Assembly (NCBI GenBank): GCA_021851865.1
Contig: JAJZBU010000001.1
Span: forward strand, 1 to 64,000
Source: Pseudomonadota bacterium
GTDB taxonomy: Bacteria; Pseudomonadota; Gammaproteobacteria; Pseudomonadales; Moraxellaceae
Length of the DNA: 64,000 nt
Direction: 5' to 3'
The first letter of the stretch is position 1. Each line of letters begins with the position of its first letter. Below the pieces are notes generated by a model that did no database searches, was not told where the DNA came from, and worked only from the letters and a program-made list of their open reading frames with translations. Below are positions 1-64,000 of this stretch, piece by piece. The translations under genes and the position numbers were made by a program.

Positions 1-1898
1 CGGATGGCGTTGACCGAGTTCAGTGCATTGCTCACCGCGGTGATGGCGGCGTTGGCGCCATTCACCGTCGAGATGTCGAGGTTGTTCAGCGACTCTCCGG
101 TTGCGGTGCCACCGTAGCTGCCTTCAGCGAGACCGGCGTTGGCCTGACCATTGAGCGTGTTGCTGCCGATCTTGATCGGGCTGCCCGAGCTCAGGGTGTA
201 GGTGCCATAGGTGGTGGTCGTGGCGCCAACAGCGGTGGTGATGCCCAGACCGACATCAGCAGCGGCCAAGTTCTGCCCAGAGGTGCTCAGGCTCAGCGAG
301 ATGTTGCGCCCGTCGGCGGCCGACAGATTGACGCCATTGCCGGCGGCGTTGAGGGTCGCGGCGACGCCGGTCTGACCGCTGATGGCGTTGACGGCGGCGA
401 TGATGTTGCTGGCGGTCGCCGAAGCCGTCGCACCGGTGGTGATCGTTGCCGTATTGACGCCATTGATCATCAGGGTGCCGGTATGGCCTGCAGTGGCGCC
501 GGCGACCGTGCCGGTGATGGTGTTGGCGTTGACCGTGGCGGTGACGCCGGTGGTCGAGCTGGCGGCGTTGATCGCCGCGGCGATGGCGATGGAGCTGTTG
601 GCGTTGTTGCTGTAGGAGAGGTTGTCGGAGGTGGCGGTGGTAGCGCCGATGGCGACGCCATTGATGACCAGGTCGCCACTGGCGAGCCCGGCCGACGTCA
701 CCGCCCCCGTGGTGGCGCCGGTCGCCACGGCGAGGGTGGTCGAGGCCACACCGGCGGTGTTGGGCTGATAGGTGCCCGCCTGCAGGCCGCTGTCGCTGAG
801 GGTGCCGGTGCCGCTCTGCACGCTGATCGGCTGGCCATTGCTGGAACTTAAGGTGTAGCCGCCATAGGTGTTGACCTGGGTGGTCGAGGTGGCGTTCAGG
901 CCGATGCCGGTGAGGGCGGCGCTGAGGGTGGTAGCACCGGCGGCGATGGCGATGTTACGGCCATCGGCGGCAGACAAGGTGACGCCGGTGGTGTCACTGC
1001 CGGTATCGCTGGCGGTGACGCCGGTCTGGCCGCTGACGGCGTTGATCGCCGAGACTTCCGCCTGACGGGTGGCGGCGGTGTTGTTGGCGACCGTGGTCAG
1101 GGTGATGGCGACATTATTGATGGTCAGCACGCCGGTGACCGAGGCGCCGCCGCCGGCCGTCATGGCGGCGCCTTGTGCGACGTTGGCATCGACCGAGGCG
1201 GTGACGCCGGTCTGCGAGCTGACCGCATTGATGGCGGCAACTTTGGCGATAGCGCTGGAGCTGGCATTGGTCGTCGAGGCGGTGTCGGAGGTGGCGAGCG
1301 AGGCACCGATGGCGACGCCATTGATGACCAAGTCACCGGCGGCGAGAGCACTGCTCGTACCCTGGGCGGCGATGCCGTTGCCCTGGCCGGCGCCGAGCAC
1401 GGCGGCCTGTGAGTTGGCGATGCTCAGGCCGACCGTCTGACCGGCGGTGGCGCCGATCTGGAAGGCCGACTTGAAGCTGCCGTCGAGCAGATTGACGCCA
1501 TTGTAATTGGTCGACGATGCGATATGCTGGATGTCGGCGATGAGAGCGCTGGCCTGTGTCTGCAGAGCGGCGCGGTTGCTCGATGAGTTCGTGCCGTTGG
1601 CGGATTCGACCGCGAGGGTGTTCAGCGTCTGCAGGTCGTTGGTGATGTTGGCCAGGGCGCCGTCGGCGATCTGGGCGAGGGAACTGGCGTTGTTGGCGTT
1701 TTGAATCGCCTGGCCGTCGCCGTTGGCCTGTGCGTTGAGGTTGGTGGCGATGGCAAGACCGGCGGCGTCGTCAGCGGCACTGTTGATGCGCAGACCCGAA
1801 GACAGGCGCTGCATGGCGGTCGACAGCTGGCTTTGGTTGGCGCTCAAGTTGGTCTGAACCATCAGGGAGTTCAGGTTGTTGCTGATGATCAGTGACAT
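1..1898 (-). CDS. fliC: Flagellin, C-terminal end outside window
   Basis: Structural subunit of the flagellar filament, exported by the flagellar type III system. The N-terminus reads MSLIISNNLNSLMVQTNLS and continues with the conserved SQLSTAMQRLSSGLRINSA segment of the flagellin D0/D1 helices. After about residue 170 comes a long Ala/Thr/Gly-rich variable region with several 'INAVSGQTGVTA'-like stretches of the flagellin_IN type and two copies of a LVINGVAIGA module. No stop occurs before the window edge, so at least 632 residues are present and the C-terminal D0 helix is missing. The start has GGAG 8 nt upstream. It is divergent from fliS; fliD is not between them. The family call is secure; its role as major or minor flagellin is not. 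Confidence 0.95.
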   Translation of the reverse strand, partial: MSLIISNNLNSLMVQTNLSANQSQLSTAMQRLSSGLRINSAADDAAGLAIATNLNAQANGDGQAIQNANNASSLAQIADGALANITNDLQTLNTLAVESANGTNSSSNRAALQTQASALIADIQHIASSTNYNGVNLLDGSFKSAFQIGATAGQTVGLSIANSQAAVLGAGQGNGIAAQGTSSALAAGDLVINGVAIGASLATSDTASTTNASSSAIAKVAAINAVSSQTGVTASVDANVAQGAAMTAGGGASVTGVLTINNVAITLTTVANNTAATRQAEVSAINAVSGQTGVTASDTGSDTTGVTLSAADGRNIAIAAGATTLSAALTGIGLNATSTTQVNTYGGYTLSSSNGQPISVQSGTGTLSDSGLQAGTYQPNTAGVASTTLAVATGATTGAVTSAGLASGDLVINGVAIGATTATSDNLSYSNNANSSIAIAAAINAASSTTGVTATVNANTITGTVAGATAGHTGTLMINGVNTATITTGATASATASNIIAAVNAISGQTGVAATLNAAGNGVNLSAADGRNISLSLSTSGQNLAAADVGLGITTAVGATTTTYGTYTLSSGSPIKIGSNTLNGQANAGLAEGSYGGTATGESLNNLDISTVNGANAAITAVSNALNSVNAI

Positions 1899-1967
1899 GA
1901 TGTGTGCTCCTTGGGTTCTTGGACAACGACGAGGCGCTCAATGTGCTGCCGTGGTCGCTTACCCTAG

Positions 1968-1994
1968 CTAGCGTCCCGAAGCGGCAAAGCTTTA
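1968..1994 (-). promoter_or_regulatory. Candidate sigma-28 (FliA) promoter of flagellin
   Basis: On the minus strand TAAA (1991-1994) is followed after exactly 15 nt by GACGCTAG (1968-1975), which matches 5 of 8 positions of the FliA -10 consensus GCCGATAA. The predicted transcript has a leader of about 60 nt. FliA control is usual for flagellin genes; the match itself is partial. Confidence 0.5.
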
Positions 1995-2114
1995 GGAAAA
2001 TTTTTGCCGCCAAAGTTTTGCCGCATTTGTCGCTCAAGAGGTGGCGGCAGCGGTCGCTATAGGGAGTAGCGCGATCGTACGGTCGCGCCTCGGGAGCAAT
2101 GAGGAGTCCATCGT

Positions 2115-2498
2115 ATGAATGCCAGTCTGGCCATGAAGAGCTATCACCAAGTCCATGCCACCGGTATGGTCACCGACGCCAACCCGCATCGTTTGGTGCA
2201 AATGTTGATGCAAGGCGTGCTTGATGCGTTGAGCAAGGCGCGTGGGTCGATGGAGCATGACGACGTCGCCGGCCGGACGCGTCAGGTCAACCGCTCGGTC
2301 GAGATGATCTCCTATTTGCGCGAGTGCTTGAATCTCAAAGATGGCGGCGACATTGCTGCCAACCTCGATCGCCTCTATGCCTATATGCTGCGCCGCCTCT
2401 TCGACGCCAATGCGCATTGTGATCGCGTCGCTCTCGATGAAGTGGAGTCGCTGATGCTGACGGTCAAGGAGGGCTGGGATGGTATCGTCGATGCCTGA
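2115..2498 (+). CDS. fliS: Flagellar export chaperone FliS
   Basis: Cytoplasmic chaperone that binds the C-terminus of flagellin and prevents premature polymerisation before export. The 127-residue protein is of normal family length and all-helical. It has the conserved early segment MKSYHQVHATGMVTDANPHRLVQMLM, read here in pieces: a YxQV-like start and an 'ANPHRLVQML' helix. A GAGGAG ribosome site lies at 2101-2106. It is divergent from the flagellin gene and overlaps the next ORF by a few codons, so the pair is probably co-translated. Confidence 0.93.
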   Translation: MNASLAMKSYHQVHATGMVTDANPHRLVQMLMQGVLDALSKARGSMEHDDVAGRTRQVNRSVEMISYLRECLNLKDGGDIAANLDRLYAYMLRRLFDANAHCDRVALDEVESLMLTVKEGWDGIVDA

Positions 2499-2769
2499 GT
2501 CCCTGCAGCGTCAACTCGACGATCTGCGCGCTGCCAGTGCGTCCGGCGATGTCGAGCGTCTGCAGCAGCTCGACCAGCAGTTGCGCGACTGGTTCGCGGC
2601 ACAGGCGGTGACGGCGGATCTAGCGCTGTGGGCGCAAGCGGCGCAGCGCTGTTATGACGATTGTGTCGCCGATCTGCAGGCTTGGCGTGCCGACAAGCAG
2701 CAACAGGCCAGCGCCCGGCTCTCCTCCTTGCGGGCTTTTCTGCGCGACAGTCCCTGGCGTGACCGCTAG
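2491..2769 (+). CDS. fliT: FliT-like flagellar chaperone
   Basis: Small helical protein of about 92 residues that overlaps the end of fliS, the usual position of fliT. FliT family members chaperone the cap protein FliD and modulate flagellar transcription. The sequence is Gln/Leu/Ala-rich with heptad-like helices (for example LQQLDQQLRDWFAAQ) and has weak similarity to any motif, as is usual for this family. Two in-frame ATGs are possible (2479 and 2491); 2491 gives the smaller overlap. The assignment rests mostly on position, size and helical character. Confidence 0.6.
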   Translation: MPESLQRQLDDLRAASASGDVERLQQLDQQLRDWFAAQAVTADLALWAQAAQRCYDDCVADLQAWRADKQQQASARLSSLRAFLRDSPWRDR

Positions 2770-2829
2770 GGCGACAGGGTTAGAAGTGCCGGCCTCGACC
2801 ATGTCCTGCACGATTTGTGCGCCAACTAT

Positions 2830-2857
2830 TTGACTGCCAGCCATCTCCTGCTTAACT
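2830..2857 (+). promoter_or_regulatory. Weak candidate promoter for fleQ
   Basis: TTGACT at 2830-2835 is a good -35 element. The best -10 at a 16-nt distance is TTAACT (2852-2857), which matches TATAAT poorly. It lies in the 123-bp gap before fleQ and no better candidate was seen there. Confidence 0.3.
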
Positions 2858-2892
2858 GATGACTCACGATATGTCGCTGTGGGTGAAAGCCG

Positions 2893-4371
2893 GTGTCGAA
2901 GATGGTGCATGACTCCAAGGTATTGCTGATCGAAGACGATGCGCAAAGACGGCATGATCTGTCGATCATCCTCGACTTCGTCGGTGAAGATGTCGTGGCG
3001 ACCGCGTCGCCGGGATGGCTGGAGGCGGTGCTGGCCGCTGGCCACCAGCGCGGTGACTTTTTCGTCGCCTATGTCGATGTGTCGCCACCTGAGAAAGCGG
3101 TTGGTCTCATCGAGGCTCTGGCTGCCTGGGACAAGGGTTTGCCCATGGTGCTGCTCGGCGAGGCCTTGCCTGAACCGAAGCGCAGTGATGAGCAATTCCG
3201 GCAACAGATCATCGGTCGTGTCGACTATCCCATCGGTCATGCCCCCCTCGTCGACAGCCTGCGCCGAGCGCAGGTCTATCGCGATCAGCAGCAGAGCGAT
3301 CCTTCGCGCATCTATCGTCGTGACGCCGAACTATTCCGTTCCCTGGTCGGCGCCAGCCGAGCCGTCTGTGAAGTGCGGCGCTTGATGGCCCAGGTCGCTG
3401 ATAAGGATGTCACCGTCCTGATCCTGGGCGAATCGGGAACCGGCAAGGAGGTCGTCGCGCGCAATCTCCACTATCAGTCGAGTCGTCGCGAAGGCCCTTT
3501 CGTTCCGATCAATTGTGGCGCCATCCCGCCCGAACTGCTTGAAAGCGAGCTTTTCGGTCATGAGAAAGGCGCTTTTACTGGCGCCATCAGCACCCGTCCA
3601 GGGCGTTTTGAGCTGGCGCAGGGGGGGACGCTCTTTCTCGACGAGATCGGCGATATGCCTTTGCACATGCAGGTCAAGCTGTTGCGCGTGTTGCAGGAGC
3701 GTACCTTTGAGCGGGTCGGAGGCAGCAAGACCTTCAAGGCCGACGTGCGTATCATCGCGGCGACACACCGGCAACTCGAGGATCTCATTCAGGAGGGGCG
3801 CTTTCGCGAGGATCTGTATTATCGCCTCAATGTCTTCCCGATCGAGATGCCGCCCCTGCGTGAGCGCACCGAGGACATCCCTCTCCTCATCAATGAGCTG
3901 GTGGAGCGTCTGGAGCGCGAGAAGCGTGGATCCTTGCAGTTCTCCTCCGGCGCGGTCATGTCGCTGACCCGGCACGAGTGGTTCGGCAATGTGCGGGAAC
4001 TGGCCAATCTCATCGAACGCTTGGTCATCACCCATCCCTACGGCCTCGTCAACGCCCAGGACTTGCCGAAACGCTATCGTCATCTCGGTGACGAGGAGGC
4101 GAGCGAAGTCGTCACCCCTGTCCAGGAAGAGGTGTCGCCACGGCCATCGATGCAACTGGCGCATGATCTGCCGGCGGCCAACCTGCCCGTGCATGGTCTC
4201 GATCTCAAGGATTATCTCGACAATCTCGAAAAAACCTTCATCACCCAGGCGTTGGATGACTGCAATGGCGTCGTCGCGCGCGCCGCCGAAAAACTGCGTA
4301 TCCGCCGCACCACCTTGGTGGAAAAAATGCGCAAATACCAGATTCAGCGTGCGGATGGGGGCAGTGCATGA
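2893..4371 (+). CDS. fleQ: Flagellar master regulator FleQ (sigma-54 activator)
   Basis: Sigma-54-dependent enhancer-binding protein at the top of the flagellar hierarchy; in Pseudomonas FleQ also binds c-di-GMP and switches exopolysaccharide genes. The N-terminal part (about 8-130) is the FleQ-type receiver-like domain, with [19 protein letters not shown] at its start. The AAA+ domain has Walker A GESGTGKE (179-186), the sigma-54 contact loop GAFTGA (226-231) and Walker [13 protein letters not shown] Fis-type helix-turn-helix (about 455-485, [18 protein letters not shown]) ends the protein. Length is 492 residues. The start codon is GTG. Its stop overlaps the start of the next gene by 4 nt. 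No fleSR two-component pair follows, unlike in Pseudomonas. Confidence 0.93.
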
Positions 4372-6404
4372 GGCCGCCACGGCGCATCAAGAGCACGGCG
4401 GCGCCGATGCTGGACGTGTCGGCGCAGGTCCTGGCGCTCTGTCAGCGCGGAGACGCTGCCCTGGCCGCGGGTGATCGCGCCCAGGCGCTGGATTGTTATC
4501 GTCGTTCTTATGCCATTCGACAGGATCAGGCGCAGGTGCGGCGTAACCTCGTGGTGCTTCTGCTCGAGGCGGGCGAGATCGGCGAGGCGCAGTCCCTGCT
4601 GCAGGATTTTAAAACACCGCCAGAACCGGCCTCGCAGGCCATCAATGCCTGGGGGGTGTATGAACTGAAATGGCGTCGTCCACTCGACGCTCTGCGCAGC
4701 TTTGAGCAGGCCCTGGCCATTGATCCGAAGAACGTCGACGCCTGGAACAATCGCAGCAACGCTCTGATCGCCCTGCAGCGGCATGAGGAAGCCCTCGCCG
4801 CCATCGATCATGCCCTGCAGGTGCAAAGTGAGGCCGCTGATCTGCATTACAACCGGGGGCTGATCCTGCAGGAGATGGGGCGCCTGGATGAGGCCCTGGC
4901 GGCCTATCTCACCTGCTGGCAACTCAAACCCGACTATGCCCTAGCTTATCTCAACACGGCCAATATTTACCTTTCCAGCCGTGACTGGCCGCGGGCCGAG
5001 TACTTTGCGCATAAGGCGCTTCAGTTCGCCCCGGACACAGACTATCTGCTCGGCACTTGGTTATTCTCGCGTATGTTTCAGGCGAAGTGGGAGTCGATGC
5101 TCGAGACCATCGAGAGCATTCTTCACAAGATCGATGACGGTAAAAAGTGCACCATCCTGCTGCCTTTGCTGGCGATGCCGGCGACACCGGCGCAACAGAC
5201 GCACGCGGCGCGCATCTATGTCGAGGATCGGCGGCTAGGGCATCGACCGACGACGTGGCTGCCACGGCGGCCGGGACGTGTGCGCATCGCCTACGTTTCC
5301 TCCGATTTCTGCCAGCACGCCGTTTCCCTGCTCAGCGCCAGCCTCTACGAGTTGCACGATCGTCAGCGCTTCGAGGTCTTTTTGTATTCGCTGCGCGACT
5401 GCCCGGAGGACAGCATGCAGCAGCGACTGCGCCGTGCTGCCGAACATTTCATCGACATCAGTGCCTGTCGCGACGAGCAGGTCTGGCAGATCGCACGTGA
5501 ACATGACATCGACATCGCCGTCGACCTCAATGGTCACACCGTCGGTGAGCGGACCTCGTTGTTTGCCGGTGGGTTGGCGCCGGTACAGGTCAACTATCTC
5601 GGTTATCCGGGCAGCATGGGTTCCAACTATCACGATTACATCATCGCCGATCGCTGGCTGATTCCGCCCGACCGCCGCCAGGATTACAGCGAGCAGGTGG
5701 TCTATCTGCCGACCACTTTTCAAATCAATGATGACGCCCGCCCTCTGCCTTTGCCCATGACCCGCGCCGAGCTCGGCGTGCCGGAGGAGGCGCTGCTGCT
5801 CTGTTCCTTCAACGGCACCTATAAAATGAACCCGGTGATGTTCTCGATCTGGATGGACATTCTCAAGGCCTGTCCGCAGGCCTTGCTCTGGCTGCTCGCC
5901 GACAGCATGGATGTCATGCAGCGCCTCTGCGCTTATGCCGAGGCGCAAGGGGTCGACCCGCATCGCCTGCGTTTTGCTTACTCCTTGCCCTATCAGGAGC
6001 ACTTGTCGCGTCTCGCCCTGGCCGACATCGCCCTCGACAGCCTGCCGTTCAACGGCGGGACGACGAGCAGCGACGCCCTGTGGTGCGGTCTGCCGCTGGT
6101 GACCTGCCTAGGCGACACCTTCGCCGGTCGCATGGCGGCCAGCCTGCTGCATGCTGCGCAACTGCCGATGCTGGTCACCGACAGTCTCAGTGCTTATCGT
6201 GACTGTGTCATCACGCTGGCGCATGAACCTAGCTACCGCGCCACCATACGTCAGCATCTGGCGCAGCCGCATCTGCGTGAGCAGCTTTTTGGCAGCCGGG
6301 CGCGTACTCGCGAGCTGGAAGCGGCTTATCTGGCCATGCATGAACGACGCTTGGCGGGTTTGCCGGCGGAGTCCTTCGCAGTACTCACCCAGGAAATCCC
6401 CTGA
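4368..6404 (+). CDS. TPR protein with GT41 (O-GlcNAc transferase-like) domain
   Basis: A 678-residue protein: about six tetratricopeptide repeats (roughly 15-225, for example NVDAWNNRSNALIALQRHEE) followed by a GT41/SPINDLY-type glycosyltransferase domain (about 300-670). Residues matching the UDP-sugar site of human OGT are present: His317 in SSDFCQHAVS (OGT His498), Lys486 in FNGTYKMNP (OGT Lys842) and the NGGTTSSDALW loop (562-572). The enzyme is probably soluble and transfers a sugar from a UDP donor to Ser/Thr. It is translationally coupled to fleQ by an ATGA overlap and lies 2.5 kb from a flagellin gene, so flagellin or a flagellar regulator is the likely acceptor; that is inference. 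Start ATG at the overlap is well supported. Confidence 0.88.
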   Translation: MRPPRRIKSTAAPMLDVSAQVLALCQRGDAALAAGDRAQALDCYRRSYAIRQDQAQVRRNLVVLLLEAGEIGEAQSLLQDFKTPPEPASQAINAWGVYELKWRRPLDALRSFEQALAIDPKNVDAWNNRSNALIALQRHEEALAAIDHALQVQSEAADLHYNRGLILQEMGRLDEALAAYLTCWQLKPDYALAYLNTANIYLSSRDWPRAEYFAHKALQFAPDTDYLLGTWLFSRMFQAKWESMLETIESILHKIDDGKKCTILLPLLAMPATPAQQTHAARIYVEDRRLGHRPTTWLPRRPGRVRIAYVSSDFCQHAVSLLSASLYELHDRQRFEVFLYSLRDCPEDSMQQRLRRAAEHFIDISACRDEQVWQIAREHDIDIAVDLNGHTVGERTSLFAGGLAPVQVNYLGYPGSMGSNYHDYIIADRWLIPPDRRQDYSEQVVYLPTTFQINDDARPLPLPMTRAELGVPEEALLLCSFNGTYKMNPVMFSIWMDILKACPQALLWLLADSMDVMQRLCAYAEAQGVDPHRLRFAYSLPYQEHLSRLALADIALDSLPFNGGTTSSDALWCGLPLVTCLGDTFAGRMAASLLHAAQLPMLVTDSLSAYRDCVITLAHEPSYRATIRQHLAQPHLREQLFGSRARTRELEAAYLAMHERRLAGLPAESFAVLTQEIP

Positions 6405-6425
6405 CGGCGAACCACACGCTGAGGT

Positions 6426-6700
6426 ATGAGCTATGAACGATGTCCTTCTTCTCCCCTCAGTCCGGCGCGCGCCGATCTCATTTTCAATTTCGATGGCAAG
6501 GCGAGTTGGAGCATACGCGATCCGGCGCGCTTTCATGCCTTGCTGGAAGAAGCCAAGAGCTTGATGAACTACTCCATCCAATCGCTTAGCGACTTGGTTG
6601 GAGTAGTTCATAAAAGATACAGGAGGACCCCTGGTTCGAGCGCCGCGGCTATCGTGTCTGGCCGCTGCCCATAGGTCAGGGCATGGTGATCAAGCGCTGA
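6426..6700 (+). pseudogene. Small ORF interrupted by a palindromic element
   Basis: The first 44 codons (from ATG at 6426, with residues such as RADLIFNFDGKASWSIRD) run into a 48-bp hairpin sequence. After it the sensible frame is shifted and continues as EDPWFERRGYRVWPLPIG to a TGA at 6698-6700. Deleting 59 bp (one copy of the flanking AAGA plus the element between) joins the two halves in frame into a 71-residue protein. As it stands, translation would end at 6674 with an unrelated tail. I do not recognise the family. It sits 21 nt after the GT41 gene and may once have belonged to the same transcript. Confidence 0.6.
6564..6611. repeat. 48-bp near-perfect palindrome (possible MITE/REP-like insertion)
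   Basis: ATGAACTACTCCA (6564-6576) is matched exactly by TGGAGTAGTTCAT (6599-6611). Inside, CCAA pairs with TTGG and TCGCT with AGCGA, leaving only a T/T mismatch, one bulged base and a one-base loop. The flanks carry the direct repeat AAGA at 6555-6558 and 6614-6617, which could be a target duplication. I saw no second copy in the window. Confidence 0.75.
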
Positions 6701-6759
6701 ACTGGCGACGTCGGCCAAGGGGTCTATGCTGATCATAGTCTTTTGGGAGTTGTCATCTC

Positions 6760-8325
6760 ATGTCGCCGCAGTATCCCCCCGCCGAGGATCAAGAGCATGC
6801 AGATGAACGGGCACTGAGTCGTCGCCTCGATGCCCTGCGCGAGTACGTCGCCTGCTTGCATCAGGAGGATACCCACACCCAGAGGGAAGTGCGCTGGCGA
6901 CTGTACAGCGTCTTGCAGCCCTTGCAGGAACTCGACGGCGTCGGTCATATCGAGCTCTTGCAGCGTCTGGAGCCCTGGGTCGGACGACGTGCTGGCGATC
7001 TGCAGCCGCCGGCGTTGAGTCTGCTGGCGCCCCTGCTCGACGAACTCGCCGATGTCGTGGCGCATCTCGACGATGGCGGGGAACTGTTGCGTCCGGCGGA
7101 GGAGCCCCTGATCTATCTGCAGGATGCCGACGTCAGTCATGGCCAGCATCTGGCACAGCAGCTCAAGAGCATGGGCTATCGCGTGCAAGTCTTTCTGCGC
7201 CTCGATGCCCTGCAGGCATCGACGCTGCGGCGCCCGCCGCAGGCCATCTTGCTGGGATCGTCCAGGAATGAACAGGCCGGGGCTTTGGCCTGGATCTCGG
7301 CGTTGCGCGCGACGGACACGGCGCCGCCTTGCATTCTGATCGGTCAGGACGAGAGTCTCGCCGAACAACTGGCTGCGGTACGGGCCGGAGTCGGGGGCTA
7401 TTTCAGTCGCCCGGTGCACCTTGCGGGTTTGTATCAGCGTCTGGAGCAGATCCTCGGCGCCGAGCAAGGGCAGCCACCGCGCGTTTTTCTGCTGTCGCCG
7501 CTGATAGATTCGCCCTTGCAGGGCATTTTGGTGGCGGCCGGACTGCAGGTGCAGAGCGTCAGCAATGGCGAGGAATTGCTCGCCGGCCTGTCGACTTTGC
7601 AACCAGAAGTGTTGTTGATCGACGTCGCCGATCCGGACAGTGCCGTGCAGTGGGCCGGTCTCGTGCGCCTGCATGACGCCTGGATGCAGATGCCCCTGCT
7701 TTTTCATGTCGATGAAGCGGTGTCTTCGCCGGCGCTTTGGCAGATAGCCGATCAGGTTTTGTTTGCGGGCCATGACGAAGATCGGCTCATCGCCAGTGTA
7801 CGAGCGCATGCGCGCCGCTCACGCCTGCTCACCCAGGCGCTGACGCGTGACGGTCTGACCGGATTGTTGACGCAGACCGAGATCAAGAACCGCCTCGGCA
7901 TGGAGATTGTGCGTAGCCTGCGCCATGGCAAGCCCTTGAGCGTCGCTCTGCTCGAGATCGACCATTTTGAGGACATCCATGCCACCTACGGTCACCTCAT
8001 CGGCGATATGGTCCTACGCACCCTGGCGCATCTTCTGCGCAACCGCGTCCGCCGTACCGATCTTTTGGGGCGTTATGGCAGTGAAACCTTCATCATTTTG
8101 CTCGGAGATTGCGCGCTGAGCAGCGCCGGCGGTCTCGTCGAGGATCTGCGGCAGAAGTTTTCAGCGCTCAGTCTGCATCCCTCCTTGCAGGATTTTTTCT
8201 GCACTTTCAGCGCTGGCGTCACTGTTCTCAACGGACATGAGTCTGTCGAAGCACTGCTCATGCGACTCGATGAGGCGCGCCTGAAGGCGCGGCGCAGTGG
8301 CCAGAATCGTCTCTGTATTCTCTAG
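6760..8325 (+). CDS. REC-REC-GGDEF protein with degenerate active site
   Basis: A 521-residue soluble protein. After a helical N-terminus there are two receiver-like folds (about 116-232 and 241-352) and a GGDEF domain (about 360-521). The first receiver has no phospho-acceptor Asp (AILLGSS at that position). The second keeps an Asp (LLIDVADPD, Asp288) but lacks the acidic pair at its start and the late lysine. The signature motif reads GSETF (440-444) instead of GGDEF or GGEEF, so the fourth-position Glu needed for metal-dependent catalysis is Thr. It is therefore probably not an active diguanylate cyclase and may bind GTP or act as a scaffold. GGAG lies 10 nt before the ATG. Its place behind fleQ suggests a link to motility control. 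Confidence 0.85.
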   Translation: MSPQYPPAEDQEHADERALSRRLDALREYVACLHQEDTHTQREVRWRLYSVLQPLQELDGVGHIELLQRLEPWVGRRAGDLQPPALSLLAPLLDELADVVAHLDDGGELLRPAEEPLIYLQDADVSHGQHLAQQLKSMGYRVQVFLRLDALQASTLRRPPQAILLGSSRNEQAGALAWISALRATDTAPPCILIGQDESLAEQLAAVRAGVGGYFSRPVHLAGLYQRLEQILGAEQGQPPRVFLLSPLIDSPLQGILVAAGLQVQSVSNGEELLAGLSTLQPEVLLIDVADPDSAVQWAGLVRLHDAWMQMPLLFHVDEAVSSPALWQIADQVLFAGHDEDRLIASVRAHARRSRLLTQALTRDGLTGLLTQTEIKNRLGMEIVRSLRHGKPLSVALLEIDHFEDIHATYGHLIGDMVLRTLAHLLRNRVRRTDLLGRYGSETFIILLGDCALSSAGGLVEDLRQKFSALSLHPSLQDFFCTFSAGVTVLNGHESVEALLMRLDEARLKARRSGQNRLCIL

Positions 8326-8368
8326 GTTTTCTAGATGCTCGAGGTGCTCGAGGTGCCCCGTCGCCGCG

Positions 8369-9052
8369 CTAGAGCGTGGCGTGGCTGGGCAGAAAAAAGA
8401 GGGCGCTGAGAATGGAGGTGACCACCGTCGAGTAGAAGATGAAGGCCACCAGAGCCTGCAGCAGTAGCACGCGCCGCTGCCGGTGATGGGTGATGACGAC
8501 GTCGCCGCTGGTATAAGATAGCGCCACCATGAAGGACAGATAGTAGAAGTCGATCAGGCGCGGTGGGTGTTCGCCAGCGAAGCGCAGGCCGCCATCGGCG
8601 ACCTGATGTTGCTGCAATTCATGGTGAATCTGCCCGTAGTAGCGGCCAAAGGCCGCATGCATCATCAGCCAGGCGAGGACGACGGCGATGGCGCACAGCA
8701 GCACGACATGATGACTAGAGCTGCCGTGCATGTTCATGATCAAGCCGACGCAGACGAGCGACAGCATGGCGGTGACGACGATCCAGATCAGGATGCTGAA
8801 CCCATGGGGATGCTGGTTCAGGCGCTGGCGACTGGTGCTGTCGTCGGCGTGTTGGATGAGAACGGCGAGCAAACTCAGATAGAGGGCGATGCCGATGTCC
8901 CAGGCGGCGAGGGCGGCATTGAGCGCACCGATATGGGGCGCGAGCCACACGGCCAGGGGCAGGCCGGTCAAGAGGGCGAGGAGCAGGCGCGAGCGGTGGT
9001 CGTTGTGCAGGCGTCGTGGTGTTCGAGCAGGGCGCGCGGCAGCGGGTTTCAT
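8369..9052 (-). CDS. DUF1345 family inner-membrane protein
   Basis: A 227-residue protein with five or so hydrophobic segments, for example LLLALLTGLPLAVWLAP near residue 25 and ILIWIVVTAMLSLVCVGLIM in the middle. The late part has the family-typical order 'LIDFYYLSFMVALSYTSGDV' followed by a basic loop and a last membrane helix. Function is unknown for the whole family. It is the last of a minus-strand run behind the potassium channel gene (67-nt gap) and converges on the GGDEF gene with a 43-nt gap that holds a short direct repeat but no clear terminator. Confidence 0.75.
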   Translation of the reverse strand: MKPAAARPARTPRRLHNDHRSRLLLALLTGLPLAVWLAPHIGALNAALAAWDIGIALYLSLLAVLIQHADDSTSRQRLNQHPHGFSILIWIVVTAMLSLVCVGLIMNMHGSSSHHVVLLCAIAVVLAWLMMHAAFGRYYGQIHHELQQHQVADGGLRFAGEHPPRLIDFYYLSFMVALSYTSGDVVITHHRQRRVLLLQALVAFIFYSTVVTSILSALFFLPSHATL

Positions 9053-9119
9053 CCGGGTTCCGGGCGAGGACGGGAAGAGGATTTCATTCTAGCACGGTCA
9101 CCGGAGTGTGCTGCCTTGA

Positions 9120-10211
9120 TCAGACGAACACTTCATCACCCGGACTTGGATCGAGATGTCGGGCGAGTTCATCGCGCCCCTGTGGATTGATCATGACGAT
9201 GAGAATGTCGTCCTGGTGCAGGGGCGTGTGGACCTGCGGATTGAACAAGGTGTCGTGCTGACGGCGTAGCGCGACGATGATGTAATTCTGGCCGCGCAGG
9301 GGAATGTGCTCGAAGGAGCGTAGCGGCGTATTGTGCGACAGAGCCACTTCTTCGACGCGCAGTCCGGCGTCGCTGCGCAGCATCTCATCGAGAAAGGTGA
9401 CCACCTGCGGGCGTATCATCGCTGAGGCGATGCGCATGCCGCCGGTGAAATCGGGCGAGACGATGGCATCGGCGCCGGCTTTTTGCATCTTGCCGATATT
9501 GCGCACGTCATGACAACGCGCCACCACCCGGACATGGGGTTGCAGTTGTTTGGCGCTGAGGGCGATCATCAGATTGCGCGAGTCGTCGCCAGTGACGGCA
9601 AAGACGCCGCGCGCCTGCTCGATGTTGGCCATGAGCAGGACCTCATCGTCGCTGGCGTCGCCTTGCAAATAAAGGAGGCGCGGATGGCGTTCGAGTTCAT
9701 GACGCAGCGTCTCGCCCTGCTCTTCGATGGCGACGTAATCGCGACCGGTGCTCAGCAGTTCCTGTCCGACGTTGTGGCCGACGCGGCCATAGCCGCAGAT
9801 GATGTAATGCCCGCGCAGACGAGCGATCTCTCTATCCATACGTGTTCTCCGCAGACGTTCGTCGATGTCCGACTCAAAAAAGAAGAGGGTCAGGCTTGTA
9901 AACAGGAAAGTCAGGGTGCCGAAGCCGAACAATGCCAGCATACCGGCGAAAAGCTGTGCCGTGGCGGTGCGTAGCGGCACGGCCTCATCATAGCCGACGG
10001 TGGTGATGGTGATGAGGGTCATGTACAGCGCTGTGCTGAAAGGGGTGTGCGCCGGTCCGAGCCACATGAAGCCCAAGCTGCCGACGATCAGCAGGGCGAG
10101 CAGCGCGATGATGGCAACGTAGAAGCGCCGCAGGATGCGCGACAGATTACTGGAGAGGGGAAGGACGCGATGGGCCATCGCGAGCTGTCTTCGGTTGTGC
10201 GGTCGGTGCAT
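9120..10211 (-). CDS. Two-helix potassium channel with cytoplasmic TrkA-N (RCK) domain
   Basis: Ion-channel pore (Ion_trans_2) followed by TrkA-N and TrkA-C domains. The first membrane helix is FYVAIIALLALLIVGSLGFM, then a pore helix and a filter reading TTVGYDE, then a second helix LFAGMLALFGFGTLTFLFTS. The Rossmann nucleotide site is HYIICGYGRVGHNVGQ. Channels of this type gate K+ in response to NAD(H) or ATP bound to the RCK domain. The filter is unusual, with Asp where most K+ channels have the second Gly of GYGD. A longer frame opens at 10412, but its first 67 codons cross the terminator at 10303-10337 and look non-coding, so ATG 10211 (or 10178) is preferred. Confidence 0.85.
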   Translation of the reverse strand: MHRPHNRRQLAMAHRVLPLSSNLSRILRRFYVAIIALLALLIVGSLGFMWLGPAHTPFSTALYMTLITITTVGYDEAVPLRTATAQLFAGMLALFGFGTLTFLFTSLTLFFFESDIDERLRRTRMDREIARLRGHYIICGYGRVGHNVGQELLSTGRDYVAIEEQGETLRHELERHPRLLYLQGDASDDEVLLMANIEQARGVFAVTGDDSRNLMIALSAKQLQPHVRVVARCHDVRNIGKMQKAGADAIVSPDFTGGMRIASAMIRPQVVTFLDEMLRSDAGLRVEEVALSHNTPLRSFEHIPLRGQNYIIVALRRQHDTLFNPQVHTPLHQDDILIVMINPQGRDELARHLDPSPGDEVFV

Positions 10212-10302
10212 GGCATCTGCAGATAAGGCCGGGAGGCCCCAAGCATAGCATGGCGAATGCGACACCTGACGGTGATGGCTTGAGGGGGATATGGATGTGT
10301 AT

Positions 10303-10337
10303 AAAAAAACCGCAGAACCGGGTGGGTGGTTCTGCGG
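10303..10337 (-). terminator. Strong rho-independent terminator (minus strand)
   Basis: Perfect 10-bp stem CCGCAGAACC / GGTTCTGCGG with an 8-nt loop; on the minus strand it is followed by seven T residues (10303-10309). It ends a minus-strand transcript coming from the slyD side, or a separate short RNA made in the gap. Confidence 0.9.
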
Positions 10338-10560
10338 AGCAGACGAGTCTAAGTGAGCTGGGATGTCTAGGGTTGAGGGAACCCCGTCGTCACCGATCAA
10401 CACAGCCTTCAATCGGCAGGGCCACTGAGGAGGATACCCTGGGAAAGAGCTGCTAGGTCACGAACGCATCCGCAGCGCGAACGCACCCACTCTGGTCAGT
10501 GCGACCGAGGAGAGCGTTGGTCTGCTGAAACCAGACTAACAAACCTGAACATGAAAAATC
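10338..10560 (-). ncRNA. Possible structured small RNA ending at the terminator
   Basis: The 337 bases between the terminator and the slyD stop hold no convincing gene. On the minus strand several hairpins can be drawn: a GTTAGTCTG/CAGACCAAC pair, CCGAT/ATCGG, and GGGTT-CCCTC-AACCC closed by GACGA/TCGTC, followed directly by the strong terminator. It does not show the hallmarks of RNase P RNA, tmRNA or SRP RNA, and I could not match it to 6S RNA. It could equally be a long structured 3' end of the slyD transcript. Confidence 0.3.
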
Positions 10561-10567
10561 GCGCTTT

Positions 10568-10618
10568 ATTGTCGGACAATTCAGTGAACTTTTGTTAGTC
10601 AAGGGTAAATTGTCCGAC
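10568..10618. promoter_or_regulatory. Paired operator-like palindromes
   Basis: ATTGTC-G-GACAAT (10568-10580) is a perfect palindrome. A second, imperfect copy ATTGTC-C-GAC (10609-10618) lies 41 bp away in the same orientation. The two also form an 11-bp inverted repeat (GTCGGACAATT / AATTGTCCGAC). The GTC-n-GAC core resembles sites of GntR/FadR-family repressors. TTGACT on the minus strand lies between them. No regulator gene is nearby. Confidence 0.4.
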
Positions 10619-10627
10619 GAGCACGGT

Positions 10628-10677
10628 AAACATCAAACATCAAACATCAAACATCAAACATCAAACATCAAACATCA
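10628..10677. repeat. Heptanucleotide tandem repeat CATCAAA
   Basis: Seven tandem copies of CATCAAA (the last one ends CATCAAT) run from 10631 up to and including the slyD stop codon. Read on the slyD strand it is TGA followed by TGTTTGA units. It lies in the 3' untranslated region, so changes in copy number would not change the protein. Confidence 0.95.
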
Positions 10678-11157
10678 ATGGTGATGTCCGCCTTCACCGT
10701 GAACATGGCCGTGCTCAAGTTCTTCGGCGCTGGCATCACGCACATCGACGACTTCGATGTCGAAGTGCAGGTCTTGCCCGGCCAGAGGGTGATTGCCGTC
10801 GATGGTGATGGTGTCGTCGGCGACTTCGACCACGGTGACGACCTGCATGCCCTGCTCCGTCTGGGCGTGAAACTGCATGCCCACTTCGATCTCGTCGACG
10901 CCTGAAAACATCTGTCGGGGCACCGATTGGGTCAGGTGCTCGTCGTGTTCACCATAGCCTTCCTGGGCGCTGACGGTGACGCTGAAACGGTCACCTTTGC
11001 TGCGGCCATCGAGAGCATTTTCCAGGCCGGGCACGATGTGGCCATGACCATGGATGTAGGCCAGGGGTTCCTGACCTTCGGAGCTATCCAAAACGTCCTG
11101 GGTGGCATTGGTCAGGGTGTAGTGGATAAGGGCAACCTTGTTATCTGCGATTTTCAT
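10675..11157 (-). CDS. slyD: FKBP-type peptidyl-prolyl isomerase SlyD
   Basis: Cytoplasmic prolyl isomerase and metallochaperone. The 160-residue protein has the SlyD order: an N-terminal FKBP part (KVALIHYTLTNATQDVLDSS), an inserted-flap chaperone domain (GYGEHDEHLTQSVPRQMF, about 70-120) and return to FKBP (HPLAGQDLHFDIEVVDV). The tail is short but His-rich (HGHVHGEGGHHH), so nickel or zinc binding is likely though weaker than in the long-tailed E. coli protein. The stop codon is the first unit of a heptamer repeat. A strong terminator lies about 340 nt downstream. Confidence 0.93.
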   Translation of the reverse strand: MKIADNKVALIHYTLTNATQDVLDSSEGQEPLAYIHGHGHIVPGLENALDGRSKGDRFSVTVSAQEGYGEHDEHLTQSVPRQMFSGVDEIEVGMQFHAQTEQGMQVVTVVEVADDTITIDGNHPLAGQDLHFDIEVVDVRDASAEELEHGHVHGEGGHHH

Positions 11158-11223
11158 ACGAAGGGCTCTGCCATGGGGGAGGAAAAGATGCCGGCATCAT
11201 ACGCTGCCCGTTTTCGGCCTGCA

Positions 11224-13158
11224 TCAGAAATCGTGTATCCAGGCGAGGCGCAGATAGGCCAGGCGTCGTCCCGCCAAGGCCATCATGCCGGTGCTCAGGC
11301 GCAGGCTCTCATCACGCTGCAGTCGATCGTCGAGGCTCAGACTGGGTTCGGCGAGCCAGCCTAGGCCGCTGCTCTGATGGGCGCGCATTTCCAGGCAGGT
11401 TTGCCAGGCACCGTGGTGATAGGTGAAGCCGAGATCAGGGCCGACGCCGATACTGGGCCGGCTCAGGCCGGCTCCACTCAAGGTCTGCACGTCGGCCAGG
11501 GTCCATAGCTGCCAGGGTGCGGCCGGAGTCCAACTCATGCCGACGCCGCCGTGCAGACGCAAGAGGATATGGCTGGCATTGGCTTGCAGGGTATGGCCTT
11601 GCAGCGGCAGATCTTCCGCGCTCACGCCCATCTGCCAGGAGAGCGAGCGCTGAAAGGGCAAAGATGGACTGAGTGACTGGATGGCGAGCAGGGTGGCGTG
11701 GTCGAGATGCCACTGTCGGTCGCTCTGCCGGTATTGCAGGTCGAGATCGAGAAAATCGATGCTGGCGCCCTTGCGATAACCGTCGGGAGAGTCGCTCTGA
11801 TCGTGGTAGGCCGGTCGCCAGCCGACATCGAAGGTGGCGCCTTGCCGGGTGCCGGCGGCGAGAAGCAGATGACTGCTGTCGTGGCCTTGACTGGGATCGG
11901 TGGTGGCGATCGGAGTGGGAGTGGCCTGATCGGGCAGGTCGATGCCGGCGCGGCGCAATAGCAAGAGGCTGAGATCCTTGCCAGGATCGCTACGCATACC
12001 CAGTTCGCCGCGATCCTGGTGCAGTTTCAAGGCGTCGAAGGCGGTTTCCAGGGACTGGGCTTGCTGCGTGAGCGTCAGCGACGCGGGCAAGGGCGCTGAT
12101 GGGTTGGCATAGAGCTGTTCGGCGAGGGTATTGATCGTGGCGCTGTTGGTACGCACGCGCCAGGCGAGACGGGTCGATTGCGCGGGACGATAGTGTTTTT
12201 GTAGTACCAGGCCGGGCACCGCAGTGATGGCGCGGACGCTGTCGGCGGGGATGGTGTAGAGATGGAAGCGACGCGTCAGATGCAGGCTGGGGCGACCGAT
12301 GTCGAGCAGCTTGAGCAGTTCATAGGCGCAATTGTCGGAAAAGAAATAATAAGGGAAAGCGACTTGGCGCAGTTCCCAGACGTGCAAAAGGATGCGCTGG
12401 ATTTCAGCATGATCGAGAGCGAGACCGTACTCCCACAAATCACGATTCTCGAAGTCATTGTATTGCTTGACCTTATCATAGTAGGGCAAGAGGCTATACA
12501 TGCCGGGGTAGCCGCCGGTCAACCCGCGCACGGCGAAGAGCAGCCCATTGCTTTCGTGGGTGGCGGCGGCGTAGCTGATGGCGTAGGTGAGGAGAGGGTC
12601 CTGATCGGCCTGGCGATTGTCGAGGCGCAAAAAGGTGTGACCGAACATGGAGGAAGGATTGTTGACATAGTCGCTGGCAAAGACCAGGGTGATGCGTTGC
12701 ACGGCCAGGGCTTGCAGCCAGCGTTGCAATTGCGGACAGGCCGGTGCCGGCGGTAGCGCCAGAGCGGGCAGGCGTTGCCGTACCCAGGCATAGCGCGCCG
12801 GCAGGAGGCAGGCGGCAGCGGCGTCACCGCTCAGTGGCGCGCGACGCCAGGCGGCGATGTCGGCGAGCAGTTCAGCGTGCGCGTTCACGGCACCGTCGGT
12901 GGCGAGAAAAAAACCACCGCCGTGGGCGCGGCTGATGTCCTGTGCCCCCTGTCGCGGCATGTGCAAGAGCTGTCGCCAGTAAGGATCCTGCGCTAAGTGA
13001 TCGAGATCAGCGGCGCTCACATCCGCCCGCGCCGGGGCGGTGATGCCGGACAGGATGAGGCAAAAGCAGACGCTCAGCCATGCGAGCCAGCGCTGCTCAA
13101 AGTAGAACTTGTAGAACCTGTAGAACGGGTCGAAGAGGTGTCGCGTGCGTTCATCCAT
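11224..13158 (-). CDS. DUF4105 / Lnb-type periplasmic domain protein
   Basis: A 644-residue exported protein. A hydrophobic stretch (LAWLSVCFCLILSGITAPARA) close to the N-terminus acts as signal peptide or anchor. The central DUF4105 domain carries a conserved SSMFGHTFLRLDN segment (His174) and FSDNCAYELLKLLD (Cys277), a His/Cys pair of an NlpC/P60-like active site. The C-terminal third (from about 450) is rich in beta-type alternating residues and may form an outer-membrane-associated barrel. The domain is named after a lipoprotein N-acyltransferase of Bacteroides; whether this protein has that activity is not known. ATG 13158 is chosen over an upstream ATG at 13221 because the extension looks non-coding. 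It follows the DUF3015 gene. Confidence 0.8.
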   Translation of the reverse strand: MDERTRHLFDPFYRFYKFYFEQRWLAWLSVCFCLILSGITAPARADVSAADLDHLAQDPYWRQLLHMPRQGAQDISRAHGGGFFLATDGAVNAHAELLADIAAWRRAPLSGDAAAACLLPARYAWVRQRLPALALPPAPACPQLQRWLQALAVQRITLVFASDYVNNPSSMFGHTFLRLDNRQADQDPLLTYAISYAAATHESNGLLFAVRGLTGGYPGMYSLLPYYDKVKQYNDFENRDLWEYGLALDHAEIQRILLHVWELRQVAFPYYFFSDNCAYELLKLLDIGRPSLHLTRRFHLYTIPADSVRAITAVPGLVLQKHYRPAQSTRLAWRVRTNSATINTLAEQLYANPSAPLPASLTLTQQAQSLETAFDALKLHQDRGELGMRSDPGKDLSLLLLRRAGIDLPDQATPTPIATTDPSQGHDSSHLLLAAGTRQGATFDVGWRPAYHDQSDSPDGYRKGASIDFLDLDLQYRQSDRQWHLDHATLLAIQSLSPSLPFQRSLSWQMGVSAEDLPLQGHTLQANASHILLRLHGGVGMSWTPAAPWQLWTLADVQTLSGAGLSRPSIGVGPDLGFTYHHGAWQTCLEMRAHQSSGLGWLAEPSLSLDDRLQRDESLRLSTGMMALAGRRLAYLRLAWIHDF

Positions 13159-13238
13159 GCGGCCGACGGCAGCTCCTGGTGGTGCGTGTTCGGTGCGGAG
13201 GGAGCGTGGGCGGCTGCCCACACTCCGGGGTCATCCGC

Positions 13239-13718
13239 TCAGCTGGCGTAGGCGGCCAGTTGTGGATCCTGGTGCATCACCCGCTGCAGCGAGCCGAGAA
13301 TTTCGCCGGCAGTCTGGTTCTGGGGTGCGAAGATCTCGCCAAAATGACTTTGGGTGAGGGCGAAGAAATGGGCTTTCTGGTCGGCCGGAACTTTCATCAG
13401 ATCCGCCAGGGTGTTGAGCGATTCACCGTGTCCGACGGACATGTCCTTGGCCAGATGCTCAAGATTGGAGCCGGTGAACATGGTCAGGCGCACGCGCGAG
13501 CTGATCACGCCATTGGGCGAGCAGCCCAGGGTGCCGGTGGTGATGCCGAAGGTCTGGTTACCGAAGATTCCATTGGTGGTGACCGCCAGGATTTTCGGGA
13601 TGACGCCGCTTTGGCCGGCCCAGAGGACGGTGCCGACGCCACAGCCGGTATCGCTGTCGGCGAGAGCGCCCAGGGACATCGAGCCCAGCAGGGCTGCTGC
13701 TACGATCAATCGTTTCAT
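13239..13718 (-). CDS. DUF3015 family secreted protein
   Basis: A 159-residue protein with a clear signal peptide (MKRLIVAAALLGSMSLGALA). The mature part begins DSDTGCGVGTVLWAGQSG and holds a second Cys (GTLGCSPNG), which could make one disulfide. This is the typical DUF3015 layout. AGGA lies 8 nt before the chosen ATG; a second ATG nine bases upstream has no suitable spacing. The gene is directly upstream of the DUF4105 gene on the same strand (80-nt gap), and the two are probably one transcript. Function is unknown. Confidence 0.85.
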   Translation of the reverse strand: MKRLIVAAALLGSMSLGALADSDTGCGVGTVLWAGQSGVIPKILAVTTNGIFGNQTFGITTGTLGCSPNGVISSRVRLTMFTGSNLEHLAKDMSVGHGESLNTLADLMKVPADQKAHFFALTQSHFGEIFAPQNQTAGEILGSLQRVMHQDPQLAAYAS

Positions 13719-13807
13719 GATGGACATCCTATGTGGTTCATGCTGGGGATGACGAGAGGTCATCCGGGCCCTGAGTCTAGCAGAGCCGCACGACGATGAC
13801 AGCAGGT

Positions 13808-13835
13808 CTTGAAATCGCCGATTTGCCCCCCAACT
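13808..13835 (+). promoter_or_regulatory. Heat-shock (sigma-32) promoter of htpG
   Basis: CTTGAAA (13808-13814) is an exact match to the sigma-32 -35 element; 13 nt later CCCCAACT (13828-13835) matches the CCCCATNT -10 element at seven of eight positions. Transcription would start about 25-30 nt before the htpG ATG. Confidence 0.8.
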
Positions 13836-13869
13836 ATGCTGACATCGATGACGATGAGGATGTTGCAAG

Positions 13870-15768
13870 ATGACTGAAACTCTGCATGAAGGATTGCGTG
13901 ACGGCGCGACCATGGGCTTTCAGACGGAAGTCTCCAAGCTTTTGCACCTGATGATCCATTCCCTGTACAGCAATCAGGAGATCTTCCTGCGTGAGCTGGT
14001 TTCCAATGCCGCCGATGCGACGGACAAGCTGCGCTTTGCCGCCCTCGATCAACCGCAGTTGCTCGAGCAGGATAGCGACCTTGGCATCTGGATCGATGTC
14101 GATGAGCCGACGCATACCATCCGTGTGCGTGACAATGGCATCGGCATGTCGCGCGAAGAGATCGTCAGCAATCTTGGCACCATCGCGCGTTCCGGCACCG
14201 CCGAGTTCATGCGCCACCTCAGCGGTGATCAGCAGAAAGACGCCCACCTGATCGGTCAGTTTGGTGTCGGTTTCTATTCCGCGTTTGTCGTCGCCGAGTC
14301 GGTCGATGTTTATAGTCGACGCGCCGGTTTGGCGCCTGATCAAGGCGTCTTCTGGTCCTCACGCGGCGAAGGTGAGTTCACCGTCGCTCAAGTCGATCGC
14401 GCGGCGCGCGGCACCGAGATCGTCTTGCATCTGCGGGAAGATGCGCACGATTTTGCCGACGCCTACCGCCTGCGCAGCATCATCCATAAATATGCCGAGC
14501 ATATCGGCGTGCCCGTGCGCATGCTGCAACAGGCGAAAGCGGAAGGCGAAAGCGCTGACTACGAGGTGATCAACCAGGCATCGGCTTTGTGGACGCGGCC
14601 GCGCAATGAGATCGAAGATGCGGAGTACATCGCTTTCTACAAGCATGTGGCGCACGATTTCAGCGATCCGTTGAGCTGGAGCCACAACAAGGTCGAAGGC
14701 AAGCTTGAATACACCTCCTTGCTCTACGTCCCCGGCAAGGCGCCTTACGACCTGTTCAATCGCGAGGCACCGAAGGGCCTGAAACTCTACGTTCAGCGCG
14801 TTTTCATCATGGATCAGGCGGAACAGTTCCTGCCGCTCTATCTGCGCTTCATCAAAGGCGTCATCGACTCCAATGATCTGCCGTTGAATGTCTCGCGTGA
14901 GATCCTGCAGTCCAGTCCTTCGATCGAAGCGATGCGCGCTGCCCTGACCAAGCGTGTTCTCGACATGCTGAGCAAGCTGGCCGAAAGCGATGCTGAAAAA
15001 TACGCCAGTTTCTGGTCGACCTTCGGGGCCGTTCTCAAAGAAGGGGTGGTCGAAGATCATTCCAACCAGGAGAAGCTCGCCAGCCTCTTCCGTTTTGTCA
15101 GCAGCCGCCATATCGACGCCGGCCAGGCGACCAGCCTCGACGCTTACATCGAACGCATGCCGGCTGAGCAGAAAGGCATCTATTACGTCACGGCAGAGAG
15201 CGTACAGGCGGGGGTCAAGAGCCCGCACATGGAGATTTTCCGCAAGAAGGACGTCGAGGTGCTGGTCATGCACGAGCGCATCGACGAGTGGATGATGTCC
15301 TGGCTGCACGAATACCGCGGCAAAAAGTTCATCCATGTCGGCAAGGGTGACCTCGATCTCGGCGATACTCCAGCGGCTGAGGAGCTCAAGGCGCAGGCCG
15401 AACAGCACGCCAGCCTGATCGAACGCTTGCGCAAGACCCTAGGTGAGCAGGTCGCTGAAGTCAAAGTGTCCGGGCGCTTGATCGATTCTCCCGCCTGCCT
15501 CGTCGTCGCCGAAGGTGAAATCGGTCTGGCGACGCGTCAGATCCTCGAGGCGGCCGGTCAAAAATTACCTGACACCAAGCCGAGCATGGAGATCAACCTC
15601 GAGCACGCACTGATCCGCCGCATGGAGCAGGAAAGTGACGAGGAACGCTTCGCCGCATTGGCCAGCGTCCTCTATGGACAAGCGGCCCTCGCCGATGGCA
15701 TCCAGTTGCGCGATCCTTCCGACTTCGTCGCCCACCTCAACCAGCTGCTCGCACAGTTGCCGGTGTGA
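13870..15768 (+). CDS. htpG: Molecular chaperone HtpG (Hsp90)
   Basis: ATP-dependent cytosolic chaperone of the Hsp90 family. At 632 residues it is full length. The GHKL ATP site is complete: [15 protein letters not shown] (helix with the Mg-binding Asn), [14 protein letters not shown] and [15 protein letters not shown]. The middle domain has the catalytic-loop region [13 protein letters not shown], and the C-terminal dimerisation domain is intact. It is preceded by a strong heat-shock promoter and is monocistronic, with a hairpin just after the stop. Confidence 0.98.
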
Positions 15769-15779
15769 CCGACCACCTG

Positions 15780-15806
15780 CCTGCCGCCGCTCAATGCGAC
15801 GGCAGG
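15780..15806. terminator. Hairpin between htpG and the convergent secreted-protein gene
   Basis: CCTGCCG (15780-15786) pairs with CGGCAGG (15800-15806), then one mismatch and CGC/GCG, with a five-base loop. There is no T-run on either side, so efficient intrinsic termination is uncertain. It includes the stop of the minus-strand gene. Confidence 0.45.
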
Positions 15807-16264
15807 TTGAAGTGAATGACAGCTCCCGTTGGCCCGGTGTTGATATCCACCGACGGCGAACTGGCATTGGTGGTGATGTTCATCGGTGTCATCAGCTGGA
15901 TGGTCACCTGTTGGCCATTCTGCACGGCCAAGCCGCTGCTGGTCGGGATGGTGGCGTGAGCGTCGATCGGCGCTTCCGTGCCCATGGCGCTCAAGGCCGT
16001 CTGCACACCGACGGCGTTGAGCGGTGTACCGCTGACGCTCAGACTGCCCTGACCATCATCGCTCAAGGTCTGGTTTTCGGCGACGTTGCAACGGCTGACG
16101 CCTTGCGCCGAACCGGCACAGGGCACTTTCTTGTTGACGTGCGGAATCGAGATGCCCGAAATATAGGACTGGTTGAGTGAGCCTTGTGACAGCTCGGTCA
16201 GATCCGCGTGGCTCCATGCCGTCATCAGGGTAGCCATCATGGCCACGACGAAACGCTGGTTCAT
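15791..16264 (-). CDS. Secreted protein of unknown function
   Basis: A 157-residue protein with a signal peptide (MNQRFVVAMMATLMTAWSHA, cleavage likely after SHA). The mature part has two cysteines (KKVPCAGSAQGVSRCN) and is rich in Ser, Thr, Gly and Asn, with alternating hydrophobic residues that suggest beta structure. I recognise no family. It stands alone between htpG (convergent) and gpsA (divergent). Codon use and GC content look like the neighbours. Confidence 0.65.
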   Translation of the reverse strand: MNQRFVVAMMATLMTAWSHADLTELSQGSLNQSYISGISIPHVNKKVPCAGSAQGVSRCNVAENQTLSDDGQGSLSVSGTPLNAVGVQTALSAMGTEAPIDAHATIPTSSGLAVQNGQQVTIQLMTPMNITTNASSPSVDINTGPTGAVIHFNLPSH

Positions 16265-16379
16265 GCTATCCTCCCACCGCTGACGCTGGTCGCGACTGCT
16301 ACTATCAGTGTAGCGCTGTTTGTTGTTCTTGTGTTACCGGCTGTCGCCTGGAGCGTCAGCCAAAGTCAGGAGAGGATTC

Positions 16380-17405
16380 ATGCGTGTCAGCGTGCTCGGT
16401 GGGGGTAGTTTCGGGACGGTGATCGCGCACTCGGCCGCGGCACGTGGGCATCAGGTGCGCCTCTGGCTGCGCGATCCGCAGCAATTGCAGGACATGCAGG
16501 AGAGTCGCCAGAACCGCAAATATCTGCCAGGGCTGGAACTGCACCCGCAGTTACAGTTCAGCTGCGATCTGGCGCACTGTCTGGAGCAGGTCGAGCTGGT
16601 GTTTTTTTCCTTGCCGAGTAAGGCGGTACGCCAAGTGGCCGGCGCTTGTCGAGCTCTGCTACCTTCGCAGGTCATGCTGGTCAGTACGACGAAAGGCATC
16701 GAGAAGGATAGTTTTCGTCTGATGAGCGAGATTTTGCGTGAAGAGACCGGCGTGGCGCGCATCGGTGTCCTCAGCGGCCCGAATTTGGCGCGCGAGATCG
16801 CCCAGGGCGTGTTGTCGGGAACCGTCATCGCCAGCCAGGACGAAGCCTTGCGGCAAGCGGTGCATGAGGCTCTGGTGTCGCCGCGGTTGCGCGTCTTCGC
16901 CAATAGCGATGTGTATGGTGTCGAACTCGGCGGCGCCTTGAAGAATATCTATGCCGTCGCCTCGGGCATCGCCGCCACCCTCGCTCCGGGCGAGAATGCG
17001 CGCAGCATGCTGCTGACGCGGGCGCTGGCTGAGATGAGTCGCCTGGCTTGCCGTATGGGCGCCAATCCCCTGACCTTTCTCGGCCTCGCCGGTGTCGGGG
17101 ATCTCATCGCCACCTGTTCTTCACCGCTCAGTCGTAACTATCAGGTGGGACAGGCCCTGGCGAGCGGACAGAGCCTCGAGGCGATCGTCGAGGAACTTGA
17201 GCAGACGGCGGAAGGGGTCAATACCATCGAACAGGTCAAGTTCAAGGCGGATGAGCTCAAAGTGCACATGCCCATCGTCCAGGGGCTCTATGCCTTCATT
17301 TTTGAACACCGTCCCATGCCCGAGGTCATCGCCAGGCTGATGCACGCCGGAGCGAGTGAAGACGTCGAGTTCAGCTTGATGTGGCGGCAGGGGGAAGGGA
17401 CGTGA
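16380..17405 (+). CDS. gpsA: Glycerol-3-phosphate dehydrogenase [NAD(P)+]
   Basis: Makes sn-glycerol 3-phosphate from dihydroxyacetone phosphate, the backbone of phospholipids. The 341-residue protein begins MRVSVLGGGSFGTVIAHSAA (Rossmann GxGxxG), has VLSGPNLAREIAQG and the catalytic-lysine segment VELGGALKNIYAVASGI, and ends with the substrate-binding helices of the family. The start at 16380 follows AGGAGAGG; an earlier in-frame ATG at 16320 adds a non-conserved extension. The stop TGA shares one base with the start of sixA. Confidence 0.97.
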   Translation: MRVSVLGGGSFGTVIAHSAAARGHQVRLWLRDPQQLQDMQESRQNRKYLPGLELHPQLQFSCDLAHCLEQVELVFFSLPSKAVRQVAGACRALLPSQVMLVSTTKGIEKDSFRLMSEILREETGVARIGVLSGPNLAREIAQGVLSGTVIASQDEALRQAVHEALVSPRLRVFANSDVYGVELGGALKNIYAVASGIAATLAPGENARSMLLTRALAEMSRLACRMGANPLTFLGLAGVGDLIATCSSPLSRNYQVGQALASGQSLEAIVEELEQTAEGVNTIEQVKFKADELKVHMPIVQGLYAFIFEHRPMPEVIARLMHAGASEDVEFSLMWRQGEGT

Positions 17406-17857
17406 TGCGCTTGCTGGTGGTGCGTCATGGCGAGGCGGAGCCCTTGCGGATGAGCGACGCCGAGCGTCGCCTGACCCGCGCCGGGCGGCAGCAAGTTGAA
17501 CTTCTCGCCGCGCGCTTGCAGGCGGCTTGGGCGGGTCGACGCCTGATCTGCAGTCCCTATCGGCGTGCCCAGGAGACGGCGGAGATTCTCGCCGCCACCC
17601 TCGGTGGCGTTCCAGAGATTTGGGACGAGATCACGCCGGAAGGATCGGTGCGCGCCTGTGCCGAACGCCTGCACGACGCTCAGGAGGATCTCGTTCTGGT
17701 CACCCATATGCATTTTCTTTCTGATCTTTGCGGCTATCTCGTCGATGGTTGCTTGCGCAGTGACGACTATGCTCTCGCGACGGCGTCGGTGCGCGTCCTC
17801 ACGGCGCCGTTGTGGTTGCCGGGTACGGCGCGGGTGATGGCGGGCGTCGATTCCTGA
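17405..17857 (+). CDS. sixA: Phosphohistidine phosphatase SixA family
   Basis: Small histidine phosphatase (150 residues) of the phosphoglycerate mutase superfamily; SixA removes phosphate from His residues of phosphotransfer proteins such as ArcB or PTS-Ntr components. The catalytic RHG motif is at residues 7-9 (LLVVRHGEAEP) and the second catalytic His is in LVLVTHMHFLSDL. An SPYRRAQETAE segment binds phosphate. It overlaps gpsA by one base and thrB by one base, so the three genes are one operon. Confidence 0.88.
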   Translation: MRLLVVRHGEAEPLRMSDAERRLTRAGRQQVELLAARLQAAWAGRRLICSPYRRAQETAEILAATLGGVPEIWDEITPEGSVRACAERLHDAQEDLVLVTHMHFLSDLCGYLVDGCLRSDDYALATASVRVLTAPLWLPGTARVMAGVDS

Positions 17858-18774
17858 TGTCGGTGTTCACGCCTGTCGCGCCGGTCGATCTGCAGGATCT
17901 GCTGGTGACGCTCGATCTCGGCGCCATCCTTCGCCTGCAGGCCATCACCCAGGGCGTGCAGAACAGCAATTATTTTCTCAGCACGACGCGCGGCGACTGG
18001 GTGCTCACCTTGTTCGAGCACCTCGACCATGCCCAGGCACAGATCTATGTCGATCTTCTGATACAACTGCATGCTCAGGGGTTGCCGGTCGTGCAACCTT
18101 GTCATCGGCAGCTGTTCACGCTGCACGACAAACCAGCCCTGCTCGTGCCGCGCAGTTTTGCCATCCCCGTGCAGGAGCCGAATCTGGCGCAGTTGCGCAG
18201 TCTTGGGATGTGGCTTGGGCGTCTGCATCAAGCCCTGCGCACCTGGAACGGTCCCGATCATCCGCGCGCCCGACCTTGGCGGCAGGCGCAGGCGGCGGCC
18301 TTGCACCCCAGACTGGCGGTTGCGGATCGCGATCTTGTGCGCTGGGCCGAACAGATCGATCTGGCGCTGGCGGCGACGACCTGGGCGTCGGGTGGTATTC
18401 ATGCCGACCTTTTTCGCGACAACGTGCTGTGGCAGGGTGACCAGCTCGCCCTCATCCTCGATTTTTATGTGGCGGGACGTGATGCCCTGTTCTTTGACCT
18501 GGCGATCTGCCAGCACGACTGGTGTCGTGACGAAGGCGGTGTGTTGCAGCCGGTGGCCTGGTCGAACTTTCTCCAGGCGTATGAGCAAGAACGGCCTCTG
18601 TCGGCAGCGGAACGAGACCCCCGCACGCAACACGCATTCGCCGTGGTCGCGGCGCTGCGCTTTTTTCTCTCGCGCCAGCACGCCGCTTTGCAACCGGCGG
18701 CGCCGGGAGTGCAGGTCAAGGACCCCCAGGTTTATCGGCGTATTTTGCAGGTTTTGCGCGCCGAGTCGCCTTGA
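17857..18774 (+). CDS. thrB: Homoserine kinase, APH-fold type
   Basis: Phosphorylates homoserine in threonine synthesis. The 305-residue protein belongs to the aminoglycoside-phosphotransferase-like form used by pseudomonads and relatives, not the GHMP form of E. coli. Family marks are GVQNSNYFLSTTRGDWVLT near the N-terminus and the catalytic HADLFRDN (182-189), followed by LILDFYVAGRDALFFDLA, which supplies the Mg-binding Asp. The start codon overlaps the sixA stop. The other threonine genes, hom and thrC, are 32 kb away. Confidence 0.9.
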   Translation: MSVFTPVAPVDLQDLLVTLDLGAILRLQAITQGVQNSNYFLSTTRGDWVLTLFEHLDHAQAQIYVDLLIQLHAQGLPVVQPCHRQLFTLHDKPALLVPRSFAIPVQEPNLAQLRSLGMWLGRLHQALRTWNGPDHPRARPWRQAQAAALHPRLAVADRDLVRWAEQIDLALAATTWASGGIHADLFRDNVLWQGDQLALILDFYVAGRDALFFDLAICQHDWCRDEGGVLQPVAWSNFLQAYEQERPLSAAERDPRTQHAFAVVAALRFFLSRQHAALQPAAPGVQVKDPQVYRRILQVLRAESP

Positions 18775-18846
18775 TCAAGCCGCTGCAGCAAGCCGGTCAT
18801 GGCGTGCTAGACTGCCAGAATGGGCTGTTGGGTGCTGGAGGTGGGC

Positions 18847-20220
18847 ATGGAAGAAGAGGCATTACCCTGCAGGATACAACGCAAAGCGCTGGAAATGATC
18901 GTCCAGGATTGTTCGATCGTTGAGGTTCTCGATGCGATTTTGCGCGAGGTCGAGTCGTCGATCGATGGGCTTTACTGCTCGGTCGTCGCGCTCGACGAGG
19001 ATGGTGTGCACGTTCATCCGCTGTCGGCGCCCTCTTTGCCGGTGGGCTATTCGTCGGCACTCGAAGGCACGTGCATCGGACGGGATCAAGGCTCCTGCGG
19101 CGCCGCCATGGCGATCGAACAGGCGGTCATCGTCAGCGACATCGCGACGGATCCCTTGTGGCGACCTTTTCATGACCTGGCCCTCTCTTTTGGTCTGCAC
19201 GCCTGTTGGTCGGTGCCGATACGCATGACCGGCAAGCCCATCCTCGGATCGTTTGCCATGTATTACGACCGCGTGGCGCATCCCGATGTCCGCTCCTGGC
19301 GATTGATCATGGGGACGATGAGTCTGGTCGCCCTTTGTCTCGAGCGCGAACGACATCGTCGCCAGTTGCAGCAGTCGCATCATCTGCTCGAGGTCAAAGT
19401 GGAGGCGCGCACCGAGGAGCTCACCCAGGCCTTGCGGTCTTTGCGCAATACACAGGAGGAACTGCTCAATCGCGAGAAGATGGCGGCGCTGGGCATGCTG
19501 GTGGCGGGGGTGGCGCATGAATTGAATACCCCGATCGGCAATGCCATCTTGTCGACGAGTTTTCTCTGCGAAGGTCAAAAGAAGCTTTTTTCTGCCCTGC
19601 AGGATGGGAGTCTCGGCCGCAACCAGCTCGATAGCGCTCTCGCCGACGCCAACGCGGCACTGATCCTGGTGCAGCGCAACCTCGAGAAAGCGGCGGATCT
19701 GATCGGTCATTTCAAGCAGATGGCGGTTGATCAAAGTAGTGAGCGCCGGCGGCAATTTCTCCTGCACGAGGTGATCGCCGACAATCTCGTCACGTTTCGC
19801 GCTTCGGTGCGCGGTATCGATCTTCACTTCGAGGTCGATGTCGCTCCCGATCTACTGCTCGACGGCTATCCTGGAGCTCTCGGCCAGGTCCTCACCAACC
19901 TGCTGGTCAATGCCCGTCTGCACGCATTCGCCGGGCGTGACCACGGCTGTATCGGGCTGCGCGCCTGGGCGAGCGGTGATGACGTTCATTTTGTGTGCAG
20001 CGACGATGGCTGTGGTATCGAGCCTGGACATCTGTCGCGCATTTTCGAGCCCTATTTTACGACGCGACCGGAGGCCGGCGGTAGCGGTCTCGGCATGGCC
20101 ATTGTTTACAATCTCATCGTTCACATTTTGGGTGGACGCATCGAAGTGCGTAGCCAGTTGGATCAGGGGAGTGAGTTCGTCATGGTGTTCCCGCGGGTGG
20201 CGCCGCTGCATCTGCCGTAG
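18847..20220 (+). CDS. Soluble GAF-domain sensor histidine kinase
   Basis: A 457-residue kinase without membrane segments. The N-terminal GAF domain (about 10-165) contains LEGTCIGRDQGSCGAA and IVSDIATDPLWRPF, typical of this domain. A coiled coil leads to the H-box VAGVAHELNTPIGN (His224). The HATPase domain has the N-box LTNLLVNARLHAF, DDGCGIEPGHLSRIFEPYFTT and SGLGMAIVYNL. GGAGG lies 5 nt before the chosen ATG. There is no receiver domain and no response-regulator gene beside it, so its partner and signal are unknown. Its last 58 bases overlap the convergent DUF1289 gene. Confidence 0.9.
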   Translation: MEEEALPCRIQRKALEMIVQDCSIVEVLDAILREVESSIDGLYCSVVALDEDGVHVHPLSAPSLPVGYSSALEGTCIGRDQGSCGAAMAIEQAVIVSDIATDPLWRPFHDLALSFGLHACWSVPIRMTGKPILGSFAMYYDRVAHPDVRSWRLIMGTMSLVALCLERERHRRQLQQSHHLLEVKVEARTEELTQALRSLRNTQEELLNREKMAALGMLVAGVAHELNTPIGNAILSTSFLCEGQKKLFSALQDGSLGRNQLDSALADANAALILVQRNLEKAADLIGHFKQMAVDQSSERRRQFLLHEVIADNLVTFRASVRGIDLHFEVDVAPDLLLDGYPGALGQVLTNLLVNARLHAFAGRDHGCIGLRAWASGDDVHFVCSDDGCGIEPGHLSRIFEPYFTTRPEAGGSGLGMAIVYNLIVHILGGRIEVRSQLDQGSEFVMVFPRVAPLHLP

Positions 20221-20624
20221 GAACGCTCATAGTGCGCTTGTGCCAGGGTGTAGAGTTCGGTCAGCAGATTGGCGATGCAGCGCTCGGGCGAGCCGGGCTG
20301 TAGCGCGACCAGGCCGATGTCTTGCGGGTCACGCGTTGGCCGCCGTTGCAGCAGGTCGACAGCGCGATAGGCGAGGCTGGCGTGGGCGAGAGCGCGCGTC
20401 GGGACTTGTGCCTGGAGCCGCTGGGTATCGACGATACGGTAGTGGCGAGCGAAGACCTGTTGCAATTCCGTCTCAAGACGGGCCCAGACGCGCGCCTTGA
20501 GCGCCGCATCATAGGCGTTCCAGGCCTGGATCTCATGCAGATAACGGCGGCAACCGCGACAGACCTCATCCCCGAAGACGGTGGAGCAAGTGCCGATACA
20601 AGGAGAGGGTAAGGCGTCGTTCAT
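20163..20624 (-). CDS. DUF1289 family cysteine-motif protein
   Basis: A 153-residue protein whose first 40 residues are the DUF1289 domain: PCIGTCSTVFGDEVCRGCRR, four cysteines likely to hold a metal, followed by the conserved Trp of EIQAWNAY. Family function is unknown. The remaining two thirds are helical and not recognised; short DUF1289 proteins end soon after the domain, so this is an extended form. It converges on and overlaps the histidine kinase gene by 58 nt and is divergent from the SirB-like gene. Confidence 0.8.
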   Translation of the reverse strand: MNDALPSPCIGTCSTVFGDEVCRGCRRYLHEIQAWNAYDAALKARVWARLETELQQVFARHYRIVDTQRLQAQVPTRALAHASLAYRAVDLLQRRPTRDPQDIGLVALQPGSPERCIANLLTELYTLAQAHYERSYGRCSGATRGNTMTNSLP

Positions 20625-20714
20625 CAGGGTCTCGCCAGGAGATGAGGGATCAAGGAGCTGTAGCCTGAGCTTATTTACGCTTAGAATGGGGGCACATGCA
20701 AGGCGGACGCACCG

Positions 20715-21089
20715 ATGCACTCCTATCTGCTGATCAAGCTCCTTCATATTTGCAGCGTCAGCTTGAGTCTGTGTCTGTTTCTGGCGCGCTGGTGGCTGCA
20801 GGGGCAGGGGCGGGCATGGCGTCAGCAGCTTTTCTGGCGTCTGGTGCCGCACATCAATGACAGCGTTCTATTGCTGGCGGCTGTGCTTCTCGTCGTTCTT
20901 TGGGGCGGCTTGAAGACGTGGATGCTGAGCAAGATCGTTGCGCTCCTGCTCTACATTCTACTTGGGCGTCAGGCTTTGCGTGCGAAAGGTCAAGCGTCCC
21001 TGCTTTACGGCAGCGCAGCCCTGTGCGTCTTTGCTTTCATCGTCTCCGTCGCTCTGACCAAGAACCCGGGCGGGTTCCTGGTCCGCTGA
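20715..21089 (+). CDS. SirB-family inner-membrane protein
   Basis: A 124-residue protein with four predicted membrane helices, starting MHSYLLIKLLHICSVSLSLC and ending with ALTKNPGGFLVR. The helix pattern and the early 'KLLHI' and 'PHINDSVLLL' segments match the SirB family (named for a Salmonella invasion regulator locus). The biochemical role is unknown. It is monocistronic and converges on the helicase gene with an 11-nt gap. Confidence 0.85.
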   Translation: MHSYLLIKLLHICSVSLSLCLFLARWWLQGQGRAWRQQLFWRLVPHINDSVLLLAAVLLVVLWGGLKTWMLSKIVALLLYILLGRQALRAKGQASLLYGSAALCVFAFIVSVALTKNPGGFLVR

Positions 21090-21099
21090 GACGTCTTAC

Positions 21100-22821
21100 T
21101 TACTCGCCGCTTTCTTCCTGCGCCTGGATACGCCGGCGCTTGACCAGGGTGATGGTCGGGGCGGGATGCGTAGCCGGGCGGGACGCGTAGTCGGGCGACG
21201 GCGACTCCCAATTCGCCCGTGGCGCCGGCGACATGCGATCGAAGTTGCGCAGCGTCCGTCCTGCGCCATTGCCGTGACCGTTGCCATTGCCATTGCCATT
21301 GCCATTGCCATTGCCATTGCCATTGCCATTGCCATTGCCGTACTTGCGTGGGCGTACTGCTGCCGCAGGATGGCGCTTGTCGCCCTGATGCTGCTGACCA
21401 TGGCGAGGCGCTGCTGGCCGGCTATGGCCATCGAGGCCGAGGCTGTGCGCGAGCAGGGGAATCTGGTAGGTCGACGCCGCGCCATCATCGTGCTGGCGTG
21501 GTTGCCGCGATTCATGCTGGCGAGCCGCCGGGCGCTGTTCGTGCTGACGTCCTGCCGGGCGTGGTGCGCGATCCTGCTGGAAGCGTGGGCGTGAGTTGCG
21601 ATCGCGATCACGCTCGCGGTCGGGACGCTGGCCACGGCCGTTGTCCTGGCGCGAGGCTTTGTTTTTCGGCTCGAGACCGGCGATGGTACTGGCCGGGATG
21701 TGCTGACCGGTGTATTGGCCGATGCGCGCCAGCAGGCCACGATCGCGCGAACTGACCAGGCTGATGGCGACACCCGCACGTCCGCCACGGCCGGTGCGGC
21801 CGATGCGATGGACGTAATCTTCGACACCACGCGGCAGGTCGAAATTGATGACGTGTGAGACGCCGGCGACGTCGAGACCACGGGCAGCGACGTCGGTGGC
21901 GACGAGGACCTTGGTCTTGCGCTTGTGCATGTTCTCCAGCGTGCGATTGCGCGCACTCTGGCGCATGTCGCCGTGTAGGGCGGAACAGCTGATGCCCCAG
22001 GAGGCGATTTCTTCCGCCAGATGGTCGGCATCGACCCGCGTCGAGGTGAAGATGATCGCCTGATCGACATCCTGAGCGGCGAGCAGAGAGGTCAAGAGAG
22101 CCTTTTTATGCTCGATGTCATCGCTGAAATAGACGCGCTGTTCGATATTGTCGTGGCTTTCGCGCACGCTGTTCAGGCGGACATGCTGCGGATTGCGCAG
22201 AATACGCTTGGCCAAGCCGGCGAGGTCGCCTTCGACGGTGGCGGAGAACAGCAGGGTCTGCCGCTCCTGCGGCAGGCGTTCGACGATGTTTTCGACGTCA
22301 TCGATGAAGCCCATGTCGAGCATGCGATCGGCTTCATCGAGCACCAGCGTCTGTGTCTGATCGAGGTGGATGAGGTTCTGGCCGAGCAGGTCGATCAAGC
22401 GTCCCGGCGTCGCCACCAGGATGTCGTAGGGACGCGACAGCATGCGCTGCTGCTGACCATAGGGGGTGCCGCCGAGGATGGCGACGGTGCGCACGCCGGG
22501 AAGGTGGCGGGCGTAAGTCTGTGCCGCCTGCGTCACCTGACGGGCGAGTTCGCGCGTCGGGGTGAGGATGAGCAGGCGTGGGCCGTGCTGTTTGCGTGGG
22601 CCGGCTTCCTTGAGGCGATCCTTGTCCTGTTCGAAGCGTTGCAAGGCGGGGAGCAGAAAGGCTGCCGTCTTGCCGCTGCCGGTCTGCGCCGAAACGATAA
22701 GATCGCTACCGGTGAGGGCCAGGGGAATGGCTTGCTGTTGAACGGGGGTGGCATTTTCATAGCCGCTATCGCTCAAAGCCCTGAGCAAGGGGGGGCACAG
22801 GCCCAAAGATTCAAATGTCAT
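21100..22821 (-). CDS. rhlE: DEAD-box RNA helicase, RhlE type
   Basis: ATP-dependent RNA helicase for rRNA maturation and mRNA turnover. The 573-residue protein has the Q motif (YENATPVQQQAIP), Walker A AQTGSGKT, PTRELARQV, LVLDEADRMLD, SAT and the C-terminal helicase motifs (DVAARGLDV, HRIGRTGRGGR). After about residue 375 comes a basic, low-complexity tail rich in Arg, Gln, His and Gly, with ten Asn-Gly dipeptides in tandem. The start MTFESLGLCPPLLRAL is typical of RhlE; an ATG two codons upstream (22827) is equally possible, while the frame open to 22980 is not conserved. Confidence 0.95.
   Translation of the reverse strand: MTFESLGLCPPLLRALSDSGYENATPVQQQAIPLALTGSDLIVSAQTGSGKTAAFLLPALQRFEQDKDRLKEAGPRKQHGPRLLILTPTRELARQVTQAAQTYARHLPGVRTVAILGGTPYGQQQRMLSRPYDILVATPGRLIDLLGQNLIHLDQTQTLVLDEADRMLDMGFIDDVENIVERLPQERQTLLFSATVEGDLAGLAKRILRNPQHVRLNSVRESHDNIEQRVYFSDDIEHKKALLTSLLAAQDVDQAIIFTSTRVDADHLAEEIASWGISCSALHGDMRQSARNRTLENMHKRKTKVLVATDVAARGLDVAGVSHVINFDLPRGVEDYVHRIGRTGRGGRAGVAISLVSSRDRGLLARIGQYTGQHIPASTIAGLEPKNKASRQDNGRGQRPDRERDRDRNSRPRFQQDRAPRPAGRQHEQRPAARQHESRQPRQHDDGAASTYQIPLLAHSLGLDGHSRPAAPRHGQQHQGDKRHPAAAVRPRKYGNGNGNGNGNGNGNGNGNGNGHGNGAGRTLRNFDRMSPAPRANWESPSPDYASRPATHPAPTITLVKRRRIQAQEESGE
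21281..21340. repeat. Hexanucleotide microsatellite inside the helicase gene
   Basis: Ten tandem copies of TTGCCA (the last is TTGCCG), encoding (Asn-Gly)10 on the minus strand. The unit is a multiple of three, so slippage changes linker length without shifting the frame. Confidence 0.97.
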
Positions 22822-23077
22822 GGACATCCCGAAGTGAGGATCATGCAGATCCGATACGGTGGAGGCGAGCTCTGCAGAGACAAAGCGATCGGCCGGCGTA
22901 GATCGTAGCCAACCAAATTCATGGCCGGTAGGGCCTGAGGGGGTCAGTACGACGAGTGCCGCATAGGGCGGCGTGCGCATCGTACGCCAAAGTTAAGAGG
23001 TCATGCAAGCTTTTTTTGATTCGATCGTTTCGGCTTCGTTGCGCAGCGTCGGCAGGTGCAGGCGCTGAAGAGATTTT

Positions 23078-23398
23078 CTAGAAATGCTCGAACTCCATGG
23101 CCAGCATGAAACCGCCGATGACCATCATCGACAGGCCGAGCATAAAGAAAATGTCAGCGTATTTTTCCAGGCCAATGCTGAGTCGCATCGCGCGCATGGA
23201 GATGTAGGAAAGAAAACAGCTGAGCAGAAAAACCAGCCCGGTGAGGGCGAAGATGCTATCGATGATGGTGCTGACGTGGCGTGTCGCTTCCGTCAGTCTG
23301 ACGATGCTGATGACGGTGATGCAGACGCCGACCATCGTCGCCGAGGTCGGCAGGATATGGTTGGCGATACTGTTGCTGTTTTCTCTTGGGTCGCTCAT
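23078..23398 (-). CDS. Small inner-membrane protein of unknown function
   Basis: A 106-residue protein with three membrane helices: LPTSATMVGVCITVISIVRL, then SIFALTGLVFLLSCFLSYIS, then FFMLGLSMMVIGGFMLAMEF. Short polar ends flank them. I do not recognise a named family. It follows proS on the same strand after 69 nt and may be co-transcribed. ATG 23398 is preferred; the open frame extends to 23446 without a better ribosome site. Confidence 0.7.
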   Translation of the reverse strand: MSDPRENSNSIANHILPTSATMVGVCITVISIVRLTEATRHVSTIIDSIFALTGLVFLLSCFLSYISMRAMRLSIGLEKYADIFFMLGLSMMVIGGFMLAMEFEHF

Positions 23399-23467
23399 GC
23401 GCGCATATCCAGGGTTGCAGCGCCCGGATTCTAGCATAAGCAGCATCCGGGCAGGTCGGATTGAGAC

Positions 23468-25192
23468 TCAGTCCAGGCGCACGCGCGTACGCAGGCTGTC
23501 GATCAGATTCTGCAAGGGCAGCTCATCGGCGAAGCCATCGCGGCGCCGTTTGTATTCGATACTGCCTGCGTCCAGGCCCTTTTCTGCGAGAACGAGCCGG
23601 TGCGGAATGCCGAGCAGTTCGCTGTCGGCAAACTTGACGCCGGGTCGCTCGTTGCGATCGTCGAGCAAGACGTCGAAGCCTGCGTCCTGTAGCTGACGAT
23701 AGAGCTGCAAGGCCGCTTCTTGGATGCGCGGTGATTTGTGCCAGTTGAGTGCGATCAGGGCGATATGGAAAGGCGCCATGCTGTCCGGCCAGACGATGCC
23801 CTGTGCATCATGATTTTGCTCGATGGCGGCGGCGACGACGCGGGTGACGCCGATGCCGTAGCAGCCCATGGTCAAGGTCAGCGGTCGACCGTCTTCGGCG
23901 AGGACAGAGGCGGCGAGCGCCGCCGAGTACTTCTGGCCGAGCTGGAAGATGTGGCCGACCTCGATGCCGCGACAGAGCTGCAGGCGACCGCCGCCGTCGG
24001 GCGAAGGATCGCCGGCGACGACATTGCGCAGATCGGCGACTTCGGCGCGCGGCAGATCGCGCTGCCAGTGCACATGCTGCAGATGCTGTTCCGCCTGATT
24101 GCTACCGCAGATGAAATCGTCGAGGGCGTCGGCGGCGCGGTCGGCGATGATGCGCAAAGGCAGGCCGACCGGGCCTAGGGTGCCCGTCTGCAGACCGGTG
24201 GCGGCATGGATTTCTTCGGCGCTGGCGAAGGTCAGCGGTTGTGCGATGGCGGCAATCTTTTCCGCCTTGATCGTGTTCAGTTCATGGTCGCCGCGCAGCA
24301 GCAGGGCGACTAGGGGCTGGGCGCCGGTTGCGTCGGGACGGCCATGCACGATGAGGATTTTGAGCATGCGCTCGGCCGGCAGCCCCAGCAGGGCGCAGAG
24401 TTCGTCGATGCTGTGCGCCTGCCCCGTCGCCAGCGTGCACATGGGGGTCGTTGACGGTGGGGTGCGCGACGGAGCTAGGGCCTCGGCCATCTCGATGTTG
24501 GCGGCATAATCGGAGTTTTCGGCGTAAGCGATGACGTCTTCACCGCTTTGCGCCAGGACGTGGAATTCATGCGAGCCCTGGCCGCCGATCGACCCGGTAT
24601 CGGCCTGCACAGGGCGGAAATTGAGGCCGAGTCGGGTGAAGATGCGGGTGTAGGTGGCGTACATCTCGGCGTAGGTACTCTCCAGGGAGGCCTGATCGAG
24701 ATGGAAGGAGTAGGCGTCCTTCATGATGAATTCACGCGAACGCATGACGCCGAAACGCGGCCGTACTTCATCACGGAATTTTGTCTGAATCTGATAGAAA
24801 TTGACCGGTAGTTGTCGATACGAGTGCAATTCCCGGCGTGCTAGATCGGTGATCACCTCTTCGTGGGTCGGGCCGAGGACGAAGGGGCGTTGATGGCGGT
24901 CCTGAAAGCGCAGCAGTTCCGGGCCATAGGCCTGATAACGCTGCGATTCCTGCCACAGTTCGGCGGGTTGGGTGACGGGCATGAGCAACTCGAGAGCACC
25001 GCTGGCGTCCATTTCGGCACGGATGATGCGCTCTACTTTGCGTAGAACGCGCAGGCCGGTTGGAAGCCAAGTATAGAGCCCGGTCGCCAGTTTACGGATC
25101 ATGCCGGCGCGCAGCATCAGCTGGTGGCTGATGACCTCGGCGTCGTTGGGAGTATCGCGAAGGGTGGCGAGAGGATAAAGACTGGCGCGCAT
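23468..25192 (-). CDS. proS: Prolyl-tRNA synthetase
   Basis: Class II synthetase that charges tRNA-Pro. At 574 residues it is the long bacterial type, with the editing domain inserted between motifs 2 and 3 (about 225-400, including [20 protein letters not shown]), which clears Ala-tRNA-Pro. N-terminal family residues [20 protein letters not shown] and the motif 2 region [21 protein letters not shown] are intact, as is motif 3 near [18 protein letters not shown]. The C-terminal anticodon-binding domain is complete. Confidence 0.98.
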
Positions 25193-25348
25193 GTCAAGAA
25201 CCTGTTGGACGACGAAGTGGTGAGCATTTTGACATCAGCCCCGGCGCTTGAACAGTCGCAGCCTGCGCTTCCGTTCCGATAGAAGGCCAGGCTTGCCGAT
25301 GGAAATTGGGCTATACCTGTGGCGGATACTTGTGTTGCGGGAGGTCGT

Positions 25349-26521
25349 ATGTCGGTATCGGTGGTACACAGTCCGGTCCCCTCTCCGCAGGGTGGGGTGC
25401 GTTTTGTCACACAGACGCCATTGACCCATAACATGGGCGAGCAGCTCGGGCACATTCACCAGATGGTGCGTGTGCGTGCGCCCTGTGTCGATCGAATCGC
25501 CTTGGCGGTTTACGATGAAGAAAGCGATCTGCTCAAGACCTTTGCCAGCAGTCATGGCGATGACCAGGCTTTGCGCTCGTATGAAATGTCATTGTCGCAT
25601 GTGCCTTCCCTGCTCGATCTGGCGCGGACGCGGCGTTCGCGCGTCGTCGATGACATCGTGTCCAGCTATTCGTACCCGACGCACCATACCGATTGGCTGA
25701 TCCGGCAGGGTTATCGCGCCAGCTATACCGTGCCGATTTTTCAGGGGCGGCAGTTGCTCGCCTTTTTGTTCTTTGATTCAAAGAACCCTGCGGTGTTCGA
25801 TGCCCCCCTGATCGAGTTCCTCGATGTACTGGCCGATCTGGTCGCGCAACTGTTTCGATTGCAAAAACAGGTCGTCGAGGCGCTTATCGCGACGGTGCAG
25901 GTGGCGGTCGGGCTGGCCAAGATGCGCGATCTTGAAACCGGGGCGCACCTTGAGCGCATAGCGCAGTATTCCCGTCTCATGGCGCGCGCTTTGCGCGATA
26001 CGCATGAGTTGACCGATGAGTTCATCGAATATCTCTTCTTCTTCGCGCCCCTGCATGACATCGGCAAGGTCGGTATTCCTGATCACATCCTGCTCAAGCC
26101 AGGTCGACTCGACAGTGATGAATGGCGCATCATGCAACAACACGTCACCATCGGCGTGCGCATCATCGACAATATGACGCATGAACTCTTTGTCGATGGC
26201 TATCTGGCGGCGCGTATCATGCGCAATATCGTGGCGGCGCATCATGAACGCGGCGATGGCAGCGGTTATCCGCGTGGCTTGAAGATGGCCGATACTCCCA
26301 TCGAGGCGCGTATCGTCGCGGTGGCTGACGTTTATGATGCCCTGGTCAGTCGGCGCGTCTACAAGGAGGCGTGGACGGATGAGGCGGTCTGGAAGGAGAT
26401 GGGCGATGAGGTTGCGCGCGGCCGTCTCGATCCCGATTGTGTCGCGGCCTTGCACCAGGCGGAGCCAGAGCTGCATCGCTTGCGGCAACGTTTTCCGGAT
26501 GAGGGTGGAACGGCGCCCTGA
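25349..26521 (+). CDS. GAF/HD-GYP c-di-GMP phosphodiesterase
   Basis: A 390-residue soluble protein with a GAF-like sensor half (about 35-170) and an HD-GYP domain (about 180-385). The catalytic set is complete: ETGAHLERIAQYSRLMAR, LHDIGKVGIPDHILLKPG, HHERGDGSGYPRGL and AVADVYDAL. Proteins with these residues hydrolyse cyclic di-GMP to GMP or pGpG. GGGAGG lies just before the ATG at 25349; a longer frame from 25319 is less likely. It is divergent from proS and stands alone. Confidence 0.92.
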   Translation: MSVSVVHSPVPSPQGGVRFVTQTPLTHNMGEQLGHIHQMVRVRAPCVDRIALAVYDEESDLLKTFASSHGDDQALRSYEMSLSHVPSLLDLARTRRSRVVDDIVSSYSYPTHHTDWLIRQGYRASYTVPIFQGRQLLAFLFFDSKNPAVFDAPLIEFLDVLADLVAQLFRLQKQVVEALIATVQVAVGLAKMRDLETGAHLERIAQYSRLMARALRDTHELTDEFIEYLFFFAPLHDIGKVGIPDHILLKPGRLDSDEWRIMQQHVTIGVRIIDNMTHELFVDGYLAARIMRNIVAAHHERGDGSGYPRGLKMADTPIEARIVAVADVYDALVSRRVYKEAWTDEAVWKEMGDEVARGRLDPDCVAALHQAEPELHRLRQRFPDEGGTAP

Positions 26522-26654
26522 GCCGCACCGGCGAGTTCGCCGTTCCCCGTTCGCCGCCCCCCGATCGGCGATACTAGGCATGGCGTGCGCGCTATGCTTT
26601 TGTCCACCAGCGCGATGAGACATAATAGACCCTCTAACCCGCCGTGGGGATGGC

Positions 26655-27092
26655 ATGCACAGGACGGTCGCGCAAATCAATGAATTCATGGCCACCCTGG
26701 CGCCGGAAGGTGATCAGGGCTTGCGCGTGCTCGAGGTGCAAGGTGATGGGCTGCTCTGGTGTCTGATGCCGGTGGCGGCTTTGCATCTGCGGCCAGGCGG
26801 CAGCGTTTCCGGTCCCAGCCTCATGACGCTGGCCGATACCGCCATGTACGCCTGCGTCCTGCATCTCGGTATCGAACGTGCCGAGATGGCTCTGACACAA
26901 TCCCTGCACATCCACTTTTTGCAGCGCCCGCAGCCGGGCGATCTGCACGCGCGCGTGCAAGCCTTGCGCCACGGTCGACGCAGCGTCGTCCTCGATGTGC
27001 GCATTTACGCTGAGCAGGGTCAGCAGCTGGTGGCCCAGGCCAGCGGCGTCTATGCTCTCCCCCCCGAATCTTCACCGAGACAGGATTTTTGA
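26655..27092 (+). CDS. PaaI-type hot-dog thioesterase
   Basis: A 145-residue single hot-dog domain of the 4HBT family. The active-site helix region is GGSVSGPSLMTLADTAMYAC, followed by LTQSLHIHFLQRPQPGDLHA. Such enzymes hydrolyse acyl- or aryl-CoA esters; the substrate cannot be told from sequence. The stop codon overlaps the ATG of the Lon-like protease gene by one base, so the two are co-translated. A candidate promoter (TTTGTC, 16 nt, CATAAT) lies 30-60 nt upstream. Confidence 0.82.
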   Translation: MHRTVAQINEFMATLAPEGDQGLRVLEVQGDGLLWCLMPVAALHLRPGGSVSGPSLMTLADTAMYACVLHLGIERAEMALTQSLHIHFLQRPQPGDLHARVQALRHGRRSVVLDVRIYAEQGQQLVAQASGVYALPPESSPRQDF

Positions 27093-29539
27093 TGACCACG
27101 ACTTTGTCGCCTGAACAGCTCTATCTGGCGAGCAGTGAAGACAACTTGCCTTTTGTCAGCAGCGAGGAGCTGGAAGGTCAGAACGACTTCCTCGGCCAGG
27201 AACGCGCTCGGCGTGCCCTGCAGCAGGCGTTGGCGATGCCGCATGACGGCTATAACGTCTTCGCCGTCGGAGCCCATGGTTTGGGTAAGCGGACGATGAT
27301 CCTGCGCTACCTGCGGGCGGTCGCGCAGACCATGCCGGCGCCTGCCGACTGGTGTTATGTCAATAATTTTGACGATCCGCGTCGTCCCCAGGCGCTGCAG
27401 CTGCCGTCAGGTGTCGCGCCTACTTTCAAGCGCGATGTCGACGCTTTCTGGCGGCGTCTGACGCGCGCCATGGAAGCGGCTTTCGAAAATGATCTCTATT
27501 ACGAAAGGATGGAAGGTCTGAAAGGTGAGCTGTCGCGCACCCAACAGGGGCAGCTCAGTGAACTAGCGCAGGCGGGAGAGAAAAAGAAACTCAAGCTGGT
27601 GTTGCGCACGCCAGGCGGATACGGATTTTCGCCGATGAACGAGGCCGGCGAGGTGATGTCGGTGGAAGACTTCGCGGCTTTGACGAAAAAAGCCCAGGCC
27701 GCCTTCAAGCAGGTCATGGACGACATGGAAGGACGCCTGCGCAAGCTGGCGAAAAGCCTCAACCGCGAGGAACAGCTCAATCGCGAGAAGATGCGTCAGC
27801 TCAACGAGGAAGTCGCATCCTCGGTGCTGGAACCGGAGATGGCACCGCTGCTGCAGGCGTATACGCATCTGCCGGCTTGTCGCCGGCACCTGCAGCGGAT
27901 GCAGCGCGATATTCTCGAGAACATCGATCTGGTGCTCAATCAGGGTGAGCAGCAGGACGCCGTCGCCAGCGTGACCGCCGATGATCAGGTGCCTTCGCGC
28001 TATCAGGTCAATGTCTTGGTCAGTCATGCCGAAGATGCCGGCGCGCCGATCATCTTCGAAGATCTGCCGACGCACTACAATCTTCTCGGTCATGTCGAGC
28101 AGATCACCTATATGGGGACGGTGGCCACCGACTTTACCCTCATCCGCGGTGGCGCCCTGCATCGCGCCAATGGCGGTTTTCTCATGCTCGAGGCTGAACA
28201 GGTGCTCGAGCAGCCCTATGCCTGGCAGGGGTTGAAACGCGCTTTGCGTTCCAAGGCGGTGAAGTTTTCTTCGCTCGAGCAGATGCTCACCCTGACCGGA
28301 ACTTTATCGCTCGAAGCCGACGCCATTCCCCTGCAGGTCAAGATCATCCTGCTCGGCGATCGCGAGACCTTTCATCTTCTGCAGGAATTCGATCCGGAGC
28401 TGGCGGATTATTTCAAGATACGGGCTGACTTCGAGGCGACCATGCCGCGCACGCCGGCCAATGAATTGCTCTATGCGCGTTTCCTCACCGACTTTGTGCG
28501 GCAGGAGTCTTTGCGCCATCTTGAACGCGCCGCGGTGGCGCGCGTGGTCGAGGAAAGCGCGCGCTGGGCGGGAGATCAACGCCATATCGCCCTGCACGCC
28601 GCCAGCGTCGCCGATCTTTTGCGGGAAGCCGATCATTTGGCGCGTTCCGGGCGCAGCCGGCGCATCCGGACGCGTCACATCGAGGCCGCCATCGCCGGCA
28701 TGGAGGCGCGGCATGATCGTCTACGCCGTGATTTCTTGCGCGATATCGAAGAAGGTAGCCAACTCTTCGTTTGTCAGGGAGAGGTGCTGGCTCAGGTCAA
28801 TGCCCTGACCGTCATCGACTATGCCGGTTTTGGTTTTGGTCAACCTTCGCGGGTGACGGCGACGACGCACTGCGGCGGCGGTGACGTCATCGATATCGAG
28901 CGCGACGTCGATCTCGGGGGGGCCTTGCATTCAAAAGGCGTGCTCATTCTGTCGCATTATCTGCGCGCTACGCTCGGGCGCGACCAGGTCCTGCGTTTCT
29001 CTGGCAGCCTGGCCTTCGAGCAGTCCTACGGTGGTGTCGATGGCGACAGTGCCTCCTTGGCCGAGCTTTGCGCTCTGATCTCATCCTTGTCGGGATATCC
29101 GGTGCGACAGTCTCTGGCCATCACCGGCTCGATGAATCAGCGCGGTGATGTGCAGCCCATCGGCGGTGTCAATGAAAAGATCGAAGGCTTTTTTGCCGCC
29201 TGCCAATTGCAGGGGCTGCGGCGTGGCCAGGGCGTGATCATCCCTGTCCAGAACGTGCGCCATCTCATGTTGCGAAGTGAGGTGGTCGAGGCGGTGCGGG
29301 CGGGCAAGTTTGTCATCCACGCCGTGGCGCACGTCGATGAGGCGCTCACTCTCTTACTCGGGCGCGAGGTCGGGGTCGCCGATGCGCAGGGGCACTATCC
29401 GCAGGGGACGATCTTGGCGGCCGTACAAGAGAAGCTCGAGCGCTGGCGTCTGGCTGAGCGGAAGGACGAAGATGACGACGAGGAGGCGCCGCCACCTGCC
29501 CGCACGGGGCGTCAGGGAGCGCGCCGATTCAGAGGGTGA
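27092..29539 (+). CDS. Lon-like AAA+ protease (YcbZ/LonC-like)
   Basis: An 815-residue ATP-dependent protease of the Lon-like family without the substrate-binding N-domain of classical Lon. The N-terminal ATPase part carries Walker [14 protein letters not shown] near residue 60, split by a long charged coiled-coil insertion (about 135-260). The second AAA portion includes [16 protein letters not shown] and the sensor segments. The C-terminal S16 protease domain has the catalytic Ser in [14 protein letters not shown] and the catalytic Lys in [13 protein letters not shown]. Coupled to a thioesterase gene upstream; converges on lptB with an 11-nt overlap. Physiological substrates are unknown. 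Confidence 0.9.
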
Positions 29540-30254
29540 ATTGCGCGCCGAGGTAGACTTTGCGCACGGTTTCGTGCGCCAGGATCATCTCCGGAGCGCC
29601 TTCGGCGATGACCTCGCCGGAGCTGACGATATAAGCTTTTTCACAGATGGTCAGGGTCTCGCGCACGTTATGGTCGGTGATGAGCACGCCGATGCCGCGC
29701 TCGCGCAGGTGGGTGATGATGCTCTTGATGTCGTTGACCGAGATCGGGTCGACGCCGGCGAAAGGTTCGTCGAGCAGGATGAAGGAAGGCTCAAGCGCGA
29801 GCGCGCGGGCGATCTCGACGCGCCGTCGTTCACCCCCGGAGAGACTCATGCCATGGCTCTTGCGCAAATGCGGGACATGAAACTCTTCAAGCAGTTGGTC
29901 GAGCTTGGCGTGGCGCTCTTCGCGCGTCAGGTCGCGGCGTGTTTCGAGCACGGCCATGATGTTTTCCTCGACGCTGAGGCGGCGAAAGATCGAGGCTTCC
30001 TGCGGTAGATAGCCGATACCGGCGCGCGCCCGTTCATGCATGGGCATGGCGCTGAGGTCGCGATCATCGATGCTGATACGCCCGCGATCGGCAGAGATCA
30101 GTCCAACGATCATGTAGAAGCTGGTCGTCTTGCCGGCGCCATTGGGCCCGAGCAGGCCGACGATGCTGGAACTGGCCACACTCAGGCTGACGTCACGCAC
30201 GACGGTGCGGCTTTTGAACGACTTCTCCAGATGTTCAACGCGCAACAGGCTCAT
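29529..30254 (-). CDS. lptB: LPS export ABC transporter ATP-binding protein LptB
   Basis: Cytoplasmic ATPase that powers extraction of lipopolysaccharide from the inner membrane by LptFG. The 241 residues include Walker [10 protein letters not shown], the signature [15 protein letters not shown] and Walker [16 protein letters not shown]. The N-terminus [16 protein letters not shown] matches the family. It overlaps the end of lptA by 4 nt and is the last gene of the kdsD-kdsC-lptC-lptA-lptB operon. rpoN, which follows lptB in Pseudomonas, is not here. Confidence 0.97.
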
Positions 30255-30898
30255 CCATGAACTCCCGGTTTTTCGTTGCTAGGGGCGCTGGCAGGAGGCG
30301 TCGCTCCTGCCGGAGCGGCCGTTGCCGGAGCGGTCGTTGCCGGAGCGGTCGTTGCCGGAGCGGTCGTTGCCGGAGCAGTCGGCGTCGCTTTATCCTTGCC
30401 GGTTTTGTTTTCACTCGGAGGAAAGACGAGGAAGACGCGATCCTTGTTGTCACCGATGGCGTCGATGTGCTGGTCTTGTATCCGGTAATGGATGACGGAC
30501 CCATCAGCCGTGGAATCGTCCTGGTGGATATGGGCGTTGTGGGTGAGGGTGATCTCGTCCTGCTTGACATCATAGTCGATGATCAGGGCATGCGCGGTCA
30601 CCGGACCTTTTTGTGGATCCTGGATCTGTTCGTAACGCGCCGGGTTGCCGGTGGCGTGCGCCGTGTCGATCTTGCCGTTCGCATCGGTCTGCACCTGCAA
30701 CTGGTCAGCCCATAGATGCATGCTGCCCTGAATGACGACGACGTTGCCGATATAGATGGCGACGCCGCTTTTTTGATTGTAGGAGGCGCTATCGGCGGTT
30801 ACCTGAACCGGCTGATCGCGATCAGAATCGAGCGCGCGGGCAACCGGAAGATGAATGAAGAGCGCGATGACAAGAGCATATTTAACGTTGCAAGACAT
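30251..30898 (-). CDS. lptA: LPS transport periplasmic protein LptA
   Basis: Periplasmic bridge protein that carries LPS between LptC and LptD. The 215-residue precursor has a signal peptide ([19 protein letters not shown]) and an OstA/LptA domain with [18 protein letters not shown] and [19 protein letters not shown]. The C-terminus has an unusual Ala/Pro/Thr-rich extension with four TAPAT-type units, longer than in E. coli LptA. It overlaps lptC by 17 nt upstream and lptB by 4 nt downstream. Confidence 0.93.
30321..30380. repeat. 15-bp tandem repeat in the lptA tail
   Basis: Four tandem copies of GTTGCCGGAGCGGTC (the last differs by one base) encode Thr-Ala-Pro-Ala-Thr units at the C-terminus of LptA. 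The unit keeps the reading frame. Confidence 0.95.
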
Positions 30899-31466
30899 AA
30901 TTTCCCCGCACGTTGTGGTGCAGATTGAGCAAACCGGATTTGAGGCTGGCGTCCATGCCGACGGCATCGGTGATGCCCTGGGTTGAGTCGATATGGACGC
31001 TGACCGTGGTGTTGACCGCCTGAGCATCGGGATAAGCGTGCATCAGGCTGGTGTCGATCTGCATGCGTTCCCTGGGGTCTTGCGTCAGTCGCCGGCCATG
31101 CACCTGTTCGCTCAGGATGAGGTGGGTGTTGTTGTCCAGGCTGACCCCGTGCAGGGCGTCGATCTCCCAGGTGGGCAGGTCATTTTCCAGCATGATGACG
31201 CGCGGATGCAGCAGATTGGCGTGATCGACGGGATGGATGTAGTGGTCGAGGTTGTCGGCGGTCATCTGGCGAATGACGTGTCCACGCTCATCCGTCGAAA
31301 TGCTCTCGATGCTGGTGGCGCGATAGTCCGGCAGGGTCGGTGATTCGCTACTGGCGGCGGAGAGATCAGCGCGGCGTTGGCCGAGCTCATAGGTGAGGAC
31401 GCCAAGAAGAAAGAGCGCGGCGAGCAGGCTGAGAACATTGCGCTGGTCGAGGCTGACGCTTCTCAC
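30882..31466 (-). CDS. lptC: LPS export protein LptC
   Basis: Single-pass inner-membrane protein that receives LPS from LptBFG and hands it to LptA. The 194 residues begin with a membrane helix (NVLSLLAALFLLGVLTYEL) followed by a periplasmic LptC beta-jellyroll with DYRATSIESISTDERGH and VIMLENDLPTWEIDA. The start overlaps kdsC by 4 nt; the 3' end overlaps lptA by 17 nt. Sequence conservation of LptC is generally weak, so the call also uses its position. Confidence 0.93.
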   Translation of the reverse strand: MRSVSLDQRNVLSLLAALFLLGVLTYELGQRRADLSAASSESPTLPDYRATSIESISTDERGHVIRQMTADNLDHYIHPVDHANLLHPRVIMLENDLPTWEIDALHGVSLDNNTHLILSEQVHGRRLTQDPRERMQIDTSLMHAYPDAQAVNTTVSVHIDSTQGITDAVGMDASLKSGLLNLHHNVRGNYVLQR

Positions 31467-32002
31467 GGCGGCGTCTCCAGATAGGCCCTCTGCAGGCTTT
31501 CGAGATGACCTTGTGCCTGCAGGAGGCGATCACAGATCTGGCGTACGGCACCACGGCCACCGCGTTTCGGGCAGACCCAGTGGACGTGCGCCTGCACGAA
31601 AGGATGGGCGTTGGCGGGCGCGAGGGCGAGGCCGGCGCGCGTCAGGGCGCCGAGGTCGGGGAGGTCGTCACCACAATATGCGACCGCCTGCGTCGGCAAA
31701 GCGAGTTCGGCGCAGACCTCATCGAGCGCGCGTCCCTTGTCTTCGCGGCCCTGCAAGACCAAGTCGATGCCAAGATTACGCGCCCGATGCAGGACCAGGG
31801 GCGAGTTGCGTCCGGTGATGATGGCGACGCGATGTCCCACTTGCCGCCACATCTTGATGCCGTGGCCGTCCTGGGTGTCGAAGGATTTGAGCTCTTCCCC
31901 CTGCTCATTGAAATAGAGCCGGCCATCGCTGAGCACACCGTCGACGTCGAGGACGAGGAGGCGGATGGCACGGGCGCGGCGGGTGAAATCAGCGTCGTTC
32001 AT
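31463..32002 (-). CDS. kdsC: 3-deoxy-D-manno-octulosonate 8-phosphate phosphatase
   Basis: HAD-superfamily phosphatase that makes Kdo from Kdo-8-phosphate for LPS core synthesis. The 179-residue protein has the catalytic motif LVLDVDGVLSDGRLYF, the KSFDTQDGHGIKMW segment specific to KdsC, IITGRNSPLV and the Mg-binding YCGDDLPDLGAL. Start and stop overlap the neighbouring operon genes by 4 nt each. Confidence 0.97.
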   Translation of the reverse strand: MNDADFTRRARAIRLLVLDVDGVLSDGRLYFNEQGEELKSFDTQDGHGIKMWRQVGHRVAIITGRNSPLVLHRARNLGIDLVLQGREDKGRALDEVCAELALPTQAVAYCGDDLPDLGALTRAGLALAPANAHPFVQAHVHWVCPKRGGRGAVRQICDRLLQAQGHLESLQRAYLETPP

Positions 32003-32970
32003 ACCACCCCCGCGCGCAGCATGTCATGCATGTTGAGTGCACCGACGACATGCTCGTCGGCATCGACCACGATCAGACCATTGATCTTGCGCTCTTCCAT
32101 GATGCGCAAGGCTTCGGCGGCGAGCATGCCGGGACGGACGGTCGTCGATTGTCGTGTCATCAGGGTTTCGATGGGCGTCTGGTGCAGGTCGACATGATGG
32201 TCGAGGGCGCGCCGCAGGTCACCGTCGGTGAATACACCGCTGAGGCGACCCTGGGTGTCGACGACGGCGGTCATGCCGAGTCCCTTGGCGGTGATCACCA
32301 GCAAGGCCTCACGTAGAGGCGTGCCCTCGCTGACGATGGGCAACTGCTCGCCTTGATGCATGATCTGGGCGACGGTGAGCAGCAGACGGCGACCGAGGGC
32401 GCCGCCTGGGTGCGACAGAGCGAAATCCTCGGCGGTGAAGCCGCGTGCTTCGAGCAGGGCCACCGCCAGAGCATCGCCGAGGACCAGGCTCGCCGTCGTG
32501 CTCGACGTCGGGGCGAGGCCGAGCGGGCAGGCTTCGGCGACGTCACCGGTCAACAAGCTGACCTCGGCGTGCTGGGCCAGGGTCGAGGTGTGCGCACGCG
32601 TGATGCTGATCAAAGGGCAACCGATACGCTTGAGGACGGGGATCAGGGTCAGGATCTCGGCGGTCTCGCCCGAGTTGGAGAGGGCGAGAACGATGTCGCT
32701 GCGGGTGATCATGCCGAGGTCGCCATGGCTGGCTTCGCCGGGATGGACGAAGAAGGCGGGGGTTCCGGTCGAGGCCAGGGTGGCGGCGATTTTGCCGCCG
32801 ACATGGCCGGATTTGCCCATGCCCATGACGACGACGCGACCGGTGCAGGCGAGCAGGCGCGCACAGGCCTCGGCAAAATTCGCTCCGATCAGCGACTGCA
32901 GGGCGGTGAGGGCCGCCATCTCGATGCGGATGACCCGCTGGGCAGAAGCGATGAACTGGTCCACAAGCAT
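31999..32970 (-). CDS. kdsD: Arabinose-5-phosphate isomerase KdsD
   Basis: Converts ribulose 5-phosphate to arabinose 5-phosphate, the first step of the Kdo pathway. The 323-residue protein has an SIS domain (GRVVVMGMGKSGHVGGKIAATLAS and ALSNSGETAEILTLIP) followed by two CBS domains (MHQGEQLPIVSEGTPLREAL and MTRQSTTVRPGMLAAEALR). It is the first gene of the operon and divergent from mlaF; the 149-bp gap must hold both promoters. Confidence 0.97.
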   Translation of the reverse strand: MLVDQFIASAQRVIRIEMAALTALQSLIGANFAEACARLLACTGRVVVMGMGKSGHVGGKIAATLASTGTPAFFVHPGEASHGDLGMITRSDIVLALSNSGETAEILTLIPVLKRIGCPLISITRAHTSTLAQHAEVSLLTGDVAEACPLGLAPTSSTTASLVLGDALAVALLEARGFTAEDFALSHPGGALGRRLLLTVAQIMHQGEQLPIVSEGTPLREALLVITAKGLGMTAVVDTQGRLSGVFTDGDLRRALDHHVDLHQTPIETLMTRQSTTVRPGMLAAEALRIMEERKINGLIVVDADEHVVGALNMHDMLRAGVV

Positions 32971-33057
32971 GACGAGCCTCGTTCAAAGGGACGCCGAGTA
33001 TACAAGAAAAAGGCATGGCAGCGCAGGTCTGGAGCTGCCGTCTGGACGAGGATCACG

Positions 33058-33085
33058 CTTGCCGAGGCGAGCCTTGTGCTATAGT
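33058..33085 (+). promoter_or_regulatory. Candidate promoter of the mla operon
   Basis: A -10 like TATAGT (33080-33085) is preceded after 16 nt by CTTGCC (33058-33063). It lies 35-60 nt before the mlaF start in the divergent gap with kdsD. The -35 is weak. Confidence 0.35.
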
Positions 33086-33119
33086 CGGCGCCACCGCGCA
33101 GGCGAGGATGGAAAGAGCG

Positions 33120-33932
33120 ATGACGCTAGCGAGCGCTGACGGCCCTTTGGTCGAGATACGCAATCTACACTTCAGTCGTGGCCGGAATGTCATTTTTTCC
33201 GGTGTTGACATCGATATCGCACGTGGCCAGATCGTGGCCATCATGGGGCCTTCCGGCTGCGGCAAGACGACGCTCTTGCGTTTCATCGGTGGGCAGTTGC
33301 GCCCGGATGCCGGTGTGGTGCGCGTCGACGGCGACAACGTTCCCGAGCTGTCGCGTTCGCAACTCTTTCATGTGCGACGCAAGATGGGCATGCTCTTTCA
33401 GAGCGGCGCGCTCTTCTCCGATCTTGACGTCTTCGAGAACGTCGCTTTTCCTTTGCGCGCGCACGCCGGCCTGCCCGAGGATCTGCTACGTGATCTGGTG
33501 TTGATGAAGCTCGAGGCGGTGGGCTTGCGTGGCGCCGAACGCCTCATGCCGCACGAACTGTCCGGTGGTATGGCGCGGCGCGCGGCGCTGGCGCGTGCCA
33601 TCGCCCTCGATCCACAGATGGTCATGTACGACGAACCTTTCGCAGGCCAGGACCCCATCGTCATGGGCGTGCTGGTGCGCCTGATCCGTGTACTGCGTGA
33701 GAGCCTCGGTCTGACCACGATCATCGTTTCGCATGACGTCGATGAGACCCTGTCAATCGCCGACTACGTCTACGTCCTGGCGGAAGGCCGCGTCATCGGC
33801 CAAGGCACCCCCAGTCAGATTCGTAGCAACGACTCACCCTTTTTGCAGCAGTTTTTACGCGGCGAGGCAGACGGCCCGGTTCGTTTCCGTTATCCTTCAG
33901 CGCCGATGCAGACGTCAATGCTGGAGCTTTGA
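33120..33932 (+). CDS. mlaF: Mla phospholipid transporter ATPase MlaF
   Basis: ATP-binding subunit of MlaFEDB, which moves phospholipids between the inner membrane and the periplasmic carrier MlaC to keep outer-membrane asymmetry. The 270 residues contain Walker [10 protein letters not shown], signature [16 protein letters not shown] and Walker [14 protein letters not shown]. The ATG at 33120 follows GGAAAG; an in-frame ATG four codons earlier (33108) is possible. Two bases separate it from mlaE. Confidence 0.96.
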
Positions 33933-33934
33933 GC

Positions 33935-34717
33935 ATGCACGAATTTCTTCGCCATCAAGGCGAACGCGGGTTGCTGTCGTTGCGCAGCCTCGGCGCATCG
34001 CTGATCTTTCTCGTGCAGGCCGTGCTGCGCCGACCGCAGCTGCGGCAATACCCGCTCTATTTGCGGCAGCTCTACGCCGTCGGCTTTCTTTCGCTCTTGA
34101 TCATCATCGTGTCGGGTTTGTTCATCGGCATGGTCCTCGGCTTGCAGGGCTTCAACATCCTCATCACCTATGGCAGTGAACAGGCCCTTGGCACCATGGT
34201 CGCACTGACCTTGTTGCGTGAACTCGGGCCGGTGGTAACCGCCTTGTTGTTCGCCGGCCGCGCCGGTTCGGCGCTGACCGCCGAGATCGGCCTGATGAAG
34301 GCGACAGAGCAGTTGTCGAGCATGGAGATGATCGGTGTCGATCCCCTGCATCGCGTCGTCGCCCCGCGTTTCTGGGCCGGTTTGATCAGCATGCCCTTGC
34401 TCACCATCATCTTCTGCGCCGTCGGCATTCTCGGCGGCAAGGTGGTCGGGGTGGATTGGCTGGGTGTCGACATCGGCGCTTTCTGGAGCCGCATGCAAGC
34501 GGCGGTCAGTTTTCAGCACGATATCGTCAACGGTCTCATCAAGAGCCTGGCTTTTGGTGCGGTGATCAGTTGGATCGCGGTGTGGCAGGGCTATGCCTGC
34601 GAGCCGACGGCTGAGGGCATCGCAACGGCGACGACGCGGACCGTGGTCTATGCCTCGTTGGCCACTCTGGGTCTCGATTTTGTTCTGACGGCGGTCATGT
34701 TTGGAGGGTTTCAATGA
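33935..34717 (+). CDS. mlaE: Mla phospholipid transporter permease MlaE
   Basis: Inner-membrane permease of the Mla complex, 260 residues, with about five hydrophobic segments (for example [22 protein letters not shown]). The conserved family loop [25 protein letters not shown], read here in parts, and the segment [20 protein letters not shown] are present. GGAG lies 8 nt before the ATG. Its stop overlaps mlaD by 4 nt. Confidence 0.97.
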
Positions 34718-35223
34718 AAAATGCGTCTCTAGAGCTCGCGGTTGGCACCTTCCTGCTCGCTGCCATCGCCGGATTGTTGTTTTTGGCGATCAAGGTCAGC
34801 GGTCTGGCGCAGGACAGCAACCATCCGACCTATCGCCTCTTTGCCCATTTCCAGAACGTCGCCGGTCTGACGGTGCGCGCACGCGTCACCATGTCAGGCG
34901 TCCCGATCGGGCGGGTGACGGCGATCAGTCTCGACCCCAAGACGCTGACGGCGCGGGTGGATATGGACATCTACAAGGAAGACAATCAGATCAGCACCGA
35001 TTCGGTGGCGTCCATTTTGACCTCGGGTCTGCTCGGTGACAAATACATCGGCATCGTCCCCGGCGCGGATAGCAGCAATCTGAAAAACGGCGACGAGATC
35101 CTGCAGACCCAGTCATCCCTGGTGCTCGAGGACTTGATCGGTAAATTCCTGTTCAACAAGGCGACAGCGGCACCAGCAGCGCCGGCAGGCGCTACGGCCG
35201 GCAAGTCGACCGGCGGATTCTGA
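34714..35223 (+). CDS. mlaD: Mla lipid-binding MCE protein MlaD
   Basis: Membrane-anchored MCE-domain protein that forms the hexameric periplasmic ring of the Mla complex. The 169 residues have one N-terminal helix ([20 protein letters not shown]) and an MCE domain (about 38-120) with [16 protein letters not shown] and [12 protein letters not shown] short Ala/Gly-rich tail ends the protein. It overlaps mlaE by 4 nt and is 11 nt before mlaC. Confidence 0.97.
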
Positions 35224-35234
35224 GGAGGATGGCG

Positions 35235-35930
35235 ATGAAAATGTCGGAAGTGTCGATCTTGTCGCGACTGCTCCTGGGCGTCGCCATAGCGCTTTGGCCG
35301 GGGTTGGCGGTGCAAGCTGCGCCTGCGCCTGCGCCTGCGTCAACGCCTTTGGCCTCAAGCCAGTTGTCAGCGCAGGATTTTATGCAGCAGGTGACGACGC
35401 AATTGCTGCATCGCCTGGTGACTGAGCGCCCGGCCTATACCAAAGATCCGGCGCAACTCTTTCGCATCGTCGATGAGAACATCACCCCTTACGTCGACTA
35501 TCCGACCATAGCGCGCCGCGTCATGGGGCGCTTCTACCGTCAGGCCAGCGATGCGCAGCGGCAGAAGTTCGTCGCGCAATTCAAGGACAGTCTCATTCGC
35601 ACGTATGGCAATGGTCTCGCCTCCTACGATCATGAGCGCATCAGCGTCCTGCCGGCGCGGACGGCGACGGCCGCAAACGCGGCGACGGCGACGGTCGACA
35701 TGCTCATCACCATGAACTCCGGGCAGAATGTACCGGTGACCTATGAGTTGCAGCGGGCGGCCAATGGTGCGTGGATGTTGGAAAACGTCGTGCTCAATGG
35801 CATCAATCTTGGACTGACCTTCCGCAATCAGTTTGCCAGCGACGTCGAGCAATATCATAATAACCTCGATCAAGTCATCGCCCACTGGCTGCCGCACGCG
35901 CAGGCGGTGACGGCGGGTCAGCACTCATGA
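35235..35930 (+). CDS. mlaC: Mla periplasmic phospholipid carrier MlaC
   Basis: Soluble periplasmic carrier that shuttles phospholipid between the outer-membrane MlaA complex and MlaFEDB. The 231-residue precursor has a signal peptide (ILSRLLLGVAIALWPGLAVQA) and the Tol_Tol_Ttg2 domain with PYVDYPTIARRVMGRFYR and YELQRAANGAWMLENVVLNG. A Pro/Ala-rich stretch of five Ala-Pro units follows the signal. GGAGG precedes ATG 35235; an ATG two codons earlier lacks the spacing. It overlaps mlaB by 4 nt. Confidence 0.94.
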   Translation: MKMSEVSILSRLLLGVAIALWPGLAVQAAPAPAPASTPLASSQLSAQDFMQQVTTQLLHRLVTERPAYTKDPAQLFRIVDENITPYVDYPTIARRVMGRFYRQASDAQRQKFVAQFKDSLIRTYGNGLASYDHERISVLPARTATAANAATATVDMLITMNSGQNVPVTYELQRAANGAWMLENVVLNGINLGLTFRNQFASDVEQYHNNLDQVIAHWLPHAQAVTAGQHS

Positions 35931-36241
35931 GTGTGCAATGGCGCCAAGTTGGTGACCTGCTCACCCTGGATGGAGCCATCGATTTTGCCGATGCAGCGTC
36001 CGTGCGTGACGAGGGCTTGCGGCGATTGGCGGCCTTGCCAGCCGTCGCTATCGATGTGAGTGCCTTGACGCGGGTCGACTCCATCACCGTGGCCGTCCTG
36101 TTGGCGTGGTGGCGGGCGGCGCAGCGCATGGGCCGTCCCTGGCATCTGCAGGGCGCCAGCGAGCGTTTGCAGGCCATCGTCGGCGTTTCCGGATTGTCTT
36201 TTTTGTTCGTGCGCGATGCGGGGAATCGAAGTGACCAATGA
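35927..36241 (+). CDS. mlaB: STAS-domain protein MlaB
   Basis: Cytoplasmic STAS-domain subunit that stabilises and activates the MlaF ATPase. The 104 residues hold the STAS core: LLTLDGAIDFADAASVRDEG, then AIDVSALTRVDSITVAVLLAW with the conserved Asp-Ser of this domain. It overlaps mlaC by 4 nt and the BolA-like ibaG gene by 11 nt. Confidence 0.9.
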   Translation: MSVQWRQVGDLLTLDGAIDFADAASVRDEGLRRLAALPAVAIDVSALTRVDSITVAVLLAWWRAAQRMGRPWHLQGASERLQAIVGVSGLSFLFVRDAGNRSDQ

Positions 36242-36482
36242 TGAGATAAGCGCTCTCGTGCGCACGGGTTTTCCACAGGCCGACCCTCTGCGGGTGGAGG
36301 GTGACGGTCACAAGGTGGAGTTGACGGTGGTCAGCGCCGATTTCGAGGGGCAGCGCTCCTTGCAAAGGCAGCAGCGCGTCTACGCCTGCCTGCAACAGGC
36401 CATCGCCTCCGGGGCTATTCATGCCGTCAGCATGCGTGTTCTGACCCCGCAAGAGTGGCAAAAGATCAGCATGTTTGGTTGA
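36231..36482 (+). CDS. ibaG: BolA-family protein IbaG
   Basis: Small BolA-fold protein (83 residues) of the IbaG/YrbA group that sits between mlaB and murA in many gammaproteobacteria and works with monothiol glutaredoxins in iron-sulfur handling. It has HKVELTVVSADFEGQRSLQRQQ, a YACLQQAIASG helix and the conserved late AIHAVSMRVLTPQEW. GTG 36231 with GGGG 7 nt upstream fits the usual family N-terminus; an ATG at 36216 would add five residues. It is 3 nt from murA. A second BolA-like gene lies at 45.1 kb. Confidence 0.9.
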   Translation: MTNDEISALVRTGFPQADPLRVEGDGHKVELTVVSADFEGQRSLQRQQRVYACLQQAIASGAIHAVSMRVLTPQEWQKISMFG

Positions 36483-38383
<1,901 letters not shown>

Positions 38384-38384
38384 C

Positions 38385-39689
38385 ATGCCGCTGAACTGGC
38401 AACAGCTGCGCGCCGACGCCGGCGATTTTGCGGAACGACTCGATCGCCTGCTGCACCTGGATCTGGCCATCGGGGCCGAGATCGAGGCGCAGGTACGGCA
38501 GATCATCGCTGATGTGCGCCAGCGTGGCGATGCTGCTGTGCTCGAGTACACGCAGCGTTTCGACCGTCTGGCGGTAGACTCCTTGGCGGAATTGCAGGTC
38601 ACGCGCGAGCAGCAGCAAGCGGCGCTTTTGTCCTTGCCGGAGGCTGGGCGGGCTGCTTTGCATGAAGCGGCGGCGCGTATTCGACGCTATCACGAGCAGC
38701 AGCTGCAGCCCTCCTGGCGTATCGCGGACGCCGATGGTAGCTGGTTTGGGCAACAGGTGCGCGCTCTCGATTCAGTGGGCATCTATGTTCCCGGCGGCAA
38801 GGCTTGCTATCCCTCCTCGGTGCTGATGAATGCCATTCCGGCGCGGGTGGCGGGGGTTGGGCGCATCGTCATGTGCGTGCCGACGCCGGCCGGCGAGGTC
38901 AGTCCCTGGGTGTTGGCGGCGGCAGCCGTCGCTGACGTCGATCAGATCTTTCGTATCGGTGGCGCCCAAGCGGTGGCGGCGCTGGCCTATGGTAGCGAGA
39001 CGGTGCCTGCCGTCGACAAGATCGTCGGCCCGGGCAATATCTACGTCGCGACCGCCAAGCGCCAGGTCTTCGGTCAGGTCGGCATCGACATGATCGCCGG
39101 TCCCTCCGAGATTCTCGTCTATGCCGACCACAGCGCCGATCCGGAATGGGTGGCCATGGATCTGTTCTCACAAGCCGAGCATGATGAGCAGGCGCAGGTG
39201 ATCCTGGTCAGCGATGATGCCGCTATGCTCGCCGCCGTCGCTGCCGCTGCCGAGCGCCTCTGGCCGCAGATGGATCGCCGCGACATCATCGCAGCGGCGA
39301 TTCAGACGCGTGGCGCCATGATCCAGGTGAGCAGCCGTGAGCAGGCGCTGGCGGTGATCAATCGCGTCGCGCCTGAGCATCTCGAGCTCGCCTGCGACGG
39401 AGCCGAGGCGCTGTTGCCGGGCATTCGTCATGCCGGCGCCATCTTCATCGGCCATGTCGCCGCTGAGGCTCTCGGCGACTACTGTGCCGGTCCCAATCAT
39501 GTGCTGCCGACGCACGGTACGGCGCGTTTCTCATCGCCACTCGGCGTCTACGATTTTCAGAAGCGCAGCAGCCTGATCGCGCCCAGCGTCGAGGGCGGCC
39601 GACGGCTCGGCGCTTGCGCTGAGTTGCTGGCGCGCGCCGAGGGACTCGACGCGCACGCGCGCTCTGCCGCTTATCGCGCTCAGGGTTGA
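38385..39689 (+). CDS. hisD: Histidinol dehydrogenase
   Basis: Zn-dependent enzyme that oxidises histidinol to histidine in two steps. The 434 residues include [66 protein letters not shown] and the Zn-ligand region [13 protein letters not shown]. Its last 10 bases overlap the convergent protease gene. A hisC gene, which follows hisD in Pseudomonas, is absent here. Confidence 0.98.
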
Positions 39690-40855
39690 GTGTTGTCCTG
39701 CACGGACTGCTGTTGCCGTGGTCTTTCACCGATGCGGACGCGGGCCTGCCAGGTCTGTTGATGTCGGTGCAAGGTGAACAGAGCGACGCTGCCGGGACGC
39801 AGTTCGGCGATACGGCGCATGGCGTCGCTGTCGCTGTGCAGGGCATGGCCATTGATGCTGATGAGTTGGTCGCCAGCTTGAATTCCCGCTTCGGCGGCCG
39901 GCCCTCCTTGCAGGACAGCGGCGACGACGACGGCCTGGGTCGCAGGTGTCGCCGCCGGCATCTCGTCGTTGGCCGGGGCGCTGAGCTCGATGCCGAGCCA
40001 GCCGCGGATGACCCGGCCATCCTTGATGATGTCGCTCATCACGTTCTTGGCCAAAGCGATGGGGATAGCAAAGCCGATGCCCATGCTGCCGCCGCTTTGC
40101 GAGTAGATGGCCGAGTTGATGCCGACGACGTTGCCATAGGCGTCGACCAGGGCGCCGCCGGAATTACCGGGATTGATGGCGGCATCGGTCTGGATGAAGT
40201 CCTCATAGGTGTTGATGCCGAGACCCTGGCGGCCGAGGGCCGAGACGATGCCCTGGGTAACCGACTGGCTGAAGCCGAAGGGGTTGCCGATGGCGAGGAC
40301 GACGTCACCGACTTGAACGGGCTGCTGAAGGCGCAGATTCGCCACCGGAAGATGGTCGAGGTGAATGCGCAGAACGGCGATGTCGGTGTCAGGGTCACTG
40401 CCGACGACGTCGGCGGCGACCTCACGGCCGTCGGCGAGGGCGATGGTGATCTTGTCGGCGCCATCGATGACGTGGTTGTTGGTGAGGAGGTAGCCGGCGG
40501 CGCTGACGATGACGCCGGAGCCGAGTCCATGGCGCTGTTCGGTGCGCGGTTGCAGCCGGAAGAAGTGGCTGAACAGCGGATCGGAGAAGAAAGGATTGGC
40601 CGGGGCGTGCAGGGTCTCACTGGTGTAGATATTGACCACGGCGGGCGCAGCGCGGCGCACGGCTTGGGCGTAAGAGACCGGTCCCATGCCGGCGGGTGGC
40701 GGCGGCAGGGTGACGTTCTGCACGGTGACGCTCGCCCCCGGTAGCCCTGGCAGATGTTCGGCGAGCGAACCCAGCCAGTCGCTGCGGTGCTTGTAAGCGC
40801 TGATGAGAACGATGAAGATCAGCGCTGTCAGTGCCAGATTGCGTAGTTTTTGCAT
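39680..40855 (-). CDS. DegS/AlgW-type site-1 serine protease
   Basis: Membrane-anchored periplasmic HtrA protease with one PDZ domain; DegS and AlgW start the sigma-E/AlgU envelope stress cascade by cutting the anti-sigma factor. The 391 residues have an N-terminal anchor ([20 protein letters not shown]), the catalytic triad in [21 protein letters not shown] and [12 protein letters not shown], and a single PDZ domain (about 280-375, [20 protein letters not shown]). One PDZ and an anchor argue for DegS/AlgW rather than DegP. Convergent to hisD, the same neighbour as algW in Pseudomonas. Confidence 0.9.
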
Positions 40856-40924
40856 CGGTTAGCTCCATGCGGCACACGGTGTCGCCGAGATTATGGGGGC
40901 TTTGTGCTCGCGGACAAGGGGAAT

Positions 40925-41677
40925 ATGATGGCGAGTTTGCGTGAAATTCTGTTCAGCGTCGAGCAAGAACTGCAAGTCAAGCGTTGCCGCGACTATGCGC
41001 CCAATGGTTTGCAGGTCGAAGGGCGGGCTGAGGTCGGTAAGCTGGTCAGCGGGGTGACCGCGTCCTTGGAGTTCATCGATCGCGCTCTTGCCGTCGGCGC
41101 CGATGCTCTGCTCGTGCACCACGGCTATTTTTGGCGCGGCGAAGACGCTTGCATCACCGGTATGAAAAAGAAGCGGTTGCAGCGTCTGCTCAGCGCCGAC
41201 GTCTCCCTTCTCGCTTATCACCTGCCGCTTGATCTGCATGCGCGCCTGGGTAACAACCGTCAGCTCGCCGACCGCTTGGGTTGGTCCGTCGTCGCCGAAC
41301 TCGAAGGTGAGGGCATGACTGGTCTGCACGGTGAGGTGGCGACTTGCTCGGTGACGACCCTGGCGCAGCAGTTGCAGAGCGTTCTCGGTCATGTGCCGCA
41401 GGTGATCGCCGCCGGACCGGCACAGATCCGGCGTCTCGGCTGGTGCACCGGGGCGGCGCAGGATCTCATCGGCGCCGCCGCCGCCTTGCAGCTCGACGCC
41501 TACATCAGTGGTGAGATCAGTGAGCGCACGGTGCATGAGGCGCGCGAACTTGGCATCCACTATCTGGCGATCGGCCATCACGCCAGCGAGCGCTATGGTG
41601 TGCAGGCTCTCGGTGAGTGGCTGGCGGCGCGACACGGCATCGAGCATCAGTTCATCGATTGCCCAGTGCCGGTCTGA
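40925..41677 (+). CDS. Nif3-like dinuclear metal protein (YbgI family)
   Basis: Member of the NIF3/GTP cyclohydrolase I type 2 family, a toroidal hexamer with a two-metal site; the physiological role is unsettled. The 250 residues show the metal ligands in ALLVHHGYFWRGED, YHLPLDLHARLGNN and the late IGHHASERYGV. The N-terminus NGLQVEGRAEVGKLVSGV is typical. Either of two adjacent ATGs (40925, 40928) may be used. It is divergent from the protease gene and ends 3 nt from the convergent zapG. Confidence 0.92.
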   Translation: MMASLREILFSVEQELQVKRCRDYAPNGLQVEGRAEVGKLVSGVTASLEFIDRALAVGADALLVHHGYFWRGEDACITGMKKKRLQRLLSADVSLLAYHLPLDLHARLGNNRQLADRLGWSVVAELEGEGMTGLHGEVATCSVTTLAQQLQSVLGHVPQVIAAGPAQIRRLGWCTGAAQDLIGAAAALQLDAYISGEISERTVHEARELGIHYLAIGHHASERYGVQALGEWLAARHGIEHQFIDCPVPV

Positions 41678-41680
41678 GCG

Positions 41681-42124
41681 CTATTTCAGACCGAACTCGT
41701 CATCGAGGGTGCCGGGTTCGTTGGCGACCTTGTCGGCATAGTCGCGTGGTGGCGCCATCTGCGCTAGGTAGTGTGGGTCGACGGCCTGGTCGGGAGAGTG
41801 CAGCAAGGTCGTCTGTCCAAGGGGGATGAAAGCTTTGCTGGGATTGTCCTGGTGATGCCGACGGGTATCGCTGCACAGGCTGTCGGCGCCGACCTGCAGG
41901 TGCTCATGCAGTTGGCGGTATTGTTGTGTCAGGCCGTTGACCAGCTGGGCGCTGGCGGAAAAGTGCTCGGTGACGCGTTCCTGGTAACGGTCGTATTTGG
42001 TCTGCAAGGAGGCGAGCAGACCCTCGAGTTCCTGGATACGCGGGTCGTGATTGTGTCGGCGCGCGAGCAGGTAACCGAAAAGCGCACCGACGCCGAGCGA
42101 CAGAATACCCCCCCACCAAGACAT
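41681..42124 (-). CDS. zapG: ZapG/YhcB family cell-envelope protein (DUF1043)
   Basis: A 147-residue protein with one N-terminal membrane helix (WWGGILSLGVGALFGYLLARR) followed by a cytoplasmic coiled coil (IQELEGLLASLQTKYDRYQE). This is the DUF1043 layout of YhcB/ZapG, which links envelope synthesis with cell division in E. coli. The tail includes the short hydrophilic conserved end (PRDYADKVANEPGTLDDEF). In many relatives it is also adjacent to the DegS locus or zapE, as here. Confidence 0.88.
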   Translation of the reverse strand: MSWWGGILSLGVGALFGYLLARRHNHDPRIQELEGLLASLQTKYDRYQERVTEHFSASAQLVNGLTQQYRQLHEHLQVGADSLCSDTRRHHQDNPSKAFIPLGQTTLLHSPDQAVDPHYLAQMAPPRDYADKVANEPGTLDDEFGLK

Positions 42125-42201
42125 AGACACCCCCGTAGCATGATCTCGGCCAAGTCTATACCATCCAGGCCCGGGGCGATCAGCACAGATGGGGAAATAT
42201 C

Positions 42202-42870
42202 GTGGAAATTTCGCAAGCAAAAGCGCTGGAGACGGTGACGGTCATCGCTGGACCGGCGGGTGATCTCGAGTTGGCCATCCATGTCGGGCTGGATCCTATC
42301 GGCAGTTTGATCGTCTGTCACCCGCACCCGCTCGGTGGTGGCAGCATGAACAACAAGGTCGTCACTTCCTTGCTGCGTGCGGCGCAGGAGCAGGGGCTGG
42401 CGACGGTACGCTTCAATTTTCGTGGTGTCGGCGCCAGCCAGGGACAGCATGATCATGGACGCGGCGAGCAAGACGACATGCGCTGCGTGCTGGCGCACGT
42501 GCAGTCGCTGGGTTTTCCACCGCGTTTGCTGCTCGCCGGGTTTTCCTTCGGCAGTTTCATCGCGGCCTCCGTCGCCGCGACGGCGCTGGCGCCGTGGCAG
42601 TTGCAGGGCTTGCTTCTGGTAGCGCCCCCTGTCCATAATTACCCTTTTGCCACGCTCTCCCTGTCGACCCCGACCTGGGTCTTGCAGGGTGATGGCGATG
42701 AATTGGTCGCTGTCGACGAGGTGCGTGCCTGGGTGGCGCAGACCCCGGCCGTGCGTCGCCTCGATATTGTCACCGCCTGCGGGCACTTTTTTCATGGGCA
42801 TTTGGAACGGGTCCGTGCTTTTATGACGGCGGCCGTGCAGGAGATGAATCGGGGTGGGGACGCTAGTTGA
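42202..42870 (+). CDS. Alpha/beta hydrolase (COG2945-like)
   Basis: A 222-residue alpha/beta-fold hydrolase. It has the family segment LIVCHPHPLGGGSMNNKVV, FNFRGVGASQGQHDHG, the nucleophile elbow AGFSFGSFIA (Ser catalytic) and a late catalytic His in CGHFFHGHL; the acid is probably Asp in LQGDGDELV. Substrate is unknown. The start codon is GTG with GGGGA upstream. Its end overlaps the start of zapE by 17 nt, so the two are translated from one message. Confidence 0.85.
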   Translation: MEISQAKALETVTVIAGPAGDLELAIHVGLDPIGSLIVCHPHPLGGGSMNNKVVTSLLRAAQEQGLATVRFNFRGVGASQGQHDHGRGEQDDMRCVLAHVQSLGFPPRLLLAGFSFGSFIAASVAATALAPWQLQGLLLVAPPVHNYPFATLSLSTPTWVLQGDGDELVAVDEVRAWVAQTPAVRRLDIVTACGHFFHGHLERVRAFMTAAVQEMNRGGDAS

Positions 42871-43945
42871 GCGCTATGAACGGGATCTGGCGGCGGGTTT
42901 TGTCGCCGATCCAGCCCAAAGACAGGCTTTGCAAGCCTTAGAAGAACTGCGCACCGATCTCGTGCGGCGCTATGAAGAAGCGCAAATGCGCGGCGTCTTC
43001 CATCGCTTTGCGCGCACCCGGCGTCTGCGATCGGTGCAAGGCCTCTATGTTTGGGGGGGCGTCGGGCGCGGCAAGACCTATCTGATGGACTTGTTCTACG
43101 AGAGTCTGCCTTTTCGCCGCAAGATGCGCAGCCATTTCAATCGCTTTATGCAGCGCGTGCACCTGGAGTTGCGGCAGTTGCCAGGTGAGGCCAATCCCCT
43201 TGAGAAGGTCGCTGACCGCATCGCCCAGGAGGCGGTGGTCATCTGTTTCGACGAGTTTTTTGTCGACGACATCACCGACGCCATGCTTTTGGGGCTGCTG
43301 TTCAAGGCTTTGTTCGCGCGTGGCGTCGCTCTCGTGGCGACCTCGAACATCCAGCCTGATCGGCTCTACGAGCGTGGTCTGCAAAGAGAGAGATTCTTGC
43401 CGGCGATTGCCATGCTCAAGGAGCATTGCCGGGTGCTGCACGTCGATGCTGGCACCGACTATCGCCTCCAGCATGGCGACATCCTGCAGCCTTTTTGTCT
43501 GGCGCACGATCAGCAGGCGCAGGACTTTCTCGCCTGTGCCTGGCAGTCCATCACCGGTCTTGCGGCGCAGGAGCAGACCCTCGAGGTGCTTGGGCGGCCG
43601 CTGCCGGTGCACGCCGCCTGCGAACGCGCCTTGTGGGTCGATTTTCATACCTTGTGTCTGCAGATGCGCAGTCAAAACGACTACATCGAACTGGCGCGGG
43701 TTTACCCGCGCGTCCTCCTGCAAGGCGTCCCCATCCTCACCGCTGATCTCGATGACGGCATGCGTCGTTTCATCCATCTCGTCGATGAGTTTTACGACCG
43801 CCGCGTCAAGCTCCTGATGACCATGGCGGCGCCGCTCGCCGGGCTCTATGTCGGCGAACGCTTGGCTTTTGAGTTCAGACGCACCCTCAGTCGCCTGACC
43901 GAGATGCAGTCGCGCGATTATCTCGAGCTCGCGCACCGCCCTTGA
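42854..43945 (+). CDS. zapE: Cell division ATPase ZapE
   Basis: AFG1-family ATPase that associates with the divisome and destabilises FtsZ bundles under oxygen limitation or at high temperature. The 363 residues contain GVGRGKTYLMDLFYESLP (Walker A), VVICFDEFFVDDITDAML (Walker B) and FLPAIAMLKEHCRVLHVDAG. The start codon is a GTG at 42854 inside the hydrolase gene; no ATG fits better. Convergent with the aldo-keto reductase gene after 36 nt. Confidence 0.93.
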   Translation: MGTLVERYERDLAAGFVADPAQRQALQALEELRTDLVRRYEEAQMRGVFHRFARTRRLRSVQGLYVWGGVGRGKTYLMDLFYESLPFRRKMRSHFNRFMQRVHLELRQLPGEANPLEKVADRIAQEAVVICFDEFFVDDITDAMLLGLLFKALFARGVALVATSNIQPDRLYERGLQRERFLPAIAMLKEHCRVLHVDAGTDYRLQHGDILQPFCLAHDQQAQDFLACAWQSITGLAAQEQTLEVLGRPLPVHAACERALWVDFHTLCLQMRSQNDYIELARVYPRVLLQGVPILTADLDDGMRRFIHLVDEFYDRRVKLLMTMAAPLAGLYVGERLAFEFRRTLSRLTEMQSRDYLELAHRP

Positions 43946-43981
43946 GGCGGTGCCGATCTGACCGCTGAGGCCGCTGACCGC

Positions 43982-45025
43982 TTAGGGCGCTGGGTTGGGT
44001 TGTATCTGGTGCTGTGCTTCGATGCCGGCGAGGACGTCAGCGCTGAGCTCGACGCGCACACTCTCGAGGTTTTCCTGCAATTGTGCGAGGGTGGTGGCGC
44101 CGATGATGGTGCTGGTGACGAAGCCACGACTGCGCACAAAGGCGAGGGCCATCTGGGCGGGGGAGAGGCCGTGCACCCGCGCCAGGGCGATGTAGCGATC
44201 GGCAGCGGCGCGCGCCTGTGGACTGTTGTAGCGGGTGAAGTCGGGGAACAGGGTCAGACGTCCCGTCGCTGGTGTGGCGCCGTCGGCGTATTTGCCGCTG
44301 AGCAGTCCAAAAGCCAGGGGAGAATAGGCGAGGAGGCCGACCTGCTCGCGCTGAGCCACCTCCGCCAATCCGACCTCGAAGCTGCGGTTGAGCAGAGAGT
44401 AAGGGTTCTGGATGCTCACGGGGCGCGCCGCAGCGCTCGTTTCGGCGGCGCGCAAAAACTGCATCACGCCCCAGGGGGTTTCATTGGACAGGCCGTAGTG
44501 ACGAATTTTGCCGGTCTTGCGCAAGTCCTCGAGCACGGCCAGGGTCTCGGCGATGGGAATGGTGTCCGTCTGCGGCACGTGTTCATAGCCGAGCTTGCCG
44601 AAGTAGTTGGTGGCGCGGTCCGGCCAATGCAGCTGGTAGAGGTCGAGATAATCGGTGCGCAGGCGGCGCAGGCTCGCCTCGATGGCGCTTTCGATATTGC
44701 GGCGATCGAGGCGGTTGGTGCCATCGCGCACGTAGTGCATTCTCGCCGCCGGGCCACAGACCTTGCTGGCGAGAACGATGTTTTGGCGTTGTCCGGGGCG
44801 TTCGGACAGCCAGCGTCCGATGATGCTTTCGCTACTGCCGAAGGTGTCAGGGCGCGGCGGCACGGCGTACATCTCCGCCGTGTCGATGAAGTTGACGCCG
44901 GCGGCGAGGGCGTGATCGAGCTGGGCGTAGGCTTCGGCAGCACTGTTCTGCTTGCCGTAGGTCATGGTGCCGAGGCAGATTTCACTGACCTCGAGATCGG
45001 TATGGCCGAGACGATGATGGCGCAT
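43982..45025 (-). CDS. Tas-like aldo-keto reductase
   Basis: NADPH-dependent TIM-barrel oxidoreductase of 347 residues, closest in layout to E. coli Tas. The catalytic tetrad is visible: Asp in GVNFIDTAEMY with Tyr four residues later, Lys in IVLASKVCGP and His in DLYQLHWPDR. The NADP site includes IIGATTLAQLQENLES. The in vivo substrate is unknown. It is monocistronic and divergent from the bolA gene. Confidence 0.93.
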   Translation of the reverse strand: MRHHRLGHTDLEVSEICLGTMTYGKQNSAAEAYAQLDHALAAGVNFIDTAEMYAVPPRPDTFGSSESIIGRWLSERPGQRQNIVLASKVCGPAARMHYVRDGTNRLDRRNIESAIEASLRRLRTDYLDLYQLHWPDRATNYFGKLGYEHVPQTDTIPIAETLAVLEDLRKTGKIRHYGLSNETPWGVMQFLRAAETSAAARPVSIQNPYSLLNRSFEVGLAEVAQREQVGLLAYSPLAFGLLSGKYADGATPATGRLTLFPDFTRYNSPQARAAADRYIALARVHGLSPAQMALAFVRSRGFVTSTIIGATTLAQLQENLESVRVELSADVLAGIEAQHQIQPNPAP

Positions 45026-45123
45026 GCTGCACTCCTGAAACCGGCGAGGCTGACATCCTAGCAGTCTGCAGCGATAGCGGCCAGTGTGCTAGGATGGGCT
45101 TCTTCAGGACGGAGATGAAACTC

Positions 45124-45450
45124 ATGTCGGTATGTGAGCGACTGCGATCCCTGCTAACGGCGGGCCTTTCAATCCAGCATCTGCAGGTCAGTGATGAAAG
45201 CCATGCCCATGGTCGCGGGCATTCGTTGGAGTCGCATTTCAAGGTGGTGCTGGTGTCGCCGGACTTCATCGGTCTGTCGCGCGTACAACGCCATCGCTGC
45301 GTCTATGCCCTGCTAGAGGCGCCTCTGCAGGAAGGCGTGCATGCTCTGGCGCTGCACCTTTTCAGCCCGCAGGAGTGGCAGGAGAGTCAGGACCTGCCGG
45401 GCTCGCCGGTTTGCCGCGGCGGTTCGCGGCAGACGGCTGACGAGTCTTGA
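45124..45450 (+). CDS. bolA: BolA family protein
   Basis: A second BolA-fold protein, 108 residues. It shows the classic BolA segment VSDESHAHGRGHSLESHFKV, including the His that binds iron-sulfur clusters together with glutaredoxin, then SRVQRHRCVYALL and ALALHLFSPQEW. BolA proteins affect morphology and stress responses. GGAG precedes ATG 45124; an in-frame ATG at 45115 is less well placed. Its last 89 bases overlap the convergent HIT gene. Confidence 0.9.
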   Translation: MSVCERLRSLLTAGLSIQHLQVSDESHAHGRGHSLESHFKVVLVSPDFIGLSRVQRHRCVYALLEAPLQEGVHALALHLFSPQEWQESQDLPGSPVCRGGSRQTADES

Positions 45451-45892
45451 GCGCGGGGCGCCAGTGCATCTTCAAACGTGGGTCCAGGCTCGCGCAGAGC
45501 AGTTCTCGCAAGCGCGGTAGCAGGGCGTCGAGATAGGCCGCGGTATAGGGCACGGCGTCATCGCGACCAAAGACCGCCGCCGGCCAGGCGACGTCGTTGA
45601 CGTAGCGGGCGATGTGGTGGACGTGCAGTTGTGCGACGACGTTGCCAAGCGCGGCGATGTTGATCTTGTCGGCTTCCAAACCTTGTTGCAGCTGGCGCGC
45701 GACGAAGGCCGATTCGCGCCATAGCTGGGGCAGGTCGTTCTCATCGAGCTCGTGGATCTCGCGCAGATGCGGACGCTCCGGAACCAGGACCAGCCAGGGA
45801 TAATGAGCGTCGTTCATCAGCAGGACGCGGCACAGCGGCAGCCGTCCCAACATCATGGTGTCGTTTTGCAGTCGCGGGTGCAGCTTGAACAT
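45362..45892 (-). CDS. HIT-family protein
   Basis: A 176-residue histidine-triad protein; such proteins are nucleotide hydrolases or transferases. The triad segment reads VVAQLHVHHIARY and the N-terminal half has LLMNDAHYPWLVLVPERP, the layout of the HIT group common in Pseudomonas. The C-terminal 40 residues are Pro/Ala/Arg-rich and coincide with the region overlapping bolA on the other strand, so the tail may be poorly constrained. A longer open frame upstream of 45892 looks non-coding. It follows the nucleotidase gene start-to-end on the minus strand. Confidence 0.87.
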   Translation of the reverse strand: MFKLHPRLQNDTMMLGRLPLCRVLLMNDAHYPWLVLVPERPHLREIHELDENDLPQLWRESAFVARQLQQGLEADKINIAALGNVVAQLHVHHIARYVNDVAWPAAVFGRDDAVPYTAAYLDALLPRLRELLCASLDPRLKMHWRPALKTRQPSAANRRGKPASPAGPDSPATPAG

Positions 45893-45941
45893 GGGTTCGT
45901 CCTGAGCATCAGGCCAGCGTGCGGCAGCCGCGGCGCCGGCA

Positions 45942-46517
45942 TCATAGCACAAGTGGCGCGGGCGGCGAGGCCTCGCTGAGCAGAACGAGCAGGCGGGTGA
46001 AGCCCGCTGCCGTCCAGTCGATACGGGGGGCTTCGATGTGACGGTTATAGGCTTGATCGTAGAGGATATGCCGCCAGGTGGGTGGGTAGAGACCCGCAAT
46101 GCCGGGGCGGTCATCGATCAGCCAGTCGCCGCGGATCAGGGTCTTGTCGGCGCTGACCAGGGTGCGTCGACGCAGGTCCTGACCGAAGTGGTGGTCGATC
46201 CAGTCCAATTTCTCGCACAAAAGCGCAGGCGATGTGCCGGTGTCGCTCGTGCAGATCCAGACCTCGTCACCGCGCGCGCGCAGGGCGGCGACGGCCGCTT
46301 GCGCGCCGGGCATCATCGGCAACTGGCGATAGAAGCCGGGCGTCTGGAGAAGCGCGGCGACCTCCGCACCTTGTGCTTGTGGGTAGTCGTCTTGGATATA
46401 AAAATGGCGGCGCTGCGCCGCTGCCAGGGCGGGCCGACCAGTGCGCGCCAGCCATGCTTGTGCAAAGCCGCTATCGAAGTCGGCGAGAACGCCATCCTGG
46501 TCGATGAGAATGAGCAT
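45942..46517 (-). CDS. 5'(3')-deoxyribonucleotidase-like HAD phosphatase
   Basis: A 191-residue HAD phosphatase of the NT5C type, which dephosphorylates deoxynucleoside monophosphates. The catalytic motif is [16 protein letters not shown] (DxDGVLADF is the family mark), motif II is [12 protein letters not shown], and the Mg-binding motif is [15 protein letters not shown]. Immediately upstream of the HIT gene on the same strand with a 49-nt gap, so a nucleotide-salvage pair is plausible. Divergent from rpsP. Confidence 0.87.
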
Positions 46518-46603
46518 CGTCGAGCCTCTCCCCGCATCATCGGCGTGTGCATGACCTGGTCACGGAGTATTGTAATTCATCATGGCGCCCGGGGGCATGG
46601 GGC

Positions 46604-46632
46604 TTCCTTATCTGGCGTCCTTGCTGTATTAT
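46604..46632 (+). promoter_or_regulatory. Candidate promoter of the rpsP operon
   Basis: TTCCTT (46604-46609), 17-nt spacer, TATTAT (46627-46632), with a TG two bases before the -10. The resulting leader would be about 75 nt and contains two nested stems. Confidence 0.4.
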
Positions 46633-46642
46633 TCCTGCCCTT

Positions 46643-46692
46643 TGGCGCAGCCTGTTGCTGTTTTTTGCCGTGCAACAGCGTTGATGGCGCCA
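46643..46692 (+). promoter_or_regulatory. Structured rpsP leader
   Basis: An outer stem TGGCGC/GCGCCA (46643-46648 with 46687-46692) encloses an inner stem CTGTTGC/GCAACAG (46652-46658 with 46672-46678). It ends 11 nt before the AGGA of rpsP. A ribosomal-protein autoregulatory leader is possible but not shown. Confidence 0.4.
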
Positions 46693-46715
46693 TTCTGGAT
46701 CGAGGATACAAGATT

Positions 46716-46961
46716 ATGGTGACGATTCGTTTGGCTCGCGGCGGTGCAAAGAAGCGGCCTTTTTATCAGGTGGTGGTGACCAACAGCCGTAATGCCCGTG
46801 ATGGTCGTTTCATCGAGCGTATCGGCTTTTTCAACCCCATCGCCGCCGGTGCGGCGGAGCGCCTGCGTATCGATACGCAGCGTCTGGCGTATTGGCAGCA
46901 GGCTGGCGCGCAGTTGTCTGATCGCGTTGCGACCTTGGTCAAGGAACTGCCGGCCGCCTGA
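46716..46961 (+). CDS. rpsP: 30S ribosomal protein S16
   Basis: Small-subunit protein S16, 81 residues, needed for 30S assembly. It begins [20 protein letters not shown] and continues with [14 protein letters not shown], both invariant in the family. AGGA lies 9 nt upstream. It is 2 nt from rimM; the order rpsP-rimM-trmD-rplS is the standard operon. Confidence 0.98.
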
Positions 46962-46963
46962 AG

Positions 46964-47482
46964 GTGGATGACCGTCTGACGGTGGGGTGCCTGCGCGCCG
47001 CGCACGGCCTGCGCGGCTTTCTCTGGGTGCATTCCCTGACGACGCCGCCGGAAAACATCTTTGCCTATGGCCCCTGGTTCTTGCGTCATGGCGAGGACGA
47101 GAAGGCGGTCGAGGTCGAGCAGTGGCGGCCACAGGGCAAAGGCTGGCTGGTCAAGCTGCGCGGTGTCGATGATCGCAACGCCTCCGACCTCCTCGTCGGC
47201 TGGGATGTGCAGGTGCCGCACGCCGCCCTGCCCGAGCTGCCCGAGGACGAGTACTACTGGTCGGAGCTCATCGACATGCGCGTGGTGACCATCGCCGGCG
47301 TCGATCTCGGGACTGTGCATGCCATGATGGAGACGGGGGCCAATGACGTCCTCGTCGTGCGTGGCGATGCCCTCAGCATGGATCGGCGTGAGCGTCTTCT
47401 GCCTTGGTTGCCGGGGTCGGTCGTGCATCAGGTCGAACGTGGCGAGCGGCGCATCCTCGTCGACTGGGATCCTGATTTCTAG
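46964..47482 (+). CDS. rimM: Ribosome maturation factor RimM
   Basis: Assembly factor for the 30S head domain, which binds S19. The 172-residue protein has an N-terminal RimM domain (LTVGCLRAAHGLRGFLWV) and a PRC-barrel C-terminal domain with PEDEYYWSELIDMRVV and RRERLLPWLPGSVVH. The start is a GTG two bases after the rpsP stop, implying translational coupling. Confidence 0.96.
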   Translation: MDDRLTVGCLRAAHGLRGFLWVHSLTTPPENIFAYGPWFLRHGEDEKAVEVEQWRPQGKGWLVKLRGVDDRNASDLLVGWDVQVPHAALPELPEDEYYWSELIDMRVVTIAGVDLGTVHAMMETGANDVLVVRGDALSMDRRERLLPWLPGSVVHQVERGERRILVDWDPDF

Positions 47483-47490
47483 GAGGCGCC

Positions 47491-48255
47491 ATGTGGATCG
47501 GCGTGGTGACGCTGTTCCCCGAGATGTTCACGGCTTTGACCGGGCATGGTGTGGTCGGGCGGGCGGTGCGGCAGGAGTTGATCGAGCTGGAGTTTTTTAA
47601 TCCGCGCGATCATGCCGAGGGAGCCTATCGCCGTGTCGATGACCGTCCCTATGGTGGCGGGCCGGGCATGGTGATGCAGGTGGCGCCACTGTGGCGGGCC
47701 TTGCAGCAGGCGCGCGAGCAAGCGCAAAAGCGCCAGCTGCGCCCGCATGTTTTGTACATGAGCCCGCAGGGGCGCGTGTTGCGCCAGCCGCAAGTGCGGC
47801 ACTGGGTGCAGGAAAGACAGGAGCAAGGGTTGATCCTGCTCTGTGGTCGTTATGAAGGGATCGACGAGCGATTGCTCGAGATGGCCGTCGATGAAGAGTG
47901 TTCGATCGGCGACTATGTTCTGTCTGGCGGTGAATTGCCCGCCATGGTGCTGGTCGATGCGATGACGCGCTGGTTGCCAGGCGCGCTTGGACATGGCGAG
48001 TCGGCGGCTGAAGACTCGTTCAGCGCGGTTTGGCTCGACTGCCCGCACTACACCCGTCCGCCCAATTTTGCCGGGCGCGAGGTGCCGGCGGTGCTGTTGT
48101 CGGGAGATCATGCCGAGGTCGCGCATTGGCGTCATCGCCAGCGCGTGCTGAGGACAGCCAGTCGGCGCCCGGATTTGTTGAGTACGATTGAACTCAGCGA
48201 AGAAGAGCGTGGCTGGATTGAGGGTGCGGCTTCAGGCCGCACCGATGGGGCCTGA
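47491..48255 (+). CDS. trmD: tRNA (guanine37-N1)-methyltransferase TrmD
   Basis: SPOUT-fold enzyme that makes m1G37 in tRNAs and so prevents +1 frameshifting. The 254 residues include [48 protein letters not shown] (knot) and [25 protein letters not shown] lies directly upstream. Confidence 0.98.
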
Positions 48256-48310
48256 GGCCCGTTTGAGTTCTGCATGCGCTAGAGCCTCTGCAGACGTTTG
48301 GGAGTGTGTG

Positions 48311-48685
48311 ATGAGCAGTAAACATCCTCTGATCCAGGAGATCGAGAAGCGTCAGATGAAACAGGACCTGCCGAGCTTCGGTCCTGGCGACACCGTCATC
48401 GTGCAAGTGAAGGTGAAAGAAGGCGATCGTGAGCGTCTCCAGGCCTATGAAGGCGTGGTCATCGCGGTGAAAAATCGCGGCCTCAATTCCGCCTTCACGG
48501 TGCGCAAGATCTCCAATGGTATCGGTGTCGAGCGCTGCTTCCAGACGCATTCGCCGTTGGTCGAGTCGGTCCAGGTCAAACGCCGTGGTGCCGTGCGTCG
48601 TGCCAAGCTCTACTACCTGCGTGATCGTTCCGGTAAGGCGGCGCGTATCCGTGAAAAGCTGGTGGCGCGTAACAAGAACGCCTGA
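48311..48685 (+). CDS. rplS: 50S ribosomal protein L19
   Basis: Large-subunit protein at the 30S-50S interface. The 124 residues contain [40 protein letters not shown] and the basic end [21 protein letters not shown] lies 6 nt upstream of ATG 48311. The stop codon forms the loop of a 7-bp hairpin. Confidence 0.98.
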
Positions 48686-48715
48686 GGCGTTCTTCGTGCG
48701 GGGCCGAAAGGCCCC
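48676..48715 (+). terminator. Two consecutive hairpins after rplS
   Basis: GAACGCC-TGA-GGCGTTC (48676-48692) has the rplS stop as its loop; GGGGCC-GAAA-GGCCCC (48700-48715) follows and ends 6 nt before the xerD ATG. Neither has a T-run, so they may attenuate rather than end transcription, or protect the upstream message. Confidence 0.45.
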
Positions 48716-48721
48716 TGATCT

Positions 48722-49600
48722 ATGTCAGACATCCCGGCAGAACTGCTCGGCTTCATGCGCCATCTGGCCCTTCTGGGCATGTCGCAGCGCACGCGTGAGG
48801 CCTATCTCAGTGATCTGCGCCTGAGTCGTCGCGACCTCGCTCGCGACCTCGCCCAGGCGACCAGTGCAGACCTGCAGGGTCTACTTGCTGCGCGTATTGC
48901 CCGCGGCTGCTCGCCGCGGTCGCAGGCGCGACTGATGTCGAGTTGGCGGCGTTATTATGGTTTTTTGCTGGCGCAGGGCGTGATCAGCAGCGACCCTGTC
49001 GCGGCCCTGGCACGACCACGTTTGAGTCTGCGCCTGCCGCTCGATCTTTCTGAGGCCGACGTCGAGCATCTCCTCGCGGCACCGGATGTGACGACCCCTC
49101 TCGGTTTGCGTGACCGCGCCATGCTCGAGCTGCTCTACGCCAGCGGTTTGCGCGTCAGCGAACTCGTCGGTCTTGCGGTGACCGCCTTGAATCTGCGCCA
49201 GGGAGTCGTGCGCGTGCTCGGCAAGGGCGACAAACACCGTTTGGTGCCCATCGGCGAGACCGCCATGATCTGGGTGCAGCGCTATCTCGATCAGGCACGG
49301 CCATTGCTGGTGTCGCTCGATAGTGCGTATCTTTTCCCCGGGCGCGACGGCAAGCCGCTCACGCGCCAAGCCTTCTGGTATCGTATCAAGGCCTGGGCGG
49401 TACGAGCGGGGGTGCGGGCGAGTCTGTCGCCGCACACCTTGCGCCATGCATTTGCCACACATCTGCTCAACCATGGAGCCGATCTTCGCGTCGTGCAGAT
49501 GTTGTTGGGGCATGCCAGCCTCAGTACCACCCAGATTTATACGCACGTGGCGCGTGCCCGGCTACAGGCTTTGCACGCCGCCCATCATCCGAGGGCATGA
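48722..49600 (+). CDS. xerD: Tyrosine recombinase XerD
   Basis: Site-specific recombinase that resolves chromosome dimers at dif with XerC. The 292 residues have the N-terminal core-binding domain and the catalytic set: Arg in LLYASGLRVSELVGL, Lys in VLGKGDKHRLVPIG, His-x-x-Arg in SPHTLRHAFATHLL, the second His in LLGHASLSTTQIYTH and the nucleophile Tyr in the same segment. Its place directly before dsbC is as in Pseudomonas and E. coli and favours XerD over XerC. One base separates it from dsbC. Confidence 0.95.
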   Translation: MSDIPAELLGFMRHLALLGMSQRTREAYLSDLRLSRRDLARDLAQATSADLQGLLAARIARGCSPRSQARLMSSWRRYYGFLLAQGVISSDPVAALARPRLSLRLPLDLSEADVEHLLAAPDVTTPLGLRDRAMLELLYASGLRVSELVGLAVTALNLRQGVVRVLGKGDKHRLVPIGETAMIWVQRYLDQARPLLVSLDSAYLFPGRDGKPLTRQAFWYRIKAWAVRAGVRASLSPHTLRHAFATHLLNHGADLRVVQMLLGHASLSTTQIYTHVARARLQALHAAHHPRA

Positions 49601-49601
49601 T

Positions 49602-50351
49602 ATGAGATGGACACGATGGTTGCGCACCGGGCTGCTGCTTGGACTGTGTCTCGGTGCCGGCGTCAGCCACGCCGCTGACCCCGCCGATACGGCCATACGC
49701 GCGCGTTTTGCCGAAAGTTTTCCTGACGTCGTGATCAATGGCATCACCGCCATCGCCGCGCCAGGCTGGTATATGGTGCAGGCCGTCGGTATGGCGCCGG
49801 TCTATGTCAGTGCCGACGGACAGTACATGATCCAGGGCGATTTCGTGCATTTTCAGGGACAGCGCATGGTGGACCTCGGGGATCAGGCGCTCGGCCACGC
49901 CGCGCGTGCCCTCCTGACGCAGGCGCCGTCACATGATGAGATCATCTTTCCTGCCGTCGGTAAGACGCGCGCGGTGGTCTATGCCTTTACCGACGTCGAC
50001 TGTGGCTACTGTCGTAAATTTCACACCCAGATCCAGGCGATCAATGCTCGCGGTATCGAGGTGCGCTATCTCGCCTGGCCGCGCACCGGGACGCATGGCA
50101 TGACCGCGCGCAAGATGGCGACGGTGTGGTGCGCCCAGGATGTACAGGCGGCGCTCACCCATACCATGGCGGGCGCTTCCTTGCCACAAGGCGGCAGTGC
50201 CTGTGACGGCATCATTCAGCGCGATTATGCCCTCGGCGAGCGCCTCGGCGTCGATGGCACACCGGCGCTGTTCGATGTGGCCGGCCACAAGATCGGCGGC
50301 TATCTCAGCGTCGCTGACCTCGAGCAGGCGCTTGGGCTGGCGCGGCATTGA
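49602..50351 (+). CDS. dsbC: Thiol:disulfide isomerase DsbC
   Basis: Periplasmic disulfide isomerase, kept reduced by DsbD. The 249-residue precursor has a signal peptide (WLRTGLLLGLCLGAGVSHA), a dimerisation domain and a thioredoxin domain with the active site DVDCGYCRKFH and the cis-Pro segment GVDGTPALFD. A second Cys pair (VWCAQ and SACDG) matches the structural disulfide of the family. GAGGG lies 6 nt before ATG 49602. Confidence 0.96.
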   Translation: MRWTRWLRTGLLLGLCLGAGVSHAADPADTAIRARFAESFPDVVINGITAIAAPGWYMVQAVGMAPVYVSADGQYMIQGDFVHFQGQRMVDLGDQALGHAARALLTQAPSHDEIIFPAVGKTRAVVYAFTDVDCGYCRKFHTQIQAINARGIEVRYLAWPRTGTHGMTARKMATVWCAQDVQAALTHTMAGASLPQGGSACDGIIQRDYALGERLGVDGTPALFDVAGHKIGGYLSVADLEQALGLARH

Positions 50352-50439
50352 TACGGTGTTGACGCGGCAATTGACGCGCTGATGCGGATTTTCTAAGGTG
50401 ACGCACCTGAATGGTGCGGATGGAGTGGGAAGCTCGGGC

Positions 50440-51756
50440 ATGCAGACGAAACAGGATGCGGTGAGGGTGGGGATCGTCGGGTTCGGGACGGTCGGTGGCG
50501 GAGCCTTTCGTCTCCTGCAGGAGAATGCAGGGGAGATCGCGCGACGTACCGGATGTCCGATCGTCGTCAGCCATATCGGGGCACGTCGCGATCGTGACGA
50601 TCTCGATACGAGCAAGGTCAAGGTCAGTCGTGACGTCTTCGCCGTCGTCCAGGATCCCGATGTCGACATCATCGTCGAGGTCATGGGGGGGACGGAGACG
50701 GCGCGGGCGGTGGTGACCCAGGCCATTCTGGCCGGCAAGCATGTGGTGACGGCGAACAAGGCTCTGCTCGCCGAGTTTGGTAACGAGCTGTTCGCTCTCG
50801 CCGAGCGCCATGGCGTGTATATCGCTTTTGAGGCGGCGGTCGCCGGTGGCGTCCCCATCATCAAGGTCCTGCGCGAAGGGCTCGCCGCCAATCGTATCGA
50901 CGCTCTCGCCGGCATCATCAACGGCACCGGCAACTACATCCTCACCGAAATGCGCGAAAAAGGGCGCAGCTTTGCTGAGGCCCTGCAGGAAGCGCAGGCT
51001 CTCGGTTATGCCGAAGCCGATCCCACCTTCGACGTCGAAGGCATCGATGCTGCGCACAAGCTGACCATCCTGGCCTCTTTGGCCTTCGGCATTCCTCTGC
51101 AGCTGAAAAAAGTCTATACCGAAGGCATCAGCCGCCTGACGACGATCGATGTCGCCTACGCCGCCGAGCTCGGCTACAGCATCAAGCACCTCGGTCTGGC
51201 GCGACGGACGGCGGAAGGCATCGAACTGCGCGTGCACCCGACCCTGATCCCGCGGGAACGTCTGATCAGCCATGTGCATGGCGTGAAGAACGCTGTCCTG
51301 GTGCAGTCGCATCCGGTCGGCTCGACCCTGTATTACGGCGCCGGCGCCGGTGCCGGGCCGACGGCTTCGGCCATCGTCGCCGATCTCGTCGATGTGGTGC
51401 GGGCCTGGCGTGAAGGCCAGGGTGGGCGTGTGCCGCACCTCGCCTTTCAGCCCGATGAGCTCTACGATACGCCGGTACTGCCGGTCGAAGCCGTGCATAC
51501 CGCTTACTATCTGCGTCTGCAGGCCAATGACCGCCCCGGCGTCCTCGCCGAGGTGACCCATCTTCTGGCGGAGCAGGGTATCAGCATCGAGGCTATTCTG
51601 CAGAAACCGGCGCACGCTGCCGGCCAGGTGCCGGTGATCATCGTCACCAAGGTGGTGCAGGAGAGGGCCATGAATGCTGCCCTGGCCAAGATCGAAGCGC
51701 TGGTGGATATCGTCGATCACGTGGTGAAGATTCGTCTTGAAAATCTGGATGCCTGA
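50440..51756 (+). CDS. hom: Homoserine dehydrogenase
   Basis: Reduces aspartate semialdehyde to homoserine. The 438 residues comprise a Rossmann domain (VRVGIVGFGTVGGGAF), the catalytic domain (AFEAAVAGGVPIIKVLREGL and GIINGTGNYILTEM) and a C-terminal ACT domain (NDRPGVLAEVTHLLAEQGIS) expected to bind threonine for feedback inhibition. It is monofunctional, without an aspartokinase part. ATG 50440 is preferred over a GTG at 50398 because the extension is not conserved. It is 22 nt from thrC. Confidence 0.97.
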   Translation: MQTKQDAVRVGIVGFGTVGGGAFRLLQENAGEIARRTGCPIVVSHIGARRDRDDLDTSKVKVSRDVFAVVQDPDVDIIVEVMGGTETARAVVTQAILAGKHVVTANKALLAEFGNELFALAERHGVYIAFEAAVAGGVPIIKVLREGLAANRIDALAGIINGTGNYILTEMREKGRSFAEALQEAQALGYAEADPTFDVEGIDAAHKLTILASLAFGIPLQLKKVYTEGISRLTTIDVAYAAELGYSIKHLGLARRTAEGIELRVHPTLIPRERLISHVHGVKNAVLVQSHPVGSTLYYGAGAGAGPTASAIVADLVDVVRAWREGQGGRVPHLAFQPDELYDTPVLPVEAVHTAYYLRLQANDRPGVLAEVTHLLAEQGISIEAILQKPAHAAGQVPVIIVTKVVQERAMNAALAKIEALVDIVDHVVKIRLENLDA

Positions 51757-51778
51757 GCAAGGCGGCGAGGAGCACAGC

Positions 51779-52861
51779 ATGAGTTTTGGAAATCGTTATA
51801 CGGGTCTCATCCATAAATATCGCGATCATCTGCCGGTCGCCGATGACACCCGCATCATCTCGCTCGGCGAGGGCAACACCCCCTTGATCCGGTTGAACAA
51901 TATCCCGCGACTGTTGCGTAAGGACGTCGACATCTACGTCAAGTACGAAGGTCTCAATCCGACCGGCTCGTTCAAGGACCGCGGTATGACCATGGCGGTG
52001 ACGAAGGCGGTCGAGGAGGGCGCGCGCGCCATCATCTGCGCTTCGACCGGGAACACCTCGGCCGCCGCCGCCGCCTATGCCGCACGCGCCGGGATCCGTG
52101 CCTTTGTGCTGATTCCGGAAGGCAAGATCGCCATGGGCAAGCTGGCGCAGGCGATGATGTATGGCGCCGTGACCTTGCAGATCCGCGGCAATTTCGACGC
52201 CGGCATGGAACTGGTCAAGCAGGTGGCGCAACAAGTACCGGTGACCATCGTCAACTCGATCAATCCCTTTCGTCTGCAGGGCCAGAAGACCGCAGCCTTC
52301 GAGATCATCGAAGAGCTCGGCGCGGCGCCTGACTTTCACTGCTTGCCGGTCGGCAATGCCGGCAACATCACCGCCCACTGGATGGGTTACAGCGAATATT
52401 TCGAGCGTGGCGTCGTGATGCAGCGGCCGCGCATGGTCGGCTATCAGGCGGCGGGCTCGGCACCTTTTCTCCGTGGTGGTCCGGTGGCGCAGCCGGAAAC
52501 CGTGGCGACGGCCATCCGCATCGGCAATCCCCAGTCCTGGGACAAAGCCTGGGCCCTGCAGAAGACCTCGGGCGGCTGGTTCGACGAGCTGCAGGACAGT
52601 GAGATTCTCGAGGCGCAGCGACTTCTGGCCATGCAGGAAGGCGTATTCTGCGAACCGGCTTCCGCCGCTTCGCTGGCCGGAGCCATGCGCGACATCCGTC
52701 AGGGGCGCATCCCCGAGGGTAGCAAAGTGGTGTGCACCTTGACCGGGAATGGCCTCAAGGATCCCGATACAGCCATCAACCAGTGTCAGTCGGCCATACT
52801 CAAGACCCTGGACGCCACCTTGTCCGAGGTTGAGAAAGCCATCGTCGGGCATATGGAGTGA
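51779..52861 (+). CDS. thrC: Threonine synthase
   Basis: PLP enzyme that converts O-phosphohomoserine to threonine. At 360 residues it is the short type found in Pseudomonas with hom. The PLP lysine lies in GLNPTGSFKDRGMTMAV, the phosphate loop is CASTGNTSAAAAAYAARAG, and the N-terminal SLGEGNTPLIRLNN is typical. GAGGAG precedes the ATG. Its stop shares one base with recJ. Confidence 0.97.
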   Translation: MSFGNRYTGLIHKYRDHLPVADDTRIISLGEGNTPLIRLNNIPRLLRKDVDIYVKYEGLNPTGSFKDRGMTMAVTKAVEEGARAIICASTGNTSAAAAAYAARAGIRAFVLIPEGKIAMGKLAQAMMYGAVTLQIRGNFDAGMELVKQVAQQVPVTIVNSINPFRLQGQKTAAFEIIEELGAAPDFHCLPVGNAGNITAHWMGYSEYFERGVVMQRPRMVGYQAAGSAPFLRGGPVAQPETVATAIRIGNPQSWDKAWALQKTSGGWFDELQDSEILEAQRLLAMQEGVFCEPASAASLAGAMRDIRQGRIPEGSKVVCTLTGNGLKDPDTAINQCQSAILKTLDATLSEVEKAIVGHME

Positions 52862-54564
52862 TGCGGCAGAGGCCGTCTGTCGGCCTCGATGACCGACGCT
52901 GGCAGGCTTATCCTGAGTTGATCGCGCGCCTTTATGCGGCGCGTGCCTTGCGTCCGGAGGAGGTGGAGCTGGCGTTGCGCCATCTCGCCGCTCCCGACTT
53001 GCGCGGACTGGCGACAGCCCTCGACCTGCTCGAGCAGGCACGGGCGCAGCAGTGGCGTATTATCGTTTGCGGCGATTTCGACGCTGATGGTGCCACCGCG
53101 ACCGCCTTGCTGGTGCTCGCCTTGCGCGCTTACGGCTATGAGCGCGTCGATTTTCGTGTTCCGAATCGTTTCACCATGGGTTATGGGCTGAGTCGCACTC
53201 TCGTTGAGGCCATCATCGCTCAGGGCGGCTGTGATCTGCTGATCACCGTCGACAATGGCATCGCCAGCCTGGAGGGTGTCGCCTGTGCCCGCGCCGCCGG
53301 CATGCGCGTTCTAGTCACCGATCATCATCTGCCCGGCGCCTGTCTGCCCGAGGCCGACGCCATCGTCAACCCGAACCAGCCCGACTGTCCTTTCGCCAGC
53401 AAGCACTTGGCCGGGGTTGGCGTCGCCTTCTATCTCGTCGCGGCCTTGCGCACGCGTTTGCAGAACCGTCTCGCTCAGCCCTACCCGTCACCGACGCGCT
53501 GGCTCGATCTGGTGGCCTTGGGTACGGTGGCTGATGTCGTCAGCCTCGATCGCAACAATCGCATTCTGGTCGAGCACGGTTTGCGGCGCTTGCGCAGCGG
53601 CGCGTGTCGGCCTGGCCTCAGCGCCTTGATGCGGGTGGCGGGTCTGCTGCGGGAACGTCTGCAGGCCAGCGATCTCGGCTTTCATCTGGCACCGCGCCTC
53701 AATGCGGTGGGGCGATTGGAAGACATGCGTCTGGGCATCGAGTTCTTGCTGGAGGAATCGTCCGCGGCGGCCATGGCCATGGCCGAGGAACTCGACCTGC
53801 TCAACAAGGAGAGGCGCGACATCGAAGCCGGTATGCAGGCCCAGGCGCAAGCAGCCCTCGCTCGCCTCGAGCTCGGTCGCCCGACGCAGGCGGCGATCAG
53901 CCTCTATGAGCGCAATTTCCACGCCGGCGTCATCGGTATACTCGCCGGGCGCCTGAAAGAACGCTATCACCGTCCGGTGGTGGTTTTCGCCGATGCCGAA
54001 GAAGCGGGTGAGGTCAAAGGATCGGCGCGCTCTATTCCTGGCGCGCATATGCGCGACCTTCTCGCCTGGATCGATGCACAATCGCCCGGCCTCATCCTGC
54101 GTTTTGGCGGTCATGCCATGGCCGCTGGCCTGTCCTTGCGCCGCGCCGCTTTGCCTCAGTTCGAGGAGCAGCTGCAGGCGGCGGTCAAGGCCAGCTGTCC
54201 GCCGGCGATCTTTGATCGAGTTCTTTGGCATGATGGCGCCCTGACGCTGGCGCAGATGACCAAGGCGACGGCGCGTCTGCTCGAACAGGCGGGACCGTGG
54301 GGGGCGGGCATGCCGGAGCCGCGCTTCGTCGGCGAGTTTATGGTCCTCGAGCAGCGTCTGCTGCAGGAGCGCTTTCTCAAGATGACGCTCAGTGGCGAGA
54401 ATGACAATGGCGTCTTTGACGCCATCTGGTTTCAGCCGGATCTGAGCTGCTGGCCGACGACGGCGGCGCGTGTGCGCGTGCTCTATGCCCTCGAGATCAA
54501 CCACTTTCGTGGGCGTGAACAGTTGCAGCTGCGCATCGATGCGGCGGAAGCGCTGCCGGATTGA
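52861..54564 (+). CDS. recJ: Single-stranded-DNA exonuclease RecJ
   Basis: 5'-3' exonuclease on single-stranded DNA for recombination, mismatch repair and base excision. The 567 residues hold the DHH phosphoesterase motifs CGDFDADGATATALL, ITVDNGIAS, LVTDHHLPGACLPEAD and the DHHA1 part GSARSIPGAHMRDLL with RFGGHAMAAGLSL. It starts on the thrC stop and precedes prfB by 74 nt, the order seen in E. coli and Pseudomonas. Confidence 0.97.
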   Translation: MRQRPSVGLDDRRWQAYPELIARLYAARALRPEEVELALRHLAAPDLRGLATALDLLEQARAQQWRIIVCGDFDADGATATALLVLALRAYGYERVDFRVPNRFTMGYGLSRTLVEAIIAQGGCDLLITVDNGIASLEGVACARAAGMRVLVTDHHLPGACLPEADAIVNPNQPDCPFASKHLAGVGVAFYLVAALRTRLQNRLAQPYPSPTRWLDLVALGTVADVVSLDRNNRILVEHGLRRLRSGACRPGLSALMRVAGLLRERLQASDLGFHLAPRLNAVGRLEDMRLGIEFLLEESSAAAMAMAEELDLLNKERRDIEAGMQAQAQAALARLELGRPTQAAISLYERNFHAGVIGILAGRLKERYHRPVVVFADAEEAGEVKGSARSIPGAHMRDLLAWIDAQSPGLILRFGGHAMAAGLSLRRAALPQFEEQLQAAVKASCPPAIFDRVLWHDGALTLAQMTKATARLLEQAGPWGAGMPEPRFVGEFMVLEQRLLQERFLKMTLSGENDNGVFDAIWFQPDLSCWPTTAARVRVLYALEINHFRGREQLQLRIDAAEALPD

Positions 54565-54607
54565 GACGGAGATGGCGTCCGGGGCATTCCCCACCCGGGC
54601 GCCTTGC

Positions 54608-54613
54608 TATAAA
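54608..54613 (+). promoter_or_regulatory. Extended -10 element before prfB
   Basis: TG-C-TATAAA (54605-54613) resembles an extended -10 promoter; no clear -35 is seen. It is 25 nt from the prfB ATG. Confidence 0.35.
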
Positions 54614-54638
54614 ATACCGGGTTTTTATCGAGGTGCTC

Positions 54639-55734
54639 ATGGAAATCAATCCGTACCTGCTGCGCATCAAGGACCTCGGCGAACGTTCGCAGTCTTTGCG
54701 GAGGTATCTTTGACTTCGATCTGAAGGTCGAACGTCTCGAAGAGGTGGTGCGCGAACTCGAAGACGGCGCCGTCTGGAATGATCCGCAGCGCGCTCAGTC
54801 CCTAGGCAAGGAGCGCGGTGCTCTCGAACTCGTCGTCAAAACCCTGCAGAATGTCGCCGCCGACCTGGCCAATGCCAGTGAGTTGCTCGATCTGGCGGTG
54901 GCGGAAGACGATGAATCGCTGCTCGATGACGTCGCGCTCGAACTCGATGCCATCGAGAAGCAGGTCGCCGATCTCGAGTTCCGGCGCATGTTTTCCGGCG
55001 AGACCGATCCTTGTCATGCCTTTCTCGACATCCAGGCCGGTTCCGGCGGCACCGAGGCACAGGACTGGGCAAACATGCTGTTGCGCATGTATCTGCGCTG
55101 GGCCGAGCGCCATGGTTTCAAGACCGAGTTGCTGGAAGTCACCGATGGCGAAGTCGCGGGTATCAAATCGGCGACGGTGCGCGTCGAGGGCGATTACGCC
55201 TTTGGCTGGTTGCGCACCGAGATCGGAGTGCATCGGCTGGTGCGCAAGTCGCCCTTTGACTCGGGCAACCGGCGCCATACCTCCTTCGCGGCGGTCTTCG
55301 TGTCGCCAGAGATCAGCGATGAGATCGAGATCGACATCAATCCTGCCGATCTGCGCATCGACGTCTATCGCGCCAGTGGCGCCGGCGGGCAGCACGTCAA
55401 TCGCACCGAGTCGGCGGTGCGCATCACCCATCTGCCGAGCGGTGTCGTGGTGCAGTGCCAGAACGATCGCTCCCAGCACAAGAACCGTGACACGGCGATG
55501 AAGCAGCTCAAGGCCAAGCTCTACGAGCTCGAAATACAAAAGCGTCATGCCGCACAGCAGGCTCTCGAGGAGACCAAGTCGGACATCGGCTGGGGTAGCC
55601 AGATCCGTTCCTATGTGCTCGACCAGTCGCGTGTCAAGGATCTGCGCAGTCAGATCGAAAACTCCAATCCGAACGCCATTCTCGATGGCGATCTCGATGA
55701 ATTTATCCAGGCTTCCTTGAAGATGGGGCTGTGA
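54639..55734 (+). CDS. prfB: Peptide chain release factor 2, programmed +1 frameshift
   Basis: Recognises UGA and UAA stops. Translation starts at ATG 54639 ([20 protein letters not shown]) and meets an in-frame TGA at 54711-54713 after 24 codons. The frameshift site GGAGGT-AT-CTT-TGA-C is as in E. coli, with the internal Shine-Dalgarno sequence followed by slippery CTT. The rest is read in the +1 frame from 54712 and runs to TGA 55732-55734, giving 365 residues. The anticodon tripeptide SPF is in [11 protein letters not shown] and the catalytic GGQ in [17 protein letters not shown]2 thus controls its own level. Confidence 0.97.
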
Positions 55735-55748
55735 GTGAGGGGCAGAGC

Positions 55749-57251
55749 ATGAGTCAGGACAAGGCGATGGTCGATGAGAACAAGTTGATCGCCGAGCGTA
55801 AGGGCAAGTTGACGCAGCTGCGCCAGGAGCGGGCGATCCCCTTTCCCAATGATTTTCGCCGCGACACGCGCAGCGATGAGCTCGTCGCGGGTTATGCCGC
55901 CTGCAGCGAGGCCGAGCTCGAGGCGGTGACACAGGTGTTCGCGGTGGCCGGGCGCATGATGTTGCGCCGGGTCATGGGCAAGGCCAGTTTTGCCACCGTG
56001 CAGGACGCCGGTGGGCGACTGCAGCTCTATATCACCCGCGATGCCATCGGCGCCGATCTTTATCAAGCGTTCAAGCATTGGGACATCGGTGACATCGTCG
56101 CAGCGACGGGACGCGTCTTTCGCACCCAGGCGGGCGAGTTGTCGCTCAAGGTCGAGAGCCTGCGTCTTCTCACCAAGTCCTTGCGGCCGTTGCCGGACAA
56201 GTTTCATGGCATCAGCGATCAGGAGTTGAAGTACCGCCAGCGCTATGTCGATCTGATCATGAGCGAGTCGACGCGGCGTACTTTCATGATCCGGGCTCGT
56301 GTCATCGCCGGTATCCGTGACTTTCTCCTGCAGCGGCACTATCTCGAAGTCGAGACGCCGATGATGCACGTCATCCCAGGCGGCGCTGCGGCGCGGCCTT
56401 TTACCACCCATCACCATGCGCTCGACATGCCCTTGTTCTTGCGCATCGCGCCTGAGCTCTATCTCAAGCGTCTGGTGGTCGGGGGCTTTGAGCGCGTTTT
56501 TGAGATCAATCGTAATTTCCGTAACGAAGGTTTGTCGACGCGACACAACCCTGAGTTCACCATGATCGAGTTCTATCAGGCCTATGCCGACTATCGCGAT
56601 CTGATGGACTTGACCGAACAGATGCTCGAGCGCTTGGCGCGGGACATCCTTGGCACGACCGAACTGCCTTACGCCGATGAGGTCTATTCGCTGGCGGCGC
56701 CCTTTGCTCGCCTGAGCATGCGTGATGCCGTGCAGCGCCAGCATCCGGAGCTGAGTGCCGCCGATCTTGACGACGTCGACGTGCTACGGCGACGCCTGCA
56801 GTCGCTCGGCCATGCGGTCAAGTCGGAGTGGGGCTGGGGCAAGTTGTTGACGGTGTTGTTTGAAGAGACCGTCGAGACGAGTCTGCGGCAGCCGACCTTC
56901 ATCACCGACTACCCGGCAGAAGTCTCGCCCTTGGCGCGGCGCAACGATCAACAGCCGGAGATCACCGATCGCTTCGAGTTTTTCATCGGCGGGCGTGAGA
57001 TCGCCAATGGCTTTTCCGAGCTCAATGATCCGGAGGATCAGGCCGAGCGCTTCCTGGCTCAGGTGCGCGAGAAAGAGGCGGGCGACGATGAGGCCATGCA
57101 CTACGACGCCGATTACATCCGCGCGCTCGAGTATGGTTTGCCGCCGACAGCCGGCGAAGGCATCGGCATCGATCGCCTGGTGATGCTCTTTGCCAATGCG
57201 CCGAGCATCCGCGATGTCATCCTCTTTCCGCACATGCGGCCGGAAAGCTAA
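55749..57251 (+). CDS. lysS: Lysyl-tRNA synthetase, class II
   Basis: Charges tRNA-Lys. The 500 residues have an OB-fold anticodon domain (about 60-160) and the class II core with motif 2 [20 protein letters not shown] and motif 3 [19 protein letters not shown]. The conserved [15 protein letters not shown] segment is intact. ATG 55749 with AGGGG upstream is preferred to a GTG overlapping the prfB stop. The prfB-lysS pair is conserved in gammaproteobacteria. Confidence 0.98.
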
Positions 57252-57473
57252 CCGAGAATTATCGCATGAATGCGGGTTGGGCGACGAAACTATAGGAAAA
57301 TTTACAAAAAACGCGCCTCTTCCTGACACAGATCCTTCATGTTCCTTTACAATCGCCTGCCTTTTGCCCCTTGCCGGGCAAGGTGGGCAGGTTCGCCTGC
57401 GCGTTATCCGTTATCGGGGTGGTCCAGGTCATCGCCCCTTCGTCCAACCAGTCAGACAACATGAGGGTTGACC

Positions 57474-58607
57474 ATGCAGATAGGGATTGCCGCCGAAATC
57501 ACCGCAGGCGAAACCCGCGTCGCAGCGACGCCAGAGACGGTCAAAAAATTTGTGGGAATGGGCTATCAGGTTCTCGTGCAGTCCGGTGCCGGACGCGCCG
57601 CCAGCTATTTCGATGCTGCCTATAACGAAGCCGGAGCCGAGGTGCTGAGCGATGTCGCTGCCCTCTATGACCGTTGTGAGCTGCTGCTCAAGGTGCAGGC
57701 GCCGACCGCCGAAGAAGCGGCGCAGATGCGGCCGGGCACGATCGTCGTCGGCATGTTCGCGCCGGCGACCAATCCCCATCTCGAAGTTTATGCCAAACAC
57801 GCCTTGACCTGTGTCGCCATGGAACTGATTCCGCGCATCACGCGTGCGCAAAGTTCCGATGTGCTGTCCTCACAGGCCAACGTCGCCGGTTACAAGGCGG
57901 TGCTGATGGCGGCGCAGGCCTATCAGCGCATGTTCCCCATGCTGATGACCGCCGCCGGCACGGTCAAACCCGCCCGTATCGTCATCCTCGGCGTCGGCGT
58001 CGCTGGCTTGCAGGCGATCGCGACGGCGCGTCGTATGGGGGCCGTGGTTGAAGCCTCGGACATGCGTCCGGCGGCGCGCGAGCAGGTCGAATCGCTCGGC
58101 GGCAAGTGGCTGGATGTGCCGATGAGCGAGGAAGAGAAGGCCAAGGCCTTAGGAACGGGCGGCTATGCCTGGATACCCTCGCCGGAGTATGTGCGTGATC
58201 AGGCCGAGGTCGTCGACAGGGCGGTCAGTGCCGCCGACATCGTCATCACGACCGCGCTCATTCCGGGACGCAAGGCGCCGATTCTGGTGCGTGCGGCGAC
58301 CGTGGCGAAGATGCGTCCGGGTTCGGTGATCGTCGATATGGCGGTGGCCGCGGGCGGTAATGTCGAGGGCAGTGTCCTCGATCAGACGGTCGTCACCGAG
58401 CAAGGCGTCACCATTTTGGGTGTTGGCAATATTCCGGCGACGGTGGCGGCGGAGACTTCCGCCCTGTACGCGCGCAATCTCCTCAACTTTTTACAGCCGC
58501 AATACGACCAGGAGAGTTCTGGTCTGAAGCTGAACCGTGAGGATGATATGGTCAAGCCGACCTTGATCGTTGATCATGGTCAAGTTCTCTACAAGAAGCC
58601 CAACTGA
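57474..58607 (+). CDS. pntAA: NAD(P) transhydrogenase subunit alpha, part 1
   Basis: Soluble NAD(H)-binding domain I of proton-translocating transhydrogenase, which uses the proton gradient to make NADPH. The 377 residues include [20 protein letters not shown], the NAD site [20 protein letters not shown] and the [18 protein letters not shown] loop. It ends before the membrane part, which is a separate gene, as in many alpha- and some gammaproteobacteria. GAGGG precedes ATG 57474. The 222-bp gap after lysS holds a small CCTTGCC-G-GGCAAGG palindrome and probably the promoter. Confidence 0.96.
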
Positions 58608-58620
58608 GCAGGAGATCGCC

Positions 58621-58950
58621 ATGCATCCCGTGCTGCAGGCCGTACAATCGGCCCCTGACCTTCCCTTCGTGAGTGTGTTCACCGTCTTCGTATTGGCGAT
58701 CTTTGTCGGCTACTACGTCGTCTGGAGTGTGACTCCAGCGCTGCATACGCCGCTGATGGCGGTCACCAACGCAGTGTCCGGCATCATCATCGTCGGCGCC
58801 ATGCTGCAGAGCGTCACCATTCAAGGTCAGAGCATCACCCTGACCTCCGTGCTCGGCGCCTTCGCCGTGCTTCTTGCCAGCATCAATATCTTTGGTGGCT
58901 TCGCCGTCACCGAGCGCATGCTGGACATGTTCAAGAAGAAAAAGAAGTAA
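58621..58950 (+). CDS. pntAB: NAD(P) transhydrogenase subunit alpha, part 2
   Basis: Membrane part of the alpha subunit, 109 residues with three hydrophobic helices ([35 protein letters not shown] and [19 protein letters not shown]). The family segment [19 protein letters not shown] is intact. GGAG precedes the ATG, 13 nt after pntAA. A run of lysines ends the protein. Confidence 0.96.
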
Positions 58951-58962
58951 GGGAGAGCCGAG

Positions 58963-60348
58963 ATGCAGAACTTCGCACAATATGCTGACTGGGCCTATCT
59001 CATCGGCGCCGTTCTTTTCATTTTGACCCTGCGTGGTCTGTCTTCGCCGATGTCGGCGGTGATGGGTAATCGCTACGGCATGATGGGGATGGGGCTGGCG
59101 GTGGTCACCACCTTCTTTTTGGCGTCGAACGCCAACGTCGTGATGATTTTAGGCGCCATGGTTCTGGGCGCGATCATCGGCATCTACCGGGCGCGCACGG
59201 TACCGATGACGCAGATGCCTGAAACCGTCGCCATGATGCACTCGCTGGTCGGCCTTGCCGCTGTCCTCATCGCGCTTGCTGCCGTCTTTCACCAGGGCAT
59301 GACGCACGATACCGTGCATCGTTTCGAGCTCTTTGTCGGCTGTTTCGTCGGTGCCATCACCTTCACCGCCTCGGTCATCGCCTGGGGCAAGCTCTCCGCC
59401 AAATTGGGCGCACGCCCCCTCAAGGGCGTCTGGGTGAAGCCGGTGCAGGCGTTGCTCTTCCTGCTCATGCTTGCTCTTGGCGGTGAATACTTCGTCAGCG
59501 AGAACGTCCAGGCTTTTATTGGCATGACCGGTGTCGCCTTGGTCTTCGGCTATTTCTGGATCGCCCCCATCGGTGGTGGCGACATGCCGGTAGTGGTCTC
59601 GCTGCTCAATTCGCTGTCGGGTTGGGCGGCGGCAGGGATCGGGTTCACCTTGAACAACTCCATGCTCATCATCGCCGGTTCCCTGGTCGGCTCTTCGGGA
59701 GCCATCCTGTCCTACATCATGTGTCGGGCGATGAATCGTTCCCTGCTCAATGTGCTGTTCGGTGGCTTTGGTCAGACGGCGACGGTCGATGTGGTGGACG
59801 CCGGTGAACGCAGCCATCGCGCCGGCTCGCCGGATGACGCTGCCTTCTTGATGGCCAATGCCGATAGCGTCATCATCGTGCCGGGTTACGGTATGGCGCA
59901 GGCGCGCGCGCAGAATGCGGTCAAGGAACTGGCTGATGCGCTGAAGAGCAAGGGAGTGCGGACGCGCTACGCCATTCATCCGGTGGCCGGTCGCATGCCG
60001 GGGCATATGAACGTCCTGCTCGCCGAGGCCGACGTCTCTTATGAAGAAGTCTTCGAGATGGAATCGATCAACAGCGATTTTGCGGCGACCGACGTCGTCC
60101 TGGTGATCGGTGCCAACGATGTCGTCAATCCTGCTGCCAAGGACAATCCGGCCTCGCCGATCTATGGCATGCCCATCCTCGAAGCGTCGCGCGCGCGGAC
60201 CATTTTGGTGATCAAGCGCTCGATGGCGACCGGTTATGCCGGTCTCGACAACGATCTTTTCTATCTCGACAAGACCATGATGGTCTTTGGCGACGCCAAG
60301 AAAGTGGTCGAGGACATGGTCAAAGGCGTTCTCGGCGGCGGTCACTGA
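58963..60348 (+). CDS. pntB: NAD(P) transhydrogenase subunit beta
   Basis: Beta subunit, 461 residues: about eight or nine membrane helices in the first 280 residues and the soluble NADP(H)-binding domain III (about 290-461) with IIVPGYGMAQARAQNAVKEL and VLVIGANDVVNPAAKDNP. The proton-channel segment MPETVAMMHSLVGLAAV is conserved. It is 12 nt after pntAB. A strong hairpin follows its stop. Confidence 0.98.
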   Translation: MQNFAQYADWAYLIGAVLFILTLRGLSSPMSAVMGNRYGMMGMGLAVVTTFFLASNANVVMILGAMVLGAIIGIYRARTVPMTQMPETVAMMHSLVGLAAVLIALAAVFHQGMTHDTVHRFELFVGCFVGAITFTASVIAWGKLSAKLGARPLKGVWVKPVQALLFLLMLALGGEYFVSENVQAFIGMTGVALVFGYFWIAPIGGGDMPVVVSLLNSLSGWAAAGIGFTLNNSMLIIAGSLVGSSGAILSYIMCRAMNRSLLNVLFGGFGQTATVDVVDAGERSHRAGSPDDAAFLMANADSVIIVPGYGMAQARAQNAVKELADALKSKGVRTRYAIHPVAGRMPGHMNVLLAEADVSYEEVFEMESINSDFAATDVVLVIGANDVVNPAAKDNPASPIYGMPILEASRARTILVIKRSMATGYAGLDNDLFYLDKTMMVFGDAKKVVEDMVKGVLGGGH

Positions 60349-60368
60349 GGCGCGCGATACACCGGCGG

Positions 60369-60393
60369 GCGACGGCCATGTAAGCCGTCGCCG
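60369..60393. terminator. Hairpin between pntB and the convergent lipoprotein gene
   Basis: GGCGACGGC and GCCGTCGCC form a perfect 9-bp stem with a 7-nt loop (CATGTAA). No T-run on either side, so its strength as an intrinsic terminator is uncertain. Confidence 0.5.
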
Positions 60394-60399
60394 CTAGGA

Positions 60400-61020
60400 T
60401 CAGAGCCAGGCTCCTTGCTGTTCGAGGTCGATGACCGCGGCTTTGATCTGCGCATCCAGGGTCGTGTTCAACGCCCGATTCGGCGTCTTGCCGGCGATCA
60501 GCGCCGGCGCCATCAAGATTCCCGCGTAGCTGTGTATCGCATCATGATTCTTGCTGCGGGCGAGAACCCTGCCACTTTGCGGATCGATCGCTTCTGCCTC
60601 GACGATGAAGTGCGTGTGGCTCATTGTGGGCAGGATGAAGAAGCTGAAATAGCTGAAAATGGCGCTGACGATGGGCAGGGTTTGCCCTGTTTGCGCGTAG
60701 ACCGCAATGTGCAGTTCATGCGTCGCCTGCGCCCGGCCGCGATCTTCAAAACTGAGCGTGTGAAACCAGCCGATGTCGTGCAGACTCTGGCGGACGATGT
60801 CAAATACCTCATTGTAGGCGGCGCCATCGGGTGTCGCGCGCCCCGGCCGCCCCTGGTAGTCTTCGAGATCGACGTAGAGGGTGCCTAGGCTATCGCGTTC
60901 TACATCCGGCCGGCGATCAGGCCTGACCTCGTGTTGAGGGAAGGCGGCACAAGCGGCGAGAACGCCAGAAAGACTGGCGACGAAAAGAAGTTGCAAGACG
61001 AGGCCGCGGCGGCGCTGCAT
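60400..61020 (-). CDS. Putative lipoprotein of unknown function
   Basis: A 206-residue precursor with a type II signal peptide: [21 protein letters not shown], lipobox LAAC, so the mature protein starts at Cys and carries lipid. The mature part has an alternating hydrophobic pattern (GTLYVDLEDYQG, HELHIAVYAQTG) and a hydrophobic patch FSYFSFFILPTMSH. I do not recognise the family; it has the general look of small outer-membrane-associated lipoproteins. It follows rne on the same strand, 168 nt after its stop. Confidence 0.75.
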   Translation of the reverse strand: MQRRRGLVLQLLFVASLSGVLAACAAFPQHEVRPDRRPDVERDSLGTLYVDLEDYQGRPGRATPDGAAYNEVFDIVRQSLHDIGWFHTLSFEDRGRAQATHELHIAVYAQTGQTLPIVSAIFSYFSFFILPTMSHTHFIVEAEAIDPQSGRVLARSKNHDAIHSYAGILMAPALIAGKTPNRALNTTLDAQIKAAVIDLEQQGAWL

Positions 61021-61147
61021 GGCGAAAGATCCTGAGGTGCGCTGGGAAGTCCATTGTGCACGATGCTGGACCGATCACCAAGACATGGCGTCGGTTGTGT
61101 GTTCAGGCTCAGGACAGAGGAAAAGGAGGGGGCAAGGCGGGGGGCAG

Positions 61148-61185
61148 TCAGCCCCCCCAGGCGCGCGCGCTGCCTGGGGGGCTGA
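61148..61185 (-). terminator. GC-rich hairpin after rne
   Basis: TCAGCCCCCCAGGC pairs with GCCTGGGGGGCTGA (one extra C on one arm) around a GCGCGCGC-type loop, starting 3 nt after the rne stop. It lacks a T-run but is very stable; it could protect the rne message or slow polymerase. Confidence 0.5.
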
Positions 61186-61188
61186 TCT

Positions 61189-63696
61189 TTAGGACGCCGC
61201 GGGGGGCTCGTTCGCCGTGACGGTGGCGGTTTCGCTGGCACTGACGGCCGGTTCTGCGCTACTCGACACCGCCTCGACCACCGCCGGGCTGCTCGCTGGC
61301 GTCGCCGGGGCGGCCATCGGTGTACGTTGCCGGCGGCGTTCGCGCGGATCATTGGCGGCACGACGCGGACGCTGGACTTCCGTAGCTGCCGTGGCGCTGC
61401 TGGCTTCCGGCGCGGCAGGCGCGTCATTGCGGCTGGGCTCCGTTGTCACAGGCGCGGCGACGATAGGCTGCGCTGACGGCATTTCGACAGCGACGACGGG
61501 CAAGGCCGGCTCGATCGCGATCGAGGGCGGCGTCACTGCTTCAGCGTTACCATTTCCCGTGCTTTGCAGCAGCGGTGTCGCGTCGTTGATCAGCGAGTTG
61601 TCGCGTTGGCGGGGCTCACGCTCACGCCGTTCGCGGCGCTCACGCGGTGGCCGCTGCCGCACTTCGGCGTTGGGCGTGCCGTCCTCGCTACCAGCGCTGG
61701 CCGGAGACGGTGCCGGTTTGTCCTGGCGCGGTGTGGCAGGGCGTGGCGAACGCGGTGGCCGCTGTCCTGCTGGCCGCGATTCTGGCGACTGTGGGCGTTC
61801 CTGGCGCTCCTGGCGTTCGGGACGCTCGCTGCGCTCCTGTTGCGGCTTCGCTTCGTTGCGTTCCGGACGTCCCTGGGGTTGGCGTGTGCGCTGTTCCCCC
61901 TGGCGTGGCGCTGGGCGTCGTTGCTGACGGTTTGCGCTGGGGAGGGGGGCGACGGGGGCCGCTGCCTCGGGGGTCTCGACCTTGACCGCGAAGAGCTTGC
62001 TGAACCAGGCGACAAAACCGCTTTTGAGCGATGCGGGAGCTTCGCTCGTCGGCGCTGCCGGCGCTGCCGCCGCAGGCGCGGTGACGGGCAAAGCCTGGCG
62101 TTGCACCATGGAGACGGCAGCTTCGGTGCGCGGCTGCAGGGGCTGCAGGGTATCGACACCTTCTTCCAATGCCGGTGGCTGGATGTTCTCAACGAGACGG
62201 AAGGAGCTGACACTGGTATTTTCGTCGATCTGATCGTCGCGCAGGCGCAGGACCTCGTAGTGCGGGGTCTCCAGGTGCGGATCCGGCAAGACGAGGATAC
62301 GCACGCCCGAACGCTGTTCGAGATCGGTCAGCACGGCGCGTTTTTCATTGAGGATGAAGGCGGCGACCACCACCGGCACGCGCGCACGAATCTCGGCTGA
62401 ACGTTCCTTGAGCACCTCTTCTTCGATCAAGCGCAAGATGGAGAGCGACAAGGAGCGCACGTCGCGGATGACGCCGGTGCCATGGCAGCGCGGACAGACC
62501 AGGCCTGAGGTTTCTTCGAGCGAGGGGCGCAGGCGCTGGCGCGACAATTCGAGCAGGCCGAACTTGGAGATGCGGCCAGTCTGAATGCGCGCCCGGTCGA
62601 CGGCGAGGGCGTCGCGCAGACGGTCCTCGACGGCGCGTTGGTTGCGCGCTGGCGTCATGTCGATGAAATCGATGACGATGAGGCCGCCGATGTCGCGCAG
62701 TCGCAGCTGACGAGCGATCTCATCAGCGGCTTCGAGGTTGGTGTTGAGCGCCGTCTCCTCGATGTCGCCGCCTTTCGTCGCGCGCGCCGAGTTGATGTCG
62801 ATGGACACCAGGGCTTCGGTCGGGTCGATGACGATGGAGCCACCGGAGGGCAGTTTGACCTCGCGCTGATAGGCGGTCTCGATCTGGCCTTCGATCTGAT
62901 AGCGGTTGAACAGCGGCACCGTGTCCTTGTAGAGCTTGATGCGCCCGGCCAGATGCGGCATGACCTTTTGCACGAAGTCCATCGCCTGCTGCCAAGCAGC
63001 TTCGCTGTCGATGAGGACGTCGTTGATGTCGTTGCGCAGATAGTCACGCACGGCACGGATGACGACATTCGATTCCTGATAGATCAGAAAAGGCGCTGGG
63101 CGTTCGCTGGCGGCGCTTGTGATCGCCGTCCACAAGGTCATCAGGTAGTCGAAGTCGGCCTGCAGTTCCTCGGGCGACCGGCCGACGCCGGCGGTGCGCA
63201 CGATGATCCCCATCTCCGGGCTGATGTTGAGATGCGCCAGCGTATCCTTGAGTTCCTGCCGTTCCTCGCCCTCGACACGGCGGGAGATGCCGCCGGCGCG
63301 GGGGTTATTGGGCATCAGCACCAGGTAGCGCCCGGCCAGGGAGATGAAAGTCGAGAGAGCGGCGCCTTTGTTGCCGCGCTCTTCTTTTTCGACCTGGACG
63401 ATGATTTCCTGGCCTTCCTGCAGCATGTCGCGAATGTTGTTGCGACCATCCTTGCTGTTTTTCATGTACTCGCGGGCGATTTCCTTGAGCGGCAGAAAAC
63501 CGTGCCGTTCAGCGCCATAGTCGACGAAGGCGGCTTCGAGCGAAGGCTCAACGCGGGTGATGGTGCCTTTATAGATGTTGGCCTTTTTTTGTTGACGGGC
63601 GAGGTGCTCGACGTCGAAATCGTAGAGTTTTTGCCCATCGACCATCGCGACCCGAATTTCTTCGTGGTGCGTGGCGTTGATCAGAATGCGTTTCAT
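61189..63696 (-). CDS. rne: Ribonuclease E
   Basis: Essential endoribonuclease for mRNA decay and rRNA/tRNA maturation; scaffold of the degradosome. The 835 residues have the S1 domain (about 35-120, [20 protein letters not shown]), the catalytic core with [20 protein letters not shown] (Asp residues binding Mg) and the Zn-link CPRCHGTG. From about 520 the protein is disordered and rich in Pro, Arg, Gln and Glu, with Arg-rich runs ([15 protein letters not shown]) suited to RNA binding. It is shorter than E. coli RNase E (1061) and lacks an obvious enolase-binding end. The start [20 protein letters not shown] is canonical. Confidence 0.97.
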
Positions 63697-64000
63697 AGGG
63701 GACCGTCAAAATAGTTGATCCGGTCGGCTAGGGCAGGGCTTGGGCGAGGTGACGCCGTGCTCCAGGCACGCGTCGGATATGTAGCCCCCGGAAGGGGCGC
63801 AGAGATCGGCGATCGTCAAATCAGCGCACGTCCTCAGCTGCCCGGCAGCGCCGGTATCAGCTCAAAAATCCTCGCCTCGGCACGCTGTCGTCCAGTCGCC
63901 GGGCATGATCAATACGGCAGCTCAGAGCTGCCACCATCTGCTGCGTGTGGCCACGCCATGTAAACACAGGCGACCCTGTCATGGGTCCATGCGCCTGGTG
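63697..64000 (-). promoter_or_regulatory. Upstream region of rne
   Basis: The last 304 bases hold no gene I can support. In other gammaproteobacteria rne has a long structured leader that RNase E itself cuts for autoregulation; the same may hold here. A perfect palindrome GGCAGCTC-A-GAGCTGCC lies at 63916-63932. No promoter is clear. Confidence 0.35.

Follow-up and report, generated by a model that had tools for sequence, protein, structure and literature searches.

The region described here lies in the first part of the window (by the window we mean the whole stretch of DNA that was analysed, 64,000 nucleotides). An intact gene for a GT41 glycosyltransferase with TPR repeats is followed by a short disrupted coding region and then by an intact gene for a receiver-GGDEF protein (Table 1). 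fleQ and fliS are close by. Between these two lies a small ORF (2479-2769, plus strand) that has no Pfam match at E 0.01 and that, by its position, we presume could be FliT. A 48-bp palindrome, ATGAACT followed by 34 nt and AGTTCAT, sits inside the disrupted region at 6564-6611, and AAGA is found on either side of it (6555-6558 and 6614-6617). The first-pass annotation had taken this as a recent insertion of a mobile palindrome, with a 4-bp AAGA duplication, into a small gene of 71 codons. Its observations were sound: the near-perfect hairpin is real, both AAGA copies are where it put them, and removal of 59 bp does give 71 codons with a stop at 6698-6700. The comparison with related genomes leads to a different interpretation.

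Table 1. Positions of the genes, gene remnants and element parts around the palindrome.
Feature	Position	Strand	Evidence
GT41 glycosyltransferase with TPR repeats, upstream, frame intact	4368..6404	+	PF13844, E 2e-77
5' methyltransferase remnant	6433..6563	+	88% DNA identity (130/148) to G002:C19 for the left flank through AAGAGCTTG; residues 7-46 of the 261-aa ortholog
Inverted right end (RE) tip ATGAACT	6564..6570	-	exact inverted copy of AGTTCAT 6605-6611; flush with the gene flank
RE hairpin core, 34 nt, forward orientation	6571..6604	+	minus strand of 6571-6611 equals element end positions 2-42, 100%
Forward RE tip AGTTCAT	6605..6611	+	followed by the gene flank AAAAGATACAGG
3' methyltransferase remnant with the stop codon of the gene	6612..6700	+	91% DNA identity (79/87) to G002 from AAGATACAGG (6614 on); residues 232-261
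Receiver-GGDEF protein, downstream, frame intact	6760..8325	+	PF00990, E 1.9e-30

The disrupted gene

When the joined 71-residue sequence was searched against 58 genomes, the match was split in both same-genus genomes, G002 and G001. More specifically, the two flanks of the palindrome correspond to the beginning and the end of one and the same open frame, which has 262 codons in G002 (contig C19) and 263 codons in G001 (contig C57). Since the flanks are the ends of one longer frame in the relatives, the ORF of 71 codons does not represent a gene. The first-pass annotation had expected relatives to carry this ORF uninterrupted; neither of the two same-genus genomes has it at this place, and the insertion reading therefore falls by its own test. 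The GT41-like, methyltransferase and GGDEF-like frames follow each other in the same order in G002, in G001 and in the window. In G002, 567 bp separate the stretches that match the window flanks, and about 565 bp are gone from the window gene. What is left are approximately 44 codons from its start and 28 from its end, joined through the palindrome. A search of the 58 genomes with the full ortholog gives just these two remnants in the own genome at E <=1e-10. The G002 gene has both AAGA copies too, within the stretches AAGAGCTTG and AAGATACAGG that it shares with the window, so they are not a target duplication. Note also that the window is one base short as compared to G002 near the start of the gene. 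The ATG at 6433 aligns with the start of the ortholog and is out of frame with the remainder through this one-base difference; the first codons read in the first-pass annotation are thus outside the frame of the ortholog.

The G002 protein matches the TylF family (PF05711) with E 2.7e-9 and 37.1 bits (cut-off 23). The lost gene would accordingly have encoded a TylF-like O-methyltransferase, a role that is taken from family membership. Full-length TylF-like relatives are present in G002, G001 and Gallionella sp. nzgw563, whereas the window has the two gene ends alone. In another relative from the family (G021, contig C8, L037) a longer open frame, of 452 codons, has the methyltransferase as its C-terminal portion, preceded by a long extension. 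The suggestion that a further gene behind the fleQ-GT41 pair had been lost holds in substance, as a methyltransferase of about 262 codons is mostly deleted here; the size of the gene and the mechanism of its loss were different from those proposed. That the methyltransferase worked together with its GT41 neighbour would be a guess, and our literature search on TylF methyltransferases, flagellin and glycosyltransferases found nothing on such a combination.

The palindrome and its donor element

The arms of the palindrome are complementary at 90% over 21 nt. Computed as single-stranded DNA, the 48-mer folds at -18.8 kcal/mol against a mean of -2.75 for shuffled sequences (z -10.35), and 0 of 200 shuffles did as well. 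No Rfam family reached its gathering threshold within the window, and a known RNA family was rejected as an explanation of the palindrome; Rfam on 10 loci of the element described below gave one tRNA and one match far under its cut-off.

One arm of the palindrome is repetitive. With up to three mismatches, it was found at nine other places in the own genome, at two places in G002, four in G005 and two in G030, and not in G001; altogether 4 of the 58 genomes contain it, the own genome included. Five of the nine other copies in the own genome lie within 500 bases of the end of a contig, a place where multi-copy DNA is often met. Seven of the nine run on through the hairpin, and those in C53 and C47 keep a tip of 23-24 nt alone. 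A 146-nt query made from the copies is 100% identical to the minus strand of the window over the 41 nt given in Table 1. The tip AGTTCAT is identical in 16 of the 17 copies listed, with one base changed in the remaining copy (G005:C60), and the tip that is seen inverted at the left of the palindrome recurs in other copies of the element.

What adjoins these copies helps to assign the element. A TnpB zinc ribbon (PF07282) is encoded inward of the repeated end and read outward in C4, C18 and C45, and in C18 the stop codon of tnpB is inside the end itself. There are two more PF07282 matches, in C46 and C33, which are not linked to this end. The first-pass annotation had advised a search for a RAYT or other transposase with matching ends; the donor right end adjoins tnpB. 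Y1 TnpA (PF01797) is found at four places in the genome, none of them in the contig of the window (C34); one copy is nearly whole (C40:417-761) and is divergent from a tnpB start (PF12323, E 1.4e-5). Left ends (LE) with a hairpin of the same stem, CTCCATCCAAT, occur downstream of the 3' end of tnpA. Both ends are predicted to fold, the 41-nt RE at -11 kcal/mol (z -6.04) and the LE at -11 kcal/mol (z -4.26). The copy in C7 (L025:4762-5888) has CCAC, the left hairpin and the right end, with the two ends 1.1 kb apart and a foreign interior that encodes a transposase fragment matching HTH_Tnp_1 (PF01527, E 3.1e-6). A complete element, i.e. one with both ends and intact genes, was not seen; copies other than that in C7 are partial or cut by contig ends. 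Pieced together from these fragments, the identity of the window end to a multi-copy end that carries tnpB, together with Y1 TnpA and the left ends, identifies the 41 nt by sequence as an IS605-type right end (IS200/IS605 family). IS110/IS1111, IS91 and integron attC had been considered before the TnpB zinc ribbon appeared in the translation. In ISDra2, according to the available part of the source, the guide RNA of TnpB derives from the right end (PMC8612924).

Several further observations concern the element copies. Other repeats adjoin the element ends, one starting with GTAGTGTACTGACTTATG in C4, C18 and C27 (L089, L028 and L027) and another starting with GTTGTGTATGTCAAGTTG in C35 and C49 (L030 and L191), which looks like the result of other insertion sequences entering the element. 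At four loci (L193, L194, L196 and L197; G000 C7, C45, C54 and C16) left hairpins are followed by sequence unlike the end of tnpA, and these may be solo left ends or ends-only remnants. G030 has eight left ends (L175, L178, L181, L184, L186, L188, L190 and L192) versus two right ends, each with up to three mismatches, and forms with the tnpA side only may outnumber there those with this tnpB end.

The complete palindrome behaves differently from its arm. The 48-mer was found once in the genome. We searched 299 family genomes, taken from a larger group, for the fused palindrome with 12-nt arms and no mismatch allowed; it was found at one locus in 1 of the 299, and under the same conditions there was no second fused RE pair. 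PATE/MITE and REP/REPIN elements are recognised by their multiple copies, and here a single doublet is found in 299 family genomes.

Target sequence and junctions

Of the 24 left ends found, CCAC immediately precedes 22, and the base after CCAC is C or T; the upstream flanks differ among all 24. These left ends come from four of the eight genomes searched, and the two exceptions are G030:C169 and G002:C54. Empty sites were sought for the left ends of four copies. That of C47 alone could be aligned to its end, and there the empty site in G002:C89 keeps CCAC. For the right ends, nine flanks of the own genome were searched, and in two, those of C27 and C47, the alignment reached the first base of the flank. 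The C27 site in G002:C67 has CCAC directly before the flank, and the more distant G005 and G020 have CCCA; the C47 site reads GCAC in G002 and GGGG in G001, so that there is no exact fit. Among eight copies of G002, G005 and G030, none gave a right-end empty site that could be aligned to the first flank base. As the first base of the right flank is C in seven of the nine own copies and A in C26 and C53, it is the latter two that decide whether the boundary is drawn at CCAC or at CCACC. Taken together, the flanks indicate that the element inserts 3' of CCAC without target duplication. This agrees with the IS200/IS605 family, where insertion takes place 3' of a tetra- or pentanucleotide and no target is duplicated, as described in the accessible parts of two reports (PMC8612924, PMC7290912).

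The two junctions in the methyltransferase gene can be read in the light of this rule. At the left junction the flank on the minus strand is CAAGCTC, and G002 reads TTCCAC immediately before CAAGCTC, with CCAC flush to the flank. The frequency of CCAC is 0.0041 per strand-base (three loci counted). At the right junction, the flank AAAAG starts right after the sole place within 16 codons that is compatible with CCAC, judged from the residues of G001, in whose protein 9 of 777 positions are compatible. With CCAC directly before AAAAG, the retained AA-AAG can be completed to CCA-CAA-AAG, which codes for P-Q-K. P-Q-K is present at this place in G001, G021 and Gallionella, with other codons, and in the nearest relative, G002, the sequence is ACC CAG AAG (T-Q-K), where CCAC is not codon-compatible. 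The ancestral allele of this strain at the right junction has been lost. Since part of the left arm of the palindrome has the sequence of the forward RE core (ATCCAATCGC), the joint falls at ACTCCA or earlier. Before the palindrome as a whole, CCAC is found on neither strand (flanks CAAGAGCTTG and CCTGTATCTTTT), and insertion as a unit is thus unsupported.

Origin of the palindrome

Our results make it almost certain that the locus is a TylF-like methyltransferase pseudogene whose deletion joint carries IS605-type right-end sequence. How the joint arose is less certain. The course that we prefer, with a probability of roughly 70%, consists of two insertions of the element in opposite directions, with the right ends pointing outward, and a subsequent deletion between the two RE hairpins. 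One copy would have entered on the minus strand, 3' of CCAC in the codons for V-E, with its RE pointing left. A second copy, on the plus strand, would have landed near the end of the gene, 3' of CCAC in the codons for P-Q, with its RE to the right. A deletion between the RE hairpins would then have taken out the bodies of the two elements along with about 565 bp of the gene. What remains at the joint would be ATGAACT from the left element and, from the right element, its complete 41-nt RE, which together make the near-perfect 48-bp palindrome. Because the RE hairpin is itself nearly palindromic, copies in opposite orientation also share short direct repeats (ACTCCA...). Directly seen parts of this course are the gene loss, the 41-nt RE identity, the CCAC rule and, in a relative, the CCAC next to the left flank. 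Against it, two insertions in one gene are less simple than one, the right site in G002 is incompatible with CCAC and the ancestral right site is not visible, and the assembly consists of 54 contigs. We found no copy of the methyltransferase gene that still holds one or both insertions, as an intermediate would. We also met no fused LE pair and no short LE-RE fusion among the 24 left ends, which could be followed for up to about 1.5 kb downstream, many of them ending at a contig end.

The simplicity of a single event speaks for an alternative in which the element inserted only once, at the right site. A later deletion would have taken away the element body and the middle of the gene, and the seven left bases would have been made during repair by snap-back copying of the RE tip, i.e. 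by a quasi-palindrome template switch. The fold of the RE hairpin could favour fold-back synthesis, and the seven bases are indeed an exact inverted copy. Still, we consider this course unlikely, as it explains neither why the copy stops exactly at the tip of the element nor why CCAC stands before the left gene flank in G002, given how rare this tetranucleotide is.

It is also conceivable that element copies flank a longer stretch in the genome and that the assembler joined them via the palindrome. The fragmented assembly and the five copies near contig ends would fit such an artefact. With bases of the forward core in the left arm, however, a false join would have to rest on about 6-13 nt. 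Moreover, the contig is 184,684 bases long and the gene order on both sides is the same as in relatives, which makes an artefact quite improbable.

Insertion of a ready-made mobile palindrome of about 48 bp (PATE, MITE or REPIN-like) with an independent gene deletion has a precedent in ends-only IS605 derivatives of 52 bp, known from the part of PMC3119063 that was available. We regard it as very improbable here. The palindrome is confined to one of the 299 family genomes under the search conditions given above, the CCAC that insertion as a unit needs is absent before it on both strands, it holds no left-end sequence, and in the intact gene about 565 bp separate its flanks. A PATE of the LE/RE type is ruled out by the absence of left-end sequence from the window. 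Of the idea that a mobile palindrome inserted here, what stands is the derivation from mobile DNA, as 41 nt are an IS605-type RE; insertion as a unit does not. The model of a recent insertion with AAGA duplication into a 71-codon gene has next to no probability left, since the frame restored by removal of 59 bp is a one-in-three chance, AAGA does not abut the palindrome, both its copies lie in the G002 gene, the relatives carry a frame of 262-263 codons, and there is a second frame lesion near the start.

Thus, the hairpin is most likely a genomic scar without demonstrable function and not a fresh mini-element in a small gene. For most readers this is an ordinary pseudogene with an instructive joint, and a palindrome that resembles a fresh mini-transposon can be a deletion scar. 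The logic of target sequences (CCAC before each flank), applied to the genome and its relatives, helps to separate a scar from an insertion. Here, IS605-type ends have probably caused the loss of host DNA between copies, at the cost to the strain of a methyltransferase gene beside a GT41 glycosyltransferase, near fleQ and fliS. As a long shot, deletion between outward right ends may be a one-step route to an inverted IS200-family doublet, a nascent REPIN that the TnpA of the genome could move. If this is true, the locus offers a view of how REPIN-like elements arise.

Comparison with known systems

Fused RE pairs were not met in our literature search, which included the available parts of PMC3119063, PMC7290912, PMC8612924 and PMC3116915; we do not claim that they are unpublished. 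A REPIN is an inverted REP doublet that forms a hairpin and is linked to RAYTs, as the portion of PMC3116915 at hand describes it. The window resembles it in having two inverted end palindromes, related to the IS200 family, in one larger hairpin, and differs from REPINs as described there in having one copy, a contig without Y1 transposase and no sign of movement.

The element can further be compared to IS605-type elements with Y1 TnpA and TnpB. The donor shares with them the subterminal LE and RE hairpins, the insertion 3' of a fixed tetranucleotide, tnpB reaching the RE, the 3' end of tnpA beside the LE and, in one contig, divergent starts of the two genes. The window differs in that it keeps only the outermost 41 + 7 nt, with no gene and no left end. 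Shortened forms of such elements have been described. In Haloquadratum, PATEs and IS605-type elements have lost the core between end palindromes that act as repeats, with 52 bp left (PMC3119063), and in Halanaerobium an ends-only IS605 copy of about 271 nt is reported (PMC7290912), both according to the accessible text. The window shares with these a short remnant that is built of end palindromes. As far as the same text goes, theirs join the LE and RE of one element, whereas the window joins two REs, with host DNA lost and no CCAC on the left. With these differences, the scar in the window belongs with the ends-only IS605 remnants already known, as a variant of them.
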